A DNA stretch of 64,000 nucleotides, taken from NCBI GenBank assembly GCA_903642235.1, contig CAHJWL010000001.1, positions 186,001 to 250,000 of the forward strand, in the 5' to 3' direction. This document shows positions 1 to 64,000 of the stretch, one piece after another. Below the pieces are notes generated by a model. It was not told where the DNA came from and made no database searches. It was given only the letters and a program-made list of their open reading frames with translations. The translations under genes were made by a program, and so were the position numbers. The stretch's first letter is position 1, and the number at the start of each line of letters is the position of its first letter. Source of the DNA: Acidobacteriaceae bacterium. GTDB lineage: Bacteria > Acidobacteriota > Terriglobia > Terriglobales > Acidobacteriaceae.

Positions 1-1
1 A

Positions 2-349
2 GGGGTCTTTCGCCGGGGCATCCTCCGGGGTTATCTTGCCGCGCTGCATCTTGATCCGGCGCCCTGGCTGAGCCGTTTAGAGCACTGCATGGCCGCGGTT
101 GAGGCACCTGCCGGTTCGCCCGAGACGATCGCAGCCTTTGCGGAGAACATAAGCCGGAACCGGATGGAGACGCCGCGCGAACCGACTCGATGGCCCGGTG
201 TAGTTGCCATGCTGCTGCTCCTGCTCGTCTTCGGCTGGTGCGTCTGGCGCTTCGCCCTCCATGGTCATGTTGTACTCTCGCGTTCGGGGCGACCGCTGCA
301 GACAATCGGGTTGCGGCGGCTGTCTGTAGCGAGCTTGACTCCTCTCTGA
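2..349 (+). CDS. C-terminal part of a RodZ-like HTH membrane protein (partial)
   Basis: The reading frame is open from the window edge, so the N-terminus is missing. The first visible residues (GVFRRGILRGYLAALHLDP) resemble the last helices of the RodZ-type helix-turn-helix domain, which usually reads like 'vfvrGylrsYarlLgLDp'. About 40 residues later comes one hydrophobic segment (WPGVVAMLLLLLVFGWCVWRF) followed by only about 29 residues. RodZ proteins are bitopic and link MreB to the envelope in cell-shape control, but their periplasmic part is normally much longer, so this may be a truncated or divergent relative. Family call is moderate; function is inferred. Confidence 0.5.
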   Translation, partial: GVFRRGILRGYLAALHLDPAPWLSRLEHCMAAVEAPAGSPETIAAFAENISRNRMETPREPTRWPGVVAMLLLLLVFGWCVWRFALHGHVVLSRSGRPLQTIGLRRLSVASLTPL

Positions 350-430
350 AGAAGCTCTTCGACGCTTCTCCGCCGCTTGATGCGGCAGCTTGCCATTCGC
401 CTGGGATCTACGGCAAACGGCTGCGGCGCT

Positions 431-460
431 TTGCTCGACCTCTGCCGATCTGCGTAAAAT
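431..460 (+). promoter_or_regulatory. Candidate sigma-70 promoter for metK
   Basis: TTGCTC at 431-436 and TAAAAT at 455-460 are separated by 18 bases, and the metK start lies about 50 bases downstream. The fit to the housekeeping consensus is good by eye but untested. I saw no S-box (SAM-I) riboswitch-like fold in the 160 bases before metK. Confidence 0.4.
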
Positions 461-509
461 GATCGCTGATTGAAGCTCCCCTATCCGCACCATCCCTGGA
501 GGAAGTTCC

Positions 510-1688
510 TTGGCTACACGCGACCGTTTTCTTTTTACCAGTGAGTCCGTTACAGAGGGCCATCCCGATAAGATTGCTGACCAGATCTCCGACGCCATTC
601 TCGATGCCTGCCTTGAACAGGACCCACTCAGCCGGGTCGCCTGCGAGACCCTGACCTGCACCGGACTTGTGGTGATTGCCGGCGAGATCACCACCAAGGC
701 CTACGTCGATTTTCAGGGCCTGGTGCGCTCGACCGTCGCCGGGATCGGCTATACGCATTCGGACTACGGTTTTGACGCGAACACCTGCGCCGTGATCTCG
801 ACGATTAACAAGCAGTCGCCTGACATCGCACAGGGTGTCGACACCGGCGGCGCCGGCGATCAGGGCATGATGTTCGGGTATGCGACAAACGAGACACCGG
901 AGCTGATGCCACTGCCGATCTCGCTCGCGCACCGGCTGAGCGAGAAGCTCTCCGAGGTGCGGAAGTCCGGTCTGATGCCGTATCTGCGGCCCGACGGCAA
1001 GAGCCAGGTAACGGTGGAGTACGCAGAGGTCGGCAAGCCGTCTCGCATCGATGCCGTCGTCATCTCGACACAGCATGACGAGGATGTAACGAATGAGACG
1101 CTGCGGGCGGAGATCGAGAAGAACGTCATTCGTGCAGTAATTCCAGCCGAGTTGCTCGATGAAAACACTAAGTTCCACATCAATCCGACCGGCCGCTTTG
1201 TGATTGGCGGGCCGATGGGTGACTCCGGTCTGACTGGCCGCAAGATCATTGTCGACACCTACGGCGGCATGGGCCGGCACGGCGGCGGCGCGTTTTCCGG
1301 CAAGGACGCTACCAAGGTCGATCGGTCGGCAGCTTACATGGCGCGGTACATCGCGAAAAACATTGTCGCGGCCGGTCTTGCGGAGCGTGTTGAGGTGCAG
1401 TTGGCCTACGCCATCGGCGTGGCCGAGCCGGTCTCGGTTCTGGTCGACACCTTCGGCACGGGAACGATCGAGCCAAAGCAGCTGGAAGACCTGGTGCGCG
1501 CAAACTTCCAGCTCACGCCGAAAGGCATTATGGAAAGCCTGAACCTGCGTCGGCCCATCTACAAGCAGACCGCTGCCTACGGGCACTTCGGCCGCACCGG
1601 CGCGGACTTTACCTGGGAAGCGACGGACAAGGCCGCAGCCCTGAAGAGCGGCGCAGTCAAGGCGGAGCCCGCCGTGGCTGCCCGGTAG
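510..1688 (+). CDS. metK: S-adenosylmethionine synthetase
   Basis: Makes S-adenosylmethionine from methionine and ATP in the cytosol. The 392-residue protein has the usual family length and hallmarks: GHPDK at residues 17-21, the ATP-binding stretch [12 protein letters not shown] at 114-125, DSGLTGRK around 238-245 and the glycine-rich GGGAFSGKD at 258-266. The start is TTG: GGAGGAAG sits just upstream (about 498-505), and the protein begins [13 protein letters not shown] as expected, with no ATG nearby. It appears to be monocistronic or to lead into the membrane protein gene that follows after an 11-bp perfect inverted repeat. Confidence 0.97.
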
Positions 1689-1708
1689 TCTCAGCAAGGA
1701 AGAGGAAC

Positions 1709-1743
1709 GATCGAGCGGCAAGCCCAGGGCGAGCCGCTCGATC
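1709..1743 (+). other. 11-bp perfect inverted repeat after metK
   Basis: GATCGAGCGGC (1709-1719) and GCCGCTCGATC (1733-1743) pair perfectly around a 13-base loop that itself can pair (GCCC/GGGC). It lies between the metK stop and the GTG start at 1758. There is no following T-tract, so it may be a stabilising 3' hairpin or a Rho-assisted terminator rather than a classical intrinsic terminator. Confidence 0.5.
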
Positions 1744-1757
1744 TGCATTGAGACATC

Positions 1758-3284
1758 GTGCGTCTGCGTGCCGGGGCGGAAGAGCCGGCTATCATCACCG
1801 TTGACTCTCCCGTGCTTACAGCCTTCTCAACCGCGCGCCTTCGCCTTCTGCTGACGATCTACATCGTGGCCGTCGCATTCGTGACGGTCGCATTTGCTCT
1901 GCTGAACGCGCGGCTCGCCCACCCATGGGTCATCGGCGAATGGTTGATCAATTACAGCGGTGGCTTCCTCCGTCGCGGCTTGCTCGGAGAGCTCCTGCTG
2001 CTGGCGCATCGTGGGACCGGCCTGCCGCTCGTCGGTTTGACGGCCGCCCTGCAGGTGGGGCTCTATGGGCTCTTCTATGCGAGCCTGCTTCCCCTGTTGC
2101 GCGGCGTGCGATGGAGCCTGCCGCTGCTGGCGCTGTTGCTCTCGCCCGCAACGCTTGCGTTCACGGTGCTTGACCCGCCAACCTCCGTGCGTAAAGAGAT
2201 TCTGCTCTTCATCACGCTCTCTTTGCTGGCCAATGCGGTTGTGTCGAAGCGCCCGCGGCCATGGCAGCTCGGTCTTGGCCTGTCGATTGCCGGCCCGGTG
2301 CTCCTGCTGACGCACGAGGGCCTCGCGGCCTTTCTCCCCTATCTGTCCGTGCCGGTCGTCCTGTACTCCAGGGGTTCCAGCGCACCCGCAAACAAGCCTC
2401 CGCCGGCTTATGCCTCCGTGCGCATCGTTGCGGTTCCGCTGCTGTTGAGTGCGCTCGCGCTTGCAGCTGTGCTCAGCCATCCCGGCGGCCGGGAGCAGGC
2501 GCAGGCGGTCTGTCGATCTGTTGGGGGTGGAGATGGAGGACAGCTTGGAGGTCCGCCCGGCGGCCTTTGTCATGGCGCGATCGCCTATCTCGCGCTCACC
2601 CCGGCACAGGCACGCGCGGAGACTCTGCGAGCCATTCGCTTCTACAGCTATCGCACGCGCTATCCGCTGCCGATCCTGCTCATGGCGCTGCCAATCTGTC
2701 TCCTCTTTGCCGGTCGTATCCGCGCTCACCGGGACCTCGCGGTAACTCGGGCACTTCTGCTTGCAACGACTGTTGCCCTTGTACTTTCGCTGCCGCTCTT
2801 TGTGGTTGCGCGCGACTGGGGCCGCTGGATCGAGATCCACGCGACCTGCCTGCTGTTGCTCTTCCTTCTGGTGGAGCGGTCGCCCGAAGCTCTCGCGAAC
2901 ACCACCGGTGGGCTCTTGACGGAAGACAAACGTGACTACGGCTTCTTTGCCGGTCTTCCTCGCTTGTGGCAAGTCACCCTCTTGGCGCTGTATGGAACCT
3001 GCTGGACGCTGCCCGCGGTCGGCATCTTTCCCGGACGCCTCGGCTACTTTGATCTCGTTCGATACCTGCACAGCTACCGCAGCAAGCCTCATCTCTCAAC
3101 GGCTGCTTTCTCGCGCCCGGGCGGAGACAGCGTGCGCACGCGCTCTGTATGCTGTTTGAACGGTACGATGCAACTTGAACGTGCTGACCTTCGTCCAAAC
3201 GGGATCAGCCGCGAGGGAAATGCCATCGAAGTATCAGCCGGCTTCATGAAGGCAGGAACGCATGCGCCTCCTTTCCGAATTTGA
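1758..3284 (+). CDS. Polytopic inner-membrane protein, function unknown
   Basis: A 508-residue protein with roughly ten hydrophobic segments spread over residues 25-430. The stretch EWLINYSGGFLRRGLLGEL (about 57-75) resembles a motif in uncharacterised EpsG- or glycosyltransferase-like membrane proteins found near polysaccharide genes ('NYxxGFvRRGLlG'). No catalytic motif is recognised. The last 75 residues are hydrophilic and low in recognisable structure. The start is GTG, without a strong Shine-Dalgarno. The 3' end overlaps the next gene by 23 bases, suggesting co-transcription with the transglutaminase-like gene. Whether it handles surface glycans is inference only. Confidence 0.65.
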   Translation: MRLRAGAEEPAIITVDSPVLTAFSTARLRLLLTIYIVAVAFVTVAFALLNARLAHPWVIGEWLINYSGGFLRRGLLGELLLLAHRGTGLPLVGLTAALQVGLYGLFYASLLPLLRGVRWSLPLLALLLSPATLAFTVLDPPTSVRKEILLFITLSLLANAVVSKRPRPWQLGLGLSIAGPVLLLTHEGLAAFLPYLSVPVVLYSRGSSAPANKPPPAYASVRIVAVPLLLSALALAAVLSHPGGREQAQAVCRSVGGGDGGQLGGPPGGLCHGAIAYLALTPAQARAETLRAIRFYSYRTRYPLPILLMALPICLLFAGRIRAHRDLAVTRALLLATTVALVLSLPLFVVARDWGRWIEIHATCLLLLFLLVERSPEALANTTGGLLTEDKRDYGFFAGLPRLWQVTLLALYGTCWTLPAVGIFPGRLGYFDLVRYLHSYRSKPHLSTAAFSRPGGDSVRTRSVCCLNGTMQLERADLRPNGISREGNAIEVSAGFMKAGTHAPPFRI

Positions 3285-4161
3285 TATTCAGTTTCAGCTT
3301 CCCGCACCGACAGCCATGGTGGCTTTGCTGCATCTGCATCCATCGCTCGATGCGCAGCTGCTCGAGCCAGACGTATTGCGGATCGAGCACGTGGACGCAA
3401 ACTCGACGACGGTCCTCGAGCCTGGTCTCTATTTGGACAGCTTCGGCAATCGCTGCTCGCGCTTTTCGGCGCCGGAAGGCGGCCTGCGGCTAAGCGGCCG
3501 CAGTGTTGTTGACATCGCGGCTGAGCCTGATCCCATCAACACAGCCGCGACGCAGGCTCTGGTTCACGATCTTCCCCCCGAGACCCTGCAGTTTCTGCTC
3601 TCCAGCCGCTACTGCCAGGTAGACCAGATGAGCGGTATTGCTGGTGATCTGTTCGGGTTCACGTCTCCAGGCTGGGCCCGGGCCATCTACATCCGCGACT
3701 GGGTGCATAATCACGTCACCTTCAACTACAAGATGGCTCGCCCGACCAAAACCGCGCTCGATGTTTTTACCGAGCGGGTTGGCGTCTGCCGCGACTTCCA
3801 GCATCTCGCCATCACGCTAAGCCGCGCCATGAACATCCCCGCCCGCTACGTTACCGGCCACCTGGGTGACATTCGCCATCACTACAGCGGACCTGGAGAT
3901 TTTTCGGCCTGGTACGAGGTCTTTCTCGACGGCCGCTGGTGGACCATGGACGCACGGCATAACGACCAGCGCTATGGCCGCATCCTGATGGCGACCGGCC
4001 GTGATGCCACTGACGTCGCGTTGACGACCAGCTTCGGCGTTGCCAACCTGACCCATTTCTCCGTGGAATCGAATGAGATCGACGAGCAAGGCAACAAGCT
4101 GCCGGTGCCGCCGAACCCCGAGTTCATGCTCTACACGCCCACGTCCAACCTGACCGTCTGA
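3262..4161 (+). CDS. Transglutaminase-like (TGc) family protein with altered triad
   Basis: 299 residues. The N-terminal half resembles the bacterial transglutaminase N-domain and the C-terminal half is a TGc fold of the papain-like superfamily. The nucleophile is in GVCRDFQHL (Cys176) and the Asp in TMDARHN (Asp230). The position before AW that is normally His ('FHAWfE') is Ser215 (TCG at 3904-3906), so the usual Cys-His-Asp triad is incomplete. An AGGCAGGA ribosome site precedes the ATG. It may be a non-enzymatic binding protein, use another His (His206 and His207 lie close by), or be inactive. Homologues are often called transglutaminase-like cysteine peptidases. Confidence 0.85.
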   Translation: MRLLSEFDIQFQLPAPTAMVALLHLHPSLDAQLLEPDVLRIEHVDANSTTVLEPGLYLDSFGNRCSRFSAPEGGLRLSGRSVVDIAAEPDPINTAATQALVHDLPPETLQFLLSSRYCQVDQMSGIAGDLFGFTSPGWARAIYIRDWVHNHVTFNYKMARPTKTALDVFTERVGVCRDFQHLAITLSRAMNIPARYVTGHLGDIRHHYSGPGDFSAWYEVFLDGRWWTMDARHNDQRYGRILMATGRDATDVALTTSFGVANLTHFSVESNEIDEQGNKLPVPPNPEFMLYTPTSNLTV

Positions 4162-4236
4162 CGTGTGGTTCGCTTTATACTGAGCCCATAGTCACAGCAG
4201 CCGAGCTCCTCCGCGCGGCTGCTGCCAAGGAAGTGC

Positions 4237-4812
4237 ATGGCCGCTCTGATTGAAGCAATCAACATAAAACGCAAGTCAGTCTTTGAGTTTGAGAACGCCC
4301 CGTATGCCTGTCTCGATGCGGAGATCAGCTCGCCGACCGCTCGCGGCGGGCAGACGCTGGTTCGTCTGAAGATGCGCAATCTGCTTACGAGCGCCGTCTT
4401 TGAAAAGAGCTTCAAAGCCGGTGACAGATTCAAAGAGCCGGACCTGGTTCTGGTGCCGGCCTCCTATCTCTACAGCGACAAGGACGGCTCGCATTTTCTC
4501 GATCAGGACAGCTACGAGACGTTGACGCTTGCGCCTGAAACCATCGGCAACGCGCTCGATCTGCTCATCGAAGGCGCCATGCTGCAGCTGCACAAGTACA
4601 ACGGCAACCCTATCGGGCTGCAGCTGCCGATCTTCGTTGATCTTGACGTCGCGTACACAGAACCCGGTGTACGCGGTGACTCGTCAAGTGGGAGCGTCAC
4701 GAAGTCTGCCCGTCTCGAGACCGGTCTCGAAATCCGCGTGCCGCTCTTCATCAAGCAGGGCGAGAAGGTCCGCGTGACGACCGAGACCCGCGAGTTTGCC
4801 AGCCGCGCCTGA
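4237..4812 (+). CDS. Elongation factor P family protein, YeiP/EfpL type
   Basis: 191 residues with three EF-P domains: a KOW-like N-domain (1-65), an OB domain and a C-terminal OB domain containing the family signature around ETGLEIRVPLFIKQGEKV. EF-P proteins enter the ribosomal E-site and relieve stalling at proline runs. The tip loop of domain I reads SSPTARGGQTL (residues 31-41), with Arg36 where canonical EF-P carries a modified Lys. This matches the E. coli YeiP (EfpL) loop SPTARGAATL rather than the Lys-type loop, so a second, canonical efp is expected elsewhere. A TATACT hexamer (4176-4181) may be its -10 box. Confidence 0.88.
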   Translation: MAALIEAINIKRKSVFEFENAPYACLDAEISSPTARGGQTLVRLKMRNLLTSAVFEKSFKAGDRFKEPDLVLVPASYLYSDKDGSHFLDQDSYETLTLAPETIGNALDLLIEGAMLQLHKYNGNPIGLQLPIFVDLDVAYTEPGVRGDSSSGSVTKSARLETGLEIRVPLFIKQGEKVRVTTETREFASRA

Positions 4813-4834
4813 TCCCGCGTCGTTGCGGCCGGTG

Positions 4835-6609
4835 CTAGATCGCCTTCAGGTAGGTCGTGTACATGCGGTCGCCGATCTCCGGCCATGGCACGAAGACTCG
4901 AGGTCCCGTTGGCGTCCGCACCATCCACTCGCTCGCGCCGGTCTGCTCCGCACGCAGCAGGGCATCGGAACGCAAGCTGAGCGCACCGGTCTCCCACGGA
5001 TCGCGGATCGCGAACAGAACCTGTGGTCCGCGCAGCAGAGCGACTGTCTCAAGATGCATCGGGCCACCGTTGCTTGGCAGCGCCTCCAGGCGGAGCGCCA
5101 TTGGCAGGGTAAGCATCACCTCGTCGCCCTCGTGCCAGACTCGCTCGAGATGTGCGAACCCGCTCTCGATCCGGGCTGGCACACGATCGCCGTTGACCGT
5201 AATGACCGCGTTGCTGTTCGCCCAGGCGGGCACGCGGAGCATCAAGCGCAGACTCACAGGCCGTGGTGCCGATGAGAGTCGCAGAGTGACGCGGCCGTCG
5301 CGCGGATACTCCGTACTCTGTTCCAGCACCAGCATGTCCGCGCCTTCCTGCCAGCGCAGAGCGGAGGGCTGGTAAAGGTTGACCCACACCGCACCGGGCT
5401 CGTGCAGGTAGCCGTTGATGCCGTAGTCCGCCGCCAGTTGTGGCTGCGTGCCGGAGCAGCACGGCCAGCGATGCATGCTGTAGATCCGCTTTGCCATCAC
5501 GTTGTAGTCCGCGTAGTAGAAGGCGTGGCCGTCCGGCTGGAGCGGCAGGCTTCCGAGCGCCGCGTTGTGGATCACGCGCTCCATGCTGTCGCCATAGCGG
5601 CCGTCGCGTGTTGCACGCAGCAGCGCGCGCGTCAGCTTGGTATGGGCGTAGCTGCCGCACGGCACCTCGAAGCTGTTGTGCGTGTTGGTCAGGCTCGCCG
5701 CGAGCTGGTTGTACCCGGGCTTGCGAAAGAGCTCGTCCGGCCCCCATCCGCCAGTCACAAAGCTTTGCTCCTCGACCATGCGAAAGGCGTTGACTGCGGC
5801 CTTCAGGTGCATGGTGCTGCCGTCGACGAAGTACGCCTGCATGCCGGAGCAGAGCGAGTTGAGGTAGCTGTAGGCATGCCGGTCAGACAGCCGGTCTTCG
5901 CCGCGCGGAACAGGTTCTCGGGCAGCGTGTAGCTCTCGTCCCACATGTAGGAGGTGTCTTTGCCAAGCGCCCATTGCCGTTCCCGCTCGATGGCCCGGCC
6001 GGGCAAGGTAGAGGTTGCGGCCCGCGTCACGCGATCGAGCGTCTCCCACGCCTGCGTATCGGCTGCCATGGCCTGCGCGTCGACGAGCCCGCAGACCAGC
6101 TTTTCGTAGCTGTAGGCGGGAAAGCGCGTCTGCGCGAAGTAGTCCGGGGTGATCTCCTCGCGCAGCAGCGAGTGCAGCCGTCTCGCGCGTTCGCCGAGCG
6201 CCGTCTCTCCGGCCGATCCATTCGCTCTCGAGCCCGCGTACAAGCGGGACATCGCAGAGGTCCACTGGCCGAAGGTCGAGGCTGGCGCGAAGCCCGCATC
6301 ATCGTGGTGGAAATCGAAGTCCGGACGCCACTCGTACCATCCACCCAGGCTCGCGCCCGCCGCCGGTCTGCCTGCCATCTGCCGGAACGGCTTCATCAGG
6401 CTGTCCTCGTTCAAGCCGAGCAGAATGCTGCGGGCCTGTATCTGCTGCGACGTCTCGAGCAGCCCACGAACCTCCACCTGCTCATAGCGAAACTCCTCGA
6501 GACTTGCGTCTGCCTTTGCCATGCTGCTTGCCGCCCTTTGCGTCGCTGCCGCAGCGCCTACCGCAGAGAACCCTCGCAGCACATCCCGTCGCGTCAAAGC
6601 CACACTCAC
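4835..6609 (-). pseudogene. Tat-secreted GH127/DUF1680 glycosidase, frameshifted
   Basis: Two overlapping minus-strand frames together encode one DUF1680 protein (family of GH127 beta-L-arabinofuranosidases). The upstream frame starts near 6609 (GTG; another in-frame GTG at 6603 is better spaced from GGAGG) with a twin-arginine signal (TRRDVLRGF), then the DUF1680 N-part (NEDSLMKPFRQMAG, DESYTLPENLF). The downstream frame resumes at RHAYSYLNSL and carries FEVPCGSYAH, RWPCCSGT and the beta-sandwich C-terminus. The frames switch between about 5884 and 5908. From memory of the family, about 30 residues normally lie between LPEN and HAYSY and are missing here, which suggests a real deletion and not only a base-calling error. 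Confidence 0.8.
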
Positions 6610-6664
6610 CCTCCAGGTCTCACAGCCCTTCCGCTCTCCTGCAGAACAGGTGCGCTCTCAGCCC

Positions 6665-6700
6665 CTGCCTGCCAGATGCAGCAGACATCTGCCTGCCAGA
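6665..6700. promoter_or_regulatory. Repeat-palindrome element between the glycosidase and ada
   Basis: The 12-mer CTGCCTGCCAGA occurs at 6665-6676 and again at 6689-6700, and between and partly inside the copies lies the inverted repeat CAGATG-N7-CATCTG (6673-6691). It sits in the 189-base divergent region between the DUF1680 gene and ada, so an operator is plausible. It does not match the E. coli Ada box. Confidence 0.3.
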
Positions 6701-6798
6701 GTGCGCCCTCGGCTTCGAACGGGGCTGCGCACCCCAAAACCACTTCTTCCGCGAAACCGGAGTGTGGTCACGAAGCCTGTCTCGGCACCATACTATCT

Positions 6799-8097
6799 AT
6801 GGCCACCTTCTTTATGCCCGCCCCCACACCAACCCGCATTCCACCCACCGGAGACTTTGCCGGCAAAGCCTGGCAGCAGGTGCTCGCTCGCGACCCCGCT
6901 GGCGATGGCCACTTCGTCTACGCCGTCCGGTCCACGAAGATCTTCTGCAAGCCCTCGTGTCCCTCGCGCCGTCCGACCCGCCGCAACGTCAGCTTCTTCA
7001 CCCTTCCTGCCGAGGCTGAAGCCGCCGGCTACCGTCCGTGTCTTCGCTGCAAACCAAACGACAATGCCGCCGCTCCCGACCCTCTCATCGCTGCCCTGGC
7101 CGCAGCCACCGAGTATCTGCAGCAGCACGCCCGGCATGCCGTCAACGCCCGCGTGACCCTCGCCTCGCTCGCCGCGGCGATCAACGTGGACGCTGCCACC
7201 ATCATCCGTGCCTTTGATCGGATCCTCGGCGTGACGCCGGCGCAGTACGCCCGGAGCCATAGGCTGAACGCCTTCCGCGAAAGTCTGCACCCCATCTCTG
7301 CGGCAAGCAGCTCCGCCTCTGCGCCGGCCGAAGTGCCCAGCATCACCGACGCGATCTACGCTGCCGGCTTCGGCTCCTCCTCGCGTCTCTACGAGACAAG
7401 TGCCGACACCCTCGGCATGACGCCCTCCACTCTGCGCAGCGGCGGAGAGGGCGCCACGATCCACTACACGCTCGCCGCCAGTCCGCTCGGCCGAACCCTG
7501 GTGGGCGCGACATCGACCGGCGTCTGCGCGATTAACTTTGGCGACTCCGATCCGCAACTCCGCGCCGATCTCGCAGTCCGCTTCCCCAAGGCTGCACGTC
7601 GCGAGATCCCCAACCCGGCTGCGGCCGATCCTTCCTCCACCGAACCTGAAGATGTAACGGCGCGCTGGCTGGCGGAGGCGTCGCACTTCGTCCTTGCTGC
7701 ACTCTCCGAGAGTCCCATCGCCCGGACCTTTCCGCTCGACGTCCGCGCGACCGCCTTCCAGCAGCGCATCTGGCGGGCCCTCCAGGCCATTCCGCGTGGA
7801 GAGACGCGAAGCTACGCCGCCGTTGCAGCCTCGCTCGGCCTGCCTACAGGCGCCCGCGCCGTGGCCACCGCCTGCGCCGCCAACCCCGTCGCTCTCGCCA
7901 TCCCATGCCATCGCGTCGTTGGCGCCAGAGGCGCGCTGACCGGCTATCGCTGGGGCGTTGAACGCAAGCGCAGCCTGCTCGCGCGGGAGGGTTCGGCTCC
8001 AGTTCACAACGCCCCGCCAGTTGCTCCAACTGGCTCGAGGACAGATGTTGACAGCCGCACCCGGACAGCGGAAGCTGCAGAGGTATACCGGGCCTGA
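6799..8097 (+). CDS. ada: Bifunctional DNA methyl-acceptor protein and transcription activator Ada
   Basis: About 432 residues in the E. coli Ada order. The N-domain has the zinc cysteines Cys50, Cys54, Cys81 and Cys84 (FCKPSCPSRRP, RPCLRC), one of which accepts methyl groups from phosphotriesters. An AraC-type helix-turn-helix segment follows (about 95-220), then the O6-alkylguanine methyltransferase domain with the acceptor in IPCHRV (Cys370). It repairs alkylated DNA and activates the adaptive response after self-methylation. The open frame extends upstream to 5974, but that part lies across the neighbouring gene. ATG 6799 (or 6814) gives the normal N-terminus. The tail of some 30 residues after LLAREG is extra. 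Confidence 0.95.
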   Translation: MATFFMPAPTPTRIPPTGDFAGKAWQQVLARDPAGDGHFVYAVRSTKIFCKPSCPSRRPTRRNVSFFTLPAEAEAAGYRPCLRCKPNDNAAAPDPLIAALAAATEYLQQHARHAVNARVTLASLAAAINVDAATIIRAFDRILGVTPAQYARSHRLNAFRESLHPISAASSSASAPAEVPSITDAIYAAGFGSSSRLYETSADTLGMTPSTLRSGGEGATIHYTLAASPLGRTLVGATSTGVCAINFGDSDPQLRADLAVRFPKAARREIPNPAAADPSSTEPEDVTARWLAEASHFVLAALSESPIARTFPLDVRATAFQQRIWRALQAIPRGETRSYAAVAASLGLPTGARAVATACAANPVALAIPCHRVVGARGALTGYRWGVERKRSLLAREGSAPVHNAPPVAPTGSRTDVDSRTRTAEAAEVYRA

Positions 8098-8114
8098 TGT
8101 TCAGGAGGAGTCTG

Positions 8115-8705
8115 ATGGCGTATTCCCTCTTTGCCGTGCCCCTCGTCGCCGTTCTCGCTGCCACAGCGCACGCAGAAACCTTTGATACCATCACCTTCTC
8201 ATTCCCCGTTACGGCCATCCCGCAGCCTTTTGGGAATCCGCCTGACGTCGTCCGCTCCATCAATCAAAGTGTCGTGGTTCCAGCTTCGCCCACGCCCGTG
8301 AATGAACCCTTCTTCGTCTCTCCCGGAACCTTCTGGATCGACCCCTTTGGGAATCCTCCCGGTGCCTTTCCACCACCTGGCGATGTCTCGTATTACTTCT
8401 CCCCCGGGGGCGCCGGCTTCGTCTTCACCGAAAATCTCTTCAGTCCCCGTGCCTACTTCAACTTCATGTCCGCTCAGCTCTTTACAGGCGCTCCGACCGC
8501 ACCTACGTTCCTGATCGGCACCTTCGCGGCGCAATACGCGGTCCCGATCTTCGGCTACGGCTATGACGCCGGCACAATCACCATTTCACCCGTGGACACA
8601 CCACCCTCTACCGTCCCGGAGCCAGGCTCTTTTCTTCTCCTTGCTACCGGAGCCTTGGGCACGGTCGCCTCCCTCCGGCGACGCCTTCCCGCTTCCAGGA
8701 GATAG
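8115..8705 (+). CDS. PEP-CTERM sorting-domain protein
   Basis: 196 residues. A Sec signal peptide covers about residues 1-20 (ending TAHA), and the C-terminus has a PEP-CTERM sorting signal: VPEP, a hydrophobic helix and an RRR patch (about 167-196). Such proteins are exported and processed by an EpsH/exosortase system, often tied to extracellular polysaccharide. The middle is rich in Pro, Gly and Phe and I recognise no enzyme fold. The ATG at 8115 is chosen because AGGAGGAG lies 5 bases before it; the frame also opens at 8097, overlapping the ada stop. No exosortase gene is in the window. Confidence 0.85.
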   Translation: MAYSLFAVPLVAVLAATAHAETFDTITFSFPVTAIPQPFGNPPDVVRSINQSVVVPASPTPVNEPFFVSPGTFWIDPFGNPPGAFPPPGDVSYYFSPGGAGFVFTENLFSPRAYFNFMSAQLFTGAPTAPTFLIGTFAAQYAVPIFGYGYDAGTITISPVDTPPSTVPEPGSFLLLATGALGTVASLRRRLPASRR

Positions 8706-8803
8706 CCGCCGCAACCTTGGGACGAGGAACGTGTCCAACTCACAAACAAGTCGTCCGGTCTGCATCGTGAAGACGCCGGACCGGTAAACTGACAGCTGAT
8801 TCT

Positions 8804-10009
8804 GTGAGCACGACCGTCCCCATCCCGGCCAATGCCTCGTCGGTGCCCGCCGCTAGGCACCCGCGTAAGCCGCCTCTTCCGGCACTGAGCGGCGTGCGCA
8901 CTCTTCTCGCCATCAGCATCATGCTCTTTCACTTCACGCCGCCTCACACCGAGTGGCTGCACCCCCTGCTCGATAACAGCTTCATCTTCGTCGGCTGTTT
9001 CTTCCTCATTTCAGGGTTTATCCTGACGTACAACTACGGCGACCGTGCGCTGACTCTGGTGAAACGCGACTTCTGGTTTGCCCGCTTTGCGCGCCTTTAC
9101 CCAACCTATCTCTTCGTCCTTCTGCTCTCCTTTCCCATGCTCGCAGCGGAGTGGCAGGCCCGCCCGCACAGCGAGTTCTGGCAAGGCCTGGTCCTGACGC
9201 CGCTGCTGCTGCAGGGATGGAGCCCGTCGCTCGCCACCTTCTGGAACACCGTCGCCTGGACGCTTTCGGCCGACGTGCTGCTCTACTTCGCTTTCCCGTT
9301 TCTGATCCTCTGGTGGGCGCGCAACAGCCACTGGCTGGATCGCCCATGGCGCGTCGTTGGCGTCGTCCTTCTGCTGTGGCTGGCCGGCTTGACCCCGCAC
9401 ACTCTCTATCACTTCCTGAATCCCGACCACCTTCCCGCGCCAGCTGACCGCTACACCGGCACGTACTGGATGCGGGTGCTCAAGTACACGCCGCCGGTTT
9501 ATCTCTGCACCTTTCTAGCTGGACTGGCGCTCGCGAAGCTGCATGCATTGCTCACGCTGACCGAGCGCCAGCGCCTGGGTATGAGCGCCTTCGCCCTCAC
9601 GGCACTCTGCCTCTTCTTCTACCTGGCCGCGCCTCATATCCCATATGTCATCGTGCACGGCGCGCTGCTGCTTCCGCTCTTCTGTCTGCTGATCCTCGGA
9701 CTCAGCGGCCCGAATCTGATCGCCAGCACCTTCGGCCTTCGGCCCCTGGTTGTGCTGGGAGAAACCACCTTCGCGCTCTATCTGCTCCACTTCAACATCT
9801 TCGAGATGATCCACACCTACCACCTTGTGGAGCGGCTTCACCTTGTCGCGCTCGATCCCTGGGTCTCCTACGTCGCCATCGTCGCTCTCGCATATGCCAC
9901 GGTCCGCTGGGTGGAAAAGCCTGCAGGCCGGCTTATTCTGAACCACGCCAAACGAAAGGGCGAGATCACCCAGAAAGAGCCGGTGCTCACGCCGACACCG
10001 ACGCCCTAG
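8804..10009 (+). CDS. Acyltransferase family 3 (OafA/YrhL-like) membrane protein
   Basis: 401 residues with about ten hydrophobic segments. The N-terminal part has the family pattern PALSGVRTLLAISIMLFHF, with the His of the first membrane segment (about residue 45) that is conserved in acyltransferase-3 enzymes, then FVGCFFLISGFIL and the RFARLYPTYL arginine motif. These integral proteins move acetyl or other acyl groups onto surface glycans, lipids or small molecules. The substrate is not predictable. The start is GTG with a weak ribosome site. The gene stands alone and faces the beta-propeller genes. Confidence 0.88.
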   Translation: MSTTVPIPANASSVPAARHPRKPPLPALSGVRTLLAISIMLFHFTPPHTEWLHPLLDNSFIFVGCFFLISGFILTYNYGDRALTLVKRDFWFARFARLYPTYLFVLLLSFPMLAAEWQARPHSEFWQGLVLTPLLLQGWSPSLATFWNTVAWTLSADVLLYFAFPFLILWWARNSHWLDRPWRVVGVVLLLWLAGLTPHTLYHFLNPDHLPAPADRYTGTYWMRVLKYTPPVYLCTFLAGLALAKLHALLTLTERQRLGMSAFALTALCLFFYLAAPHIPYVIVHGALLLPLFCLLILGLSGPNLIASTFGLRPLVVLGETTFALYLLHFNIFEMIHTYHLVERLHLVALDPWVSYVAIVALAYATVRWVEKPAGRLILNHAKRKGEITQKEPVLTPTPTP

Positions 10010-10070
10010 GCCGTTCGCTTCGCTTCTGATCCACAGCAGACACTCACTTTCATTCCATCGCTCTACGCAG

Positions 10071-10097
10071 GAAGCCCCGCTCTTGAGCGGAGCCTTC
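10071..10097. terminator. Hairpin between convergent genes
   Basis: CCGCTC-TT-GAGCGG (10077-10090), extended by GAAG...CTTC arms with one bulge, sits between the acyltransferase gene and the convergent beta-propeller gene. Its place and GC-rich stem fit a shared transcript end, although no long T-tract follows on either strand. Confidence 0.45.
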
Positions 10098-10119
10098 TGG
10101 TGCAGACTTGAAAGAGCAA

Positions 10120-11361
10120 CTACTGGTTGTTGACGACCTGTGTGGCGTGCTGGCCATTGGCTACGGCCACCAGGCAGCTTGGCAGCGCAGAGGTTGGATA
10201 CGGCGTGTTCTGAATATCCTTGAGCGTGCCGTTATTAGGGCTGAGTTGCAGACCCGAGATCGTCTGGTCACCACTGTTTGAGGTGTACAGGTAGATCCCA
10301 AGCGCGGGATCGATCGTGACACAGCTTGGGTTCGTCTTAACTCCAACGGCGCCCGAGCCGACCGAACCTGACAGGTTGCCCGTCGCCTGGTCGATCGAGT
10401 ATGCCGTCACAGAGGCCGCATTGAAATTCGTGACGTACAGGTACTTGGCGCGAGGATCGATGGTCAGGTTGGAAGGGTACTGGCCGGTCGCGAACGGTCC
10501 GTTGATCATCGCCTGCGGCAGACCATTGGTCGTCACCAGATAGCCGCCTACCTGATTGGAGAGATCATCTGTCACATAGATGAAGCGCGACGTGGGATCG
10601 ACGGCAATGCCGCTCGGCTGCACGCCGGAGCGAATACCAAGCGGAACCGGCTGCCCGGGTGTGGCAGGCTCCAGTACACGAGTCAACGTTGTGGATCCCT
10701 GGGTCTGCGCGAAGGTCTGAATATAGCCGATGGGACTGGTGCCGCCACCCGCCGAGGTCGTCGTCTCGCGATCCGCCACATAGATGAAATGAGTCGTCGA
10801 GCCAGTGGGATAGTTCGATGAGGCTACGCCGATCGGCGCGTTCCCGGTGTTAACTGTGGCTGGCGTTCCCAGCGTCCCATCACTTGTATTGATAGGAAAC
10901 ACCGTCAGGTTGCCCGGTCCGGGCAATGCAGATGAAAATCCGGGCTGGAAGGTGGAAGCGACGTACAGGTAGCTGCCGGTTGCGTCGATCGTGGCTGCGA
11001 CCGGGTAGGTGCCCGGGGTGTTGTATGTGTTCTGCGGATAGATCTTACCATCGGTTCCGACCGCAAACTCAACCACATTGTTGTCATCGCGGTTAAGTAC
11101 ATAGATGTACTTGCCGCTCGGCGCCGCCACGAGCGTGACGGGGTTCCGGCCGCCCGAGCTGACGGGTGAGTTTGCGAGCTGTGTGAGTGCACCCGATTGA
11201 TAATCGACCAGATAGCCACTGACGAAGCCTGTGGTGCCCTGTACTGCAGTCGCGTACACATACGCCACCGTGAAATCACGGCTGCAGGAGATGGTGCCAA
11301 AACCGAGCGCCGCCGAGACCAGAACTGCCACACTCCCGCGGCCTATCGCATTCCAATTCAT
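10120..11361 (-). CDS. Beta-propeller (YVTN/lactonase-like) lipoprotein, copy 2
   Basis: About 413 residues. A signal peptide ends in a probable lipobox (GTISC, Cys about 24). The rest is a run of beta-propeller blades with recurring phrases such as KYIYVLNRDDN, SYLYVAS, RFIYVTDDLSN and KYLYVTNFNAA, typical of the 6-phosphogluconolactonase-like or YVTN seven-bladed families. In acidobacteria such lipoproteins are numerous and uncharacterised; substrate or partner binding at the cell surface is more likely than lactonase activity. ATG 11361 starts MNWNAIGRGS, matching the start of the upstream paralogue (MKLNRIGRVS); the frame runs farther upstream without support. It follows that paralogue after about 110 bases. 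Confidence 0.87.
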   Translation of the reverse strand: MNWNAIGRGSVAVLVSAALGFGTISCSRDFTVAYVYATAVQGTTGFVSGYLVDYQSGALTQLANSPVSSGGRNPVTLVAAPSGKYIYVLNRDDNNVVEFAVGTDGKIYPQNTYNTPGTYPVAATIDATGSYLYVASTFQPGFSSALPGPGNLTVFPINTSDGTLGTPATVNTGNAPIGVASSNYPTGSTTHFIYVADRETTTSAGGGTSPIGYIQTFAQTQGSTTLTRVLEPATPGQPVPLGIRSGVQPSGIAVDPTSRFIYVTDDLSNQVGGYLVTTNGLPQAMINGPFATGQYPSNLTIDPRAKYLYVTNFNAASVTAYSIDQATGNLSGSVGSGAVGVKTNPSCVTIDPALGIYLYTSNSGDQTISGLQLSPNNGTLKDIQNTPYPTSALPSCLVAVANGQHATQVVNNQ

Positions 11362-11471
11362 TCGTCTTCCAATCCTTCGGCGGCCTGTGAGAGACCGCTG
11401 CCTTCCGTTCGGTGCTGCTCCTCCGCGTGTGCCGCGGAAAGGAGCAGCCGGTGTACTGCAAGGACGCACTC

Positions 11472-12761
11472 TTAGCTCGTCGCTCCGCTGACAGCGAGAC
11501 AGCTTGCGTGGGTAACAGCGGTGAAATTGGATCCATGCTGCAGAGGACCCAGCGATCCATCGGACAGGTTCAGAGCAAGGCCAGTTACAGTACCATCCGC
11601 GTTCGACGTGTACAGATACTTGTTCGTCGGATCTTCCACCATGCACGTTGGACCGGAGCCGACGGCAAATGGATTGTTCTGCCCGGCAAGTGGCGTCAGA
11701 TTCCCGTTCGCGTCGATGCTGAACGCCGAGATGGAGCTGTTCGGCTGGGACGCATCATTGTTCGACTGGTTGAGCACGTAGACAAACTTGCCGTTGCGCC
11801 CCTCAGTGAGGGTCCACACCGGATTTCGCGCTGTAGCAACATTATTGAAAGGGCTATTTACAACGGCGTTCAAGGCACAGTTCGTTCCTACGTTGTATGC
11901 GTAGATCTGGCCTGCGCCGGTGGCATTTCCGCTCGCATCGGTGGGTCCAATCTCAGTCAGGTAGAGGGAGGAGGCGCTTCCGTTCGTGATGGAGGAGAAG
12001 TTCTTGGCGCCCGTAAAGATGTTTCCGCTTACCGTCGTCGTAAGCTGCCCGCCGCCGGCGATCTGATAGGGAAAAACATAGGTGTTGTGTGCGTCTTGAG
12101 GCGTGTTTTTGTCCAGAATAAAGAGGCAGCTGCTTGCCTGCACCCGCATCATGCTCGGAGTCTGGCCGACCGGGAAGAAGTTGATGTTGATGTCGTTTGC
12201 ATCTTTGACCTGCTGATTGGTCACGATCGACAGCCGGCCGGTGTCTCCGGCGATCGAGAAGACAGTCACGTCGCCCTGCTTGTTCGTGGCATAGCTTGTG
12301 CCGTCCGGAGCTAGACTGTCGAGCACATAGAGGTAGGTTCCCGAGTTGTCGATTGCCGCCCATACGGGCGTGCCGGCGGGTGTGGAGTAGTTCTCCTCAA
12401 ACGTCAGTGTGCCGTCGCCACCCACGAGAAATTCGGAGATGTTGCCGTCCCGGTTGGAAGTGCCATCCGCCTGGAACGTGCCCTTATTAACCACATAGAC
12501 GTATCGTCCTCCAGTGCGCACGATCGGCACCCCGGGATTTACGCCGACGGAATTGAAGGGAGACTTGGGAATATTCGTCAGGTTTCCCGTGAAGTTGTCA
12601 ATCTTGTAGCCCACGATGGAGCTTGCCATGGTCGCCGTCGAGGTGGTTCCCGTAACCCACATGAATCCGATCGTTCCGCCACCACATGCTGTCATACCCA
12701 GACCGAGTGCTACCGAGGCCGCCAGTGCCATCGAGACACGGCCAATTCTGTTCAACTTCAT
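11472..12761 (-). CDS. Beta-propeller (YVTN/lactonase-like) lipoprotein, copy 1
   Basis: 429 residues. The signal peptide has a clear lipobox (GMTACG), so it is a lipid-anchored exported protein. The mature part has blade-like repeats (RYVYVVNKG, TYLYVLDSL, KFVYVLNQSNN, KYLYTSNADG). It is collinear with the next gene over the whole length, from the IGR-containing signal peptide to the final blade, so the two arose by tandem duplication and have since diverged strongly. They are probably co-transcribed, since there is no other gene between them. Function is unknown beyond the fold. Confidence 0.87.
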   Translation of the reverse strand: MKLNRIGRVSMALAASVALGLGMTACGGGTIGFMWVTGTTSTATMASSIVGYKIDNFTGNLTNIPKSPFNSVGVNPGVPIVRTGGRYVYVVNKGTFQADGTSNRDGNISEFLVGGDGTLTFEENYSTPAGTPVWAAIDNSGTYLYVLDSLAPDGTSYATNKQGDVTVFSIAGDTGRLSIVTNQQVKDANDININFFPVGQTPSMMRVQASSCLFILDKNTPQDAHNTYVFPYQIAGGGQLTTTVSGNIFTGAKNFSSITNGSASSLYLTEIGPTDASGNATGAGQIYAYNVGTNCALNAVVNSPFNNVATARNPVWTLTEGRNGKFVYVLNQSNNDASQPNSSISAFSIDANGNLTPLAGQNNPFAVGSGPTCMVEDPTNKYLYTSNADGTVTGLALNLSDGSLGPLQHGSNFTAVTHASCLAVSGATS

Positions 12762-13005
12762 GCGCTTCCTTCACCCTTGCAGATCGCTTTCAGCGCAGCT
12801 TTCACGCAGAAGAGGACCGACATGCCATCAGGGATTCATTTCCCGTAATTGTAGAAGCTGGCGAGCGTTTGCGCCACCTGATGGCGGCGGATCGTGGCAG
12901 CAGACCATCGCTCTCTGCCATACCTGCGCCCCTGTAGGACACGACAGAACGGGGGCAGGCGCTGCCGCGTCCACCCCCTTCCACACCTCGTGAATCGCGC
13001 CTGAC

Positions 13006-15141
13006 TTACCAGGTGCGGCAGACAGTAGCCGGCATCATGGGTTGTCCGGTCTTGCAGCCGAAGGCTTTGCCGAACTCCTCGAAGTTCTGCACCGAGCCCT
13101 TCGTCCGCCACTCGCCTGAGCTGTGCGGATCCGTTCTTGCCAGTACCCGCGCACTCTGCTCCGTCCGGTTCTCACACCAGACCTGCCCGAAGGAGATAAA
13201 GAAGCGCTGTTCCGGCGTATATCCGTCCTTCTTGCCGTCAACGAACCCCGGTCCCTCGCCGCTCTTCGCGATCACTTCCTTAAGCGCCTGGAACGCAATG
13301 CGAAGCCCGCCATTATCCGCCGTGTTCTCACCCAGCGTCAGATGCCCGTTCAGCTTCTGCCCCGGCGCGACCTCGAAGTTGTCATACTCCTTCGCCGTGC
13401 ACTCCGTTCGCTCCTCAAACTTTCTCTTATCCTCATCCGTCCACCACTGCCGCACATTGCCGTGCAGATCGTACTTCGATCCCTGATCGTCAAAGCCGTG
13501 CGTCATCTCATGGCCGATCACCACGCCGATCCCACCGAAGTTGACAGCGGGATCCTCGTGATTGTCAAAGAATGGAGGTTGCAGAATGCCGGCAGGGAAG
13601 TTGATGTCATTCTGCGGCGGGTTGTAGTACGCGTTCACTGTCGGCGGCGTCATACCCCACTCGCGCTCATCGACCGGCTTCCCCAGCTTGGCGATCTCAT
13701 ACTTCGCCTCAAAGGTCTCGGAGCGCTCCTGGTTTCCCAGCAGATCGTCCCGTTTCACAGCCAGGGCCGAGTAGTCGCGCCACTTTTCTGGATAGCCGAT
13801 CTTGTCCTTTATCGTATCCAGCTTCTTGCGCGCCTCCACCTTCGTCTCATCACTCATCCATGGCAGCTGCTTAATGTCTTCAGCCATCGCGACCTCGAGT
13901 GCCTTGACCAGCCGCTCCATGTTGTCTTTTGCGTCCGGCGGAAAGTTCTGCTTCACCCAGTCCTGCCCAACTGCCTCGCCCAGCGCGCGATCGGTGCGCG
14001 TGGTGCACTGCTTCCAGCGTGCCTGCTGCTCCTTCTGGCCGTTCAGCGTCTGGTTGAAGAATGCGAAGTTCTCATCGACGATCGGCTTTGAGAGCAGCGT
14101 CGCCGCACCGTGCAGCGCATGCCAGCGCAGATAGTGCTTGACCGCGTCTGGCTTCTCGTCCGTGAGCACCGTTTGCACGGCTTTCACGTACCCGGGAGAG
14201 CTCACATTCAGTGTCTTCGCCGCGCCCAGCCCCACCCCGCCCATGTACTGTCCCCAGTCAAAGCTCGGACTCAGGGCATCGACCTCAGCGATCGTCATGA
14301 CGTGATAGACGTTCTCCGGGTTCCGCCGCTCTACCCGGCTCATAGAACCCTTTGCCAGCGTCGTCTCGATCCGCATCACATCCGCGGCCTCGACCTTGGC
14401 CTGCTCGGAGCTGTCACCCGCCAGCGTGAACATCTTTTCGACGTGGGCGAGGTACTGCGCACGAATCGTCTTTGACCGTTCATCGTCGTTCAGGTAATAG
14501 TCCCGGTCCGGCAGCGAAAGCCCACCTTGCCCTGTCTCCGCGATCTGCTTGCTCGCGTCTTTCTGATCCTGGCCTACACTGGCCTCAAAAAAGCCTCCGC
14601 CGCCGTGGTCCTGGAAATCCTTGACTCCGAAGGCTGCCAGGTCCTTGTTGCTCCGGAGGCCCTCGATCAGCGCGAACTCTGGCGCCAGCGGCTTCACTCC
14701 CAGCGCGTCCGCCTTCGAGACATCCATGCACGCGGCAAAGAAATCTCCATATTGCTTCTGCAGCGGCGTCGTGGGCGAGTCCGCTGCCTTCTTCAGATCC
14801 GCATACAGCAGGTAGCGGTTTCGTTCGCCTAACTCGTTGAAGCGGCCCCATCGAGCCTGATCGCCAGGAATCGGGTTCGTCTTCTTCCAATTGCCGCAGG
14901 TGTACTGGTAGAAGTCCGAACAAGGGTCCGCAGTCTTGTCGATCGCCTGCAGATCAAAGCTGATCGGCTTCTTGGGCTCACTTGTTGGTCCTGTGTTGGC
15001 ATCTGCTGCCACCACCATCGGCCCGTCAGAGTTTAGGGAGCGGTCGGATTCAGTCGCGGCCTGTGACAAAGCGCTCTGGGGCAGACCAAAGCCGACGTAC
15101 GCTGCCAGCAGAGACAGGGAGGCAAAACTCTTCGAACGCAT
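13006..15141 (-). CDS. M13 (neprilysin/PepO-like) zinc metallopeptidase, secreted
   Basis: 711 residues. A Sec signal peptide is followed by the M13 N-domain (DPCSDFYQYTCGNW) and a gluzincin catalytic domain with HEMTH at 13498-13512 and downstream ENTADNGG supplying the third zinc ligand. M13 enzymes cut peptides of up to about 40 residues on their substrate's N-terminal side of hydrophobic residues. Start ATG 15141 is preceded by AAGGAGAT at good spacing; the upstream extension of 19 codons is rejected. The 244 bases between it and the beta-propeller genes show no gene. Confidence 0.93.
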   Translation of the reverse strand: MRSKSFASLSLLAAYVGFGLPQSALSQAATESDRSLNSDGPMVVAADANTGPTSEPKKPISFDLQAIDKTADPCSDFYQYTCGNWKKTNPIPGDQARWGRFNELGERNRYLLYADLKKAADSPTTPLQKQYGDFFAACMDVSKADALGVKPLAPEFALIEGLRSNKDLAAFGVKDFQDHGGGGFFEASVGQDQKDASKQIAETGQGGLSLPDRDYYLNDDERSKTIRAQYLAHVEKMFTLAGDSSEQAKVEAADVMRIETTLAKGSMSRVERRNPENVYHVMTIAEVDALSPSFDWGQYMGGVGLGAAKTLNVSSPGYVKAVQTVLTDEKPDAVKHYLRWHALHGAATLLSKPIVDENFAFFNQTLNGQKEQQARWKQCTTRTDRALGEAVGQDWVKQNFPPDAKDNMERLVKALEVAMAEDIKQLPWMSDETKVEARKKLDTIKDKIGYPEKWRDYSALAVKRDDLLGNQERSETFEAKYEIAKLGKPVDEREWGMTPPTVNAYYNPPQNDINFPAGILQPPFFDNHEDPAVNFGGIGVVIGHEMTHGFDDQGSKYDLHGNVRQWWTDEDKRKFEERTECTAKEYDNFEVAPGQKLNGHLTLGENTADNGGLRIAFQALKEVIAKSGEGPGFVDGKKDGYTPEQRFFISFGQVWCENRTEQSARVLARTDPHSSGEWRTKGSVQNFEEFGKAFGCKTGQPMMPATVCRTW

Positions 15142-15258
15142 GGATCTCCTTGAGGTCGGGAACTTAGAGGAAATGTTGTTGCAACAGAATACGCCCACGC
15201 TCCGCGGCTATGCATCGCGGCAGTGCTGGGGACGAACTCAGGTTTGGCCGGCCGAGCT

Positions 15259-15774
15259 TCAGGCCCGGTCGCCAATTCCGCTGAAGATCACTGGAAGATC
15301 GACATAGACCGGCGTCCCATGAACCTCGAGCCGATCGCAGGCGATCCACTCCGCACCCCGGCACATCCGCCCCGTTCGTGTCCGAGGGTCAACGATCCAG
15401 ACCGTCTCAACGCCCATGGTCAGGTAGTCGCCCGCCCTCTCCTGTGTATCCGAGTAGCTGTCGTCCGGTGACAATATTTCAACGACCAGCAGCGAAGGAT
15501 TCTGCAGAACATCGGGCTGCGGCCCAGGACGAAGCACTACCAGATCCGGCACTCGCACGCGGGTTGCAGACACCTGAAGGCGCTGCTCCGTGCTCGCCAT
15601 GACCGCCCACTCCGTCTCTCGCGTTCCAAACCACACCGTCAGCAGCAGTTGCACCCTGGCATGCTCCCATTTGCCCACGTTCCGCCCTCGGAGCTCGCCG
15701 TCAACATACTCGCAATCCGGCTGGTAGCTGGTGCGGAGGTACTCGTCGATCGACAGCAATGTCGCAGTTGCCAT
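15259..15774 (-). CDS. Uma2 family (DUF820) putative restriction-like nuclease
   Basis: 171 residues of the Uma2/DUF820 family, which has a PD-(D/E)XK nuclease-like fold. The recognisable core is VRVPDLVVLRP followed by LVVEILSPDD and then GVETVWIVDP. The usual Lys after the second acidic motif (typically 'dxxxKxxxY') is not evident: the region reads DTQERAGDY, so nuclease activity is doubtful. The family is abundant in cyanobacteria and present in acidobacteria, with no established role. The gene lies between the M13 peptidase and MCE genes without obvious functional link. Confidence 0.8.
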   Translation of the reverse strand: MATATLLSIDEYLRTSYQPDCEYVDGELRGRNVGKWEHARVQLLLTVWFGTRETEWAVMASTEQRLQVSATRVRVPDLVVLRPGPQPDVLQNPSLLVVEILSPDDSYSDTQERAGDYLTMGVETVWIVDPRTRTGRMCRGAEWIACDRLEVHGTPVYVDLPVIFSGIGDRA

Positions 15775-15821
15775 GGTCAGGATGAATCTCCCACCTACAT
15801 CTTGCAGCAGTAAGCGCGACG

Positions 15822-16907
15822 CTAGAAGATTTTCAGATGGATGGTCAAATACTTCTTCGGATCGGCGCGAATCGTATCCACCAGCAGAGTGCTCTGCGTC
15901 AGCAGCTTATTCAGATTCGTATAGGCCTGGTCGTCGGTCGCCAGCTTGCCCAGAGTTCCGCGTCCCTGGTCGATCCCCGTTACAAGGGAGTTTACCTGCG
16001 TCAGCGTGTCTTGCAGCTGCTGCCGGAACTGCGGATCCTTCGCCAGCAGACCCAGACCGCCCTTGCCCGCGTTCACATCATTGAGGAGCTGATTTGCATT
16101 CGCCACAGCCGCATTTAGGTTGTTGTAGAGGTGCTCATCCTTCAGCAGCTTGCCGGCCGATCCCTGACCGTTTTGCAGCCCGGCGGTGATCGCGTCGACC
16201 CGGGCGATGGTGTCGTTAATGCGGTTATACAGGGCGTCGTCGTTCATCAGTTTTCCGACAGTGCCTTTACCGGTATTCAGATTCTGCGCCAGCGTGTGGA
16301 GTTCGTCGACCGTCGCGTTCGCCTTGTTGTACAGATCTGGATTGTTGATCAACTGCCCGACCGAACCCTTACCGTTCTGCAGGTTGTCGACGATCGTATT
16401 CATCTTGGCCAGAATGACATTCAGACTCTCAATCGTTCCCTGGCTGGCTTTGACCACATCCTGCAGGTTCGGTGTCTCGAGCGTCTTTACCTCATCGCCG
16501 TTATCAAGCGCCGGGCCCACAGCATACTGACTGTTGATGTCGACTACGGTGTCACCCAGAACACCCACCGTGCTTAGTGACGCCTTCGAGTCTTTCTTCA
16601 GGTCCTTGCCGTACTTGGTGTCAAGCTTCATCGTCACCATGACCGGAGTCAGCTTTCGCTCCTGTGCGCTGGTGATCGCGATGCTCCTGACCGTACCGAT
16701 CGTTACACCCTGCAGATTGACCGCCGCGCCCTCTTTCAGTCCGGCTGAGTTTTCGAAGTAGGTGGTGACCTGAATCTTGTGCGAGAACAGCCCCAGCCCC
16801 GAGGAGCTCGTCATGAGAAACAGCAGAGTAATCAGCACGACCGACGCGATCAGCACGATAACGCCGACCTTCAGTTGCGACCATCGCACCTCCTGCTGAC
16901 TGGGCAT
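15822..16907 (-). CDS. MCE/MlaD-family lipid-binding protein with five C-terminal repeats
   Basis: 361 residues. There is one N-terminal membrane helix (about 14-33), then an MCE domain (about 43-125: TYFENSAGLKEGAAVNLQGV, GVLGDTVVDI). MCE proteins form hexameric rings that carry phospholipids between the membranes with an MlaE/MlaF transporter. Residues 172-341 are five consecutive 34-residue repeats, each with the core G-x-G-(S/T/G)-x-G-x-L followed by an LYN-like stretch, likely a helical barrel or tube extension. No mlaE or mlaF is adjacent in the window. Confidence 0.9.
   Translation of the reverse strand: MPSQQEVRWSQLKVGVIVLIASVVLITLLFLMTSSSGLGLFSHKIQVTTYFENSAGLKEGAAVNLQGVTIGTVRSIAITSAQERKLTPVMVTMKLDTKYGKDLKKDSKASLSTVGVLGDTVVDINSQYAVGPALDNGDEVKTLETPNLQDVVKASQGTIESLNVILAKMNTIVDNLQNGKGSVGQLINNPDLYNKANATVDELHTLAQNLNTGKGTVGKLMNDDALYNRINDTIARVDAITAGLQNGQGSAGKLLKDEHLYNNLNAAVANANQLLNDVNAGKGGLGLLAKDPQFRQQLQDTLTQVNSLVTGIDQGRGTLGKLATDDQAYTNLNKLLTQSTLLVDTIRADPKKYLTIHLKIF
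15885..16394 (-). repeat. Five tandem 34-codon repeats inside the MCE gene
   Basis: Residues 172-205, 206-239, 240-273, 274-307 and 308-341 align without gaps. Shared positions are a hydrophobic start, GKGxxGKL or close variants at repeat positions 8-15, acidic residues at 17-19 and an LYN-type motif near 21-23. The DNA copies have diverged, so this is an old protein repeat and not a recent DNA expansion. Confidence 0.85.
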
Positions 16908-17096
16908 ATCTCTCCCTTACACACTCAACTTCAACACTTACAGCCATATCGCCCGGCGTCAAGGATGAACCATCGGTCGAGCATCGTGCAGATCAAGCCC
17001 CGCTACCCTGTTGCTGTCCGTGATGTCTCTCTACGGATGCCGGAATGCCGGCTCGGGGTTCAGGAATCGCCACCCCGCGGTGCGCCGCCGGACCTT

Positions 17097-17480
17097 CTAT
17101 TTGCCCTCTACAATCACCACGGCCATGGCGAACTCCCGGCTATGCGTGAGCGAAAGTTGCGTCTCCACCACACCCATGGCCTGAGCCCGATCGAGTGCTC
17201 GCCCGCTCCAAACAAGCTCCGGCTTGCCGCCACGCTGGTTGCGCACCTCAATCTCCGTCCACCGCACCCCCCGGCTGATGCCCGTTCCCAGCGCCTTCGC
17301 TCCCGCTTCCTTGGCGGCAAAACGTGCCGCAAAGCTTTCTGCCGCGCCATGTACTTTACGCCGGCAATAGGCGATCTCGAAGGGCGTAAATACCCGATCG
17401 AGAAAACGGTCGCCAAACCGCGCTATGCTGTGCCGCACTCGATCGATCTCGATCAGATCCGTTCCCACGCCCAGGATCAC
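17097..17480 (-). CDS. acpS: Holo-[acyl-carrier-protein] synthase
   Basis: Transfers 4'-phosphopantetheine from CoA to a Ser of acyl carrier protein, activating it for fatty acid synthesis. 127 residues, the usual AcpS length. Motifs: the N-terminal GVGTDLIEIDRV (Mg-binding Asp near residue 9) and RFAAKEAGAKALGTG, then SLTHSREFAMA at the C-terminus. The true start is the GTG at 17480 (VILGVGTD); the frame stays open upstream but that part is not family-like. The ribosome-binding region is a run of nine G residues (17487-17495), which could change by slippage. Confidence 0.95.
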   Translation of the reverse strand: MILGVGTDLIEIDRVRHSIARFGDRFLDRVFTPFEIAYCRRKVHGAAESFAARFAAKEAGAKALGTGISRGVRWTEIEVRNQRGGKPELVWSGRALDRAQAMGVVETQLSLTHSREFAMAVVIVEGK

Positions 17481-17486
17481 CGCGCA

Positions 17487-17495
17487 CCCCCCCCC
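17487..17495 (-). repeat. G9 homopolymer in the acpS ribosome-binding region
   Basis: Nine consecutive C on the plus strand (G on the coding strand) lie 6 bases upstream of the acpS GTG, where the Shine-Dalgarno should be. Slippage here would alter spacing or strength of ribosome binding but not the reading frame if GTG 17480 is the start. Confidence 0.7.
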
Positions 17496-17620
17496 TTCGT
17501 TCCGTGAGCCCAGAGCATCCCGTCCGAGACGGTCCGCAGCCTTGCCCGGCAGCTTATGTCCACGAGCCTGCCCCAGAATGGTCCGGACGTCAATGCTTCG
17601 AAAGTCATTCGAATTGTGGC

Positions 17621-17648
17621 TTGACCCGGAGCGTCCAGCAGCTAGGCT
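17621..17648 (+). promoter_or_regulatory. Candidate sigma-70 promoter for the 55-residue secreted peptide
   Basis: TTGACC (17621-17626) and TAGGCT (17643-17648) are 16 bases apart and lie about 40 bases before the ATG at 17687, pointing away from acpS. Confidence 0.4.
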
Positions 17649-17686
17649 CTCCCTCAGCGCAATCTTTTGCGCCAAGGAGCTCCACT

Positions 17687-17854
17687 ATGCAGAAGTCGTT
17701 CCGTCTGTTCGTCTTGACCGCCGCCCTCTCGCTTTGCGCCGCCCCGTCGCTTCACGCTGAGCAAACTGGCTGCAACCCACACCCCTGGGCCGCGCGTCCG
17801 ACGGGCACCTTCAGTTCTTTTGTCTACACTGTCCGTAGCTTCTTCGGCCGGTAA
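17687..17854 (+). CDS. Small secreted peptide, function unknown
   Basis: 55 residues. Residues 1-24 form a clean Sec signal peptide (basic start, hydrophobic core FVLTAALSLCAAP, cleavage after LHA). The mature peptide is about 31 residues, EQTGCNPHPWAARPT and a C-terminal aromatic, basic tail, with a single Cys. AAGGAG lies 7 bases before the ATG, and a reasonable promoter is upstream, so I think it is a real gene. I do not recognise the family. The next membrane protein gene starts 21 bases later and may be co-transcribed. Confidence 0.65.
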   Translation: MQKSFRLFVLTAALSLCAAPSLHAEQTGCNPHPWAARPTGTFSSFVYTVRSFFGR

Positions 17855-17875
17855 TCCGCGGGTAGGACCGCGCTT

Positions 17876-18646
17876 ATGACTCTGTCGCTTCTGGACACTA
17901 CGCTGTGGGTGGCGAGTTTGTTAGGACACGCCACCCTTTTCTTTGTCCTGATCGCTCGATCGCGATGGCGGCACCTACCCGTCTTCACCACCTTTGTTGC
18001 TTTCAGCGTACTTCGCACGATCGCCCTCTTTCTCGTCCATCGGTATGGCACCCGACACGGCTACTTCGTCACCTACTGGAGTACCGGCTTCGCGGACTAC
18101 CTCTTCCAGGTGGCGCTCATCCTTGAGATTGCGCACGATGTTCTGCGGCCTGCAGGCAGGTGGGTGATAGAAGCCCGGCGGGCCTTTCTCCTGTGGAGCG
18201 CGGCCGGAGTTCTGGTTGCGGCAGCGTTTGCCCTGAGGATTGGCCCGCCGGAGGCGAAGGGGCTCGATCTTTGGGACGTGCGCATCACCGTTTTTACCTC
18301 GCTGCTCACCTGCGGCTTGTTTCTCGCGATGGCCACAGCGGCAAATCGACTGGGTCTTGGCCGGCGCAGCCACATCCTCGCCCTTGGCCAGGGACTGACT
18401 GCCTGGGCCTTTGCGGCGTTGCTTGAAGACTTCGGCCACGTGGCGCTTGGCTGGAACCGCCAGTTCATCGTCTTTGTGCATGTCCGCATGCTCATCTACC
18501 TGGCCGTTCTGGGCTATTGGATCGTGGCGTTCTGGCGGCCGGAGCTCTCGCGATCGCGTTCTTTTGCTGAAAAAGGTGTATTTCCTGTTGCCCTCGGCAT
18601 GGAGGTGCACTACGATCACACCAGATTCGAGCGTCCGCCCCTATGA
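17876..18646 (+). CDS. Polytopic membrane protein, function unknown
   Basis: 256 residues with about seven hydrophobic segments, for example LLDTTLWVASLLGHATLFF at the start and MLIYLAVLGYWIVAFW near the C-terminus. No enzyme, transporter or sensor motif is recognised. Similar-looking proteins are common as hypothetical genes in acidobacteria. Its stop overlaps the start of the next gene by 4 bases (ATGA), indicating translational coupling. Confidence 0.7.
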   Translation: MTLSLLDTTLWVASLLGHATLFFVLIARSRWRHLPVFTTFVAFSVLRTIALFLVHRYGTRHGYFVTYWSTGFADYLFQVALILEIAHDVLRPAGRWVIEARRAFLLWSAAGVLVAAAFALRIGPPEAKGLDLWDVRITVFTSLLTCGLFLAMATAANRLGLGRRSHILALGQGLTAWAFAALLEDFGHVALGWNRQFIVFVHVRMLIYLAVLGYWIVAFWRPELSRSRSFAEKGVFPVALGMEVHYDHTRFERPPL

Positions 18647-19173
18647 GCTTCGTGGCCCTCTTCGGATTAGCGGTTGTTGGTGCGGGCGCAGGCCTGCTCC
18701 AGGCGCAGCGCACGGCCCGCTCTCTCTCTCGTCTGTCCTGGGAGGATCTGCTGGCAAAGCTCAAGCCCGTCAGCGTGGACGGCATCAATGCCATCGCACT
18801 CGACTATCTGCAGCCAGGCAAGGGCCAGACCCGGATCGAAACCGATCAGCTCTGGACGATGATTGGCGGTCTCGAAGGAATCTCTCGGCTCCGCGCGAAT
18901 GCAGATGTTCTGCTTGCGCTCGCCGGCTACGCGCAGCGATGGAATCCCGAAGAAGGCCTGATTGTGGCGGAACGGATGCGGCGGGACGGCCTCGCGCTTC
19001 GGCGCTCTGCATTCAAGCTGATGGTCAGCCTGCCTTTTGGCTTTGGCCAGGCTCTCGGTCCATTCAATGTGCAGGAGGTAGCTGGTGCGTACTACCTCAT
19101 GCGGCAACGCCTGCTCGCTCTCTATGAGACCAGCCACGCCGGCAGGTATCCGCAGTTGAGTGCTGCCCTCTAG
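18643..19173 (+). CDS. Hypothetical protein with N-terminal membrane anchor
   Basis: 176 residues. One N-terminal hydrophobic helix (FVALFGLAVVGAGAGLL) is followed by a mostly helical soluble part. No domain is recognised. It is coupled to the upstream membrane protein by a 4-base stop-start overlap and is followed by an intrinsic terminator, so the pair (possibly with the 55-residue peptide) forms one transcription unit. Confidence 0.7.
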   Translation: MSFVALFGLAVVGAGAGLLQAQRTARSLSRLSWEDLLAKLKPVSVDGINAIALDYLQPGKGQTRIETDQLWTMIGGLEGISRLRANADVLLALAGYAQRWNPEEGLIVAERMRRDGLALRRSAFKLMVSLPFGFGQALGPFNVQEVAGAYYLMRQRLLALYETSHAGRYPQLSAAL

Positions 19174-19175
19174 AC

Positions 19176-19197
19176 AGGGAGCGGCCTCGCTCCTTTT
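19176..19197 (+). terminator. Intrinsic terminator after the membrane-protein pair
   Basis: GGAGCG (19178-19183), a 4-base loop and CGCTCC (19188-19193) form a GC stem, extended by an A-T and a G-T pair and followed by TTTT. It begins 3 bases after the stop codon at 19173. Confidence 0.7.
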
Positions 19198-19244
19198 CAC
19201 ATCAGAGTTGTGCATGTCGAACGAGGCTCGGCCAGGGAGAGCTC

Positions 19245-20393
19245 TCAGTGCACCAGCACCTGGTTGCCGCCCCTTGCCTTGACCCGGTACATCGCGCGAT
19301 CACACTGCTGCAGCAGTTCGACCCACCCGCGCACGGCCTCATCCATCTGTGCGACACCGAAGCTCGCATGGACCCGCATCACCATCTCCCCGGAGATGCA
19401 GCGTGTCTCCTCGACCGCGCATCGCAGCCGCTCGGCAATGTCGATAGCCTCATAGAGTGACGTGCGCGGCAGCAGCACCGCGAACTCGTCGCCGCCCAGC
19501 CGCGCGAGCCGGTCGTCGCACCGCATCTCGCCTTCCAGGCAACGTGCCACACTCAGCAGCACAGCATCGCCGCACTGGTGTCCCCAGGCATCGTTGACGT
19601 GCTTGAACTCATCGAGATCAATCAGGATGGCGGAGAGCGGCAGGTCGCTCGCCAGGCTGTTCAGCACCTCGCGCTCTGCCCAGTAATCGAGCGCGCGCCG
19701 GTTCAGCAGGCGCGTCAGCGGATCGGTCATCGCCTCAACCTCCAGCTCCGCACGCAGCCGCGCTGCTGTCATCCACACAAAGGCGATGGTCACAGCACCC
19801 TGCAGCACCGATGTCAGCAGGAGCGTCCAGCACATCGTTCCCTGGCTCTTCAGATAGTCCGCCGGAACGCCGAAACGCAACACGGCAAGCGCGCGCAGTA
19901 GGCTGTTTACGCTGAGCAACACCAGCAGGCTACCCATCATCCACGCCGACCAGCGCAGCGGTCCGGTGGCATTGCGCAACACCAACGCCGCGCTCAGACC
20001 TACCTGTGCGCAAAGGATCAGGCTGTACCAGAACAAACGATGCTGCGTATCGGGCGTCATCATCGTCCATCGCCACAGGGTTACCGCGCAGACACCGGCC
20101 AATGCCAGCTGAAACCACCACTGGGAGCTTCGTTTGCCGAAGAACTCCGTGAAGGAGCGGTGCAGGAAGACGTAGGCGACGGAGAAGAAAAGATCGCCAA
20201 GCCAGATGGACAACCAGTCCGGAAGCAGACCGCGCAGTGCGATCAGCAGCGCGCCCGCAAACGCGAAAAACGTGAAGGCTGGAAACCAGCTCGAGCCGCG
20301 TGCGCCGCGGTGCATCCTTGAGTTCACAACCGTCAGCAGGGTAAACAAGCCAAGCAGCGCCGCATGCTCGACATGCAAAGTATGCATATCCAT
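19245..20393 (-). CDS. Membrane-bound diguanylate cyclase (GGDEF)
   Basis: 382 residues. The N-terminal half has about six or seven membrane segments (residues 10-205). The C-terminal GGDEF domain has an intact catalytic motif (GGDEF, about 300-304) and, five residues before it, RCDD, which matches the RxxD inhibitory site. It should make cyclic di-GMP from two GTP under product inhibition, in response to a signal sensed by the membrane part. No EAL domain is fused. It is a single-gene unit facing the previous operon. Confidence 0.92.
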   Translation of the reverse strand: MDMHTLHVEHAALLGLFTLLTVVNSRMHRGARGSSWFPAFTFFAFAGALLIALRGLLPDWLSIWLGDLFFSVAYVFLHRSFTEFFGKRSSQWWFQLALAGVCAVTLWRWTMMTPDTQHRLFWYSLILCAQVGLSAALVLRNATGPLRWSAWMMGSLLVLLSVNSLLRALAVLRFGVPADYLKSQGTMCWTLLLTSVLQGAVTIAFVWMTAARLRAELEVEAMTDPLTRLLNRRALDYWAEREVLNSLASDLPLSAILIDLDEFKHVNDAWGHQCGDAVLLSVARCLEGEMRCDDRLARLGGDEFAVLLPRTSLYEAIDIAERLRCAVEETRCISGEMVMRVHASFGVAQMDEAVRGWVELLQQCDRAMYRVKARGGNQVLVH

Positions 20394-20564
20394 GGCGAGA
20401 GCTCCAGAGTGAAGAGATCGCCCTCCATTGAGCGGCAGCGAATGAGCGACTCCGCTGAACTCAGCGTACGAAGGCGGCCGTTCCAGTGCAGCCTGAGCGA
20501 GCCCGTCGGAGGCAGAGAGTGACCGGTGGCAGTGATCGTAGCACGGTACTGTTACGGAGCCTAG

Positions 20565-21212
20565 TCACTTCTTTTTCTCGGGAACCATCATCTCTGCGGC
20601 GCGGTGAAAATAACTTTCTGGATCGCCAACTGTCAATCGCGCCCAGGTCCAGCCGGTATGGACCAGCACCAGCCGCAGTCCGGTCGCGTCACTCGCCACC
20701 CGCGCATCCTGGGCGATCTGGAAGACCGGTTCGCTCAGGATCGATCCACCCGCCGTCACCGGCGTCGTCAGCCGTACCCCACCGAGCCCTCGCAGCGGCT
20801 CCCATCGCGAGCCATGCGGATCGACCAGGTAGGCCGTCAGTCCCTCTTCGCTGCCGGTATGCTGGTGATCCCGATTAGAGACCCGGATGATCACCCGCAG
20901 CAGCCGCTCGCGCTCCTCTCCGCGCACGAAAAAGCCCTCCGGCTCCTCCGCGCCGAGTACCGCAAAGCACATCGTTCCGAAGCAGCGATCCTCACCGAGA
21001 GGCTGTCCCACACCGTAGATCCGTCCCGGCTGCGTGAGCGAGACCCCCACCAGAAGCAGCAGGTACGCGAGCCAGATCGCACCCAGGGCGATCGCGCCGC
21101 GACGAAAGCGCCGCCGTTCACCGCGGATGCGTGCAAGGGCCAGCCCCGCCAGACCCAGTCCGGTCCACAGCACTAAACCCAGCACGAGCAATCCACTCAG
21201 CCGCTCAACCAT
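20565..21212 (-). CDS. Membrane-anchored hypothetical protein
   Basis: 215 residues. Two N-terminal hydrophobic segments (about 7-27 and 41-60) precede a soluble domain that is probably outside the membrane. That domain has beta-rich sequence and phrases such as LLRVIIRVSNRDHQHTGSEE, reminiscent of DUF4352-type immunoglobulin-like domains, but I cannot assign it. It is divergent from the ABC ATPase gene 43 bases away. Confidence 0.65.
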   Translation of the reverse strand: MVERLSGLLVLGLVLWTGLGLAGLALARIRGERRRFRRGAIALGAIWLAYLLLLVGVSLTQPGRIYGVGQPLGEDRCFGTMCFAVLGAEEPEGFFVRGEERERLLRVIIRVSNRDHQHTGSEEGLTAYLVDPHGSRWEPLRGLGGVRLTTPVTAGGSILSEPVFQIAQDARVASDATGLRLVLVHTGWTWARLTVGDPESYFHRAAEMMVPEKKK

Positions 21213-21255
21213 CCCTCATCATCCCACTGCGGCTGGTAAGCTTGCACCTGAGCCA

Positions 21256-21960
21256 ATGAACTCCATCATCATCGCCAAGGATCTCGGCAAGACGTACCGA
21301 ACAGGAAAGGTCGAAGTGACGGCACTGCGGGGCGTCAGCTTTGACGTGGCTCCGGGCCAGTTCGTCGCGATCGTTGGCCCCTCCGGCTCCGGAAAGTCGA
21401 CCCTCTTCCACGTCCTGGGCGGCCTTACGCAGGCCACCACCGGTTCCGTAACGATCGACGGCGTCGATCTTGCGCCACTCTCGGATGCTGCTCGCACCCG
21501 CCTGCGCAAGGCGAAGATCGGCTTCGTCTTTCAACGCTTCAACCTGCTCCCGACGCTCTCCGCCATGGGCAACATCGAGATCGCGCATGAGATCTCGGGC
21601 GTGAAGACACCGCTCGACCGGCCGCTGCTTGACCACCTCACGGACCTGCTCGGGATCAGCGGTCGCCTCGACCACCGGCCGAATGAACTCTCCGGCGGCG
21701 AGCAGCAGCGCGTTGCCATCGCCCGCGCCCTGATTACCCGGCCGGCCATCGTCCTGGCCGATGAGCCTACGGGCAATCTCGACACGCAAAACTCCGACGC
21801 GGTGCTGCACATGCTGCGGACCTCCAGCCGCGAACTGAATCAGACCGTGCTCATGATCACGCACAATCCGGAAGCCGCTGCGATCGCCGACCGCATCCTG
21901 CACATGCGCGACGGGCAGATCACTCACATTGAAGCCGGCCGCCACGTCGCGATGGTCTGA
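21256..21960 (+). CDS. LolD/MacB-type ABC transporter ATP-binding protein
   Basis: 234 residues with Walker [10 protein letters not shown] (41-49), signature LSGGEQQR (145-152) and Walker [11 protein letters not shown] (from 165). The sequence type matches the LolD/MacB/FtsE group, which powers lipoprotein release or tripartite export with MacB- or LolCE-like permeases. No permease gene is adjacent, so the partner must lie elsewhere. The frame is open from 21034, but ATG 21256 gives the family N-terminus. The next gene starts 3 bases after its stop. Confidence 0.93.
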
Positions 21961-21963
21961 CGC

Positions 21964-22584
21964 ATGTTCCTCGGAAAGCGCGACGCAGCAGGCGACACTT
22001 TTGCCGTGCAGTACGCGGCCATGGACGAGGCCGGTCTGCTGCGTACAGCCCGCATCTATGACACTCTGGTCGAAGCAGCGCAGGAGGCCTTGCGGGCCGA
22101 GTTCGCCCGTCGCAATCTTGAACCACCGCTCGTTGACGAAGATCCGGCCGGGCAAACGCTGGTGACCGTGCGGCGTTATCGCGATCTCTCAGAGGCGATC
22201 GTCGCCCGCAGCGTGATCGAGGCCGCGGGTATGCTCTGCTTTCTGCAAAACGAGAATATGGTCCGGCTTGACTGGCAGATCTCGAACTTCATCGGAGGCA
22301 TCCGGTTGCAGGTCGCTGCGTCAGATGCGGCCGAAGCGGAGGAGATCCTCTCGGCACCCATTCCCGCCAGCATCGCCATGGAGGGCGAGCCTGACTACAT
22401 TCAGCCGCGCTGCCCGCGCTGCGACTCGCTCGACATCAGCTTCGAGGGCGCAGGCAGGGGCGCCGCACTGGCAGCGCTCTACCTCTTCTCGCTGCCGGCC
22501 CCCATGGGCGAAAAGCGCTGGATCTGCAACAGGTGCGGCCTGCTCTGGGCGGATGACGAGCGGGCTGAAGGCGCGCAGCGCTAA
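21964..22584 (+). CDS. DUF2007-like protein with C-terminal zinc ribbon
   Basis: 206 residues. The central part (about 55-125: LVTVRRYRDLSEAIVARSVIEAAG ... in pieces) looks like the DUF2007 'putative signal transducing' fold. The C-terminus has two CxxC pairs (CPRCDS and CNRCG) separated by a short hydrophobic hairpin-like stretch, a probable zinc ribbon. It follows the ABC ATPase by 3 bases and is surely co-transcribed. No biochemical role is established for the family. Confidence 0.75.
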   Translation: MFLGKRDAAGDTFAVQYAAMDEAGLLRTARIYDTLVEAAQEALRAEFARRNLEPPLVDEDPAGQTLVTVRRYRDLSEAIVARSVIEAAGMLCFLQNENMVRLDWQISNFIGGIRLQVAASDAAEAEEILSAPIPASIAMEGEPDYIQPRCPRCDSLDISFEGAGRGAALAALYLFSLPAPMGEKRWICNRCGLLWADDERAEGAQR

Positions 22585-22607
22585 GTGCTCTCAGGCGCCG
22601 TTCAGGC

Positions 22608-24623
22608 CTACTTCGCGGAGCGCGCGTTGTTGCTTCTGTCGTCATCCGGCAACGCGTGGTCCGGGTCGATCGTCACGCTCGCGACAGGCTTCTCTCCCGC
22701 CCAGGTCATCTCGGCTTTGTTCAGCCATGTCTCGACCGGCAGGTGGAAGCGTGTGTTCGAGCCGTCCCTGTACTTGACCTCAACCGTGGCCGGCAGAACC
22801 AGCTGGCCCTTGTTCGTGATCGTAACGGCCTCGCCCTCAATCGATGTCACTGAGAGATCGTGCTTCCAGTTGTTCAGGTACCAGCCGCGCCAGAACCAGT
22901 CCAGATCCTCGCCACCTTCGCTTGCCATGGAGCGGAAGAAGTCCGAAGGCGACGGGTGCTTGTAGGCCCAATCGCGAATGTACTTGCGGAACGCCCAATC
23001 GAAGCGTTGCGGCCCAAGAATCTGATCCCGCAGCAGCACCATGCCGTACGCGCCCTTGAAGTAGCTGACTGGGTGGCCGAGCTGCCAGGTGTAGGCGTCG
23101 GCGGGCATCAAAATCGGCGGCGCTGCCGGGTTGTCAAGCACCTTCAGGATGGTGTCCGCGGGCTCGCCGCCGGCTGAGTACTCGCTATCGCGCTTCGGCC
23201 CGTAGACGCCGCCCTTGAAGTCATCCGATTCAAAGATGTCGATAAAGGTGTTGAAGCCCTCATCCATGAAGGCGTTGCGCCGCTCATTCGAGCCGACGAT
23301 CATCGGAAACCAGTCATGGCCGATCTCATGCGCCGTGATCCAGAAGAGTGTCTTGCCCTTGTCCTCGATGCCGTCAAAGACGATGCCGGGGTACTCCATG
23401 CCGGTCGAAAAGCCGGCGACATTGATGGCTGCCGGGTAGGGGTAAGGGAACCAGCGCCGCGAGAAGTCCTCGACCGCATCCTTGACGTACTCGGTTGACC
23501 GGCCCCAGGCCTCATCGCCCGCGCTCTCGGGCGGATAGACACTCATGGCGAGCGATCTCTTGCCATCCGGCAGGTTAATGCGCGCCGCGTCCCAGACAAA
23601 GACGGGGCTGGCACTCCAGGCGACATCGCGCGTCGAATCCATGTGGAAGTGCCAGGTCAGGGTACCGTCAGGCTTGGTCGCGGCGGCTGGCCGGCTGGCC
23701 GGATCCTTCACCTCCGCGACACTGCGGATCGTGACCGTCTTGTCACTGCTGCGCGCCTGCTCCAGACGGGCGATCTGCTCCTTTGTCAGAACGTCCTTCG
23801 GGTTCATCAGTTCGCCCGAACCGGCAACGATCATGGTTGCGGGGACGGTCGTGTAGTAATCGAAATGGCCGTACTCCAGGTAGAACTCATTGCCGAGATA
23901 CGGCTGCGTATCCCACCCGCGCAGATCGTCGTAGACGCACATGCGCGGGTACCACTGCGCCATGTCGTAGATCTCGCCCTCCTTTGATTTGCCCCAGGAG
24001 GTTCGCCCGCCCCATACACCGGGGATCTGGTAGTGATACGTGATGCGAACCTTCAGCTGGGCGCCCTTGGGTGCGAGCGGCTGCGGCAGATGGATCTGCA
24101 TGCGGGTGTCGTCGATGAGGTACTCGGCCTTGACGCGCTGCTTGCCCGCCTCGAGCTCAACGGAGTCAAAGAGGAAGCCCTCGGTTGATCGCCCGTTGGG
24201 GTTCTCCTCAGAGTCCGGCACCGGCTTCGCTCGTCTGGGTCGCATCAGGCCGCTGTTGACAATGGCCGCGCGCGAGTCTTTGCGATAGATGTTCTGGTCG
24301 AGCTGAATCCACAGGCTGGTAAGCGCGTTAGGACTGTTGTTGATATACGTGATGCTCTCTGTCGCGCGCAGCTGCTTGGCAGCGGTATCGAGTGTGGCGT
24401 GAAGCTCATAGTCCGCCTCGTTCTGCCAGTACGAAGGACCGGGCGCTCCGTTGCTCGAGCGATATGCGGTCGCGGGAACTGGCAGGGTAAGCGGCGCAAA
24501 GGCAACACGCGGATCATAGGGCGTTTCGCCCGCCGCACGAGAGCCGGGTGCGGCTGTCTGCGCCGGGGCATGAGGAACAAGACCGAGGAGGGCGACGAAC
24601 ACGGCGAGGCGGCAGGCGAGCAT
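22608..24623 (-). CDS. M1-family (gluzincin) metallopeptidase, secreted
   Basis: About 671 residues. A signal peptide (MLACRLAVFVALLG, ending PAQ) precedes a beta-rich N-domain and the catalytic domain with HEIGHDWFP (HEIGH at 23316-23330) and the third ligand Glu in FMDEGFNTF. This matches M1 aminopeptidase-like proteins exported by acidobacteria and related groups. The canonical GAMEN motif is replaced by GMEYPG-like sequence, which is common in this subgroup. AAGGAG lies 9 to 10 bases before ATG 24623. It converges on the DUF2007 gene with a 23-base gap. Confidence 0.92.
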   Translation of the reverse strand: MLACRLAVFVALLGLVPHAPAQTAAPGSRAAGETPYDPRVAFAPLTLPVPATAYRSSNGAPGPSYWQNEADYELHATLDTAAKQLRATESITYINNSPNALTSLWIQLDQNIYRKDSRAAIVNSGLMRPRRAKPVPDSEENPNGRSTEGFLFDSVELEAGKQRVKAEYLIDDTRMQIHLPQPLAPKGAQLKVRITYHYQIPGVWGGRTSWGKSKEGEIYDMAQWYPRMCVYDDLRGWDTQPYLGNEFYLEYGHFDYYTTVPATMIVAGSGELMNPKDVLTKEQIARLEQARSSDKTVTIRSVAEVKDPASRPAAATKPDGTLTWHFHMDSTRDVAWSASPVFVWDAARINLPDGKRSLAMSVYPPESAGDEAWGRSTEYVKDAVEDFSRRWFPYPYPAAINVAGFSTGMEYPGIVFDGIEDKGKTLFWITAHEIGHDWFPMIVGSNERRNAFMDEGFNTFIDIFESDDFKGGVYGPKRDSEYSAGGEPADTILKVLDNPAAPPILMPADAYTWQLGHPVSYFKGAYGMVLLRDQILGPQRFDWAFRKYIRDWAYKHPSPSDFFRSMASEGGEDLDWFWRGWYLNNWKHDLSVTSIEGEAVTITNKGQLVLPATVEVKYRDGSNTRFHLPVETWLNKAEMTWAGEKPVASVTIDPDHALPDDDRSNNARSAK

Positions 24624-24771
24624 GGACAAGGTCTCCTTGAGGGCCGGGGCAGGGATCATAGATCGATGGGTTGCTCCTAGCATACCTGCAGAGCACCGGC
24701 TTGCGCGGTCGTGATCTGCTCCCATGCGAGAATCGCATCGCGCGGTCCCACGCGCGCCTCATGAGGAATCT

Positions 24772-25659
24772 ATGCCGTGGTACGCACTGAGTTCACCGAA
24801 CGATCCGAAGCTCGAGGAGCTTGCAGACCGCTTTCAGCTGCATCCTCTGCATCTCGAAGACGCCCGTTCCGACGACGAACGCGTCAAGGTGGAACAAACG
24901 CCGCAGTACACCTTTGCCGTGTTCAAGCCGGTGCGGCTGAAGAAGTCTGGTGAGACCGCAGAGGTCACCTTCTCGACCATCGACATCTTTGCCGGCCGGG
25001 CGGATGGCGAGACATTCTTCATCACCATCTCGGATCCTGACTGCTCCACCAGCCAGGAGGCGCTTACCCGGGCGCGGCGGGAAGCTGCGGATGCCAAGCC
25101 GGCGCGGCTGCTCTACCTGATCCTCGACACGATCGTGGATCTCTACTTTCCGGCCATCGACGCCTTCGACGATCAGATCGACGTTCTTGAGGACCGCGTC
25201 GTCGCCAACCCCGATCCCGACGTACTGCAGGGCGTGTTCACCATCAAGCGACAGCTGGTTGATCTGCGGCGCGTGCTCGTCGGCACACGCGACGCTACGC
25301 TGCACCTGCAGCGCGATCCGGATTCCATCATCGACGCAGAGCATCAGCCATTCGTGCGTGACATCTACGATCATCTGGTCCGTTTGCTGGACTCCGTCGA
25401 GACGCAGCGCGATCTGGTGAACAACTCGCTCGACATCTATCTCTCAAGCGTCGCGAACCGCACCAACGAGGTCATGAAGGTGCTTACGATCCTGGGAACC
25501 GTCGTGCTTCCGGTGCTGGCGATCTCGAGCATCTATGGCATGAATCTGAAGGGGTTGCCGTTTGAGGACTCCCCGCACGGAGCTCTGTATGTCTCGCTGA
25601 TGGCTCTTGTCAGCACGGCGGCCCTGCTCGTCTTTCTGCGCAGCAGACGATGGCTCTAG
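24772..25659 (+). CDS. corA: CorA-like magnesium/cobalt transporter
   Basis: 295 residues. A long cytoplasmic N-domain is followed by two C-terminal membrane helices; the first ends in the signature YGMN (255-258), and NLKGLPFEDSPHG is the outside loop. CorA pentamers admit Mg2+ (and Co2+, Ni2+). ATG 24772, just behind a GAGGAA site, is preferred to the in-frame start at 24724, because the family begins MPWYAL-like. It is divergent from the M1 peptidase. Confidence 0.92.
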   Translation: MPWYALSSPNDPKLEELADRFQLHPLHLEDARSDDERVKVEQTPQYTFAVFKPVRLKKSGETAEVTFSTIDIFAGRADGETFFITISDPDCSTSQEALTRARREAADAKPARLLYLILDTIVDLYFPAIDAFDDQIDVLEDRVVANPDPDVLQGVFTIKRQLVDLRRVLVGTRDATLHLQRDPDSIIDAEHQPFVRDIYDHLVRLLDSVETQRDLVNNSLDIYLSSVANRTNEVMKVLTILGTVVLPVLAISSIYGMNLKGLPFEDSPHGALYVSLMALVSTAALLVFLRSRRWL

Positions 25660-25821
25660 GAGAGCAGCGGGTAAGAGCGTTGCAACAGCTACAAACAAGT
25701 TTTCCGGCTTTCGTACGAGGAAGAGAGAACGCGCGAGAAAGTTGCAGGGAGGGGCCGCATCGCGCTCGATCTTTGCATCCATCTCAATACCGCGCGGCTG
25801 AGGCCGCACTGAGGAGAGATC

Positions 25822-26094
25822 ATGACCGACTATCGCGTAGCGCCGGGCGAAGCCCAGGAAGATCAAGTAACAGCAGCCATCGAGCAGGTGACCTCGAAGA
25901 TTCCCTCAAGTGCCTACTTTGGTATGGCAGTGGCCTCAATGGCAGTTTCCGTGGGCTTCAAGGCGGCCGGCAAGAGCGATAACGCCCTCTTCATTGGCCA
26001 GTGGGCCGCTCCGTTCCTGATTCTGGGCGTGTACAACAAGATGGTCAAACAGCATGGGTCCGATGCCGCGACCAGCCGTGCTTCCGCGCTTTAA
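25822..26094 (+). CDS. Small hypothetical membrane protein
   Basis: 90 residues, preceded by a good GGAGAG ribosome site. Two hydrophobic stretches (YFGMAVASMAVSVGF and FIGQWAAPFLILGVY) could be short membrane helices. I do not recognise it. It is a single gene closed by a strong intrinsic terminator, so it is likely to be well expressed. Confidence 0.7.
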   Translation: MTDYRVAPGEAQEDQVTAAIEQVTSKIPSSAYFGMAVASMAVSVGFKAAGKSDNALFIGQWAAPFLILGVYNKMVKQHGSDAATSRASAL

Positions 26095-26109
26095 ACGACT
26101 CTTTACGAC

Positions 26110-26134
26110 AAAAAGGGCCCTGGCGGCCCTTTTT
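26110..26134 (+). terminator. Strong intrinsic terminator
   Basis: AAAAAGGGCC (26110-26119), loop CTGGC and GGCCCTTTTT (26125-26134) form a 10-bp perfect stem ending in T5. It closes the 90-residue gene and, being symmetrical (A5 at the left), may also stop minus-strand transcription. Confidence 0.9.
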
Positions 26135-26151
26135 ATTTGGTACCTAACCGC

Positions 26152-27075
26152 CTACCAAAGCACGCCGTGGACAGGCTCCGCGGTGGGTGGCAGATGCGTC
26201 TCACCCATAAGCTGCCGCAGATTGATGTCGATGGTGCGTGTAATTGACGTCAAAGGCACGTCGTATACCGTGTTCTCGAAGGGATCTTCGAGGTCCCTGC
26301 CGATCCTGTCGAGTGCCAGAAACATAAAGCCCACCAATGTCGATCCGAGCGGCGTAAACCAGCCCAGGTTCTCGACCATGCCGATCGGCAGCAAAAGGCA
26401 GTAGATCTGGACGAAGAGCATAGGAAAGAAGTCGTACTGCTTGGGCATGGGTGTGTTCTTGATGCGCTCGGTTCCGCCCTGCGCATCCGCCAGATCATCG
26501 AGGTTGCGATCCATCGCCTGCCACTCCAGCCGGTCAATCCAGCCGCGGTTCTTGCTCTCGCGCAACAACCCGCCCATCCTCTGCTGAATGCTCAGAGGAA
26601 CGTTCTTGGAGAGGCGCAGCGCGCTGATCTGCTCTGCCTCGAGCAGCGGCTCGATCTCCTCCCACGGGCTCAGCTTGCGCAGATGCTGGCGCAACGCGTG
26701 AACGTAGGCAATCTGGTGCAGGATCAGCCGCCGCTTCATAACGTCGAGATCGACGACATCAGCACCGTGCTGCTCGGGATTCGGATGCATGGTTGAGCAG
26801 ACCTGCCGCGCCAGCGAGCGGCTGTTATTCACCACCTGCCCCCACAGTCCGCGCGCCTCCCACCATCGCGCATAGGCAGAGTTGTTACGGAAGCCGACGA
26901 TAATGCCGATCGCCGATCCATAGAGCGCCAGCGGCACATACTTTGAGCCGACCCACTCCCAGTGCAGCACCTTGTAGGCGATGACGACGGCCACATCCCA
27001 GCCAACCAGAGCAAGCAGCGGCCAGCCGACATACCGCAGCATGCGCCACAGCTGCGGCGCTTTCGGAACGATCAT
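26152..27075 (-). CDS. Bestrophin-like (UPF0187) anion channel
   Basis: 307 residues of the bestrophin/UPF0187 family: paired N-terminal helices (WPLLALVGWDVAVVIAYKV, then ALYGSAIGIIVGFRNNSAY), the conserved ARWWEARGLWG, and later helices around FPMLFVQIYCLLLPIGMV. Bacterial relatives form pentameric ion channels. ATG 27075 is chosen because GGGGAG lies upstream; it starts 4 bases after the carbonic anhydrase stop, so the two are one operon. A channel next to a carbonic anhydrase suggests bicarbonate or anion movement (inference). Confidence 0.9.
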   Translation of the reverse strand: MIVPKAPQLWRMLRYVGWPLLALVGWDVAVVIAYKVLHWEWVGSKYVPLALYGSAIGIIVGFRNNSAYARWWEARGLWGQVVNNSRSLARQVCSTMHPNPEQHGADVVDLDVMKRRLILHQIAYVHALRQHLRKLSPWEEIEPLLEAEQISALRLSKNVPLSIQQRMGGLLRESKNRGWIDRLEWQAMDRNLDDLADAQGGTERIKNTPMPKQYDFFPMLFVQIYCLLLPIGMVENLGWFTPLGSTLVGFMFLALDRIGRDLEDPFENTVYDVPLTSITRTIDINLRQLMGETHLPPTAEPVHGVLW

Positions 27076-27079
27076 CGGC

Positions 27080-27772
27080 TTAGGCTCCCCGGAACACTTC
27101 GTGGCTCGCTTCGGAGCTTCCGTCCAGATCGGCCACAACCTCGTCGGCATCTACGGGATGAAACTCGCGTGAGCCGTTCTCGGCGATGCGCACTTGGCCG
27201 GAGCCGATGTCGTACACCCAGCCTGAGATCGTCAGCTCGCCGCGCGCCATTGCTCCCGCCACTGAAGGGTGCGTCTTCAGGTGCGCGAGCTGCATTAACA
27301 CATTCTGCTCGGTCAACACCGGCAGCAGGCCGCGGCCGCCGTCTTTCTCCAGACTTTCCGCAACGGAGAGAGCCGCCCTGCCATTGCTAAGCCAGCTCTT
27401 CACGGTCGGCATACCCTCAGCCGCCTCCGGGCGCAGCAGCGCCTTCATGGCGCCACAGTCGGAGTGGCCGCAGATCACGACGTGCTTCACCTTGAGCGCG
27501 CTGACAGCGTACTCAATCACAGCCGAGACGCCGCCCAGCATCTCGCCATAGGCAGGCACCATGTTGCCGATGTTGCGCGTGATGAAGACGTCACCCGGAC
27601 CGGAGTTGGTGATGCTCTCGACGTCTACGCGTGAGTCCGCACAGGCAACGACCAATGTATGCGGCTGCTGCGGCGTACTGGCCGCTCGCTGGTAGGCTTC
27701 GGCATTCTGCTCGTAGACGTTCCGGCGAAAGTGCCGTACCCCCTCCTTCAAGCGTGTCAGGGTCTCTGTCAT
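27080..27772 (-). CDS. can: Beta-class carbonic anhydrase
   Basis: 230 residues. Zinc ligands are Cys44, His103 and Cys106 (ACADSR, GHSDCGAM), with the Asp46-Arg48 dyad. It interconverts CO2 and bicarbonate in the cytosol. The ATG follows a GGAACG-like site. It is first in an operon with the bestrophin-like channel, a pairing that fits bicarbonate handling or pH balance. Confidence 0.95.
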   Translation of the reverse strand: MTETLTRLKEGVRHFRRNVYEQNAEAYQRAASTPQQPHTLVVACADSRVDVESITNSGPGDVFITRNIGNMVPAYGEMLGGVSAVIEYAVSALKVKHVVICGHSDCGAMKALLRPEAAEGMPTVKSWLSNGRAALSVAESLEKDGGRGLLPVLTEQNVLMQLAHLKTHPSVAGAMARGELTISGWVYDIGSGQVRIAENGSREFHPVDADEVVADLDGSSEASHEVFRGA

Positions 27773-27961
27773 GATCGTTCCTCTCTGGTTCTACGAACTC
27801 GAGCACGGCTGCCGGCATGATGGACGGGTGTGGACGGGACGCTCTTTGCCCGCACAACCGTTGCTTCGGGTTTTAGACGCCTTAATCCTAGGACATTTTC
27901 CCCACGGTGTGGCGCTCTCTTCCGGGGAGAGACCGGCCAGAATGAGCGAGACAGTCTTCGC

Positions 27962-28367
27962 TACACTGCTCCCGAGATCCGGTGTGTTAGCTCGCAGCCT
28001 TCAGGCAGGCGTTCGGCAGGCTGGTTCACCGGCACCGTTCGTGTCCATCCGCTCCTCCAGGCACCGAACCCGGCCCGGATCGGCTGCGTGAGCGTCACGT
28101 TTGAGCCTGGAGCGTGTACCCGCGTGGCACACGCACACGCTCGGCCAGACCACGCCGGTCGCCGCGGGCTGCGGCTGGGCACAGCGCAAAGGTGGCACCA
28201 CTGAGCAGATGTGTTCCGGCGATGTGGTCTGGTTCGCACCTGGCGAGAAGCACTGGCACGGAGCAACCGCAGCCGCGGCCGCGACGCACATTGCCATCCA
28301 GGAGCGAGGGGAGAGCGGAGCCGTGGAGTGGCTGGAGCAGGTCAGCGACGAACGGTATCGGCTCTGA
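27962..28367 (+). pseudogene. Decayed cupin gene (HxH cupin, carboxymuconolactone-associated type)
   Basis: The sequence reads EIRCVSSQPSGRRSAGWFTG ... [12 protein letters not shown] in one frame, then [18 protein letters not shown] ... GEKHWHGAT ... HIAIQE in another. Together these match a single-domain cupin that is normally continuous. The break is an apparent extra C in ACCCGCG (28118-28124). No ATG, GTG or TTG sits near the expected N-terminus (the codon before GAG-ATC is CCC), so the start is lost too. Two independent defects favour a real pseudogene over a read error. The nearest in-frame upstream start is GTG 27830. Confidence 0.75.
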
Positions 28368-28394
28368 TCGGAAAGCTTCTGCTGGAAATGGCGC

Positions 28395-28970
28395 TTAGGC
28401 TGCGCGCCACTTGATACTGCAGCCGATACCGGCTTGCTGCTCAGCTGCCGGAACCGTGCCGGCAAGCACAGCCTCGATCGCCCTGCGAAGATCCTCGCCC
28501 GTTACCGGAAGATCGTTGCCCGCATCCCTCCGGCGCGGCCGCGAGCCATCCAGCTGTCCGCGGTAGACCAGCCGTGCCGAGCCGTCAAAGAGAAAGAGAT
28601 CCGGTGTACACACCGCGTCATAGCTGCGGGCCACCTCCTGCGTGCTGTCGAGCAGGTAGGGAAACGTCCATCCCAGACGCTGTGCCTGCGCGCGCATTCC
28701 GTCGGGTCCATCCTCCCGGTACTGCGCGATGTCGTTCGGCTGTATGGCGACAACTCCGACACGCTCGCCGAAGTCCTGGCCGATACGGCCCAGTTCGGCC
28801 TCGATATGCTTCACATAAGGGCAATGAACGCACACGAAGAGCACCAGCAGAGCCTCTTTGCCGGCGATCACGTCATCCCGGCCGATTGCTCTGCCGGAAA
28901 GCACATCTTCGAGTTCAAACGGCGGCGCCTCCGTTCCGAGCGAGACCATTGCGGATTCAAGCTTTGCCAT
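28395..28970 (-). CDS. Thioredoxin-fold (AhpC/TSA-like redoxin) protein
   Basis: 191 residues with the redoxin pattern APPFELEDVLSG, then FVCVHCPYVKHIEAEL, placing a CxxC at Cys47 and Cys50. The family is annotated as thioredoxin family protein and probably reduces or senses peroxide or disulfide substrates. No signal peptide is present, so it is cytosolic. C-terminal GCSIKW contains a third Cys, which could resolve a disulfide. It stands alone, converging on the decayed cupin gene. Confidence 0.85.
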   Translation of the reverse strand: MAKLESAMVSLGTEAPPFELEDVLSGRAIGRDDVIAGKEALLVLFVCVHCPYVKHIEAELGRIGQDFGERVGVVAIQPNDIAQYREDGPDGMRAQAQRLGWTFPYLLDSTQEVARSYDAVCTPDLFLFDGSARLVYRGQLDGSRPRRRDAGNDLPVTGEDLRRAIEAVLAGTVPAAEQQAGIGCSIKWRAA

Positions 28971-29097
28971 AGGACCTCTCTTTCAAGTCAATGCAGTTGG
29001 ATGCTCGATCACCCGGGCCGGTAGGTATGTGGCACAGTTCGCATCCGCACGGCTACTCCACACCCCGGTACGGAACCGCTAAAGTTGAGAGGAAGCG

Positions 29098-29610
29098 ATG
29101 TCGAAACCTCATCCAGCACGAACTCTCGCCGAGGCTGGCCGTGTTGCCGCACGATCGAAGACCTGCCAGCGCGGGCCGAACGGCCTGCCGCTCTGTCGCT
29201 GGTGCGATCTCGAAATCCTGAGCAAACGCCGGCGGACCTTCTGCTCCGCATTCTGTGTTCACCAATGGCGGCTCCGCTCCGATCCCGGCTATCTGCGTGA
29301 CCAGGTCTTCGCCCGCGACCGGGGCCGCTGCGCCGTCTGTGATGCTGACACCCTGGCCATCTTTGCCGCTCTGAAGCGGGCACGCGGCCTCGCGCGGGAG
29401 GAGGGCCTGCGCATCTACAGCATGCGATCGATCAAGGCCCGCCGCTCGCTTTGGGAGGCAGATCACATCACGCCTGTGGCCGAAGGGGGAGGTCAGTGCG
29501 ATCTCGACAACCTGCGTACCCTGTGCCTGCTCTGCCATCGTGAGGAGACGGCGCAGCTGAGAGTGCGGCTCCGCGCACTGCGTCAGGAGAGCCGCAGCGC
29601 AGCCGGCTGA
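29098..29610 (+). CDS. HNH endonuclease-like protein
   Basis: 170 residues. An N-terminal Cys cluster (CRWCDLEI and FCSAFCVHQW) looks like a treble-clef zinc site, then CAVC and the HNH core EADHITPVAEGG, LDNLRTLCLLCH. This is the McrA-like HNH arrangement with structural CxxC pairs. GAGGAAG lies 5 bases before the ATG. No methylase, helicase or phage gene is nearby, so a restriction role is not supported by context; DNA nicking or repair is possible. Confidence 0.85.
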   Translation: MSKPHPARTLAEAGRVAARSKTCQRGPNGLPLCRWCDLEILSKRRRTFCSAFCVHQWRLRSDPGYLRDQVFARDRGRCAVCDADTLAIFAALKRARGLAREEGLRIYSMRSIKARRSLWEADHITPVAEGGGQCDLDNLRTLCLLCHREETAQLRVRLRALRQESRSAAG

Positions 29611-29614
29611 CAGC

Positions 29615-30400
29615 CTACTTCTGTCGTCCTATCCGGTAGACAATGCCGATATTCACGCCGAAGTTGTTCTGCACCGAGCCATGCACGGTCTGAACCCCCT
29701 GGTAGGGGGAGCCATCAAATGTGGTTCCGATATACGTCGGTGCAATCCGGAAAGCGAGGTCGGGGTAGAAGTTGTAGTCCAGATTCGCTCCGACTGTGAA
29801 CGCGGCGCGCCAGGGCGTCGACCAGATGCCGAGCAGCTGCGGCGGAACATTCTTCGAAGAGCTCGCGAACTTCCCGTAGCCGACACCCCCGGTGACAAAG
29901 CCCGTGACCGACGTCTTTTGCCGCGCGTAGAAGCGGTACTCTGGACCGGCGGTAAAGGTGTACTCGGAGACCTGCGGATTTGGCAGATTGAAGACATTGT
30001 TGCCAATCTTGGCATTGCCGTAGGCGCCATGAACATCGCCGAGGATGCCCAGCTTCGGAGTTAGGAAGTAGGTTGTGCTGCCAAAGAAGGTGACCTCGTT
30101 GTTCTTCTGCAGGTACTCTCCGGAGCGAAAGCGAAGATATCCGCCGCCGCCGGCGATCTCATAACGATGTGAGTACGTATCCTGGATCGCGCGCTCGATC
30201 CGCGCCCGGCGGTTCGCATTGGTCTCTCGCCGCGGGCGTCGACCCTGCGCCTGGGCAGGGGAGGAGAGAAGAGCTGACAGCAGAACGACAGGCGCAGTAA
30301 ACGCCATCCAACCAGACCGAAAACCACGCACTCCACAGACTCCTCTGCCCGCGGCTTTGCTAAGGTGAAGACTTCGGTACAGGGCGGCCTTAGCGGGCAT
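29615..30400 (-). CDS. Outer-membrane beta-barrel protein (OmpA-like/Opa type barrel)
   Basis: Up to 261 residues. After a signal peptide (core WMAFTAPVVLLSALLSSPAQAQ) come alternating amphipathic strands (GGGYLRFRSGEY, EVTFFGSTTYFL, YTFTAGPEYRFYAR) ending in VNIGIVYRIGRQK. This pattern is typical of an eight-stranded outer-membrane barrel. The start is uncertain: ATG 30400 gives a long n-region, while ATG 30307 (MAFTAP) gives an ordinary signal peptide. No catalytic site is seen. Confidence 0.8.
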   Translation of the reverse strand: MPAKAALYRSLHLSKAAGRGVCGVRGFRSGWMAFTAPVVLLSALLSSPAQAQGRRPRRETNANRRARIERAIQDTYSHRYEIAGGGGYLRFRSGEYLQKNNEVTFFGSTTYFLTPKLGILGDVHGAYGNAKIGNNVFNLPNPQVSEYTFTAGPEYRFYARQKTSVTGFVTGGVGYGKFASSSKNVPPQLLGIWSTPWRAAFTVGANLDYNFYPDLAFRIAPTYIGTTFDGSPYQGVQTVHGSVQNNFGVNIGIVYRIGRQK

Positions 30401-30465
30401 ACCTCATTAGAACATCCAGGGGCAGAGTCGTGCCGCTGTAGCAGGGAAGAAGGCACGGTCAGACC

Positions 30466-31131
30466 ATGGGGAAGCGGCGGGAAGGTCGAGCGGGAGCAAG
30501 GGCGAAAGCTCAAGGCCTTCGAAAGCCCGCAGGAGGCTCGGGCCGGACCTCCGGCGGCGGCTCAGGCTCGACGGTCGCAGGCTTGGCCGTGCTGGCCGCC
30601 GTGCTTGCCGGGGGAACATACGTCTACCGGCATACCGGCATGCCGTCCGGGCAGTCCAGCCGATCTCTTCCAGCATCCCGGCCAACGGCGGTACCTCGGT
30701 CGTCAACAGTCAATCCTCCTACGCCCGGGCCATCACCGGTTCACCCGGCAACGTCCATCCCGGCGCAGCCCTCACCGACCATCACTGGTCTGCCGGTCCC
30801 GCCCTTCGGAACCAGCGAAGAGGTCTTCGAGAGCGGCGCCCGACTCTACGCGGCGAACTGCGCAGGCTGTCACGGCCGCCCCGAAAAGAACGGCAAGGGC
30901 CCGTCGGCCGCGCAGTTCTGGGATCGTTCGAACGCCGCCGGAACACATGCCATCACGCAGCCCGCGGGCGAACTTTACCAGGCCACCGCAAAGGGGAACC
31001 TGGTTGCGGGCATGCCCTCCTACGGACAGCGCCTGACCGACACCCAGATCTGGGATCTCGCTCTCTTGCTGAAGAGCGCGCACGAGGATCTACCCAATCC
31101 TGTGCTGCGACTGCTGCGCGGCGGCCAGTAG
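30466..31131 (+). CDS. Membrane-anchored c-type cytochrome
   Basis: 221 residues. One N-terminal membrane anchor (about 37-53), then a Pro/Ser/Thr-rich linker of about 60 residues, then a class I cytochrome c domain with CAGCH (Cys132, Cys135, His136) and probable axial Met183 in AGMPSYG. It would carry electrons at the outer face of the inner membrane. Neighbours give no clue to its partner. Start ATG 30466 is taken as the frame start; an ordinary ribosome site is not obvious. Confidence 0.9.
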   Translation: MGKRREGRAGARAKAQGLRKPAGGSGRTSGGGSGSTVAGLAVLAAVLAGGTYVYRHTGMPSGQSSRSLPASRPTAVPRSSTVNPPTPGPSPVHPATSIPAQPSPTITGLPVPPFGTSEEVFESGARLYAANCAGCHGRPEKNGKGPSAAQFWDRSNAAGTHAITQPAGELYQATAKGNLVAGMPSYGQRLTDTQIWDLALLLKSAHEDLPNPVLRLLRGGQ

Positions 31132-31177
31132 ATGGGAAAGCGCTGTCCGCGTTCTGACACGGGCGTCCCAATGCGAT

Positions 31178-32350
31178 CTACTTCAACGTGTAGCTGACGC
31201 CTGAGACGAACTGAAAGCTGCTCTTCTGATAGCCAGGCGAGGGATTATTGATAAAGTTGTCGGTCACACTCAGGTTGGCCGCGAAGCGCTTGTAGACCGG
31301 CAGCGCGAGCCCGGCGGTGACGTTGGCTGAGTAGGCGTTCAGGTTGTTCCAACTCGGAATGACATCGCCCAGTTCGGTAAAGATGATCTTGTGCGGCAGG
31401 ACCAGCCGGTAGCTCTCCGTAAAGGTCGACCCGAAGAGGTCAACATTGCCCGCCGCGTTGAAAAAAGCCTGCTTCTCGTAATGAATGTCGGCCTTCAGGT
31501 CCAGCCGCTGTCTCTCCTCAATCAAAGGCGTCCAGCCGACACCCGCGCCGTAGATCTGCTGCAGATTCAGGCCGAGCGCGTAGTTGTGGTCAAAGGCGAC
31601 CTCACCCAGGTAGTAGAAGCGCCGGCTCAGATACTCATCCTGCTCGGCATCGGCGTGGAAGATGTTGGTCTTGACGACCTGGTCCGGCAAGGGCGGGTTA
31701 GGCTGTGGAATAGCCCCCGGCGAGCGCTGGGTGCCGTAGGTCTCACTCAGGTCAACCAGCGTGCGATTGCGTGGCGGCAGGTAGGAGACAGTCGGAAATG
31801 TGCGAACGAGGGCAGCGGCAGAGTTAAAGGTGGTAGCGCTCTGCGTCGCGCGAACGATTGTGGCGCCGGCCGAAACTGTCCCGTTCCATCCATACCAGAT
31901 GCTTGGGCGCGGGTTCGCCTCTCGCCGGAAGGTTGGCTCTTCAATCAGGTACCCCACATCGCCGACCGGAACTGTTTCAACCACCTGCTCGCCGGAGCGA
32001 ACGCTTAGATTGCCTTCTGCGACCTTGACCGAGCCCGGCCGAACCAGCGCCCCGATCACCTTCTGGTTTCTGAGCAGCAGGGCATAGCTGCCGCCGGATC
32101 GAAGCTCCTTGATCGCGCTGAACGGAACGCTGATGTCGCCGGCCATGTCGCTGTGGAACGCCACGGATCCATTGGCCGCCTGGATTAACTTGCCCGTTAG
32201 CTGGTCACCGTTGGTGAAGACGAGTATGTCAGGCGGGGGTTTGGTCGCCGGAGTCTCCTGCCCACCGGCTGGCGAGACTGTGATCGAGAGAACCAGGGCG
32301 AGCGCAAAGATGCAAAAAGCAGGCAAACAGGACGTTCCGCGTACATGCAT
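31178..32350 (-). CDS. DUF481-like (YdiY) outer-membrane protein
   Basis: 390 residues with a signal peptide ending near GGQ. An SH3-like N-part (VFTNGDQLTGKLIQ, SVPFSAIKELRSG) is followed by a C-terminal barrel-like half with alternating strands and a final SSFQFVSGVSYTLK. This matches the DUF481 family, of which E. coli YdiY is a member. Function is unknown; some are induced by acid or salt stress. It diverges from the GvpL/F gene. Confidence 0.82.
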   Translation of the reverse strand: MHVRGTSCLPAFCIFALALVLSITVSPAGGQETPATKPPPDILVFTNGDQLTGKLIQAANGSVAFHSDMAGDISVPFSAIKELRSGGSYALLLRNQKVIGALVRPGSVKVAEGNLSVRSGEQVVETVPVGDVGYLIEEPTFRREANPRPSIWYGWNGTVSAGATIVRATQSATTFNSAAALVRTFPTVSYLPPRNRTLVDLSETYGTQRSPGAIPQPNPPLPDQVVKTNIFHADAEQDEYLSRRFYYLGEVAFDHNYALGLNLQQIYGAGVGWTPLIEERQRLDLKADIHYEKQAFFNAAGNVDLFGSTFTESYRLVLPHKIIFTELGDVIPSWNNLNAYSANVTAGLALPVYKRFAANLSVTDNFINNPSPGYQKSSFQFVSGVSYTLK

Positions 32351-32404
32351 GACGTAAGGCTAACCTGCCGATGCCGTGCCTTCAATATTTTCCGGAACAA
32401 AGCA

Positions 32405-32434
32405 TTGCCAACTCTGGTGTGGCGGGCTTACTAT
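32405..32434 (+). promoter_or_regulatory. Candidate sigma-70 promoter for the GvpL/F gene
   Basis: TTGCCA (32405-32410) and TACTAT (32429-32434) are 18 bases apart in the divergent region upstream of the GvpL/GvpF-like gene. Confidence 0.4.
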
Positions 32435-32576
32435 CCGTTTCGCATTCGGCACAGCTTGGGTAGCAGGCGCGCCAGAGTGTTGCGAGGCCCAAAAAGTCTC
32501 ATCCAGGAACGCAACGATGTCTCTGCGCCGCATACTCGAGGGCGATCGGGGAGTTTTGAGGAAGGTCAAAAAATTT

Positions 32577-33305
32577 ATGGCATGGTATGCCTACTGCATC
32601 GCAGAGCGACAGGCGTTTCCTGAGCTCTGTCGACATCGCCGCCCCACCCCGCTTCAGGGCGTGCAGGGTCTCTTCAACAACCAGACATTTCTATTTCCGG
32701 CAGGCGACCTGGCCGTTATCGTCTCCGAGCATCTGCCGGAGGACGCCGCCCGGATGGACCAGCCGGCGCAGCGCGATCACGCGCGCGTCATCGCTGAGTG
32801 CTTCAAGCACTCCACCGTGCTGCCGTTCCGCTTTGGCACCACCTTCGGCGATGACGAGGCGCTGCGGCGTTCCGTTCGCTCCAACCAGAAGCACTTCCAG
32901 GCCAACGTGGAACGTCTGCGTGGCAAGGCGGAGATGCACCTGAAGGTGCTGGTGGACGACACCTGCCCGGGTAACTCACTGCGCGATATGACCGTGGGTC
33001 AGCAATACCTCACCAGCCTGCGCGAGAGTGCGACCCGACAGCGCGAGCGCCAGAGTAAGGCCCGTGCGCTGTCCATCCAGATGCATCGCATGTTTCTGCC
33101 ACTGGCCGAAGAGATCACCTGCAAACGGATGGAATCTGGCAAGATGCTGCTCGATATCGCACATCTGATCGACGGCAAGACAGTGGAGCGCTACCAGAAC
33201 AAGTACAGCTCCGCTACCCAGCAGTTGAAGGAGTGCCGGATGCAGCTCTCCGGACCCTGGCCGCCGTATCACTTCGTGCAGCGATCCGGTGGGGCACAGG
33301 CGTAA
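32577..33305 (+). CDS. GvpL/GvpF family protein
   Basis: About 242 residues matching the GvpL/GvpF family: AWYAYCIAERQAFPEL at the start, then HARVIAECFKHSTVLPFRFG and LRGKAEMHLKVLVDD. In gas-vesicle clusters GvpF and GvpL are minor proteins that help assemble the vesicle. Here no gvpA or other gas-vesicle gene is present in the window, as is also seen with lone copies in other soil bacteria, so a role apart from flotation is likely. ATG 32577 begins at the conserved domain; an in-frame ATG at 32517 with AGGAAC before it is an alternative start. Confidence 0.85.
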   Translation: MAWYAYCIAERQAFPELCRHRRPTPLQGVQGLFNNQTFLFPAGDLAVIVSEHLPEDAARMDQPAQRDHARVIAECFKHSTVLPFRFGTTFGDDEALRRSVRSNQKHFQANVERLRGKAEMHLKVLVDDTCPGNSLRDMTVGQQYLTSLRESATRQRERQSKARALSIQMHRMFLPLAEEITCKRMESGKMLLDIAHLIDGKTVERYQNKYSSATQQLKECRMQLSGPWPPYHFVQRSGGAQA

Positions 33306-33508
33306 GCCAGAAGCCGCTCGGAAGGCAGTGCGAGAGCAATTTCCAGGCCCTTTTCTTCTCGCTCGCAGAACGAAAGTGTTAGATCGCACCCCCTCTCGTG
33401 GACGAACCTTTGCCGATGCAGTCGCATCGCATCTATGAAGTCGCGAATCCTTGCTGAATGAATGACTTCAGCTGCACGCGCGACCGTTTGTCAGGAGACT
33501 GAAAGTTT

Positions 33509-35110
33509 ATGAGATGTACGTCACGCGTTCTCAACGGCGGAAGCGCTCTGTTGCTCTCCGGCCTTTTCCTCACCAGCTCGTCCCTCGTGTTTGCTCAGGA
33601 AGCGAACCCTACCTCCAACATCACTCCGCAGGAGGCACGCGAGGCCGTTCAGCAGAAAGATGGTATCTATCTTTATCGAGTGAAGGTTGTGCAGCGCGAT
33701 CTGGACGCCGTGAACTACTTTCATCGGAGTGGCTCAACCAAAGTCGCCTTCAAAGGTACAACGCTTCTGCCGGGCGGCAAGGGTGAGGCATCCGTCAAGA
33801 GCGAGCGCGGCAGCATCACCATCGAAGCCAAGTTTGAAGGTTTGACCCCTGCGAATGGATTCGGTCCCGAGTATCTGACGTATGTTCTCTGGGCAATCAC
33901 GCCGGATGGCCGCCCGAACAACCTGGGTGAGGTGCTGCCCTCGGGAACCAAAAACAACATCACCGTGACCACATCGCTGCAGTCGTTCGGTCTTATCGTG
34001 ACGGCCGAGCCCTACTTCTCTGTCTCGCAGCCAAGCGATGTTGTTGTCATGGAAAACCAGATCATTCAGGACAAGACGCAGGGCGTGCTCGAGAAGGTGA
34101 ACGCGCACTACTCGCTTCTGCCGCGCGGCGCCTACGCCGAGACCGACGGCTCAAAGACGAACGCCAATCCGATCACGCGCAACGAGAAGTCGCCGCTTGA
34201 GATCTATGAGGCGTACAACGCCATGCGCATCGCCCAGGCGACGGGTGCCGACAAGTACGCGCCCGACATCATGACGCAGGCCAACCAGGACCTGAAGAAC
34301 GCCTCCGACATCGATCGCAACAAGAAGGGCGATCGCAAGATGTCAATCACCTACGCGCGCCAGGTCGTACAGCGGGCTGAAGATGCTCGCATTGTGACCC
34401 TGCGCAAGCAGGCCGCCGAGCGGCAGCAGCAGGCTGTCGACGCCCGCCGCGAAGCAGAACAGCAGGCGCAGGCCTCGCAACTGCAGGCGCAGCAGTCGCA
34501 GCTTGAAGCACAACAGGCCGCTGCGGCCAAGGCGCAGGCCGATGCGGAACGTGCCCGCGCCGAGGCTGAAGCCGCCGAGGCTCGAGCCAAGGCAGCCGCC
34601 GCCAACAAGAGCGCCGATGATGCCAACGCCATTCGGGAGCGTCTGCGGTCACAGCTCAACAGTGTTCTTGCCACCAGCGAGACCGCGCGCGGCCTGATCG
34701 TCAACATGTCCGACGTGCTCTTCGACACCGGCAAGTACACGCTCAAGCCGGACGCGAAGATCGCGCTCGCCAAGGTTGCCGGCATTCTGCAGGCGTATCC
34801 GGGGCTCAAGCTGCAGATTGAGGGCTACACCGACTCAGTCGGCGGAGACGACTACAATCAGAAGCTGTCAGAGAATCGTGCCGGCGCCGTACGAGACTTT
34901 CTCGTCTCGCAGGGCGTTCCGATGGGGAACACCTCGGCTACCGGCTACGGCAAGAACAACCCCGTCGCCGATAACGGAACAGCAGCAGGAAAGGCGAAGA
35001 ACCGTCGTGTCCAGCTCGTCGTCTCCGGTGATGCTATCGGTGTGCAGCAGTCGGCGCCCACCGCCGGGGGTGACGCTCCCCTGCCACAGGGAACCTCCAA
35101 CCCGCAGTAA
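33509..35110 (+). CDS. OmpA-family protein with central coiled coil
   Basis: 533 residues. A signal peptide (to about residue 29) precedes an N-domain (30-200) and a long Ala/Glu/Gln-rich coiled coil (about 225-375), then a C-terminal OmpA peptidoglycan-binding domain with SDVLFDTGKYTLKP, LQIEGYTDSVGGD and ENRAGAVRDFLVSQGV. It probably anchors the outer envelope to peptidoglycan. CAGGAG precedes the ATG and a strong terminator follows. Long coiled coil regions with this domain occur in the DUF4398-type OmpA proteins of acidobacteria. Confidence 0.93.
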   Translation: MRCTSRVLNGGSALLLSGLFLTSSSLVFAQEANPTSNITPQEAREAVQQKDGIYLYRVKVVQRDLDAVNYFHRSGSTKVAFKGTTLLPGGKGEASVKSERGSITIEAKFEGLTPANGFGPEYLTYVLWAITPDGRPNNLGEVLPSGTKNNITVTTSLQSFGLIVTAEPYFSVSQPSDVVVMENQIIQDKTQGVLEKVNAHYSLLPRGAYAETDGSKTNANPITRNEKSPLEIYEAYNAMRIAQATGADKYAPDIMTQANQDLKNASDIDRNKKGDRKMSITYARQVVQRAEDARIVTLRKQAAERQQQAVDARREAEQQAQASQLQAQQSQLEAQQAAAAKAQADAERARAEAEAAEARAKAAAANKSADDANAIRERLRSQLNSVLATSETARGLIVNMSDVLFDTGKYTLKPDAKIALAKVAGILQAYPGLKLQIEGYTDSVGGDDYNQKLSENRAGAVRDFLVSQGVPMGNTSATGYGKNNPVADNGTAAGKAKNRRVQLVVSGDAIGVQQSAPTAGGDAPLPQGTSNPQ

Positions 35111-35133
35111 AGCTTCAGGCACATTCACCAGTG

Positions 35134-35163
35134 AAAGCCGACCGAGCCACTCCGGTCGGCTTT
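35134..35163 (+). terminator. Strong intrinsic terminator after the OmpA-family gene
   Basis: AAAGCCGACCG (35134-35144) and CGGTCGGCTTT (35153-35163) pair over 11 bp with an 8-base loop, and the T-rich run TTTCTTCT continues from 35161. Confidence 0.9.
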
Positions 35164-35206
35164 CTTCTGTTCGGGGCCCTCTCGCGCTGCGCGACAATGT
35201 GCGTCT

Positions 35207-35234
35207 AAAGTCCAAGTGCAAAGGTCCAAGTGCA
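35207..35234 (+). repeat. Short 14-bp tandem repeat upstream of the SDR gene
   Basis: GTCCAAGTGCA occurs at 35210-35220 and 35224-35234, period 14 with AAA or AAG between. It ends 17 bases before the SDR start, so it overlaps the probable 5' leader and could be an operator or simply a duplication. Confidence 0.5.
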
Positions 35235-35251
35235 CGCAGGAGAAAACAGGC

Positions 35252-36052
35252 ATGGCAATACAAGACTCAATCCGCGGACGGGTCGTCCTCATCACCGGCG
35301 CGAGCTCCGGCATTGGCGCCGCGACCGCACAGGCCTTTGCGGAAGCCGGTGCGAAGCTGCTGCTATGCGCACGCCGGCTCGACAAGCTGAAGGAGCTCGA
35401 AAGCAGCCTCACGCAGGCAGGCGCAGCAGCCATTCGGAGTGAGCAGCTCGACGTGAGAGACCGCGGCGCTGTCAACGCGCTGCTTGGGGACTACAGCAGC
35501 CTGCCTTCTGACTGGCAGGCGATCGACATTCTTATCAACAACGCTGGCCTTAGCCGAGGCCTGAGCAAGCTGTACGAGGATGATCCTGAAAACTGGGAGG
35601 AGATGATCGACACCAACACCAAAGGCCTGCTTTATGTGAGCCGCGCCGTCGTACCCGGCATGGTGAAGCGGGGAAGCGGCCATGTGGTCAATCTCGGCTC
35701 CACGGCTGGCCATCAGACCTACGCGGGTGGCGCTGTGTACTGCGCGACCAAGGCAGCCGAGCGTGTCCTGAGTGAGGCACTCAAGCTTGATCTGATGGGA
35801 ACACCCGTCCGCGTGACCTCGATTGATCCCGGCATGGTCGAAACCGACTTCAGCACCGTACGCTTTCGCGGCGATGCAGCTAGGGCGGCCAAAGTCTATG
35901 AGAACATTACGCCGCTGCAGGCTACCGATGTCGCGGACGCGATCGTGTGGGCAGTCAGCCGCCCCGCGCACGTCAACATTCATTACATCCTGATGACCAG
36001 CATCGACCAGGCGAACTCCACCACTCTGGTTCGGCGCGACGCAGCAAAATAG
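35252..36052 (+). CDS. Short-chain dehydrogenase/reductase, YdfG-like
   Basis: 266 residues with the cofactor motif TGASSGIG (15-22), NNAG (96-99) and the catalytic Ser150, Tyr163 and Lys167 (YCATK). The C-terminal half (SIDPGMVETDFS, VNIHYILMTS) resembles E. coli YdfG, an NADP-dependent 3-hydroxy acid dehydrogenase that acts on serine, allothreonine and malonic semialdehyde. Substrate is uncertain. ATG 35252 follows AGGAG. It stands alone behind the terminator. Confidence 0.88.
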   Translation: MAIQDSIRGRVVLITGASSGIGAATAQAFAEAGAKLLLCARRLDKLKELESSLTQAGAAAIRSEQLDVRDRGAVNALLGDYSSLPSDWQAIDILINNAGLSRGLSKLYEDDPENWEEMIDTNTKGLLYVSRAVVPGMVKRGSGHVVNLGSTAGHQTYAGGAVYCATKAAERVLSEALKLDLMGTPVRVTSIDPGMVETDFSTVRFRGDAARAAKVYENITPLQATDVADAIVWAVSRPAHVNIHYILMTSIDQANSTTLVRRDAAK

Positions 36053-36069
36053 CCACGTCCGTCCCCCAG

Positions 36070-36318
36070 TTACAGGTGTATCGACCGGCCAAACTCGCTC
36101 AGCTTCTCTTCCACATCCGCCAGAGCCATGGCAAGAGCGGACCGCCGGTGCGGGCTGGCCGTACGCTCTGAGAGAATGCGCTCGCGCTGCATCTCAAGCG
36201 CCTGCCGGCGACGCTTCGTCTCGGCATCCGCGGCATCGGCCACGCGGGTGTCAGGAGGTGGAACCTTGGCCTGTGCTTGCTGTTCTTCCACGGATTTGCT
36301 CTCCCATCCACGCGACAT
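36070..36318 (-). CDS. Small charged helical protein, function unknown
   Basis: 82 residues, almost all Glu, Ala, Arg and Lys, with a coiled-coil-like C-terminal half (ALEMQRERILSERTAS, ALADVEEKLSEFG). It has no signal or membrane segment. Convergent to the SDR gene by 17 bases. I do not recognise it; a comparable small gene occurs as a hypothetical in related genomes as far as I recall. Confidence 0.55.
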   Translation of the reverse strand: MSRGWESKSVEEQQAQAKVPPPDTRVADAADAETKRRRQALEMQRERILSERTASPHRRSALAMALADVEEKLSEFGRSIHL

Positions 36319-36465
36319 ACCTCATTCTACGTCTCCGCTTTCACCCTGAAGCAAGAAAGGAGGCAATTTCCGCCATCGCCACCTCTTCCGGCCCGGCGAC
36401 TTGCCCAGTGTTCAGCGTGCGCCTGCCTATAATTGAGACTGGCCGTGAGCCCCGGAGCTGCGCAC

Positions 36466-37407
36466 GTGATTGTCCAAATCGAACATCTCCGTAAGGTGTA
36501 CGACGGCAAGCCGGATGTCGTAGCCGTGGACGGAATCGATCTCAGCGTTCGCGAGGGTGAGATCTTCGGTCTGCTCGGCCCCAACGGCGCGGGCAAGACC
36601 ACGACCATCAGTATCTGCACCACGCGCGCGCTGCCCTCTTCCGGCCGCGTCCTTATCGCCGGGATGGACGTCGTCGCGCATCCTGCGATCAGCCGTCGCG
36701 AGATCGGCGTCGTGCCGCAATACAACACGCTCGACCGTGCCTGCACGATCTTTGAGAACATCCACTTTCATTGCTTGTACTTCGGCTTCTCTCGCGCAGA
36801 CGCCACCGCCCGCACCCGCGAACTGCTCGAGCAGTTTCACCTGACCGAGCGTGCCGGGGCGCGGCCGCAGCAGCTCTCCGGCGGACTTGCGCAACGCGTG
36901 CAGATCGCCCGCGCCATTGCCCACCGGCCCAAGGTCCTCTTCCTCGACGAGCCAAGCGCCGGCCTCGACCCGCAGAGCCGCATCGCTCTGTGGGACGCCG
37001 TCCGTGCTCTCCGATCGCAAGGCATTACCGTCGTCCTCACAACGCACTACATGGAAGAGGCAGACGAACTCTGCGAGCGTGTGGCCATCATTGACCATGG
37101 CAAGATCCTCGTCGAAGACACACCCGCCGCGCTCAAGGCCTCCGTTGGCGCCGGCAAGATCTATGAGCTTGACCTGCACGATCAGAAAGGCCGCGTCAGT
37201 CTGCCTGCAAGCCTCGGCGTGCTCGATGGCATTACTGCAGTCGAACAGACTGATACAGGTGTTCGCGTCTTCGCGCAGCCCGTCGATGGCCTGCTGTCGG
37301 AGGTCGTCCGCACCGCAGATCCCTTCGGCCTGCGCGACCTCACCATTACCGAGCCGAGTCTCGAGACCGTCTTCATCCGTCTTACAGGACGCGAGCTGCG
37401 CGAGTAG
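36466..37407 (+). CDS. ABC-2 type exporter ATP-binding protein (DrrA-like)
   Basis: 313 residues with Walker A GPNGAGKTT (38-46), Q-loop VVPQYNTL, signature LSGGLAQR, Walker B VLFLDEPSAGLD and switch HYMEEADELC. The C-terminal 85 residues are the extension typical of daunorubicin-type DrrA and of many ABC-2 ATPases. GTG 36466 is preferred since GGAG lies 8 bases upstream; TTG 36433 and GTG 36445 are in frame too. It pairs with the permease gene 15 bases downstream to export an unknown molecule. Confidence 0.93.
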   Translation: MIVQIEHLRKVYDGKPDVVAVDGIDLSVREGEIFGLLGPNGAGKTTTISICTTRALPSSGRVLIAGMDVVAHPAISRREIGVVPQYNTLDRACTIFENIHFHCLYFGFSRADATARTRELLEQFHLTERAGARPQQLSGGLAQRVQIARAIAHRPKVLFLDEPSAGLDPQSRIALWDAVRALRSQGITVVLTTHYMEEADELCERVAIIDHGKILVEDTPAALKASVGAGKIYELDLHDQKGRVSLPASLGVLDGITAVEQTDTGVRVFAQPVDGLLSEVVRTADPFGLRDLTITEPSLETVFIRLTGRELRE

Positions 37408-37422
37408 AAGGAGACACACACG

Positions 37423-38268
37423 ATGGCTACTGCCGTTCTCACCACCTCATCCTCCGTCACCCGCCAGCAGCAGTACGTGCGTGCCTTTGCCGGCCTCTTT
37501 CTGCGCGATCTCTTTGTTCTGCGGCGCGAGCTTTTGCCCTTTGTCATTCGCGTCTGCATGAACCCGCTGCTCTTCCTCTTCGTCTTCACGGTCATCATGC
37601 CGCACATGGGCTCGGCCGCCATGAATCCGACGGCGAGCATGGCCGGCGCAAATTTTTCGACCATCCTTCTGCCCGGTCTTATGGCCGTCGCCATCATGTT
37701 TTCGGGTATTGCAGCTGTTGCTTTGCCGCTCGCGCAGGAGTTTGGTGTCACCCGCGAGATCGACGATCGCGTCATGTGCCCGCTGCCCGTAGCCGCCGTC
37801 GCCGTTGAAAAGATCGTCTTCTCCGCGCTGCAGAGCATGATTGCCGCCGCAATCGTCTTTCCCATGGCGTACTACGTTCCCGCAACACCCGTCGTCGCGC
37901 ACGTCTCCAGCTGGCCTTTTCTCCTGACCGTCATGGTTCTTTCAAGCCTGGTGTCCGGTGCACTGGGCCTCACCATCGGCACCAGCGTCAAGCCGCAGCA
38001 GATCGGCCTCATCTTCGGCGTTGTCGTTATGCCGATCACGTTTCTCGGCTGCGTCTACTATCCGTGGTCCGCGCTCACCCACATGCGCTGGCTGCAGATC
38101 GGCGTTCTGCTCAACCCGATTGTTTATATGAGCGAAGGTCTGCGCGGCGCGCTTACAACCGGCCTGCCCCACATGAACAACGCCCTTGTGCTGATCATGC
38201 TGTGCGTCTTCCTGGTGCTGCTGACGTCCCTGGGCATCCGAGGCTTTCTTCGCCGTGTCATCGGCTAA
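37423..38268 (+). CDS. ABC-2 type transporter permease
   Basis: 281 residues with six hydrophobic segments typical of ABC-2 permeases: FVIRVCMNPLLFLFVFTVIM, TILLPGLMAVAIMFSGIAAV and LIFGVVVMPITFLGCVYYPW. AAGGAG precedes the ATG, and the DrrA-like ATPase is 15 bases upstream, so they form one complete exporter. DrrAB-like systems export lipids, drugs or polysaccharide. The substrate cannot be read here. It converges on the YpdA-like gene with a 4-base gap. Confidence 0.92.
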   Translation: MATAVLTTSSSVTRQQQYVRAFAGLFLRDLFVLRRELLPFVIRVCMNPLLFLFVFTVIMPHMGSAAMNPTASMAGANFSTILLPGLMAVAIMFSGIAAVALPLAQEFGVTREIDDRVMCPLPVAAVAVEKIVFSALQSMIAAAIVFPMAYYVPATPVVAHVSSWPFLLTVMVLSSLVSGALGLTIGTSVKPQQIGLIFGVVVMPITFLGCVYYPWSALTHMRWLQIGVLLNPIVYMSEGLRGALTTGLPHMNNALVLIMLCVFLVLLTSLGIRGFLRRVIG

Positions 38269-38272
38269 GCGC

Positions 38273-39328
38273 TTACTCTAGATTTCGCAGCGCCGATCGC
38301 GATCCAACCAGCGCCGCTTCATCCTCTTCCGGTGAGAGCCCGCGTAGGGCGTCGGCGATCAGCTTGCCGTGAAAGCGTCCATTCTCGATAAAGATCTCGT
38401 GTGTTCGCTCTCCCGCCACGATCACACCCGCGAGATAGATGCCCGGAACATTGCTCTCAAGCGTCGCCGGGTTGCACACCGGGCAACGGTCGTTGTCTTG
38501 GTCCAGCCGTATGCCCAGGCGCTCAAGAAAAGGGAAGTCCGGGTGGTAGCCGGTCAGGGCAAATACGTGATCATTCTTGAGTGTCCGCACGCCATCCGGC
38601 GTCGAGATCGTCACAGAGTCCTCATCAATGTTGATGACCTCACTCTGAAAGAGTCCCGTCACCTCGCCATTCTTGATGCGGTTGTTGATGTCCGGCAAAA
38701 TCCAGTACTTCACCTGCCGGTGCATCTCTGTTCCGCGGTGCACCAGCGTGACTCGCGCACCATGCCGCCAAAGCTCAAGCGCAGCAATCGCCGCAGAGTT
38801 CTTGCCGCCGATCACCACAACATCCTGATCGAAAAACGGGTGCGGATCGTCATAGTAGTGGTGTACCTTCTTCCGATCCTCTCCCGGCAGCCCCAGCCGG
38901 TTCGGCAGATCGTAGTAGCCCGTCGCGACGACCAGTTTGCGTGCCCGATGCAGTATCAATCGGCCGCTTCGGTCCGTGACATTCACCCGGAAGTCGCCAT
39001 CAGCGCCCTCGACCGTCTGCACCGTCTCATAGAGCCGCAGATCAAGCGCGTAATGCTGCGCGACGCGGCGGTAGTAGTCCAGTGCCTCCGTCCTGGTCGG
39101 CTTGGGGTTCGAGCTCGAAAAGGGAATATCGCCGATCTCGAGCAGCTCCGGCGTCGTAAAAAACGTCATGTGCGCCGGATAGTGAAAGATGGAGTTGCAG
39201 AGGCAGCCTTTGTCCACGACCACCGCACGCATTCCGGCGCGCTGAGCCTCAATGGCACATGCCAGCCCGGTCGGTCCGGCACCAATCACAAGAACGTCGA
39301 AGAGGGTGTCCGCTGGCTGCTCGCTCAT
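38273..39328 (-). CDS. YpdA-like FAD/NAD(P) oxidoreductase (bacillithiol disulfide reductase type)
   Basis: 351 residues with a dinucleotide motif VIGAGPTG (about 14-21), a second VVVIGGKNSA, and FALTGYHPDFPFL and the flavin-binding SNVPGIYLAGVI. The organisation, notably CLCNSIFHYPAHMTFFTTPELLEIG, is that of YpdA, which reduces bacillithiol disulfide in Firmicutes. Bacillithiol genes are reported in some Acidobacteria, so the role is plausible but I see no bsh gene here. ATG 39328 is taken; the upstream 20 codons lack family likeness. Confidence 0.85.
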   Translation of the reverse strand: MSEQPADTLFDVLVIGAGPTGLACAIEAQRAGMRAVVVDKGCLCNSIFHYPAHMTFFTTPELLEIGDIPFSSSNPKPTRTEALDYYRRVAQHYALDLRLYETVQTVEGADGDFRVNVTDRSGRLILHRARKLVVATGYYDLPNRLGLPGEDRKKVHHYYDDPHPFFDQDVVVIGGKNSAAIAALELWRHGARVTLVHRGTEMHRQVKYWILPDINNRIKNGEVTGLFQSEVINIDEDSVTISTPDGVRTLKNDHVFALTGYHPDFPFLERLGIRLDQDNDRCPVCNPATLESNVPGIYLAGVIVAGERTHEIFIENGRFHGKLIADALRGLSPEEDEAALVGSRSALRNLE

Positions 39329-39396
39329 GCGATTAAGACTACAGGCAGCCGGAAAGGATTCACGCTTCGCCCTGCCGCTTCCAACCAACGGAGATG

Positions 39397-40104
39397 CTAT
39401 GTCTCGAGCGTCACCAGCTTGTGCGCAATAGCAAATAAAGCCAGTTCCAGCCGCGTCGAAACTCCGGTTTTGTCAAAGATGTTCGACAGATGGCGCTTGA
39501 CCGTCTCCTCGCTGATGGTGAACTCCTTCGCGATATCCTTGTTCGAGCACCCTTCAACGATCGAGTTGACGACCTCGAGCTCGCGCGGCGTCAGACCGTA
39601 GGTCTTGCGTTCGGCCCCGGCCGCGGCCTTCGCCGTCAACTCGCGCAGCTTGGTGACCAGGTTCGCCACACGCTCTCCGCCGATCCAATAGTCGCCCGAC
39701 TGCACCGCCCGCAGCGATCGCGTGAGCTCTCCGGCGACCGAGCCTTTCTCGACGATGCCGCGTGCGCCAATCTGCAGCGCCTCGATGATCTGCTGCGTGG
39801 AAATCGTCGCCGTCAGCAGAATGATCTTCACGCCGGAAGACCGGTTCACGATCGCTCGCATGGCCTCAAGACCCGGCAGCCGGGGCATCGCCAGATCCAG
39901 CAGCAGCACATCCGGCTCAAGCTCGAGCGTCTGCGTAATGGCATCATCGCCATCCTCTGCTTCGCCCACAACCTCATAGCCGGCTTCGTTCGACAGCATG
40001 GCAATAACGCCTTTGCGCACGACCAGATGGTCATCGGCAACGACAATGCGAATGGGGTTTGCTCCGGAGCCAAATCCTGACGGCTTCCTTGGTACCTGGT
40101 TCAT
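39397..40104 (-). CDS. NarL/FixJ-type response regulator
   Basis: 235 residues. An N-terminal receiver (acidic Asp24-Asp25, phosphoacceptor Asp70 in VLLLDLAMP, Lys at position 3 of the PxxK-like region) is joined to a LuxR-type HTH (GLTPRELEVVNSIVEG, SNKDIAKEFTISEETVKRHL). Phosphorylated forms bind DNA and change transcription. It lies 30 bases behind the receiver-Hpt gene, so the two are a unit, but no histidine kinase is near. The start context is ordinary. Confidence 0.93.
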   Translation of the reverse strand: MNQVPRKPSGFGSGANPIRIVVADDHLVVRKGVIAMLSNEAGYEVVGEAEDGDDAITQTLELEPDVLLLDLAMPRLPGLEAMRAIVNRSSGVKIILLTATISTQQIIEALQIGARGIVEKGSVAGELTRSLRAVQSGDYWIGGERVANLVTKLRELTAKAAAGAERKTYGLTPRELEVVNSIVEGCSNKDIAKEFTISEETVKRHLSNIFDKTGVSTRLELALFAIAHKLVTLET

Positions 40105-40134
40105 CTCGTCTCCTGGCCAGAAGAACGGGTGCTC

Positions 40135-40857
40135 TCAAACCTGCAGCCCGCGCGCTGTTAGCATACGCCGGAGCCGCTCCGCGGCCAGCGGAATTTCCGC
40201 GAGTGTAGCTGCCTGGTCAGCAGCCGTGCCAGTTCCTGATTCCAGCCGCGCCCCCAGCGCGCGCAGCTCGGACGCACCCAGAATGCCGAAGCCGCCTTTC
40301 AGCGCATGCGCGCTCGCCTCGAGGGCCGCCGCATCTCCCTGCGTCAGCGCCGCCTGCATGCGATCGATGTGGGTTCCAAGCTCCGTGTACGCAAGCGCGA
40401 AGAGCTCGCTCATCTGCTGCGGCCGCATCATGCTTGCGAGCTGCGCGAAGACTGCTTCATTAAGCACCTCCGTCCCCGCTGATACCGCGGCTTCTCTCTC
40501 GGACTGCTCCTCTTCTTTGAGATGACGGACTGCCCCGCTGAACTCCTCTGGTGTGAACGGCTTTGGCAAAAAAGTGTGGAAGCCCGCATACCGCTCCGGC
40601 GCAGGCTGGCTGCCGCTCATCGCGATCAGCGGCACATCCGGGATCACTGTTCGCAGCTGCGCCGCTAGCTCCGGTCCATGCAGCCCCGGCATCTGCAGAT
40701 CGGAGAGAACAACGTCGAAGCGACCACCCTGCATCCGCAGACAATCCATAGCGGACTCGCCGCTCTCCGCCGCCACAATCTCGTAGCCTGCCGCCGAGAG
40801 AGTCAGCTCCAGCACCGATCGGCTGAGTTCGTCGTCGTCGATTAGAAGAAGACGCAT
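40135..40857 (-). CDS. Receiver-Hpt phosphorelay protein
   Basis: About 240 residues. An N-terminal response-regulator receiver (acidic DDD near residues 7-9 and phosphoacceptor Asp53 in VVLSDLQMPG) is followed by a linker and a C-terminal Hpt domain with His184 in SAHALKGGFGILGA. It would pass phosphate from its Asp or a kinase's receiver to the neighbouring LuxR-type regulator (inference). The hybrid kinase is not in the window. Starts at 40857 and 40875 are both possible. Confidence 0.9.
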   Translation of the reverse strand: MRLLLIDDDELSRSVLELTLSAAGYEIVAAESGESAMDCLRMQGGRFDVVLSDLQMPGLHGPELAAQLRTVIPDVPLIAMSGSQPAPERYAGFHTFLPKPFTPEEFSGAVRHLKEEEQSEREAAVSAGTEVLNEAVFAQLASMMRPQQMSELFALAYTELGTHIDRMQAALTQGDAAALEASAHALKGGFGILGASELRALGARLESGTGTAADQAATLAEIPLAAERLRRMLTARGLQV

Positions 40858-40995
40858 CGAGCTGAGACCCCGCATCTCGAGCCAAGACTATCAACGCCCG
40901 GGAAGCCGCGCTAGCGCGTTGACGAAGCGGGAGCGATAGAGTGGTGCCATGGCACGATCGATCGCCACCATCCGGCTACTGCGGAGCCTGCTTGC

Positions 40996-42240
40996 ATGAC
41001 ACGGCCTCTGCTCGCGCTGCTCGCTCTGTCCCTGCTCGAAGGCGATAGCTCGAACACGCATCTCCGCTATCAGCGCGCCGTCCGCGTGACGCAGCCCGGG
41101 CAGAGCTGTGCTGTGCTGGATCCTGCCCTCTATACCCATGCTGCCGCCTCTCTCGCTGATCTGCGGCTGACCACTAAGGACGGAGCACAAGAGATTCCCT
41201 TTGTTCTTCTGCGCAGCGGCAGTCTGCAGACCGAAACAGAAAACGCGCGCATCGTTAATGTTCATCAGGCAGGGAAGTCTCTCCTCTTCGATCTCGCGAT
41301 GCCGCCGCGCCCCTACACGGATGTCATGCTGCTGCTGAACGCACCCAATCGTCTCGCCCAGGCCGTCGTCACCACGGAGAAGTCTTCCCGCTCAAGTCTC
41401 GGGGAGTTCACGCTCTTCGATCTCACCGCGCAACACCTCACAGGCGACACCACGCTCCATCTGCAGGAGACTGCCGCGCCCCTTCTGCACGTCACACTTC
41501 GTCCTCTTCCTGAAAGCTCGCCGATCACCCCCGCTATGCTCCTTGGCGCGAGCGTTCCGCCCAGCCGTGAGGCTCAAACGCTCTTCACCCCGGCTCTCCG
41601 CACGTCCAGCTTTGAGCAGACGCGGCATCAGACAATCGCGCGTTTCACCGTTCCCGCCCACCTGCCGATCGAGCGTGTGCGTGTCGTTCTGGCCGCCGGC
41701 AAGACACCCAACTTTACGCGCTCCGTTCTCATCACGAGCCACGTCTCTGGCGAATCCGAAAGCTCCGGCGAGCAGATCCGCGAAACCATCGCCCGCGTTC
41801 GCAGCACGCGCGGCGGCACTGTCCTCAGCCTTAACCAGCTCAGCCTTCCCGCAATCCTGGGCGCCAACCTGCAGAGGCCTGCCGAGGTCGAGGTAGCCAT
41901 CGAGAATGCGAACGACCCACCGCTGCCGCTCGCATCCGTTGTGCTCGAAACCCGCCAGCGACAGATCTGCTTTGACCTCTCTGCTGCTGCTCCCCTGACA
42001 CTCTTCTACGGCGATCCAGCACTCGAGCCGCCGCAGTATGACTACCAGCAGCACTTCCGTCCCGACCCGGCCATGCGAAATGCTGTGCTTGGCCCAGAAC
42101 AGGCCAACCCGCACTACGTGCCGCGTGAAGACACCCGCTCCCTCACCAAACGGCACCCTCGCATGCTTGCGCTCGGCACGATGCTCGTCGTGTGCCTCGT
42201 TGCCGTACTCACTCTGCGATCCAAGAAGCTGCGAGTCTGA
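40996..42240 (+). CDS. DUF3999-like secreted/membrane protein
   Basis: 414 residues. A short N-terminal signal-like stretch (RPLLALLALSLL) and a C-terminal membrane helix (MLALGTMLVVCLVAVLTL) flank a large beta-rich region with LPLYT-like phrases (DPALYTHAAASLADLRLTTKDG, EIPFVLL). This fits DUF3999, which often accompanies DUF2339 membrane proteins. No DUF2339 gene is in the window. GGAG lies upstream of the ATG. The function is unknown. Confidence 0.7.
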   Translation: MTRPLLALLALSLLEGDSSNTHLRYQRAVRVTQPGQSCAVLDPALYTHAAASLADLRLTTKDGAQEIPFVLLRSGSLQTETENARIVNVHQAGKSLLFDLAMPPRPYTDVMLLLNAPNRLAQAVVTTEKSSRSSLGEFTLFDLTAQHLTGDTTLHLQETAAPLLHVTLRPLPESSPITPAMLLGASVPPSREAQTLFTPALRTSSFEQTRHQTIARFTVPAHLPIERVRVVLAAGKTPNFTRSVLITSHVSGESESSGEQIRETIARVRSTRGGTVLSLNQLSLPAILGANLQRPAEVEVAIENANDPPLPLASVVLETRQRQICFDLSAAAPLTLFYGDPALEPPQYDYQQHFRPDPAMRNAVLGPEQANPHYVPREDTRSLTKRHPRMLALGTMLVVCLVAVLTLRSKKLRV

Positions 42241-42354
42241 GCGCCGCCGACTCACCCTCGCCTGTCATCCTCGGTGCGGCCCCACTTGGTTGCCATGCTT
42301 CACGCAGCGGAGTCCCTGCTGGTACATTCCTCCGCCGCACGATTTGGTCGCCGC

Positions 42355-45033
42355 CTATCGCATCGCAGTATCCACTTCCTTCAGCCACGTCGCCGGCTTC
42401 AGCAGCTCGCGCGGCTTCGATCCGTCCGCAGGCCCCACCAGTCCATCCCGATGCATCATGTCGATCAGGTGTGCCGCCCGTCCATATCCAATTCGTAACC
42501 GTCGCTGTAACAGACTCGTCGATGCCTTGCCAAACTCGAACACCAGCCGCACCGCATCATCAAACAGCTCATCGTTCGCCTCGCCGCCATCGCCCGCCTC
42601 GCCCTCGACACTGTCTTCCTTCGGCCCTTCGAGGAAGCCCTGCACGTACTCGGCCTCGCCCTGCGCCTTCCAGAACTCCGTTACCGCGGCAATCTCCTTC
42701 TCGGTGACAAACGGTGCATGCACCCGCTGCACACGGCTCGTCCCCGGCGGCAGATACAGCATGTCGCCGCGTCCCAGCAGACTTTCCGCACCGTTCGAAT
42801 CAATAATCGTCCGCGAGTCCACCTTCGTCGCCAGCCGGAAGCTCATGCGCGTCGGCACGTTCGCCTTGATCAGCCCCGTGATCACATCCACCGACGGCCG
42901 CTGCGTCGCCAGCACCAGGTGAATACCCACCGCGCGCGCCATCTGCGCCAGCCGCGTGATCGCCTCTTCCACGTTCGATCGATCCAGCATCATCAGGTCG
43001 GCCAGTTCGTCGATGATGATCATGATGTACGGCAGCGGCTCCTGATCGCGCGGGTCTTCAAACATGTCGGCTGTCGCGTTCTCAACCATCTTGTTGTACT
43101 GATCAATGTTCCGCACGTGATGGCTGGCCAGCAGCTTCAGACGCCGCTCCATCTCCCGCACCGCGTTGCGCAGTGCATTCGCCGCCAGCTTCGCCTCCGT
43201 GATGATCGGCGTAAACAGATGCGGAATCCCTTCGTACATCCCCAGTTCCACGCGCTTCGGGTCGACCAGGATCATGCGCACCTGCTCCGGCGTCGACTTG
43301 AACAGCACGCTCATGATCATCGCGTTGATCGCCACCGACTTGCCCGACCCGGTTGAGCCCGCGATCAGCACATGCGGCATACTCGCCAGATCGCCCGTCA
43401 CAATGCGGCCGTTGATGTCCTTGCCCAGCGCAATCGCCAGCCGCGACTTCGACTGCGCGAAGCTCTCGCACTCCACCACATCGCGCAGCCAGATGGTCTC
43501 GCGTTCGGAGTTCGGGACTTGAATCCCCACCGTCGATTTTCCCGCCATGCGTTCAATCAGAATGCTCTCCGCCGCCATCGCCAGGCACAGATCGTCCGCC
43601 AGCCCGGTCACGCGCGAGTACTTCACCCCCGCATCCGGCTTGAACTCAAACGTCGTCACCACCGGCCCCGGGTTGATCTGCGTCACCTGTCCGTCCACAT
43701 CGAACTCGGCGCACTTCTCAACCAGCACCCGCGCCTCGTCGCGCAGCGCATCCTCCCGCACCTGCGCATGCTCGTCACTCTTGTAGAGCAGGGAAGAGGG
43801 CGGCAATTTGTAACCACGCACGCTCTTTGGCGTAATCGCCACCGCCTTGATGTCCGAGTCCGCGCGTTTGCCAAAGGAGATTCCCTGCGCGGGCATGGGT
43901 TCGGCCGGAACGGCTGCAGGTTCAGACACCCGCGCTGCGGTTCGGGCCGGCACTGGAGGAAGCGCAGGCAGCGGCTCCACAGGCTCGGGTGTCTTCTGTG
44001 CGCGGGCTGGGGGCGTCTCGGGCAAAGGGAATCCGAAGGCTGCTGCCTCCGCGAAGTTGTTGTCGTCATCCAGTGCTCGTCGCGGTGTCGCCGCCTTCGC
44101 CAGAGCCTCCGCATGTGGAGCCGCTGCCGCCATCGCGGTCGAAATCGACGTTGCCGCCGGAGCATCCACCAGCGTGCGCGGCATCGCCTCCCACACACTG
44201 GCCGCCTCGCCTTCCGTGATGATGGCCGGCGCCTCCGGCTCAGAGATCGTTCCGTTGCGGCGGCGGCTCCACCAGCCAAACAGGCCGGCAAGTAGTGTGT
44301 TCCGCTCCGGAGCCGCGCTCTCCGCCGCCGCGTGCGCCTCGTGCGCTCGCGCCAGCTTCTCCGCTGCCTCGCGTCGAGTGCCGAAGCGCTCTGTCGAAGC
44401 CTCCATCCGGGCATTCAGACGATTCAGCCTCCACTGCGCCCATCGATCATAGAGACCGCGGAAAAGCGAGAAGCGCGTCGTCAGCCAGGCCCGGGCCGTT
44501 GCGAGCGTGAACGTCGTCGAGAGATAGAGCGATACCGCCACCAGCAGTGTCACAACCAGCGCCGCCCCGGGCAGGTTCAGGTACTGCACCAGACTGTCCG
44601 AGACCAGCCGTCCGCTCACACCTTCAATCGGCAGCGCATGCCGCCAAAGCAGGCCGCCCGGCAGCAGAGCCACCATCGCCGGTGCCGCCAGCAGCCAGAG
44701 ACACACGCCGATCAGCTTTGAAAGCGTTGATCCGGTTGATCGCGATCGCATCCATCGCAGCCCTAAACGCACCAGCAGCAGCGGCAGGAAGAAGGAGGCC
44801 ACGCCAAAGAGCTGCAGCAGCGCGTCCGATCCGTATGCACCGAGCACCCCAACCCAGTTATGTGCCGGCCGCCCCGTTGCATACGCGCCTGCCGTGTTGA
44901 AGGAGGGATCCGTTGCGGTGTACGTTGCCAGCGCTAGCAGCAGCAGGGCAGCCGCACCCAGCGTCATCAGGCCAATCAGCTCATTCAACCGCCGGCTGCG
45001 CGTCGGTGCCGTTCCAGGTCGTAGGTTCTTCAT
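42355..45033 (-). CDS. ftsK: DNA translocase FtsK
   Basis: 892 residues. Four N-terminal membrane helices (residues 20-185) anchor it at the septum. A Pro/Ala-rich linker follows, then the RecA-like motor with Walker A GSTGSGKS and Walker B IIIDELADLM, and a C-terminal gamma winged helix (AVRLVFEFGKASTSLLQRRL) that reads polar DNA motifs. It pumps chromosome dimers toward the XerCD site and clears DNA from the division plane. ATG 45033 is the start; upstream frame to 45159 is not family-like. Confidence 0.96.
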   Translation of the reverse strand: MKNLRPGTAPTRSRRLNELIGLMTLGAAALLLLALATYTATDPSFNTAGAYATGRPAHNWVGVLGAYGSDALLQLFGVASFFLPLLLVRLGLRWMRSRSTGSTLSKLIGVCLWLLAAPAMVALLPGGLLWRHALPIEGVSGRLVSDSLVQYLNLPGAALVVTLLVAVSLYLSTTFTLATARAWLTTRFSLFRGLYDRWAQWRLNRLNARMEASTERFGTRREAAEKLARAHEAHAAAESAAPERNTLLAGLFGWWSRRRNGTISEPEAPAIITEGEAASVWEAMPRTLVDAPAATSISTAMAAAAPHAEALAKAATPRRALDDDNNFAEAAAFGFPLPETPPARAQKTPEPVEPLPALPPVPARTAARVSEPAAVPAEPMPAQGISFGKRADSDIKAVAITPKSVRGYKLPPSSLLYKSDEHAQVREDALRDEARVLVEKCAEFDVDGQVTQINPGPVVTTFEFKPDAGVKYSRVTGLADDLCLAMAAESILIERMAGKSTVGIQVPNSERETIWLRDVVECESFAQSKSRLAIALGKDINGRIVTGDLASMPHVLIAGSTGSGKSVAINAMIMSVLFKSTPEQVRMILVDPKRVELGMYEGIPHLFTPIITEAKLAANALRNAVREMERRLKLLASHHVRNIDQYNKMVENATADMFEDPRDQEPLPYIMIIIDELADLMMLDRSNVEEAITRLAQMARAVGIHLVLATQRPSVDVITGLIKANVPTRMSFRLATKVDSRTIIDSNGAESLLGRGDMLYLPPGTSRVQRVHAPFVTEKEIAAVTEFWKAQGEAEYVQGFLEGPKEDSVEGEAGDGGEANDELFDDAVRLVFEFGKASTSLLQRRLRIGYGRAAHLIDMMHRDGLVGPADGSKPRELLKPATWLKEVDTAMR

Positions 45034-45309
45034 AGGGTCTTCATCCACCGCGGCGTAGCTCCGTTCACCCTCGTCCGAAAGAGGCTGGCGCGAGCTGCGA
45101 GGGCGAGAGAGCAACCACCAGAAGCAGCTGTCATTATCCCAGAGCGGTGAGGCCCGCAAAGATCCGCATCGGCCCGGGACTCAGGATGCAAACCCATTCC
45201 CAACCGCCGCATCTACGAAACAGGGCGATCGTACCCGGAGCGACGCGATGGCATCTCGTTGCGCCTGTCCGGAGGGGAGCCGCCGATCTTAAGAACTGTA
45301 AGGGGAACT

Positions 45310-45771
45310 ATGGCAACCGACGAAGCAAAGCTGAACGAGACAAAGCGTGTCCTCACCTCCCTCGTCAACACGCTCCAAGACAGCCAGAAGGGCTTTGCCG
45401 ATCTCGGAGAGCACGTGAAGAGCGACGCGCTCAAGCGATACTTCCTGGGAGAAAGCCTGAAGCGCGCCAACTTTCGCGCCGAGCTCGAAAACGAACTGCA
45501 TCGCCTCGGCGAGCATGACGTCAAGGAGTCCGGCACCGCAGTCGCCGCTCTGCACCGCACCTGGGGCGACATCAAAGCCAAGCTGGGCGGCAGCGACCAC
45601 ACCCTTCTTGAGACCGCAGAGCAGGGCGAAGATCAGGCCAAGAAAGCCTACAAGGAAGCGCTTGAGCAGGATCTGCCGATGCCCCTCCGCGAGCTGCTGA
45701 GCACCCAGCAGGCAGAGGTTCTTACCTCGCACGACTACATCAAAGCGCAGCGCGACACCCTGGCCAAGTAG
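45310..45771 (+). CDS. PA2169-family (DUF2383) four-helix-bundle protein
   Basis: 153 residues, all helical: LNETKRVLTSLVNTLQDSQK, then LGEHVKSDALKRYFL and AVAALHRTWGDIKAKLGGSD. It fits the DUF2383/PA2169 family, related to ferritin-like bundles and often induced by stress. Iron ligands cannot be assigned with confidence. AGGGGA lies before ATG 45310; the frame also opens at 45259. It is divergent from ftsK. Confidence 0.85.
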   Translation: MATDEAKLNETKRVLTSLVNTLQDSQKGFADLGEHVKSDALKRYFLGESLKRANFRAELENELHRLGEHDVKESGTAVAALHRTWGDIKAKLGGSDHTLLETAEQGEDQAKKAYKEALEQDLPMPLRELLSTQQAEVLTSHDYIKAQRDTLAK

Positions 45772-45787
45772 AGTACGAGACGCCCAG

Positions 45788-45814
45788 GACGGGCGGAGAA
45801 CACCCTCGCCCGTC
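45788..45814 (+). other. 8-bp inverted repeat after the DUF2383 gene
   Basis: GACGGGCG (45788-45795) and CGCCCGTC (45807-45814) pair around an 11-base loop. No T-tract follows; it may help stop transcription or stabilise the 3' end. Confidence 0.4.
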
Positions 45815-45849
45815 GCTCCACTCTCATCGCCCGTCTGAGGCACAGCGCC

Positions 45850-46272
45850 ATGCGTTTTGCTCTAGCTTCCCCTCGCCCCGCACGAACGGCGATGGCTGCC
45901 CTCTACATCATCGCCGGCAGCCTGCATTTTGTCCTCACCGCGGCCTACATACGACTGATGCCCGCCTACCTTCCCGCGCACCGCGAGCTTGTCCTGCTAA
46001 GCGGTGCGGCGGAGATCGCCGGAGGACTCGGCCTGCTTGCTCCACAGTCACCAGCGGGCCAGCCGGGCCGTGCCGCTGCCTGGGGTCTCGTCGCTCTGCT
46101 GGCCGCTGTCTTTCCCGCAAACCTCACCCTCATCACAGACCCTGCCCGCTTCCCGCAGGTGCCGCTCTGGGCCGCCTGGCTCCGTCTGCCGCTGCAGCTT
46201 CCACTCATCTACTGGGCCTGGCGCTACACCCGTCGCGCTGCCTGGAAGGTTGACAGAGCTGCCGGTCAGTAG
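45850..46272 (+). CDS. DoxX-like membrane protein
   Basis: 140 residues with four hydrophobic segments. The layout IAGSLHFVLTAAYIRLMPAY, LVLLSGAAEIAGGLGLLAP, VFPANLTLI is that of the DoxX-like family, integral proteins with unclear role. Its last 7 bases overlap the convergent uppP gene. Functional inference is not possible beyond fold. Confidence 0.8.
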   Translation: MRFALASPRPARTAMAALYIIAGSLHFVLTAAYIRLMPAYLPAHRELVLLSGAAEIAGGLGLLAPQSPAGQPGRAAAWGLVALLAAVFPANLTLITDPARFPQVPLWAAWLRLPLQLPLIYWAWRYTRRAAWKVDRAAGQ

Positions 46273-47171
46273 CCGATCGTGTGCAGGTAGAAGACAACGC
46301 CGGCCGCAGCGATGCAGTAGATCCCGAAGAGGTACCATCGGCCCGCCTCGAGCCAGCTTGAAAGCCAGCGCAGAGCCGCCAGACCCGCGACGAACGCAAA
46401 CACCGCACCCAGCAGACTGCTCAGCACAGCCCCACCCAGGTTGATCGGCACACCCGTTGCGGCCGCCGCGTGCGTCGCCTTTACCAGTCGAAGTGCCTCC
46501 CGCAGCACCACTGGCGGCGTCAGAATCACGGCCAGCGCAAACGAAAATCGTTCCGCCCGATCACGCGCCGCGCCCGCCAGCATCCCGGTTGAGATCGTTG
46601 CGCCCGACCGCGAAAACCCGCGAAACGGCAGGCAGAGCCCCTGCACAGCACCGATCCACGCAGCCTGGTTCATCGTCACCGATGTCCTCAGATCCGGGGT
46701 CAGGTTCCGCGCTACGTTGACGACGGCCGTCCGCTCCCGCAATCCGGCGATCAGAATCAGAACGCCCGCAGCCAGCAGCGCATAGGCGATCAGATCCAGC
46801 CGCGAAAACAGCAGCTCGATTTCCGCCTTGCTCTGCCCCTCAAACGCCGTCCGCTCAATCAGCTTGATCAGCGGGTAACCGATCACCGCCGTCAGCCCCG
46901 TCGCCCAGACCGCACGGATCGCAAAGCGAAGAAACGCGTCGCGGCTGGCAAAGTACGTTCGCTGCCAGGTCTTCCAGAAGTACACGATCACTGCAAACAT
47001 CGTGCCGGTATGCAGCATCACCAGCAGCAGCGTCATCTCCGGCGCGGATGGATCCAGGTGCAGCAGCTTTTCGCCTACGACCACGTGGGCGGAGCTTGAA
47101 ACGGGCAGAAGTTCGGCAAAGCCCTGCAGCAGAGCCAGGAGAATGACCTTCCAGATGAGCATGATCCTCAT
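46266..47171 (-). CDS. uppP: Undecaprenyl-diphosphatase (UppP/BacA)
   Basis: 301 residues with eight or so membrane segments. Signature QGFAELLPVSSSAH (the usual form has TE-FLPISSSGH) and the second motif PFRGFSRSGATIS contain the catalytic Glu and Arg/Ser residues. It recycles undecaprenyl diphosphate to the monophosphate for peptidoglycan and polymer export and gives bacitracin tolerance. ATG 47171 or an in-frame ATG three codons on. The 3' end overlaps the DoxX-like stop by 7 bases. Confidence 0.94.
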   Translation of the reverse strand: MRIMLIWKVILLALLQGFAELLPVSSSAHVVVGEKLLHLDPSAPEMTLLLVMLHTGTMFAVIVYFWKTWQRTYFASRDAFLRFAIRAVWATGLTAVIGYPLIKLIERTAFEGQSKAEIELLFSRLDLIAYALLAAGVLILIAGLRERTAVVNVARNLTPDLRTSVTMNQAAWIGAVQGLCLPFRGFSRSGATISTGMLAGAARDRAERFSFALAVILTPPVVLREALRLVKATHAAAATGVPINLGGAVLSSLLGAVFAFVAGLAALRWLSSWLEAGRWYLFGIYCIAAAGVVFYLHTIGY

Positions 47172-47219
47172 GGTATACGGAGAGTTGCGGGGAGAGTTAA
47201 GCCTGCCGTGGCGGCGTGG

Positions 47220-48251
47220 TTACTCCCGGTCGCTCCCGAACACCGGCACGCCTTCCCGTACCTTGTAGGCCACATCCACCGCCCGCGCCGACCAGTCTGA
47301 ATCCGGAAACTTCGTCCGTGCCTGATCCGCGAGTGCCTGCACGGTCCTGGCCGAAGCGTCCGCATGCTTGTGCTCGTCCTGTACGTTCCACATCGTCACC
47401 GCCACGCCCTCGCGATACACAGCGTTGTAGAGCGCCTGCGCCGTTCGCGGCCCATCCGGGAACTGCTTGGCATACTTCTCATACAGCCCCGCCTCCATCT
47501 CCGGACACTTCGGCAATCCCTGCCAGTCGCCGCACAGCTTGTTATCGAGCAGCGAAAACGCCGCATATGCCGCAAACTTCGTGCCCGGGTAGGTCTTAAT
47601 GACGTGCTTCATCTCGCCTTCGTACACCTGCGGCCGCAGGTACGCCTCCTGCTCCTTGGCCGAGGGTAGCGTCCGCACATCATGCTGGTCAATCTGCCAG
47701 CGCACGTCGGCCGATCGCCACGCCGCCTCCGCCGCGAGCGGCGACTGCGGAAAGTACTCAAACACCCGCCGGTACAGCAGGTGTGCCTCGGCCGCCGCGC
47801 TTGCCGGCGCGTGCGGTGCCGATGCTGCCTCCTCGGCGTTTGCAGCCGCGCCAAACAGCACCATGTCGCCGCCCGGCGTAGCCGACGTCAACACGCCCTT
47901 GGCGCGGATCCAGCCCGAGAGCGGCGAGGTCGCCTCCGTCTCGGTAAACTCCGGCGCATCATCCTCGTTGATGGCATCCTTCGCGTCCGTATTGGCAAAC
48001 ACCTTCATCCACTCGCCGTTGCGCTCGCTGATCACCACCTCATGCCCCGGCGAGACCTCCGCCAGCTTCTGCGAGTTCGGATCCGCCGCCACATACACAT
48101 TCGCGTTATGGAGCAGCGTCGCCCGCGCGGCGCGGTCATACCCCGTCTGTGGCGGCGCATTCTTGCCCTGCGCCAGAAGCAAACAAGTCATCGGAGAGGT
48201 CAGGCATCCGAAAATGAAGGAGCGAAATGGGCCAGATCGCATAGCTCTCAT
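47220..48251 (-). CDS. Exported SH3/TPR-like protein
   Basis: 343 residues with a signal peptide (FIFGCLTSPMTCLLLAQ, perhaps with Cys as lipid site). The N-part has an SH3b-like pattern (HNANVYVAADPNSQKLAEV, GHEVVISERNGEWMKVF), and the C-part reads as helical TPR-like repeats with phrases such as LYRRVFEYFPQSPLAAEAAWRSA and YEKYAKQFPDGPRTAQALYNA, as in outer-membrane assembly lipoproteins (BamD-like). A scaffold or cell-wall-binding role is likely but not shown. Confidence 0.68.
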   Translation of the reverse strand: MRAMRSGPFRSFIFGCLTSPMTCLLLAQGKNAPPQTGYDRAARATLLHNANVYVAADPNSQKLAEVSPGHEVVISERNGEWMKVFANTDAKDAINEDDAPEFTETEATSPLSGWIRAKGVLTSATPGGDMVLFGAAANAEEAASAPHAPASAAAEAHLLYRRVFEYFPQSPLAAEAAWRSADVRWQIDQHDVRTLPSAKEQEAYLRPQVYEGEMKHVIKTYPGTKFAAYAAFSLLDNKLCGDWQGLPKCPEMEAGLYEKYAKQFPDGPRTAQALYNAVYREGVAVTMWNVQDEHKHADASARTVQALADQARTKFPDSDWSARAVDVAYKVREGVPVFGSDRE

Positions 48252-48307
48252 TAGACGTCACAGCCGCCTCTTCCGGTCCCTCACCGCAACAAAGAACGCC
48301 TACTTCC

Positions 48308-49327
48308 TTAGTGTCGCGCCCCGGCCGCAACCTCCTCCTCCAACCGCTCCCGCAGCACCGGATCGACGTTCCCGCCGCTGATCACCGCCACCACCGCCGT
48401 CGCCGCCGGCAGCCGCTCCGTCCCAAACAATACCGCCGCCAGCGACACCGCCCCTGACGGCTCCATCACCAGATCCGTCGCCGCCAGCGCCACCCGCATC
48501 GCGGCAAAGATCTCCTCTTCCGTCACAGTCACGATCCCGTCCACGAACCGGCGGATATGCGCAAAGTTCAGCGCCCCCAGGCTCTGCGTCCGCAGACCGT
48601 CGCCGATCGTCCGCGATGTCTTGGCCGCCGGCCACTCCACCAGCCGTCCCGTGTCGAAGCTCTCCTTCGCATCGGCCGCCAGCTCCGGCTCCGCGCCCCA
48701 CACCTGCACTCCGGTATCTGGCAGACACAGCTTCACCGCCGTCGCGACCCCGCTCAGCAGCCCGCCCCCGCTCACCGGCGCCACCACCAGATCCACCTCC
48801 GGAAGCTGCTCGGCGATCTCAAGGCCGCACGTGGCCTGCCCCGCAATGATGGCCGCGTCATCGTACGGCGGAATCATTGCGTAGCCAAACTCCGCCGCAA
48901 GCTCCTCTGCCTTGTGCCGCCGGTCCGAGCTCGCAGGGCCCACCATCACGATCTCCGCCCCAAGCGCCCGCGTCGCGTCAATCTTTACCTGCGGTGCATT
49001 CACCGGCATCACGATGACGGCTTTCGTTCCCAGCGCCCGCGCCGCGTACGCCACGCCCTGCGCATGGTTCCCGGAGGAGTACGTGATCAACCCCCGCCGC
49101 CAGATCGCCTCAGGCAGCTGCGCGGCCATGTTGTACGCGCCTCGCAGCTTGAACGACCCGATCGGCTGCGCGCTCTCCGCCTTCAGATACACCGTGCACT
49201 CCGGCACCGGCAGGCCCGCCGCCCGCAGCCGTTCCGGCTCCAGACGCAGCAGCGGCGTGCGCACGACTACACCCTCGATCCGCGCGCGGGCAGCATATAC
49301 AGCAGCAAGGGATATCAGATCGCTCAT
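48308..49327 (-). CDS. Threonine/serine dehydratase-type PLP enzyme without ACT domain
   Basis: 339 residues of fold-type II PLP enzymes. The Schiff-base Lys60 sits in IGSFKLRGA; the phosphate-binding SGGGLLSG and the C-terminal SGGNVD are present. The length and absence of an ACT-like regulatory domain place it with catabolic threonine dehydratase and serine racemase rather than with biosynthetic IlvA. It deaminates Thr or Ser to 2-oxobutyrate or pyruvate, or racemises serine; which one cannot be told. It is between a MATE gene and an SH3-like gene on the minus strand. Confidence 0.88.
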   Translation of the reverse strand: MSDLISLAAVYAARARIEGVVVRTPLLRLEPERLRAAGLPVPECTVYLKAESAQPIGSFKLRGAYNMAAQLPEAIWRRGLITYSSGNHAQGVAYAARALGTKAVIVMPVNAPQVKIDATRALGAEIVMVGPASSDRRHKAEELAAEFGYAMIPPYDDAAIIAGQATCGLEIAEQLPEVDLVVAPVSGGGLLSGVATAVKLCLPDTGVQVWGAEPELAADAKESFDTGRLVEWPAAKTSRTIGDGLRTQSLGALNFAHIRRFVDGIVTVTEEEIFAAMRVALAATDLVMEPSGAVSLAAVLFGTERLPAATAVVAVISGGNVDPVLRERLEEEVAAGARH

Positions 49328-49375
49328 ATCTTCATCTCGATCTGTAGTTTAAGCGATCGCGTCCCGGACCCTGCC

Positions 49376-50788
49376 TTAGATCCGCTGCTGCGCCCATCGC
49401 CCGCGGCGGAACAAGACCAGGCTCAGCAGCACAAGAGTTGACTGCGCAACCACCACCGACACAAACACACCATTCACTCGCAGCGACGTGTGCAGCGCAA
49501 GCCACCATCCCAGCGGGATCTCCACAATCCAGAAGGCGAACAGGTTGACGTACGTAGGCGTCAGCGTATCGCCCGCGCCGTTGAAGGCCTGCAGCATCAC
49601 CATCCCGTAGGCAAAGGCAATGTTGCCGCAGCTGAGAATCCGCAGGCAGTTCACCGCCACCGGCACCACCGCCGGATCACGCGTGAACAGGTGAATGATC
49701 CACGGAGCGAACGCAATGAAGACCAGCCCGACCGAGCCGAGAAATGCCATATTCCAGAGCCCCGTCCGGTAGACGGCGGAGCGCGCCCGCTCCGGCAGCC
49801 CGGCACCCAGACTCTGCCCCACCAGGGTCGCCGCCGCGTTGCTCAGCCCCCACGACGGCAGGATGGCAAAGATCACAATGCGAATGCCGATCGTGTATCC
49901 CGCCAGCGCCGGCGCACCGAATAAACTCACAATCCGCACCAGGCCAATCCAGCTCGCCTGCCCAATTAAAAACTGAAAGATGGCGCTGAGGGAGACGCGC
50001 AGCAGACGCAGCATCACCGTCCACTCCAACCGCAGATGCCGCGCCAGAAGCTGCAGGCGTTCCGTCCCCTTGGCCAGCCGGTAAAACTGGTACAGCACGC
50101 CGATGCCGCGGCCCGTAAAGGTCGCCAGGGCCGCGCCCGTGACGCCAAGCCGTGGAAATGGTCCCAGACCGAAGATGAAGCATGGGTCGAGGATCAGATT
50201 CAGGATGTTTGAAACCCACAGCAGCCGCATCGCAATCGCCGCATCGCCCGCGCCGCGGAAGATCGCGTTATTCAGAAACAGCAGAACCACCACGCCGCAG
50301 CCGCCCAGTGAGATGCGCGTGTAGTTCAGCCCTGTCGCAACAATGGCTGGCGAGGCGCCCATCCATCCCAACAGCCGCGGCGCGAGAAAGAAGAACAGGA
50401 GTCCCAGTGCAAGCGAGATGAAGACACCGAGAATGATCGCCTGCACCCCGGCAACCGCCGCACCTTCAGAGTCTTTCTCGCCAATACGCCGCGCCACCAT
50501 GGCCGTCGTCGCCATGCCCAGCCCGATGCCTACGGCGAAAACCAGCGTCAGAACTGACTCCGCCAGACCCACGGTCGCAATCGCGTTTGCGCCCAGGCGG
50601 CTCACCCAAAACACGTCCACCACGGCAAACAGCGACTCCAGCACCATCTCCAGTACCATCGGAATCGCCAGCAGCAGAATGGACCGGTTCAGGCTTCCAG
50701 CGGTGTAATCCTGATGACTGCCGCGCAGAGCTTCCAGCACAGAGCGCCAGAAGCTCATCGATCGCGATGTTGCTGTTGTCATCTGCAT
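49376..50788 (-). CDS. MATE-family multidrug/metabolite efflux transporter
   Basis: 470 residues with 12 membrane segments in two pseudo-symmetric bundles, beginning LLAIPMVLEMVLESLFAVVDVFWVSRLG (split here: the two halves carry the MATE signature). Substrate-dependent Na+ or H+ antiport of cationic drugs or metabolites. The start at 50788 gives MQMTTATSRS; ATG at MSFWRSV is another option. It follows RNase J on the same strand after about 160 bases that contain a dispersed repeat. Confidence 0.92.
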   Translation of the reverse strand: MQMTTATSRSMSFWRSVLEALRGSHQDYTAGSLNRSILLLAIPMVLEMVLESLFAVVDVFWVSRLGANAIATVGLAESVLTLVFAVGIGLGMATTAMVARRIGEKDSEGAAVAGVQAIILGVFISLALGLLFFFLAPRLLGWMGASPAIVATGLNYTRISLGGCGVVVLLFLNNAIFRGAGDAAIAMRLLWVSNILNLILDPCFIFGLGPFPRLGVTGAALATFTGRGIGVLYQFYRLAKGTERLQLLARHLRLEWTVMLRLLRVSLSAIFQFLIGQASWIGLVRIVSLFGAPALAGYTIGIRIVIFAILPSWGLSNAAATLVGQSLGAGLPERARSAVYRTGLWNMAFLGSVGLVFIAFAPWIIHLFTRDPAVVPVAVNCLRILSCGNIAFAYGMVMLQAFNGAGDTLTPTYVNLFAFWIVEIPLGWWLALHTSLRVNGVFVSVVVAQSTLVLLSLVLFRRGRWAQQRI

Positions 50789-50865
50789 GCAGAGCTGTCA
50801 TCGTACAGCGACGGTGTCACAGCAGCAGAAGCCGGAGCCCGCACCGCCGGACCGCAGCCCCGGTT

Positions 50866-50911
50866 CTTTGTTGTCAACCTTCGCGCAGCGGAGGATCTGC
50901 TGTAGCTTTTT
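50866..50911. repeat. Dispersed intergenic repeat, copy A
   Basis: The stretch TTTGTTGTCAACC..., ending GCGGAGGATCTGCTGTAGCTTT, shares the frame TTGTTGTCA...GGATCTGCT with copies at 53723-53760 and 61635-61670. It has an extra block between the two arms (TTCGCGCAGC), a form resembling the 'GTCAT...GCGAAGGATCTGCTT' repeat common in acidobacterial genomes. Confidence 0.5.
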
Positions 50912-50947
50912 CAGCAAACGCAGCGAACACAGCAGAAAAGAGCCACC

Positions 50948-52612
50948 TTACAGCTCCAGAATGACCGGCATAATCAGCGGTCGCCGACTCGTCGTCTTCT
51001 GGATATACCGCTTCAGCTCCTGCCGGATCTTCTCCTTGGTGATGCTGTAGTCCGCGCGCTCTTCCGCGCTTGAGCTCTCAAGCGCCCGCTCCACAACCTG
51101 CCGCGCCTCGATCACCATCTTCGGATCCTCGACCGCAAACCCGCGCATCACAATCTCCGGCATCCGCTCGATCTTGCCGGTCTGCTTGTTGATCGCGATG
51201 ATCGGCATCAGAAAGCCGTCCTCGCTCAGGTTCTTGCGATCCTTGATCACCAGATCCTGCACCACATCGGACGCCGCGCCGCCTGAATCAATGCAGATAC
51301 GGCCTACCGCAACCTTGCCGACCTTCGACGCTTTATCCTTGCTCAACTCGAGCACATCGCCGTCTTCCATCAGGATCGTCCTCTCAACGATCCCCAGCGA
51401 TCCCGCCAGCTCCGCATGCCGCTTCAAATGGCGGAAGTCTCCATGAATCGGGATGAAGAACTTCGGCCGGACGAGATTGATCATCAACCGCAGCTCTTCC
51501 TGGCTCCCATGCCCGCTGACGTGGATCATGCCGTTCGTGCCATCGTCGTAGATCACCTTGGCCTCGCGACGCTCCAGGTGGTCGATCACCCGGCCGATCG
51601 GCCGCTCGTTGCCCGGAATGATGCGTGAGCTCAGCAGCACCGTATCGCCAGCGTCAATCCGCGCGAACTTGTGTGTGTTGACTGCGGCGCGGCTCAGCGC
51701 ACTCATCGGCTCGCCCTGCGTTCCGCTGATCAGGATCATCAGCTTCTCCGAAGGGAAATCGCGCATCTGTCCTGGCTGAATCACCAGGCCCTGCGGCATA
51801 TCCAGGTATCCCAGGTCCTGTGCGATCTCGGTTGAGTTATCAATCGATCGACCCACAATCGCAACCTTGCGTCCATGCTTGTGCGCCAACTCCATCGCAA
51901 TCCGGATGCGATGAATGGATGACGAGAAGCAGGAGAAGAACAGCTTTTTCTTCGTGCTCGAAAAGATGTCATCGAGCGCCGGCCGCACCGCGTTCTCGCC
52001 CGGCGTAAAGCCCTTGCGATCCACGTTGGTCGAATCCTGCAAGAGCGCCAGCACGCCCTGCTTGCCCAGCTCCGCGAACGCCTGCAGATCAAACGGCTGC
52101 CCATCCGGCGCCGAAAGGTCGATCTTAAAGTCACCCGTATGCAGCACCACGCCGACCGGCGTATGGATTGCCAGCGCCACGCAGTCGACCAGCGAGTGCG
52201 TCACCCGGATCGGCATCACCGAGAACGGTCCGATCGTAAACCGCTTGCCCGGCAGCATCTCGATCAGGTCGGCGTTGTCGAGCAGCCGATGCTCTTCAAG
52301 CTTGCCCTCCACGTACGCCAGCGTAAACTCTGTCCCGTACACCGGAACATTCAGCTCACTCAGGATCCACGGCAGCCCGCCAATGTGATCCTCATGCCCA
52401 TGCGTCAACAGAATCGCGCGTACTTTGGACCGGTTCTCCCGCAGGTAGCTGATGTCCGGGACAACGATGTCCACCCCCAGCAGCTCTTCTTCAGGAAACA
52501 TCAGCCCGGCGTCAATGACGACAATGTCGTCCTGCCACTGGAGCGCCATGCAGTTCATGCCGAACTCGCCGAGCCCGCCCAGCGGAATCATCTTCAATTT
52601 ATCGTTTGCCAT
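50948..52612 (-). CDS. rnj: Ribonuclease J
   Basis: 554 residues. The metallo-beta-lactamase core has the zinc motif THGHEDHIGG (residues 70-79) and later the beta-CASP parts (SGTQGEPMSAL, VSGHGSQEEL). A C-terminal domain follows. RNase J has 5'-3' exonuclease and endonuclease activity and takes a main part in mRNA decay and rRNA maturation where RNase E is absent or limited. It follows dapD on the minus strand after about 210 bases. Confidence 0.95.
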   Translation of the reverse strand: MANDKLKMIPLGGLGEFGMNCMALQWQDDIVVIDAGLMFPEEELLGVDIVVPDISYLRENRSKVRAILLTHGHEDHIGGLPWILSELNVPVYGTEFTLAYVEGKLEEHRLLDNADLIEMLPGKRFTIGPFSVMPIRVTHSLVDCVALAIHTPVGVVLHTGDFKIDLSAPDGQPFDLQAFAELGKQGVLALLQDSTNVDRKGFTPGENAVRPALDDIFSSTKKKLFFSCFSSSIHRIRIAMELAHKHGRKVAIVGRSIDNSTEIAQDLGYLDMPQGLVIQPGQMRDFPSEKLMILISGTQGEPMSALSRAAVNTHKFARIDAGDTVLLSSRIIPGNERPIGRVIDHLERREAKVIYDDGTNGMIHVSGHGSQEELRLMINLVRPKFFIPIHGDFRHLKRHAELAGSLGIVERTILMEDGDVLELSKDKASKVGKVAVGRICIDSGGAASDVVQDLVIKDRKNLSEDGFLMPIIAINKQTGKIERMPEIVMRGFAVEDPKMVIEARQVVERALESSSAEERADYSITKEKIRQELKRYIQKTTSRRPLIMPVILEL

Positions 52613-52824
52613 TCAACCTCCTATCTTACCAGCCACTCCGTGTCGTCTTCGACCCGCCTGCAGATCCGTTGACAGCGATATCGTAGGACGCACGAAACTC
52701 CACCACCCGCAAAACCATCGCCGGAGGCGAGTAGATCGCGTCGCTTTCCGGTGTCCCCTGCTGAGGAGCTCTGTTCCCTCGGCTTGGTAGTGCCGTCCTC
52801 AATGGCAACAGCCGAGTGAGAACC

Positions 52825-53679
52825 CTAGCGCAGAAGATCTTCGAGCTCCAGCGATGCCTCCGTCTTCTCATCCCGATACTTCACAACAACCGGCGTCGCC
52901 ACACTCAGCTGCCACGCCGCGCCTTTGCCCTGCGAGATCGGCCGCGACCCCGGTACTACCACCGCTCCTCCCGGAATCACCAGCGGCCTGTCTGCCGTTG
53001 CCCGGTACACCTCGCCGCGCACGATGTCGTATACCGGCGTCCCCCGCGTCAGCACCACGCCCGCCGCCAGCACTGCGCCCATGCGCACGATCGTCCCCTC
53101 ATAGACCCCCGTGTTCCCGCCCACCAGGCAGTCATCCTCGATCACCACCGGGCTGGCATTCACCGGCTCCAGCACCCCGCCAATCTGCGCCGCTGCACTC
53201 AGGTGCACCCGCTTGCCAATCTGTGCACACGACCCCACCAGCGCGTGCGAGTCCACCATCGTTCCCTCATCCACATACGCCCCGACATTTACATACGCCG
53301 GCGGCATCATCACCACACCCTTGGCAAGGTACGCGCCCGCCCGCACCGAGCTCCCGCCCGGCACCACCCGCACCCCATCCTTGACCGCAAACCGCCGCGC
53401 CGGGTACGTCGCCTTGTCCACGTACGACAGCCCATCCACCGCGCCCATCTCCGTCATCTGCCCCAGCCGGAATCCCAGCAAAATCCCCCGCTTCACCCAC
53501 GCATTCACCCGCCATCCCAGCGGCAGCGAGGCGTCCGGCTCCGCTGCCCGCAACGCCCCACGCTCCAGGCCCTCCCGCAGCTCCAGGAACGCCGCCATCG
53601 CCCGCTCGTCCCCAACCGCCTCCGCCCCCTTCGCAAACCACATCTCAATCCGCTCTTCTAACCCGTCCTGCATGCACAT
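52825..53679 (-). CDS. dapD: Tetrahydrodipicolinate N-succinyltransferase
   Basis: 284 residues. An N-terminal helical domain is followed by the left-handed beta-helix (hexapeptide repeats from about residue 105: [39 protein letters not shown]). It transfers succinate from succinyl-CoA to tetrahydrodipicolinate, the first step of the succinylase branch to DAP. Its presence fixes the branch used here. The gene follows dapA after about 100 bases with one dispersed-repeat copy between. Confidence 0.95.
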
Positions 53680-53722
53680 CCTTCCTCTTGGCGCGATCGC
53701 CAGCTCTTCTTGCTTTTCTACC

Positions 53723-53760
53723 TTTTGTTGTCATCCCGTAGGGATCTGCTTTTCTACCGT
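53723..53760. repeat. Dispersed intergenic repeat, copy B
   Basis: TTTTGTTGTCATCCCGTAGG followed by GATCTGCTTTTCTACCGT lies in the gap between dapA and dapD. It matches copy C (61635-61670) at most positions over about 35 bases. GGGAT and ATCCC can pair as a small hairpin (ATCCC-GTA-GGGAT). Confidence 0.55.
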
Positions 53761-53782
53761 TCCCTTTGACGCATCCGCAAAC

Positions 53783-54679
53783 CTACCCCAGCAGCTCGCC
53801 CACTTCGCGCAGCTCTGCGAGCAATCCCGCAAGCCTCGTCCGCAGCCCGTCGCTCACCGGCACCATCGGCAGCCGCAGCCGTTCCTCGCACCGCCCCAGC
53901 ATTGAGAGCACCGCCTTGATCGGCGCCGGGCTCGTCTCCGCAAAGTGCGCCTGCATGATCCGGAAAAATCGCAGATTCAGTGCTCGCGCCTCGTCCCACC
54001 GGCCCGCCTCCGCCGCATGCACCAGCGCGGCCACCTGCCGCGGAAACGCGTTCGACGCCACCGACACCAGCCCCACCCCGCCCAAGGCCACCACCGGCAG
54101 CGCCATCCCATCATCCCCCGCAAAGACGGAAAATCCCGGCGGCACCGACGCCAGCACCTCCGTGATCTGCATCACGCTCCCACTCGACTCCTTCACCCCA
54201 ATCACGTTCGGCAGCACAGCAAGCCGCGCCACCGTCACCGGCTCCAGATTCGCTCCTGTCCGCCCAGGAATGTTGTAGAGCAGCACCGGCAACTCGGTCG
54301 CCTCCGCAATCGCGCGAAAGTGCTGGTACTGTCCCTCCTGCCCCGGCCGGTTGTAAAACGGATTCGCCGTCAGCACGCCCGTCAGCCCCGGCAAACAGCA
54401 CAGCTGCCGCACCCGCTCCACCGCCACCGCCGTCGCATTGTGCGTGCACCCGGCAAACACCGGCACTCGCCCCGCCGCCGCCTCAATCACGACCGCCACC
54501 ACCCGCAGCCACTCGGCATCGGAGAGCGTCGACGCCTCACCCGTCGTCCCGCACGGCACCAGAAAATCAATCCCGCTCTCGATCTGCCACTGCACCAGGC
54601 TTCGCAGCGCTGTCTCGTCCACCGAGCCGTCCGTCGCAAACGGCGTCACCAGCGCTGTCCCACATCCCCGCAGTTGCAT
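53783..54679 (-). CDS. dapA: 4-hydroxy-tetrahydrodipicolinate synthase
   Basis: 298 residues, TIM barrel. Motifs: PCGTTGEASTLSDAEW, LYNIPGRTG (Tyr for proton relay) and the Schiff-base Lys in VIGVKESSG. It condenses pyruvate with aspartate semialdehyde. Start MQLRGCGTAL is typical. It is placed apart from asd-lysC-dapB by the toxin-antitoxin pair, the aminopeptidase and a plus-strand island. Confidence 0.95.
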   Translation of the reverse strand: MQLRGCGTALVTPFATDGSVDETALRSLVQWQIESGIDFLVPCGTTGEASTLSDAEWLRVVAVVIEAAAGRVPVFAGCTHNATAVAVERVRQLCCLPGLTGVLTANPFYNRPGQEGQYQHFRAIAEATELPVLLYNIPGRTGANLEPVTVARLAVLPNVIGVKESSGSVMQITEVLASVPPGFSVFAGDDGMALPVVALGGVGLVSVASNAFPRQVAALVHAAEAGRWDEARALNLRFFRIMQAHFAETSPAPIKAVLSMLGRCEERLRLPMVPVSDGLRTRLAGLLAELREVGELLG

Positions 54680-54741
54680 ACGATCCTCAGTCTAACCCTC
54701 TCGAGCGTGTAGTCTGACTCTTCGCTCGCCGCAGAAACCTC

Positions 54742-54770
54742 TTGCTCTCCGCACAGTGGTATGCGATAGT
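54742..54770 (+). promoter_or_regulatory. Candidate sigma-70 promoter for the 25-codon ORF
   Basis: TTGCTC (54742-54747) and GATAGT (54765-54770) are 17 bases apart. A transcript starting about 7 bases later would have a short leader ending in the perfect AAAGGAGG ribosome site. Confidence 0.4.
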
Positions 54771-54794
54771 CGGTCTCGCAAAGGAGGAGTAGGC

Positions 54795-54872
54795 ATGTCT
54801 TTTATCAATAGCGTTTCCACGCTGCGCACCACGTCTCAGCGATTCTGCCGGCTCCTCGCCCCTTCCAGCTAG
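54795..54872 (+). CDS. 25-residue peptide with perfect Shine-Dalgarno (possible leader peptide)
   Basis: ATG 54795 lies 7 bases behind AAAGGAGG, the complement of the 16S anti-Shine-Dalgarno and the best such site I saw in the window. The 25 residues run MSFINSVSTLRTTSQRF to LAPSS, basic with one Cys. It ends at TAG 54872, 90 bases before the 103-residue gene. It could be a leader or attenuator for that gene or a true peptide. No database family is known to me. Coding is supported by the ribosome site and a promoter-like pair only. Confidence 0.45.
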   Translation: MSFINSVSTLRTTSQRFCRLLAPSS

Positions 54873-54962
54873 TTGCGGCTTATCTCTGCACTGTGCCGAG
54901 GCCGCGAGTTCCGCTGCGCTCTGCATCATCACGCATCTCCCTAAATACAGAAAGGTCCCGCC

Positions 54963-55274
54963 ATGGGCAACGTCTCTGTGCGTCACAGCACGCCGATCGG
55001 TGCCGTCTCGCTCTGCGCCACCTGTTCCAACTCTCATATCGTCGAGGGCTTTCGCGAGTCAGAGGTGATCGCTCTCTGTACCTACATCTACGATCGCCCA
55101 ATCCCCATTCAGTTCCGGGTGAAATCCTGCTCGAACCACCATGACAAAACGCGTCCAAGCTACCGGGACATGCAGAAACTCGCCATCCCGGTCACGACCG
55201 GAACACTCAAGCCGGTCGGCTTCCTCATACAGCGTGAGAGGGACAGCGAGGAAACGGAGTACGACGATCAGTAA
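54963..55274 (+). CDS. Small Cys-rich hypothetical protein
   Basis: 103 residues. CATCSN near residue 18, a Cys near 39, CSNHH near 55-59 and a Met near 69 suggest a metal-binding zinc finger-like core (C-x2-C, C, C-x2-HH). Similar small genes with this spacing recur as hypotheticals in acidobacteria as I recall. The 5' region carries the 25-codon ORF. It lies between divergent dapA and convergent M29 genes and is the only plus-strand gene in that part. Confidence 0.6.
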   Translation: MGNVSVRHSTPIGAVSLCATCSNSHIVEGFRESEVIALCTYIYDRPIPIQFRVKSCSNHHDKTRPSYRDMQKLAIPVTTGTLKPVGFLIQRERDSEETEYDDQ

Positions 55275-55280
55275 AGCGCA

Positions 55281-55309
55281 GCGGTCTGTGAACAGTAATC
55301 ACAGACCGC
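55281..55309 (+). other. 10-bp perfect inverted repeat between convergent genes
   Basis: GCGGTCTGTG (55281-55290) and CACAGACCGC (55300-55309) pair perfectly around a 9-base loop, just 6 bases after the stop of the Cys-rich gene and 6 bases before the M29 stop. There is no T-tract on either side, so a bidirectional barrier or RNA-stabilising stem is more likely than a classical terminator. Confidence 0.55.
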
Positions 55310-55315
55310 GACCGC

Positions 55316-56596
55316 CTAGACCCACTCACCCTGGCGCATCAGCGGCTCGCGCGCGCCATCGGCATGTACGCCATCCACATCAATCGCCGCCGACCCGATC
55401 ATCCAGTCCACATGAATCAAGCTTGAGTTTGCACCCAGCTTCGCCAGCTCCTCCTCACCCATCTTTTCGCCGCCGATCAGGCAAGTCGAGTACGCCTGCC
55501 CTAGCGCGATATGGCTCGCCGCGTTCTCATCGAAGAGGGTGTTCCAAAACAGAATCCCGCTCTCGGAGATCGGCGACGAGTGCGGCACCAGCGCCACCTC
55601 GCCCAGTCGTCGCGCGCCCTCGTCCGTCGCAATCAGCCGGTTCAACACATCCTCGCCTGCCGTTGCGTGTGCCTCGACAATCTTCCCGCTCTCAAAGCGA
55701 ACCGAGATGTTCTCGATCAGCGATCCCTGGTGCGACAGCGGCTTCGATGCCCGCACCACACCGTCAACACGATCCTTGTGCGGCGTCGTGAAGCACTCCT
55801 CCGTCGGAATATTTGGCTGGCAGTACACCCCATTGCCCGCCGTCGTTCCGCCACCCGCCCAAAGATGCTCGTCCGCCAGCCCCACCGTAAGATCCGTCGT
55901 TCCGTCCTGCGACCGAAAATGCAGCGAGTGAAATCGCTTCGCATTCAGCAGATCCACCCGCCGCTTCAGCGTCGCACCATGCTCCTTCCACTGCGCCACC
56001 GGATCGTCTCCATCAATCCGCGACGCCTTGAAGATCGCCTCCCACAGCTTGCTTACTGCGGCATCCGCCGCCTCGTCCGGAAACACCAGCTTTGCCCACT
56101 CCGGCGTCGCACACGCCACGATCGTCCAGTTGATCTCATGCCGCGTAATCAGCTCCATCGCCGGCTTGGACGCCTTGCTCGCCGCCACATTCGCCCGCGC
56201 AATCTTCGCCGGATCCTGCCCCGCCAAGAGCGCCGGGTTCGCGCCCGCAATCGCCATCCGCGCCGCGCCGCCGCGGAACGCCGTCGCAATCGCGGTCTGC
56301 AACCACTCCGGCGCATAGTCAAAGCTCGCATCGCCCGCGTACTTGTACCGCGCCAGCACCGACGGGTCGTCGCCGTAGAACGTCGTCACCAGCAGTGCCC
56401 CGGCCTTGTACGCATGCTCCGTGATCCGCCGCACCAGCGGCAGCGCCTCCATTGGCGCCGTCAGCAACATCTCCTGCCCCTCGCGCAGCCCCAGCCCGAT
56501 CTTCACCGCCACCTCGGCCAGCCGATCCAGCTTTTCATCAAACGAGAGCGCGTCAAAACGCGTCCGAACAGGAGCACTTATCACAGGGGAGGACAT
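55316..56596 (-). CDS. M29-family aminopeptidase (AmpS/AmpT-like)
   Basis: 426 residues. It fits the M29 thermophilic aminopeptidase family, with phrases such as FHSLHFRSQDGTTDLTVGL, NIPTEECFTTPHKDRVDG and ENAASHIALGQAYS, where the Glu, His and Asp residues bind the two metals. It removes N-terminal residues from peptides in the cytosol. It follows the PIN toxin gene by 42 bases in the DAP gene row. Confidence 0.92.
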   Translation of the reverse strand: MSSPVISAPVRTRFDALSFDEKLDRLAEVAVKIGLGLREGQEMLLTAPMEALPLVRRITEHAYKAGALLVTTFYGDDPSVLARYKYAGDASFDYAPEWLQTAIATAFRGGAARMAIAGANPALLAGQDPAKIARANVAASKASKPAMELITRHEINWTIVACATPEWAKLVFPDEAADAAVSKLWEAIFKASRIDGDDPVAQWKEHGATLKRRVDLLNAKRFHSLHFRSQDGTTDLTVGLADEHLWAGGGTTAGNGVYCQPNIPTEECFTTPHKDRVDGVVRASKPLSHQGSLIENISVRFESGKIVEAHATAGEDVLNRLIATDEGARRLGEVALVPHSSPISESGILFWNTLFDENAASHIALGQAYSTCLIGGEKMGEEELAKLGANSSLIHVDWMIGSAAIDVDGVHADGAREPLMRQGEWV

Positions 56597-56638
56597 ACCC
56601 TCAGCTTAGGCACATCTCCCGCCCACCGCAAGCGCACC

Positions 56639-57052
56639 TCACCCCATCTGCTCCAGATACTCCGCCGGTGTCACGATCGAAATGCCGCGCCATGGAGCAA
56701 GCACCAGCAAATCCTGATCTCCTGTCAAAATCAAGTCAGCATCGCCGTTGAGCGCTACTTCGAGAAACTTATTGTCGCGAACGTCACGGCACTCAAGAAC
56801 TCGCTTCTTTACAGGCACAAGGGTTACGGCTCTGGAGAAGTCATGAAGGAACAGGAGGCGTTGCCTTGACGCAAGATAGTGATCGAACTTTGGCCGCATC
56901 AGGACATTCCTCAGCTCTATCAGTGTCTCGTCAGACGCGAGTAAGACGCTTCGATCAAGAGAGCGTTCGAAAGCCCGTGCCGAGGTCGACTCGGGCCGGA
57001 TAACTCGACTCAGAATGACATTCGTGTCGACAACGATTCGACTCGCACTCAA
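56639..57052 (-). CDS. PIN-domain toxin
   Basis: 137 residues of the PIN toxin family (COG1569-like). Acidic residues Asp9 (IVVDTNV), a central Glu near DETLIELR, and Asp in CRDVRDNKFLEVAL and LILTGDQD build the metal site of an RNase. ATG overlaps the antitoxin stop by 4 bases (ATGA). Such toxins cut RNA when the antitoxin fails. Confidence 0.9.
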   Translation of the reverse strand: MSASRIVVDTNVILSRVIRPESTSARAFERSLDRSVLLASDETLIELRNVLMRPKFDHYLASRQRLLFLHDFSRAVTLVPVKKRVLECRDVRDNKFLEVALNGDADLILTGDQDLLVLAPWRGISIVTPAEYLEQMG

Positions 57053-57309
57053 TCAGCCAGCAGCCTTTGCTCTACTTCATCCAGACTCATGCCATCCGCC
57101 TCGGCCCGCTGTGCAATCGCCGCGTGAAGGTCATCGAACGAAGCTAACAGCCTCTTTGCCTTCGCCCGGCGAACAATCTCATAGTCCTCCATGGAGACCA
57201 GAGCGCCCAACTCGTTCTCGTCCTCGCAAATAACGACAGCATCATCTTTCGCTTCCTCAAGCAACCGAGGAAGCGACGTAGAAGCTTCAGTTGGGGTCAC
57301 CGTGCGCAT
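57049..57309 (-). CDS. Phd/YefM-family antitoxin
   Basis: 86 residues. The N-terminal part (VTPTEASTSLPRLLEEAKDD, VICEDENELGALVSMEDYEI) is a Phd/YefM DNA-binding fold; the C-terminus is a helix that would block the toxin. ATG 57309 is the true start; the frame runs on upstream without support. It is the first gene of the pair, as in most PIN systems, and usually represses its own promoter with the toxin. Confidence 0.88.
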   Translation of the reverse strand: MRTVTPTEASTSLPRLLEEAKDDAVVICEDENELGALVSMEDYEIVRRAKAKRLLASFDDLHAAIAQRAEADGMSLDEVEQRLLAD

Positions 57310-57334
57310 ACTCGAAGCATACTCCGCGCAGCAG

Positions 57335-58021
57335 CTACAGCTGCTTGTAGATATCCTTGAAGTCAAACGTACCGCGCCGTGTCGCGATCCACTCCGCCGC
57401 CCGCACCGCACCCTCCGCAAACGCCCGCCGCGAGATCGACACATGCGTCAGCGTCAGCCGGTCCGCATCGCTCTCGGCCACCAGCACGTGTTCGCCCGCC
57501 ACATCGCCCTCGCGCTTCGACGTCACCGGAACCTCGCCACTCCCCGTCGCCGCACGTACCGCATCCGCCAGCGTGATCGCCGTCCCGCTCGGTGTGTCCA
57601 GCTTCGACGTATGGTGCGTCTCCTCCACGCGGAACGCGTACCCAGCATGCTTCAGCGCGCCCGCCATCGTCCCCGCCAGCTCCAGCATCACCTGCACACC
57701 CACGGAGTAGTTCGTCCCATACAGCAGCCCCGCCTGCCTTCGCTCCGTCAGCGCTTCCATGTCCTTCAGCCGCGAGTACCACCCCGTTGTGCCGATCACC
57801 ATGCGCGCTCCCGTTGCCAGGCACGCCCGCATATTCTGCAGCACCGCCTCGGGCGTCGTGAAGTCGATCACCACGTCAAACCCCGCTACAAACGGCGGCG
57901 TCAGCGCCATCGCCTCGCGGTTCTCCTTCGCGTCAAGCACATGCACCCCGTGCCCGCGCTCATGCGCCACATCCGCGACCAGCTTCCCTGTCTTGCCATG
58001 CCCCAGTACCAGAACGCGCAT
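57335..58021 (-). CDS. dapB: 4-hydroxy-tetrahydrodipicolinate reductase
   Basis: 228 residues. The N-terminal nucleotide motif is GHGKTGKLV, a variant of the usual GxxGxMG. The C-terminal part has ETHHTSKLDTPSGTA with the catalytic His and Lys. It reduces the dapA product with NAD(P)H. GAGAGGA precedes the ATG and the lysC stop is 15 bases upstream, so the gene is in the asd-lysC operon. It is slightly shorter than E. coli DapB (about 270). Confidence 0.93.
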   Translation of the reverse strand: MRVLVLGHGKTGKLVADVAHERGHGVHVLDAKENREAMALTPPFVAGFDVVIDFTTPEAVLQNMRACLATGARMVIGTTGWYSRLKDMEALTERRQAGLLYGTNYSVGVQVMLELAGTMAGALKHAGYAFRVEETHHTSKLDTPSGTAITLADAVRAATGSGEVPVTSKREGDVAGEHVLVAESDADRLTLTHVSISRRAFAEGAVRAAEWIATRRGTFDFKDIYKQL

Positions 58022-58036
58022 CGTGACCAGTCCTCT

Positions 58037-59478
<1,442 letters not shown>

Positions 59479-59482
<4 letters not shown>

Positions 59483-60573
59483 ACCGCCACCAGCGTCTTG
59501 CCCGCATCACGGACCTTGTCGAACTTGCCCATCACCGCCAGTACCTCGGCGTTTAGCACCGCCGCTCCGGCTGCTCCGCGAATCGTATTGTGCGACAGCA
59601 CCACAAACTTCCAGTCCAATAGACTGCACGCCCGCAGCCGCCCCACCGTCGCCGCCATCCCAGCCCCGCGCATCAAGTCCAGCCGCGGCTGCGGTCGATC
59701 AATCCCTTCGTCGTACTCCACCGGCTGCTCCGGCGCGCTTGGCAAATGTTCGCCCGCCAACGGCCTGAACTCCCGCCACGCCGCCAGAACCTCCTCCCGC
59801 GTCGCCCTGGTCTTCAGCTTCACCGACACACACTCGGTATGCCCGTCCACCACCGCCACTCGGTTGCAATGCGCGCTTACAGTCGCCGACGCCTTCTCAA
59901 TCCCGTTATGGGTGAGTGTCCCCAGCAGCTTCGCGCACTCCTCCTCGAGCTTCTCTTCCTCGTTCCTGATGAATGGCACTACGTTGCCCAGAACGTCGAG
60001 CGACGCCACCCCCGGATACCCCGCGCCGCTCACCGCCTGCATCGTCGATACAAACACACTCTCAATCCCGAACTTCTTTTCGAGCGGCTTCAGCGCCAGC
60101 ACCAGCCCGATCGCCGAGCAGTTCGGATTCGTCACGATGTACCCGCCGCTCTCCTCGCGCCAGCTCTGCGCCTCCAGCAGCGGCAGGTGGCTCGCGTTCA
60201 CCTCCGGAATCACCAGCGGCACATCGTTCGTCATCCGGAACGCACTCGAGTTCGAGATCACCGCGCATCCCGCCGCCGCAAACTTCGGCTCCAGCTCCCG
60301 CGCAATCTCCGAATCAAGCGCCGCGAAGATGATCTTCGGCAGCTCGCCCACCGCCAGCTCCGGCACATTCGCCTGCATCGTCATCGCCGCAATCTTTGCC
60401 GGCATCGGCGTGTCCAGCTTCCACCGGCATGCCTCGCCATAGGTCTTTCCCGCGCTCCGGTCGCTCGCCGCCAGCCAGGCAATCTCAAACCACGGATGCT
60501 GCTCGAGCAGCTGCACAAACCGCTGGCCCACCATGCCAGTCGCGCCGAGAATGCCGACCCTCCGTCGTTCCAT
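59479..60573 (-). CDS. asd: Aspartate-semialdehyde dehydrogenase, archaeal/fungal type
   Basis: 364 residues. GATGMVGQRFVQLLEQHPWF is the cofactor motif of the archaeal/fungal class of this enzyme, and Cys152 in TNPNCSAIG is the nucleophile. It reduces aspartyl phosphate to the semialdehyde, the branch point to lysine/DAP, threonine and methionine. It leads the asd-lysC-dapB unit. Confidence 0.95.
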
Positions 60574-60677
60574 TTCCTAAGAATACCAAGATCCGCAGCC
60601 TGCCTTTCCGAAAGCAGGAACCCCACCGCTCCTCCCTGCGTAAACTCACCGCAGCAGCTCGCGCGCCAGGAGTCCTC

Positions 60678-61247
60678 ATGCACATCGCAGCGCTTTGGCC
60701 ATTCCTCTTCTGGCTCTGGACCAGCTCCGAAGTTGTCCTCGTCCTCGCAACCCGCACCCGCCGCCGCAGGGGAACCACGCAGGACCGCGGCTCCATCGTC
60801 CTTCTCTGGTTCGCCATCGTCACTTCGATCTCCACCTGCGACTGGCTGGCCGCCACCTTTCCCGCCGCCACCTTCAGCGGCTCGCCCTGGCTCAAACCCC
60901 TCACCATCCTTCTCATGGTCACCGGTCTTGCTATCCGCTGGACGGCCATCCTTTCACTCGGCCGCTCCTTCAGTGTGAATGTCGCCATCAAGCAGTCGCA
61001 GACCATCTACCGGCAAGGTCTCTTTCGCGTCGTCCGCCATCCTTCTTATCTCGGCATGCTCGTCATCTTCCTGGCCATCGGCCTGCGCTCCCGCAACCTC
61101 ATCAGCCTCGCCCTCATACTGATCGCCCCCGCCGCCGCACTCCTCTACCGCATCCACGTGGAAGAGCAGGCGCTCGAACAGGCCTTCGGCACGGAGTACG
61201 TGCGCTACCAGCAGACAACGAAGCGCCTGATCCCTGGCCTCTTCTAG
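60678..61247 (+). CDS. Isoprenylcysteine carboxyl methyltransferase-like membrane protein
   Basis: 189 residues with about five membrane segments. The C-terminal part (YRQGLFRVVRHPSYLGML, then HVEEQALEQAFGTEYVRYQQ) is the shared SAM-binding core of ICMT and phospholipid methyltransferases. Bacterial members methylate small or lipid substrates; no CaaX protein is implied. CAGGAG precedes ATG 60678. The frame begins earlier but that is the asd antisense strand. Confidence 0.85.
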   Translation: MHIAALWPFLFWLWTSSEVVLVLATRTRRRRGTTQDRGSIVLLWFAIVTSISTCDWLAATFPAATFSGSPWLKPLTILLMVTGLAIRWTAILSLGRSFSVNVAIKQSQTIYRQGLFRVVRHPSYLGMLVIFLAIGLRSRNLISLALILIAPAAALLYRIHVEEQALEQAFGTEYVRYQQTTKRLIPGLF

Positions 61248-61276
61248 CACCACGCAACCTCGGTGATGCCGCGATC

Positions 61277-61573
61277 TTAGGAATCATCCCGCCGTCGTCG
61301 CCGTGCCGAGTACCCGCCCGATCCACCCCACACCACAACGGCCGCCACCAGATGGATCAGAAACCACAGGCTCAGCCCCTGGTCCAAATAGATCAGGTAC
61401 AACACCAGCACCCGCGGCAGCAGCACCGCAATCACCAGAGGCACCACACCATTCAGGTGAAAAGGAAACAGCGCGCCCTGCAGCCACGCAATCGCCAGCG
61501 CAACCCGCGGCAGAAACAGTGAAAACACCAGAAACCAGAGTGGCAGGTTATGCAGAATCAATTCCAGCTTCAT
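61277..61573 (-). CDS. Small membrane protein, function unknown
   Basis: 98 residues with three hydrophobic segments (LPLWFLVFSLFLPRVALAIAW, GVVPLVIAVLLPRVLVLYLIY, WFLIHLVAAVVVWGGSGG) and a basic tail RRRRR. I do not recognise the family, though similar short membrane proteins occur in acidobacteria. It is convergent with the ICMT-like gene. Confidence 0.6.
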   Translation of the reverse strand: MKLELILHNLPLWFLVFSLFLPRVALAIAWLQGALFPFHLNGVVPLVIAVLLPRVLVLYLIYLDQGLSLWFLIHLVAAVVVWGGSGGYSARRRRRDDS

Positions 61574-61634
61574 GCGGAAACGCCTCCACGCAGCAGAAGG
61601 GAATTGTACCCGCCATGTTTGCGCCCAAGCTCCT

Positions 61635-61670
61635 CTGTTGTAATCCCGTAGAGATCTGCTTCTCTAACCG
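61635..61670. repeat. Dispersed intergenic repeat, copy C
   Basis: CTGTTGTAATCCCGTAGAGA followed by TCTGCTTCTCTAACCG is close to copy B and lies between two minus-strand genes. The ATCCC-GTA hairpin of copy B is partly lost. Confidence 0.5.
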
Positions 61671-61732
61671 ATGTCCCTGGACCGCGGTCCTCGCCCTAGT
61701 CTCTCTCATCGGTACAGCTCCGGTCACCCTGC

Positions 61733-62542
61733 CTACTTCGCCGCCGAAAACGCGACGCCAGCCTTCGCCATACCATGCGCTGTCACCGTCACCTGCGCCG
61801 TCTTCTCGCCCATCTTCTCGTGCGCGAACCCCAGCGTGTACTCGCCCGCCGGCAGCCCGGACAACGTGAAGCTTCCATCCGCTGCCGTAACCGCAAAGAA
61901 CGGCGTCGCGGAAATATTGATGAACGCATTCATCCAGGGATGGTTGTTGCACCGCACCGGCATCATCACCTCGGCATTATCAAACCGCCGTACCTGCGGC
62001 GCGCCCTTCGGCCCCTGCGACACATCAATCACCTCGTTGCCCACTACCGTCGGCATTGTGTGGATGTTGTGCATCGTCGAGTCCGAGTTCCGGAACTCCA
62101 CCGCTCCGCCGCGCATCACCGCCACCACGTGTGGCGTATACCTGCAGCCCTTCTGGTCCAGCACCACCGGCATCAGCGGCCCGCTCGGCGCCGCATGCAT
62201 CGCCGCCGCCGGCCCGCTCTTCACGTAGACGTACACATTCGCGAGCTTGCCGCCGTGCACCACATATTGCTCCGCCTCGTTCTCGCCGCCTGTCATTGAG
62301 CACACCGGGTCCTGGCTCATGTCAATCTGTAACCGCTCCGGTTGCTTTCCCGAAAACGTCACCACCCCCGTCACTGCCCCAGCTGTCGCCGGATCAACCG
62401 GAGACCCCGTCGGCAACGTCGCGGGTGTCGCCTTCGTGCCGCCATCAAGTGCCTCGCTCTTCTTCAGCGCCGCATCCGGCTTGCATCCGGTCAACAGAAC
62501 GCCAGCTACGACAGCGGACAGAACAGCTATCTGTCTCTTCAT
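61733..62542 (-). CDS. Cupredoxin-like lipoprotein with carboxypeptidase-regulatory-like domain
   Basis: 269 residues. The lipobox LLTGC places lipid on Cys20. The middle region (about 105-205) has HAMHNIH-like and CNNHPWM signatures, with His, Cys and His/Met spaced like type 1 copper ligands, and MMPVRCNNHPWMNAFI is typical of cupredoxin-fold proteins. A C-terminal beta sandwich (AADGSFTLSGLPAGEYTL) resembles carboxypeptidase regulatory-like folds. Copper binding is likely but not proved. Confidence 0.8.
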   Translation of the reverse strand: MKRQIAVLSAVVAGVLLTGCKPDAALKKSEALDGGTKATPATLPTGSPVDPATAGAVTGVVTFSGKQPERLQIDMSQDPVCSMTGGENEAEQYVVHGGKLANVYVYVKSGPAAAMHAAPSGPLMPVVLDQKGCRYTPHVVAVMRGGAVEFRNSDSTMHNIHTMPTVVGNEVIDVSQGPKGAPQVRRFDNAEVMMPVRCNNHPWMNAFINISATPFFAVTAADGSFTLSGLPAGEYTLGFAHEKMGEKTAQVTVTAHGMAKAGVAFSAAK

Positions 62543-62572
62543 CGAATATCTCCCCACTCAGCCGGTCAGATG

Positions 62573-63601
62573 CTACTTCGCACCTTCAAGTGCCGCCAGC
62601 ACCGCATCCTTGAATGCTCCCGTTCCCGTCGACCCGCCCACATCCCTGGTCAAACTTTTGCCCTCGGCATATACCGCCTCAAGCGCCATCTGGATCGCAT
62701 CCGCCGTCGCCGCCTCGTCAATATGCCGCAGCATCAGCACCGCGCTCTGCAGCAGCGCCGTCGGGTTCGCCAGGCCTTTGCCCGCAATATCCGGCGCCGA
62801 CCCGTGCACCGCCTCAAAGATCGCGCACTCCGTCCCCAGGTTCGCCCCCGGAACCAGCCCCAGTCCGCCGATCAGCCCGCTGCACAGATCACTCAGGATA
62901 TCGCCGTACAGGTTCTCCGTCACAATCACGTCGTACTGCCACGGATTCATCACCAGCTGCATGCACGTGTTGTCAACAATGTGCTCGGCATACGGAATCT
63001 CCGGATAGCCCTTCGCCACGGTGCGGCAGCAATCCAGAAACAATCCGTCCGAGATCTTCATGATGTTCGCTTTGTGTACGGAATGCACCTTCTTCCGGCG
63101 GTACTTGCGCGCCGCCTCGAACGCGAACTTCGCAATCCGCGTCGATCCCTTCTCGGTAATAATCTTCAGCGACTGCGCCACTCCGGGCACCACCATCACC
63201 TCAAGACCCGCATACAGATCTTCAGTATTCTCGCGAACAATAATCAGATCGATCCCCGGATACTTCGTCTCGAGCCCGGGCAGATTCTTCACTGGCCGGA
63301 AGTTCGCGTACAGGTCAAACTTCTTCCGCAGCGTCACGTTAATCGACGAGAACCCGCCGCCAATCGGCGTCGTCACCGGCCCCTTCAGCGCCACGCGATT
63401 CTGCTCGATCGACTCATACAGCGCCTTCGGCACATACTCGCCCGTCTTTGCGAACGCGTCCGCACCCGCGTCAAACCGGTGCCAGTCAAAGCTTGCGCCT
63501 TCGCGCTTGCCCGCTGCCTCCAGAATCTCCACCACCGCATCCGTTACCTCCGGCCCAATGCCATCGCCCGGAATCAACGTTATCCTGTGCGTCTCGCTCA
63601 T
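62573..63601 (-). CDS. NAD-type isocitrate dehydrogenase (IDH/IPMDH family)
   Basis: 342 residues. Motifs: IPGDGIGPEV, SSINVTLRKKFDLYANFRPV (the Ser and Asn of isocitrate binding; isopropylmalate dehydrogenases differ here), ENTEDLYAG and GLGLVPGANLG. It oxidises isocitrate to 2-oxoglutarate, most likely with NAD in view of the family branch; homoisocitrate dehydrogenase is a lesser possibility. It is between nrdR and the cupredoxin-like gene and may share transcription with either. Confidence 0.88.
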   Translation of the reverse strand: MSETHRITLIPGDGIGPEVTDAVVEILEAAGKREGASFDWHRFDAGADAFAKTGEYVPKALYESIEQNRVALKGPVTTPIGGGFSSINVTLRKKFDLYANFRPVKNLPGLETKYPGIDLIIVRENTEDLYAGLEVMVVPGVAQSLKIITEKGSTRIAKFAFEAARKYRRKKVHSVHKANIMKISDGLFLDCCRTVAKGYPEIPYAEHIVDNTCMQLVMNPWQYDVIVTENLYGDILSDLCSGLIGGLGLVPGANLGTECAIFEAVHGSAPDIAGKGLANPTALLQSAVLMLRHIDEAATADAIQMALEAVYAEGKSLTRDVGGSTGTGAFKDAVLAALEGAK

Positions 63602-63636
63602 GCGTCGTTCTTCCTCGTCGTTCGTTCGAAGTCTAG

Positions 63637-64000
63637 CTACGATCGCTTTCCACCCAGCAGCCCATCCAGCTCGCTCTTGAACTCCTGCACATCCTTGAAG
63701 TCCCTGTGCACGCTGGCAAACCGGATGTACGCCACCTTATCGATCTCTCGCAGCCGCGCCATGATCATCTCGCCCACTTCTTTGGTCGAGCGCTCCCGCT
63801 CCGGGCTGTCCACCACATACGTCTCGGCCTCATCCACAATCTGCTCCAGCTTCGCAGCCGAGATCGGCCGCCGCGAGCACGAGTGCAACAGCCCGCTCAG
63901 CACCTTCTGCCGGTCAAACTTCTCCCGCCGACCGTCCTTCTTCACCACCATGTACGGAATCTCATCGATCCGCTCATAGGTCGTGAATCGCTTGTTGCAC
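63637..64000 (-). CDS. nrdR: Transcriptional repressor NrdR (partial, 5' end beyond window)
   Basis: About 120 residues are visible. The first are CNKRFTTYERIDEIPYM, the end of the zinc ribbon, followed by the ATP-cone (VVKKDGRREKFDRQKVLSGL) and C-terminal helices. NrdR senses ATP/dATP and represses ribonucleotide reductase genes. The N-terminal zinc ribbon lies outside the window. The internal ATG at 63951 is not the start. Confidence 0.95.
   Translation of the reverse strand, partial: CNKRFTTYERIDEIPYMVVKKDGRREKFDRQKVLSGLLHSCSRRPISAAKLEQIVDEAETYVVDSPERERSTKEVGEMIMARLREIDKVAYIRFASVHRDFKDVQEFKSELDGLLGGKRS

Follow-up and report, generated by a model that had tools for sequence, protein, structure and literature searches.

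In the window, by which we mean the whole stretch of 64,000 nucleotides of acidobacterial DNA that was analysed, a small unit on the plus strand is flanked by two genes on the minus strand, namely, dapA and a gene assigned by Pfam to the M29 peptidases. The minus-strand row around the unit, as named by NCBIfam, is made up of dapD, dapA, dapB, aspartokinase, asd, and a PIN-family toxin. The features of the unit are as follows.

54781..54787, plus strand: perfect Shine-Dalgarno (SD) sequence AAGGAGG, with a spacer of 7 nt to the ATG
54795..54872, plus strand: candidate leader ORF of 25 codons, MSFINSVSTLRTTSQRFCRLLAPSS, with its ATG at 54795 and its stop codon TAG at 54870-54872
54784..54857, plus strand: predicted pairing between the SD arm (54784-54794) and codons near the end of the ORF (54847-54857), without significance when compared with codon shuffles
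54951..54955, plus strand: weak SD AAAGG of the 103-codon gene
54963..55274, plus strand: gene for a four-Cys protein of 103 residues, an orphan member of a Ro60/Y-RNA-operon family, with its stop codon at 55272-55274
55014..55130, plus strand: span of the codons for the conserved Cys residues C18, C21, C39, and C56 (CX2C-X17-C-X16-C)
55281..55309, no strand assigned: perfect 11-bp hairpin with convergent stop codons on either side, terminator-like but with no T-run

The positions of the SD, of the 25-codon ORF, of the 90-nt gap between it and the 103-codon ORF, and of that second ORF agree with those in a preliminary description of this DNA. Its statement that the unit lies in the DAP gene row and yet on the opposite strand is also borne out, the neighbours being on the minus strand and the unit on the plus strand. 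The perfect hairpin that it placed at the end of the unit is present but is 11 bp long and not 10, with arms GCGGTCTGTGA (55281-55291) and TCACAGACCGC (55299-55309) and a loop of 7, and it gave no terminator-like match. In 54600-55400 neither a consensus promoter nor an intrinsic terminator was found, so that there is none of the latter between the 25-codon ORF and the 103-codon gene; a transcription attenuator with a terminator was dropped as a candidate. An Rfam scan of 54000-56000 found no element and gave two chance matches only. Between dapB and the M29 peptidase gene there is a toxin-antitoxin pair (56639-57444, minus strand), in which the PIN-family toxin matches TIGR00305 and PF13470 and the putative antitoxin ORF beside it has a Phd/YefM match below threshold.

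The four-Cys protein family and its genomic company

When the single sequence was used as the query, homologues of the 103-residue protein turned up in 8 of 60 relatives, all from the genus of the window. A profile built from 8 members was positive in 69 of 398 genomes of the family Acidobacteriaceae, the window's genome included and two of them (G002 and G197) being fragments, and across the phylum in 16 of 297 genomes, five of which are outside the family. Sequence searches of Pfam, NCBIfam, PADLOC, and PDB assigned the protein to no family (the best PDB match had an E of 1.1), and no relative of it was found in viral contigs and plasmids. The profile matches without the two fragments, together with G018, G034, and G035 from the single-sequence search, gave a set of 70 loci, and this set without G025 gave a protein alignment of 69 rows. 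In G025, a genome without Ro60, the Cys gene is split across two reading frames (L018, 8009-8328).

The four Cys are kept in 68, 69, 69, and 68 of the 69 aligned loci, and the exceptions are G275 (C18Y) and G416 (C56R), the latter being a Ro60-bearing genome. Thus, of the Cys/His core in the preliminary description the near-invariant Cys part stands but the His part does not, because no His position is conserved in 75% or more of the 69 aligned loci. The window copy lacks none of the four Cys, has an intact frame and 21 of the 25 conserved columns, and shares with the family the profile similarity, the Cys at 18, 21, 39, and 56, and the C-terminal GF. Judged from its sequence, the 103-codon ORF is a genuine gene, whose family has no Pfam or NCBIfam model, and the four conserved Cys fit a putative zinc site. 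The AlphaFold model of the protein has a mean pLDDT of 41 and supports no fold.

TROVE, the mark of the RNA quality-control protein Ro60, was found in 71 of the 398 family genomes and in 1 of 14 controls. It co-occurs with the Cys gene in 52 genomes (odds ratio 50, Fisher p 3e-34, genomes being counted and kinship ignored); in these counts second pieces of the TROVE gene (G142, G198, G227, and G109) and of the Cys gene (G025, G384, and G075) were merged or dropped. In all 52 genomes the Cys gene and TROVE share contig and strand, with TROVE downstream, within 3 kb in 50 of them, and in two loci TROVE was confirmed via Pfam. The Cys gene occurs without TROVE in 17 of the 69 genomes, two of which are fragments while some have the gene near contig ends. 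When a broader profile was used, a Cys match (E 2.6e-10 to 2e-4) was found around Ro60 in 5 of 15 further genomes examined.

YrlA (RF02553) was matched in 57 of the 398 family genomes. No match reaches the Rfam gathering score of RF02553 and, at the threshold used, 6 of 14 control genomes including E. coli and B. subtilis were also positive; therefore, the counts per genome include false ones, and the YrlA evidence rests on the places beside the Cys gene, where a match on the same strand and at most 900 nt away is found in 42 of 69 cases. The Y RNAs of the relatives are of the YrlA type with a tRNA-like module. Our own Y-RNA model, which was made by aligning 22 of the 30 loci fetched and removing three outliers to leave 19 sequences, had matches at 57 of the 70 Cys loci at E ≤1e-3, the training loci included. 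The usual order in these soil bacteria, the Acidobacteriaceae, is leader ORF, Y RNA or Y RNAs, Cys protein, often another Y RNA, and then Ro60. Taken at the level of sequence, these results show that the Cys family is associated in operons with Ro60 and Y RNAs. Granulicella and Edaphobacter account for most of the named records that were matched in a separate scan. The stretches fetched for the five homologues from other families showed neither Ro60 nor a Y RNA, the one of G666 having only 324 bp downstream.

Two observations on these loci are added here. At L181 (G331) seven consecutive matches to the Y-RNA model lie around the Cys gene (2080-3621), and at least two per locus are common. Clusters of tRNA matches occur at most 1.5 kb from Y-RNA/Cys loci in L005 (16-425) and L006 (2826-3166), one of them barely above the tRNA-Sec threshold.

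Leader ORFs in the relatives and the candidate in the window

A short ORF of 25-36 codons, led by an SD, precedes the Y RNAs at 48 of the 69 other loci, and 27 of these 48 leaders are exactly 30 codons long. They were collected by a peptide search, to which divergent ones were added by motif and by eye; at the other 21 loci, two of which have less than 500 nt upstream before the contig end, no leader was found. The leader peptide of one member, searched against 62 genus genomes, gave 17 matches with E <0.002, of which 16 are upstream of a Cys gene and the 17th (G431) has a weak Ro60 match next to it and no Cys match. In G304 the leader is ahead of a Ro60 locus that has no Cys match and, therefore, the leader belongs to the operon and not to the Cys gene.

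The leader peptides have a motif around HN(S/T)MRR...RA. RR and RRA recur in them, and the sensing of Arg codons by the leader would be a speculative reading of this. Of the codon differences between leaders, 24% are synonymous in frame 0, compared to 12.5% and 11% in the two remaining frames; variation is greatest at third positions, and in pairs of leaders picked by DNA identity the figures are 26% and 13%. These sequence comparisons show a coding constraint on the relatives' leader, the constraint on the amino acids being loose. Since synonymous differences are in excess in frame 0 and the third positions are the most variable, it is likely that the relatives' leader is translated.

The SD arm of the leader is almost always GCGTAGGAG. 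In 45 of the 48 leaders a segment at most 60 nt past the stop codon can form 8 or 9 of the 9 possible pairs with this arm, compared to 20% of shuffles; one of the 45, that of G227, is best left uncounted, its pairs being chiefly G-U and its distance unusual. The conservation of this complementarity between SD and anti-SD is thereby shown for the relatives' leaders, while the covariation is thin because the arm is almost invariant; one compensatory change was seen, in G034. Five loci in other families have instead of such a leader a mini-ORF of 4-5 codons whose stop codon overlaps the SD of the Cys gene, and the SD that precedes the mini-ORF itself reads AAGGAGG at four of these loci, the one in G531 being weaker. 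Just before the mini-ORF there is a near-CGACGATGGCATCGTCG palindrome after TTGAC(A/T/C) in L233, L234, L235, L236, and L237 (five loci from three other families), an arrangement that looks like an operator in a promoter.

In the window, AAGGAGG-N4-10-ATG occurs at one site across the 64 kb of both strands, the one at 54781; the second AAGGAGG of the window, at 44900, stands before GTG or TTG. A Markov model gives an expected count of 0.78 for this motif in 64 kb, so the motif by itself is within chance and its weight comes from its place and not from its rarity. By arithmetic from the same expectation, the chance of finding it on the correct strand and within the roughly 220 nt ahead of the 103-codon gene is about 0.1%.

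The 25-codon ORF fits the architecture of the relatives' leaders in that it is upstream of the gene, is SD-led, and has a length in the range of 25-36 codons. Its DNA has no match among 61 other genus genomes, and its peptide is missed by an HMM of the leader (19 sequences), the best E values nearby on the plus strand being about 50-100. Over the whole length the similarity of the peptide to the relatives' leaders is at the level of chance, since of 271 small ORFs taken at random from the window 76 score equally well; for the first 14 residues the mean score is reached by 3 of the 271 and the maximum by 20. The 5' region in the window has neither the GCGTAGGAG SD nor a CTCCTACGC-like anti-SD after the stop codon. 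As for the predicted pairing of the SD with late codons, 21 of 300 codon shuffles are equally closed and a 6-bp helix occurs in 2176 of 5000, and the fold is not more stable than that of shuffles (z +0.4 and +0.75). On this evidence the odds are about even that the 25-codon ORF descends from the ancestral leader.

The preliminary description offered a leader peptide as one reading of the short ORF and looked to its conservation in related genomes as a check, which went half against that reading. The exact 25-codon ORF with its SD context is unconserved among 61 genomes, but the reading survives in a general form because the relatives have leader ORFs in the same place, SD-led and upstream in 48 of 69 other loci, and five distant loci have mini-ORFs.

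Origin of the orphan copy and rival explanations

The genome from which the window comes is 99.9% complete and has no TROVE match and hence no Ro60 downstream on the same strand, and Y-RNA searches found no Y RNA near the Cys gene or elsewhere in it. One of these searches, in which 150 of 1266 candidates went on from a first look to scoring, had G003 and G289 as positive controls. The window gene groups inside a clade that is leader-bearing and mostly Ro60-bearing. Among the 29 genus relatives that were examined, 10 have the peptidase gene and dapA side by side, separated by 57-300 bp, compared to 640 in the window; the 29 were the best peptidase matches of 61 genus genomes, adjacency was judged within the fetched flank, and blastn of their flanks found no trace of the unit. 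In seven other genomes of the genus (G001, G014, G025, G029, G208, G275, and G328) no Ro60 or Y RNA was found and the leader ORF is kept with its SD/anti-SD, and in G370 the Y RNA is kept and Ro60 was not found. The simplest reading is that Ro60 and the Y RNA were lost and that the gene was moved to the dap row or rebuilt there. Because the branch of the window gene is long (0.82) and its support moderate, it is possible that the gene was acquired by transfer from an unsampled lineage.

We propose, with moderate confidence, that the 103-codon gene codes for an orphaned accessory protein of the Ro60/Y-RNA system and that it stands behind a remodelled translated leader. If this is the case, Ro60 and the Y RNAs would have been lost in the lineage of the window and the Cys gene would have stayed, with a strongly initiated short ORF in the place of the leader, between the M29 peptidase gene and dapA. 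The four Cys would bind one zinc ion to give a small RNA- or Ro60-binding fold, and this fold would assist the Ro60/Y-RNA particle or the RNAs that the particle handles. Going by the genomic company and the cysteines alone, a zinc-bound fold that acts with this particle is the likeliest role of the protein. The leader ORF would be translated and the occupancy of the 5' leader by ribosomes would set expression. In the relatives the SD of the leader could alternatively be closed by the anti-SD just after the leader's stop codon and, since it can be closed in this way, translation of the leader and the closed leader would be mutually exclusive. In the window the 25-codon ORF would be translated in replacement of the ancestral leader, and the state of the 103-codon gene's 5' leader would depend on its translation. 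These are the functions that we infer for the protein and the leader.

It is possible, although we consider it rather doubtful, that the 103-codon gene is what we describe while the 25-codon ORF owes its SD and ATG to chance, in a 5' region that has been remodelled, or has no regulatory role even though it is translated. Such an origin is in keeping with the 0.78 sites expected per 64 kb, with the lack of a DNA match of the ORF in 61 genus genomes, with a peptide that is not significantly leader-like, and with the absence of the conserved anti-SD. However, chance would have had to get both the strand and the place right, at about 0.1%, at a position where 48 of 69 relatives' genes have leaders and five distant ones have mini-ORFs. 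That the gene is a decaying relic, which has lost its partners and is heading for loss, is unlikely. The window copy keeps its four Cys, 21 of 25 conserved columns, and an intact frame, and a Cys has been lost in the Ro60-bearing G416 as well, even though the long branch of the window gene and the state of two Ro60-less genus members, G025 with its gene split between two frames and G275 with C18Y, are what decay would look like.

The reading in the preliminary description, a leader peptide followed by a metal-responsive zinc protein, is very improbable. The four conserved Cys are compatible with its zinc site, but there is no conserved His, no Rfam element in 54000-56000, and no metal gene among the named neighbours, and the Cys genes of the relatives sit with Ro60 and Y RNAs. 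The metal-responsive reading was dropped in favour of a link to Ro60 and Y RNAs, and a metal-responsive downstream protein finds no support here.

Relation to known systems and significance

In Deinococcus, Ro60 (Rsr), YrlA, and PNPase form a particle (RYPER), and the relatives' loci likewise encode Ro60 (TROVE) and YrlA-type Y RNAs. The accessible portions of PMC8394870 and PMC7790460 mention no Cys protein or leader ORF for RYPER, and the window genome itself differs from this system in having no detected Ro60 or Y RNA. The rsr-yrlBA-rtcBA RNA repair operon of Salmonella has Ro60 and Y RNAs in one operon according to the accessible portion of PMC7790460. The acidobacterial relatives also join Ro60 and Y RNAs in one operon, but the Salmonella operon has RtcR activation and RtcBA, whereas in the acidobacterial G003 and G034 it is Ro60 that comes after the Cys gene.

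In leader-peptide regulators of the SD-sequestering ermC kind, a short ORF is translated and its occupancy by ribosomes decides between alternative RNA pairings. The relatives' leader is like these in being a short ORF whose ribosome occupancy would choose the RNA pairing, and unlike them in that the conserved helix hides the leader's own SD and in that an inducer and a terminator are not shown.

A wider proposal, which is tentative and which we do not expect to be the more probable outcome, is that acidobacterial Ro60/Y-RNA operons carry an occupancy switch made of the SD of a translated leader and the anti-SD past its stop codon, that the four-Cys protein is a third and separable part of the Ro60 particle, and that in the window lineage this protein has a Ro60-independent role and a new leader ORF of its own. 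In the literature searched, including those parts of PMC7790460, PMC8394870, and PMC7824862 that could be consulted, there is no description of a Ro60 operon from Acidobacteria, of its leader, or of the Cys protein. The novelty is mostly in the Ro60/Y-RNA operon that was reached through the finding in the window.

The finding bears on what Ro60 and Y RNAs do in bacteria and on how they are turned on in operons that are not of the RtcR type. Named strains of Granulicella and Edaphobacter offer two handles on this, namely, the conserved leader ORF and its SD/anti-SD helix on the one hand and the small protein that is a constant partner on the other, and the orphan copies allow the Cys protein to be studied without Ro60.
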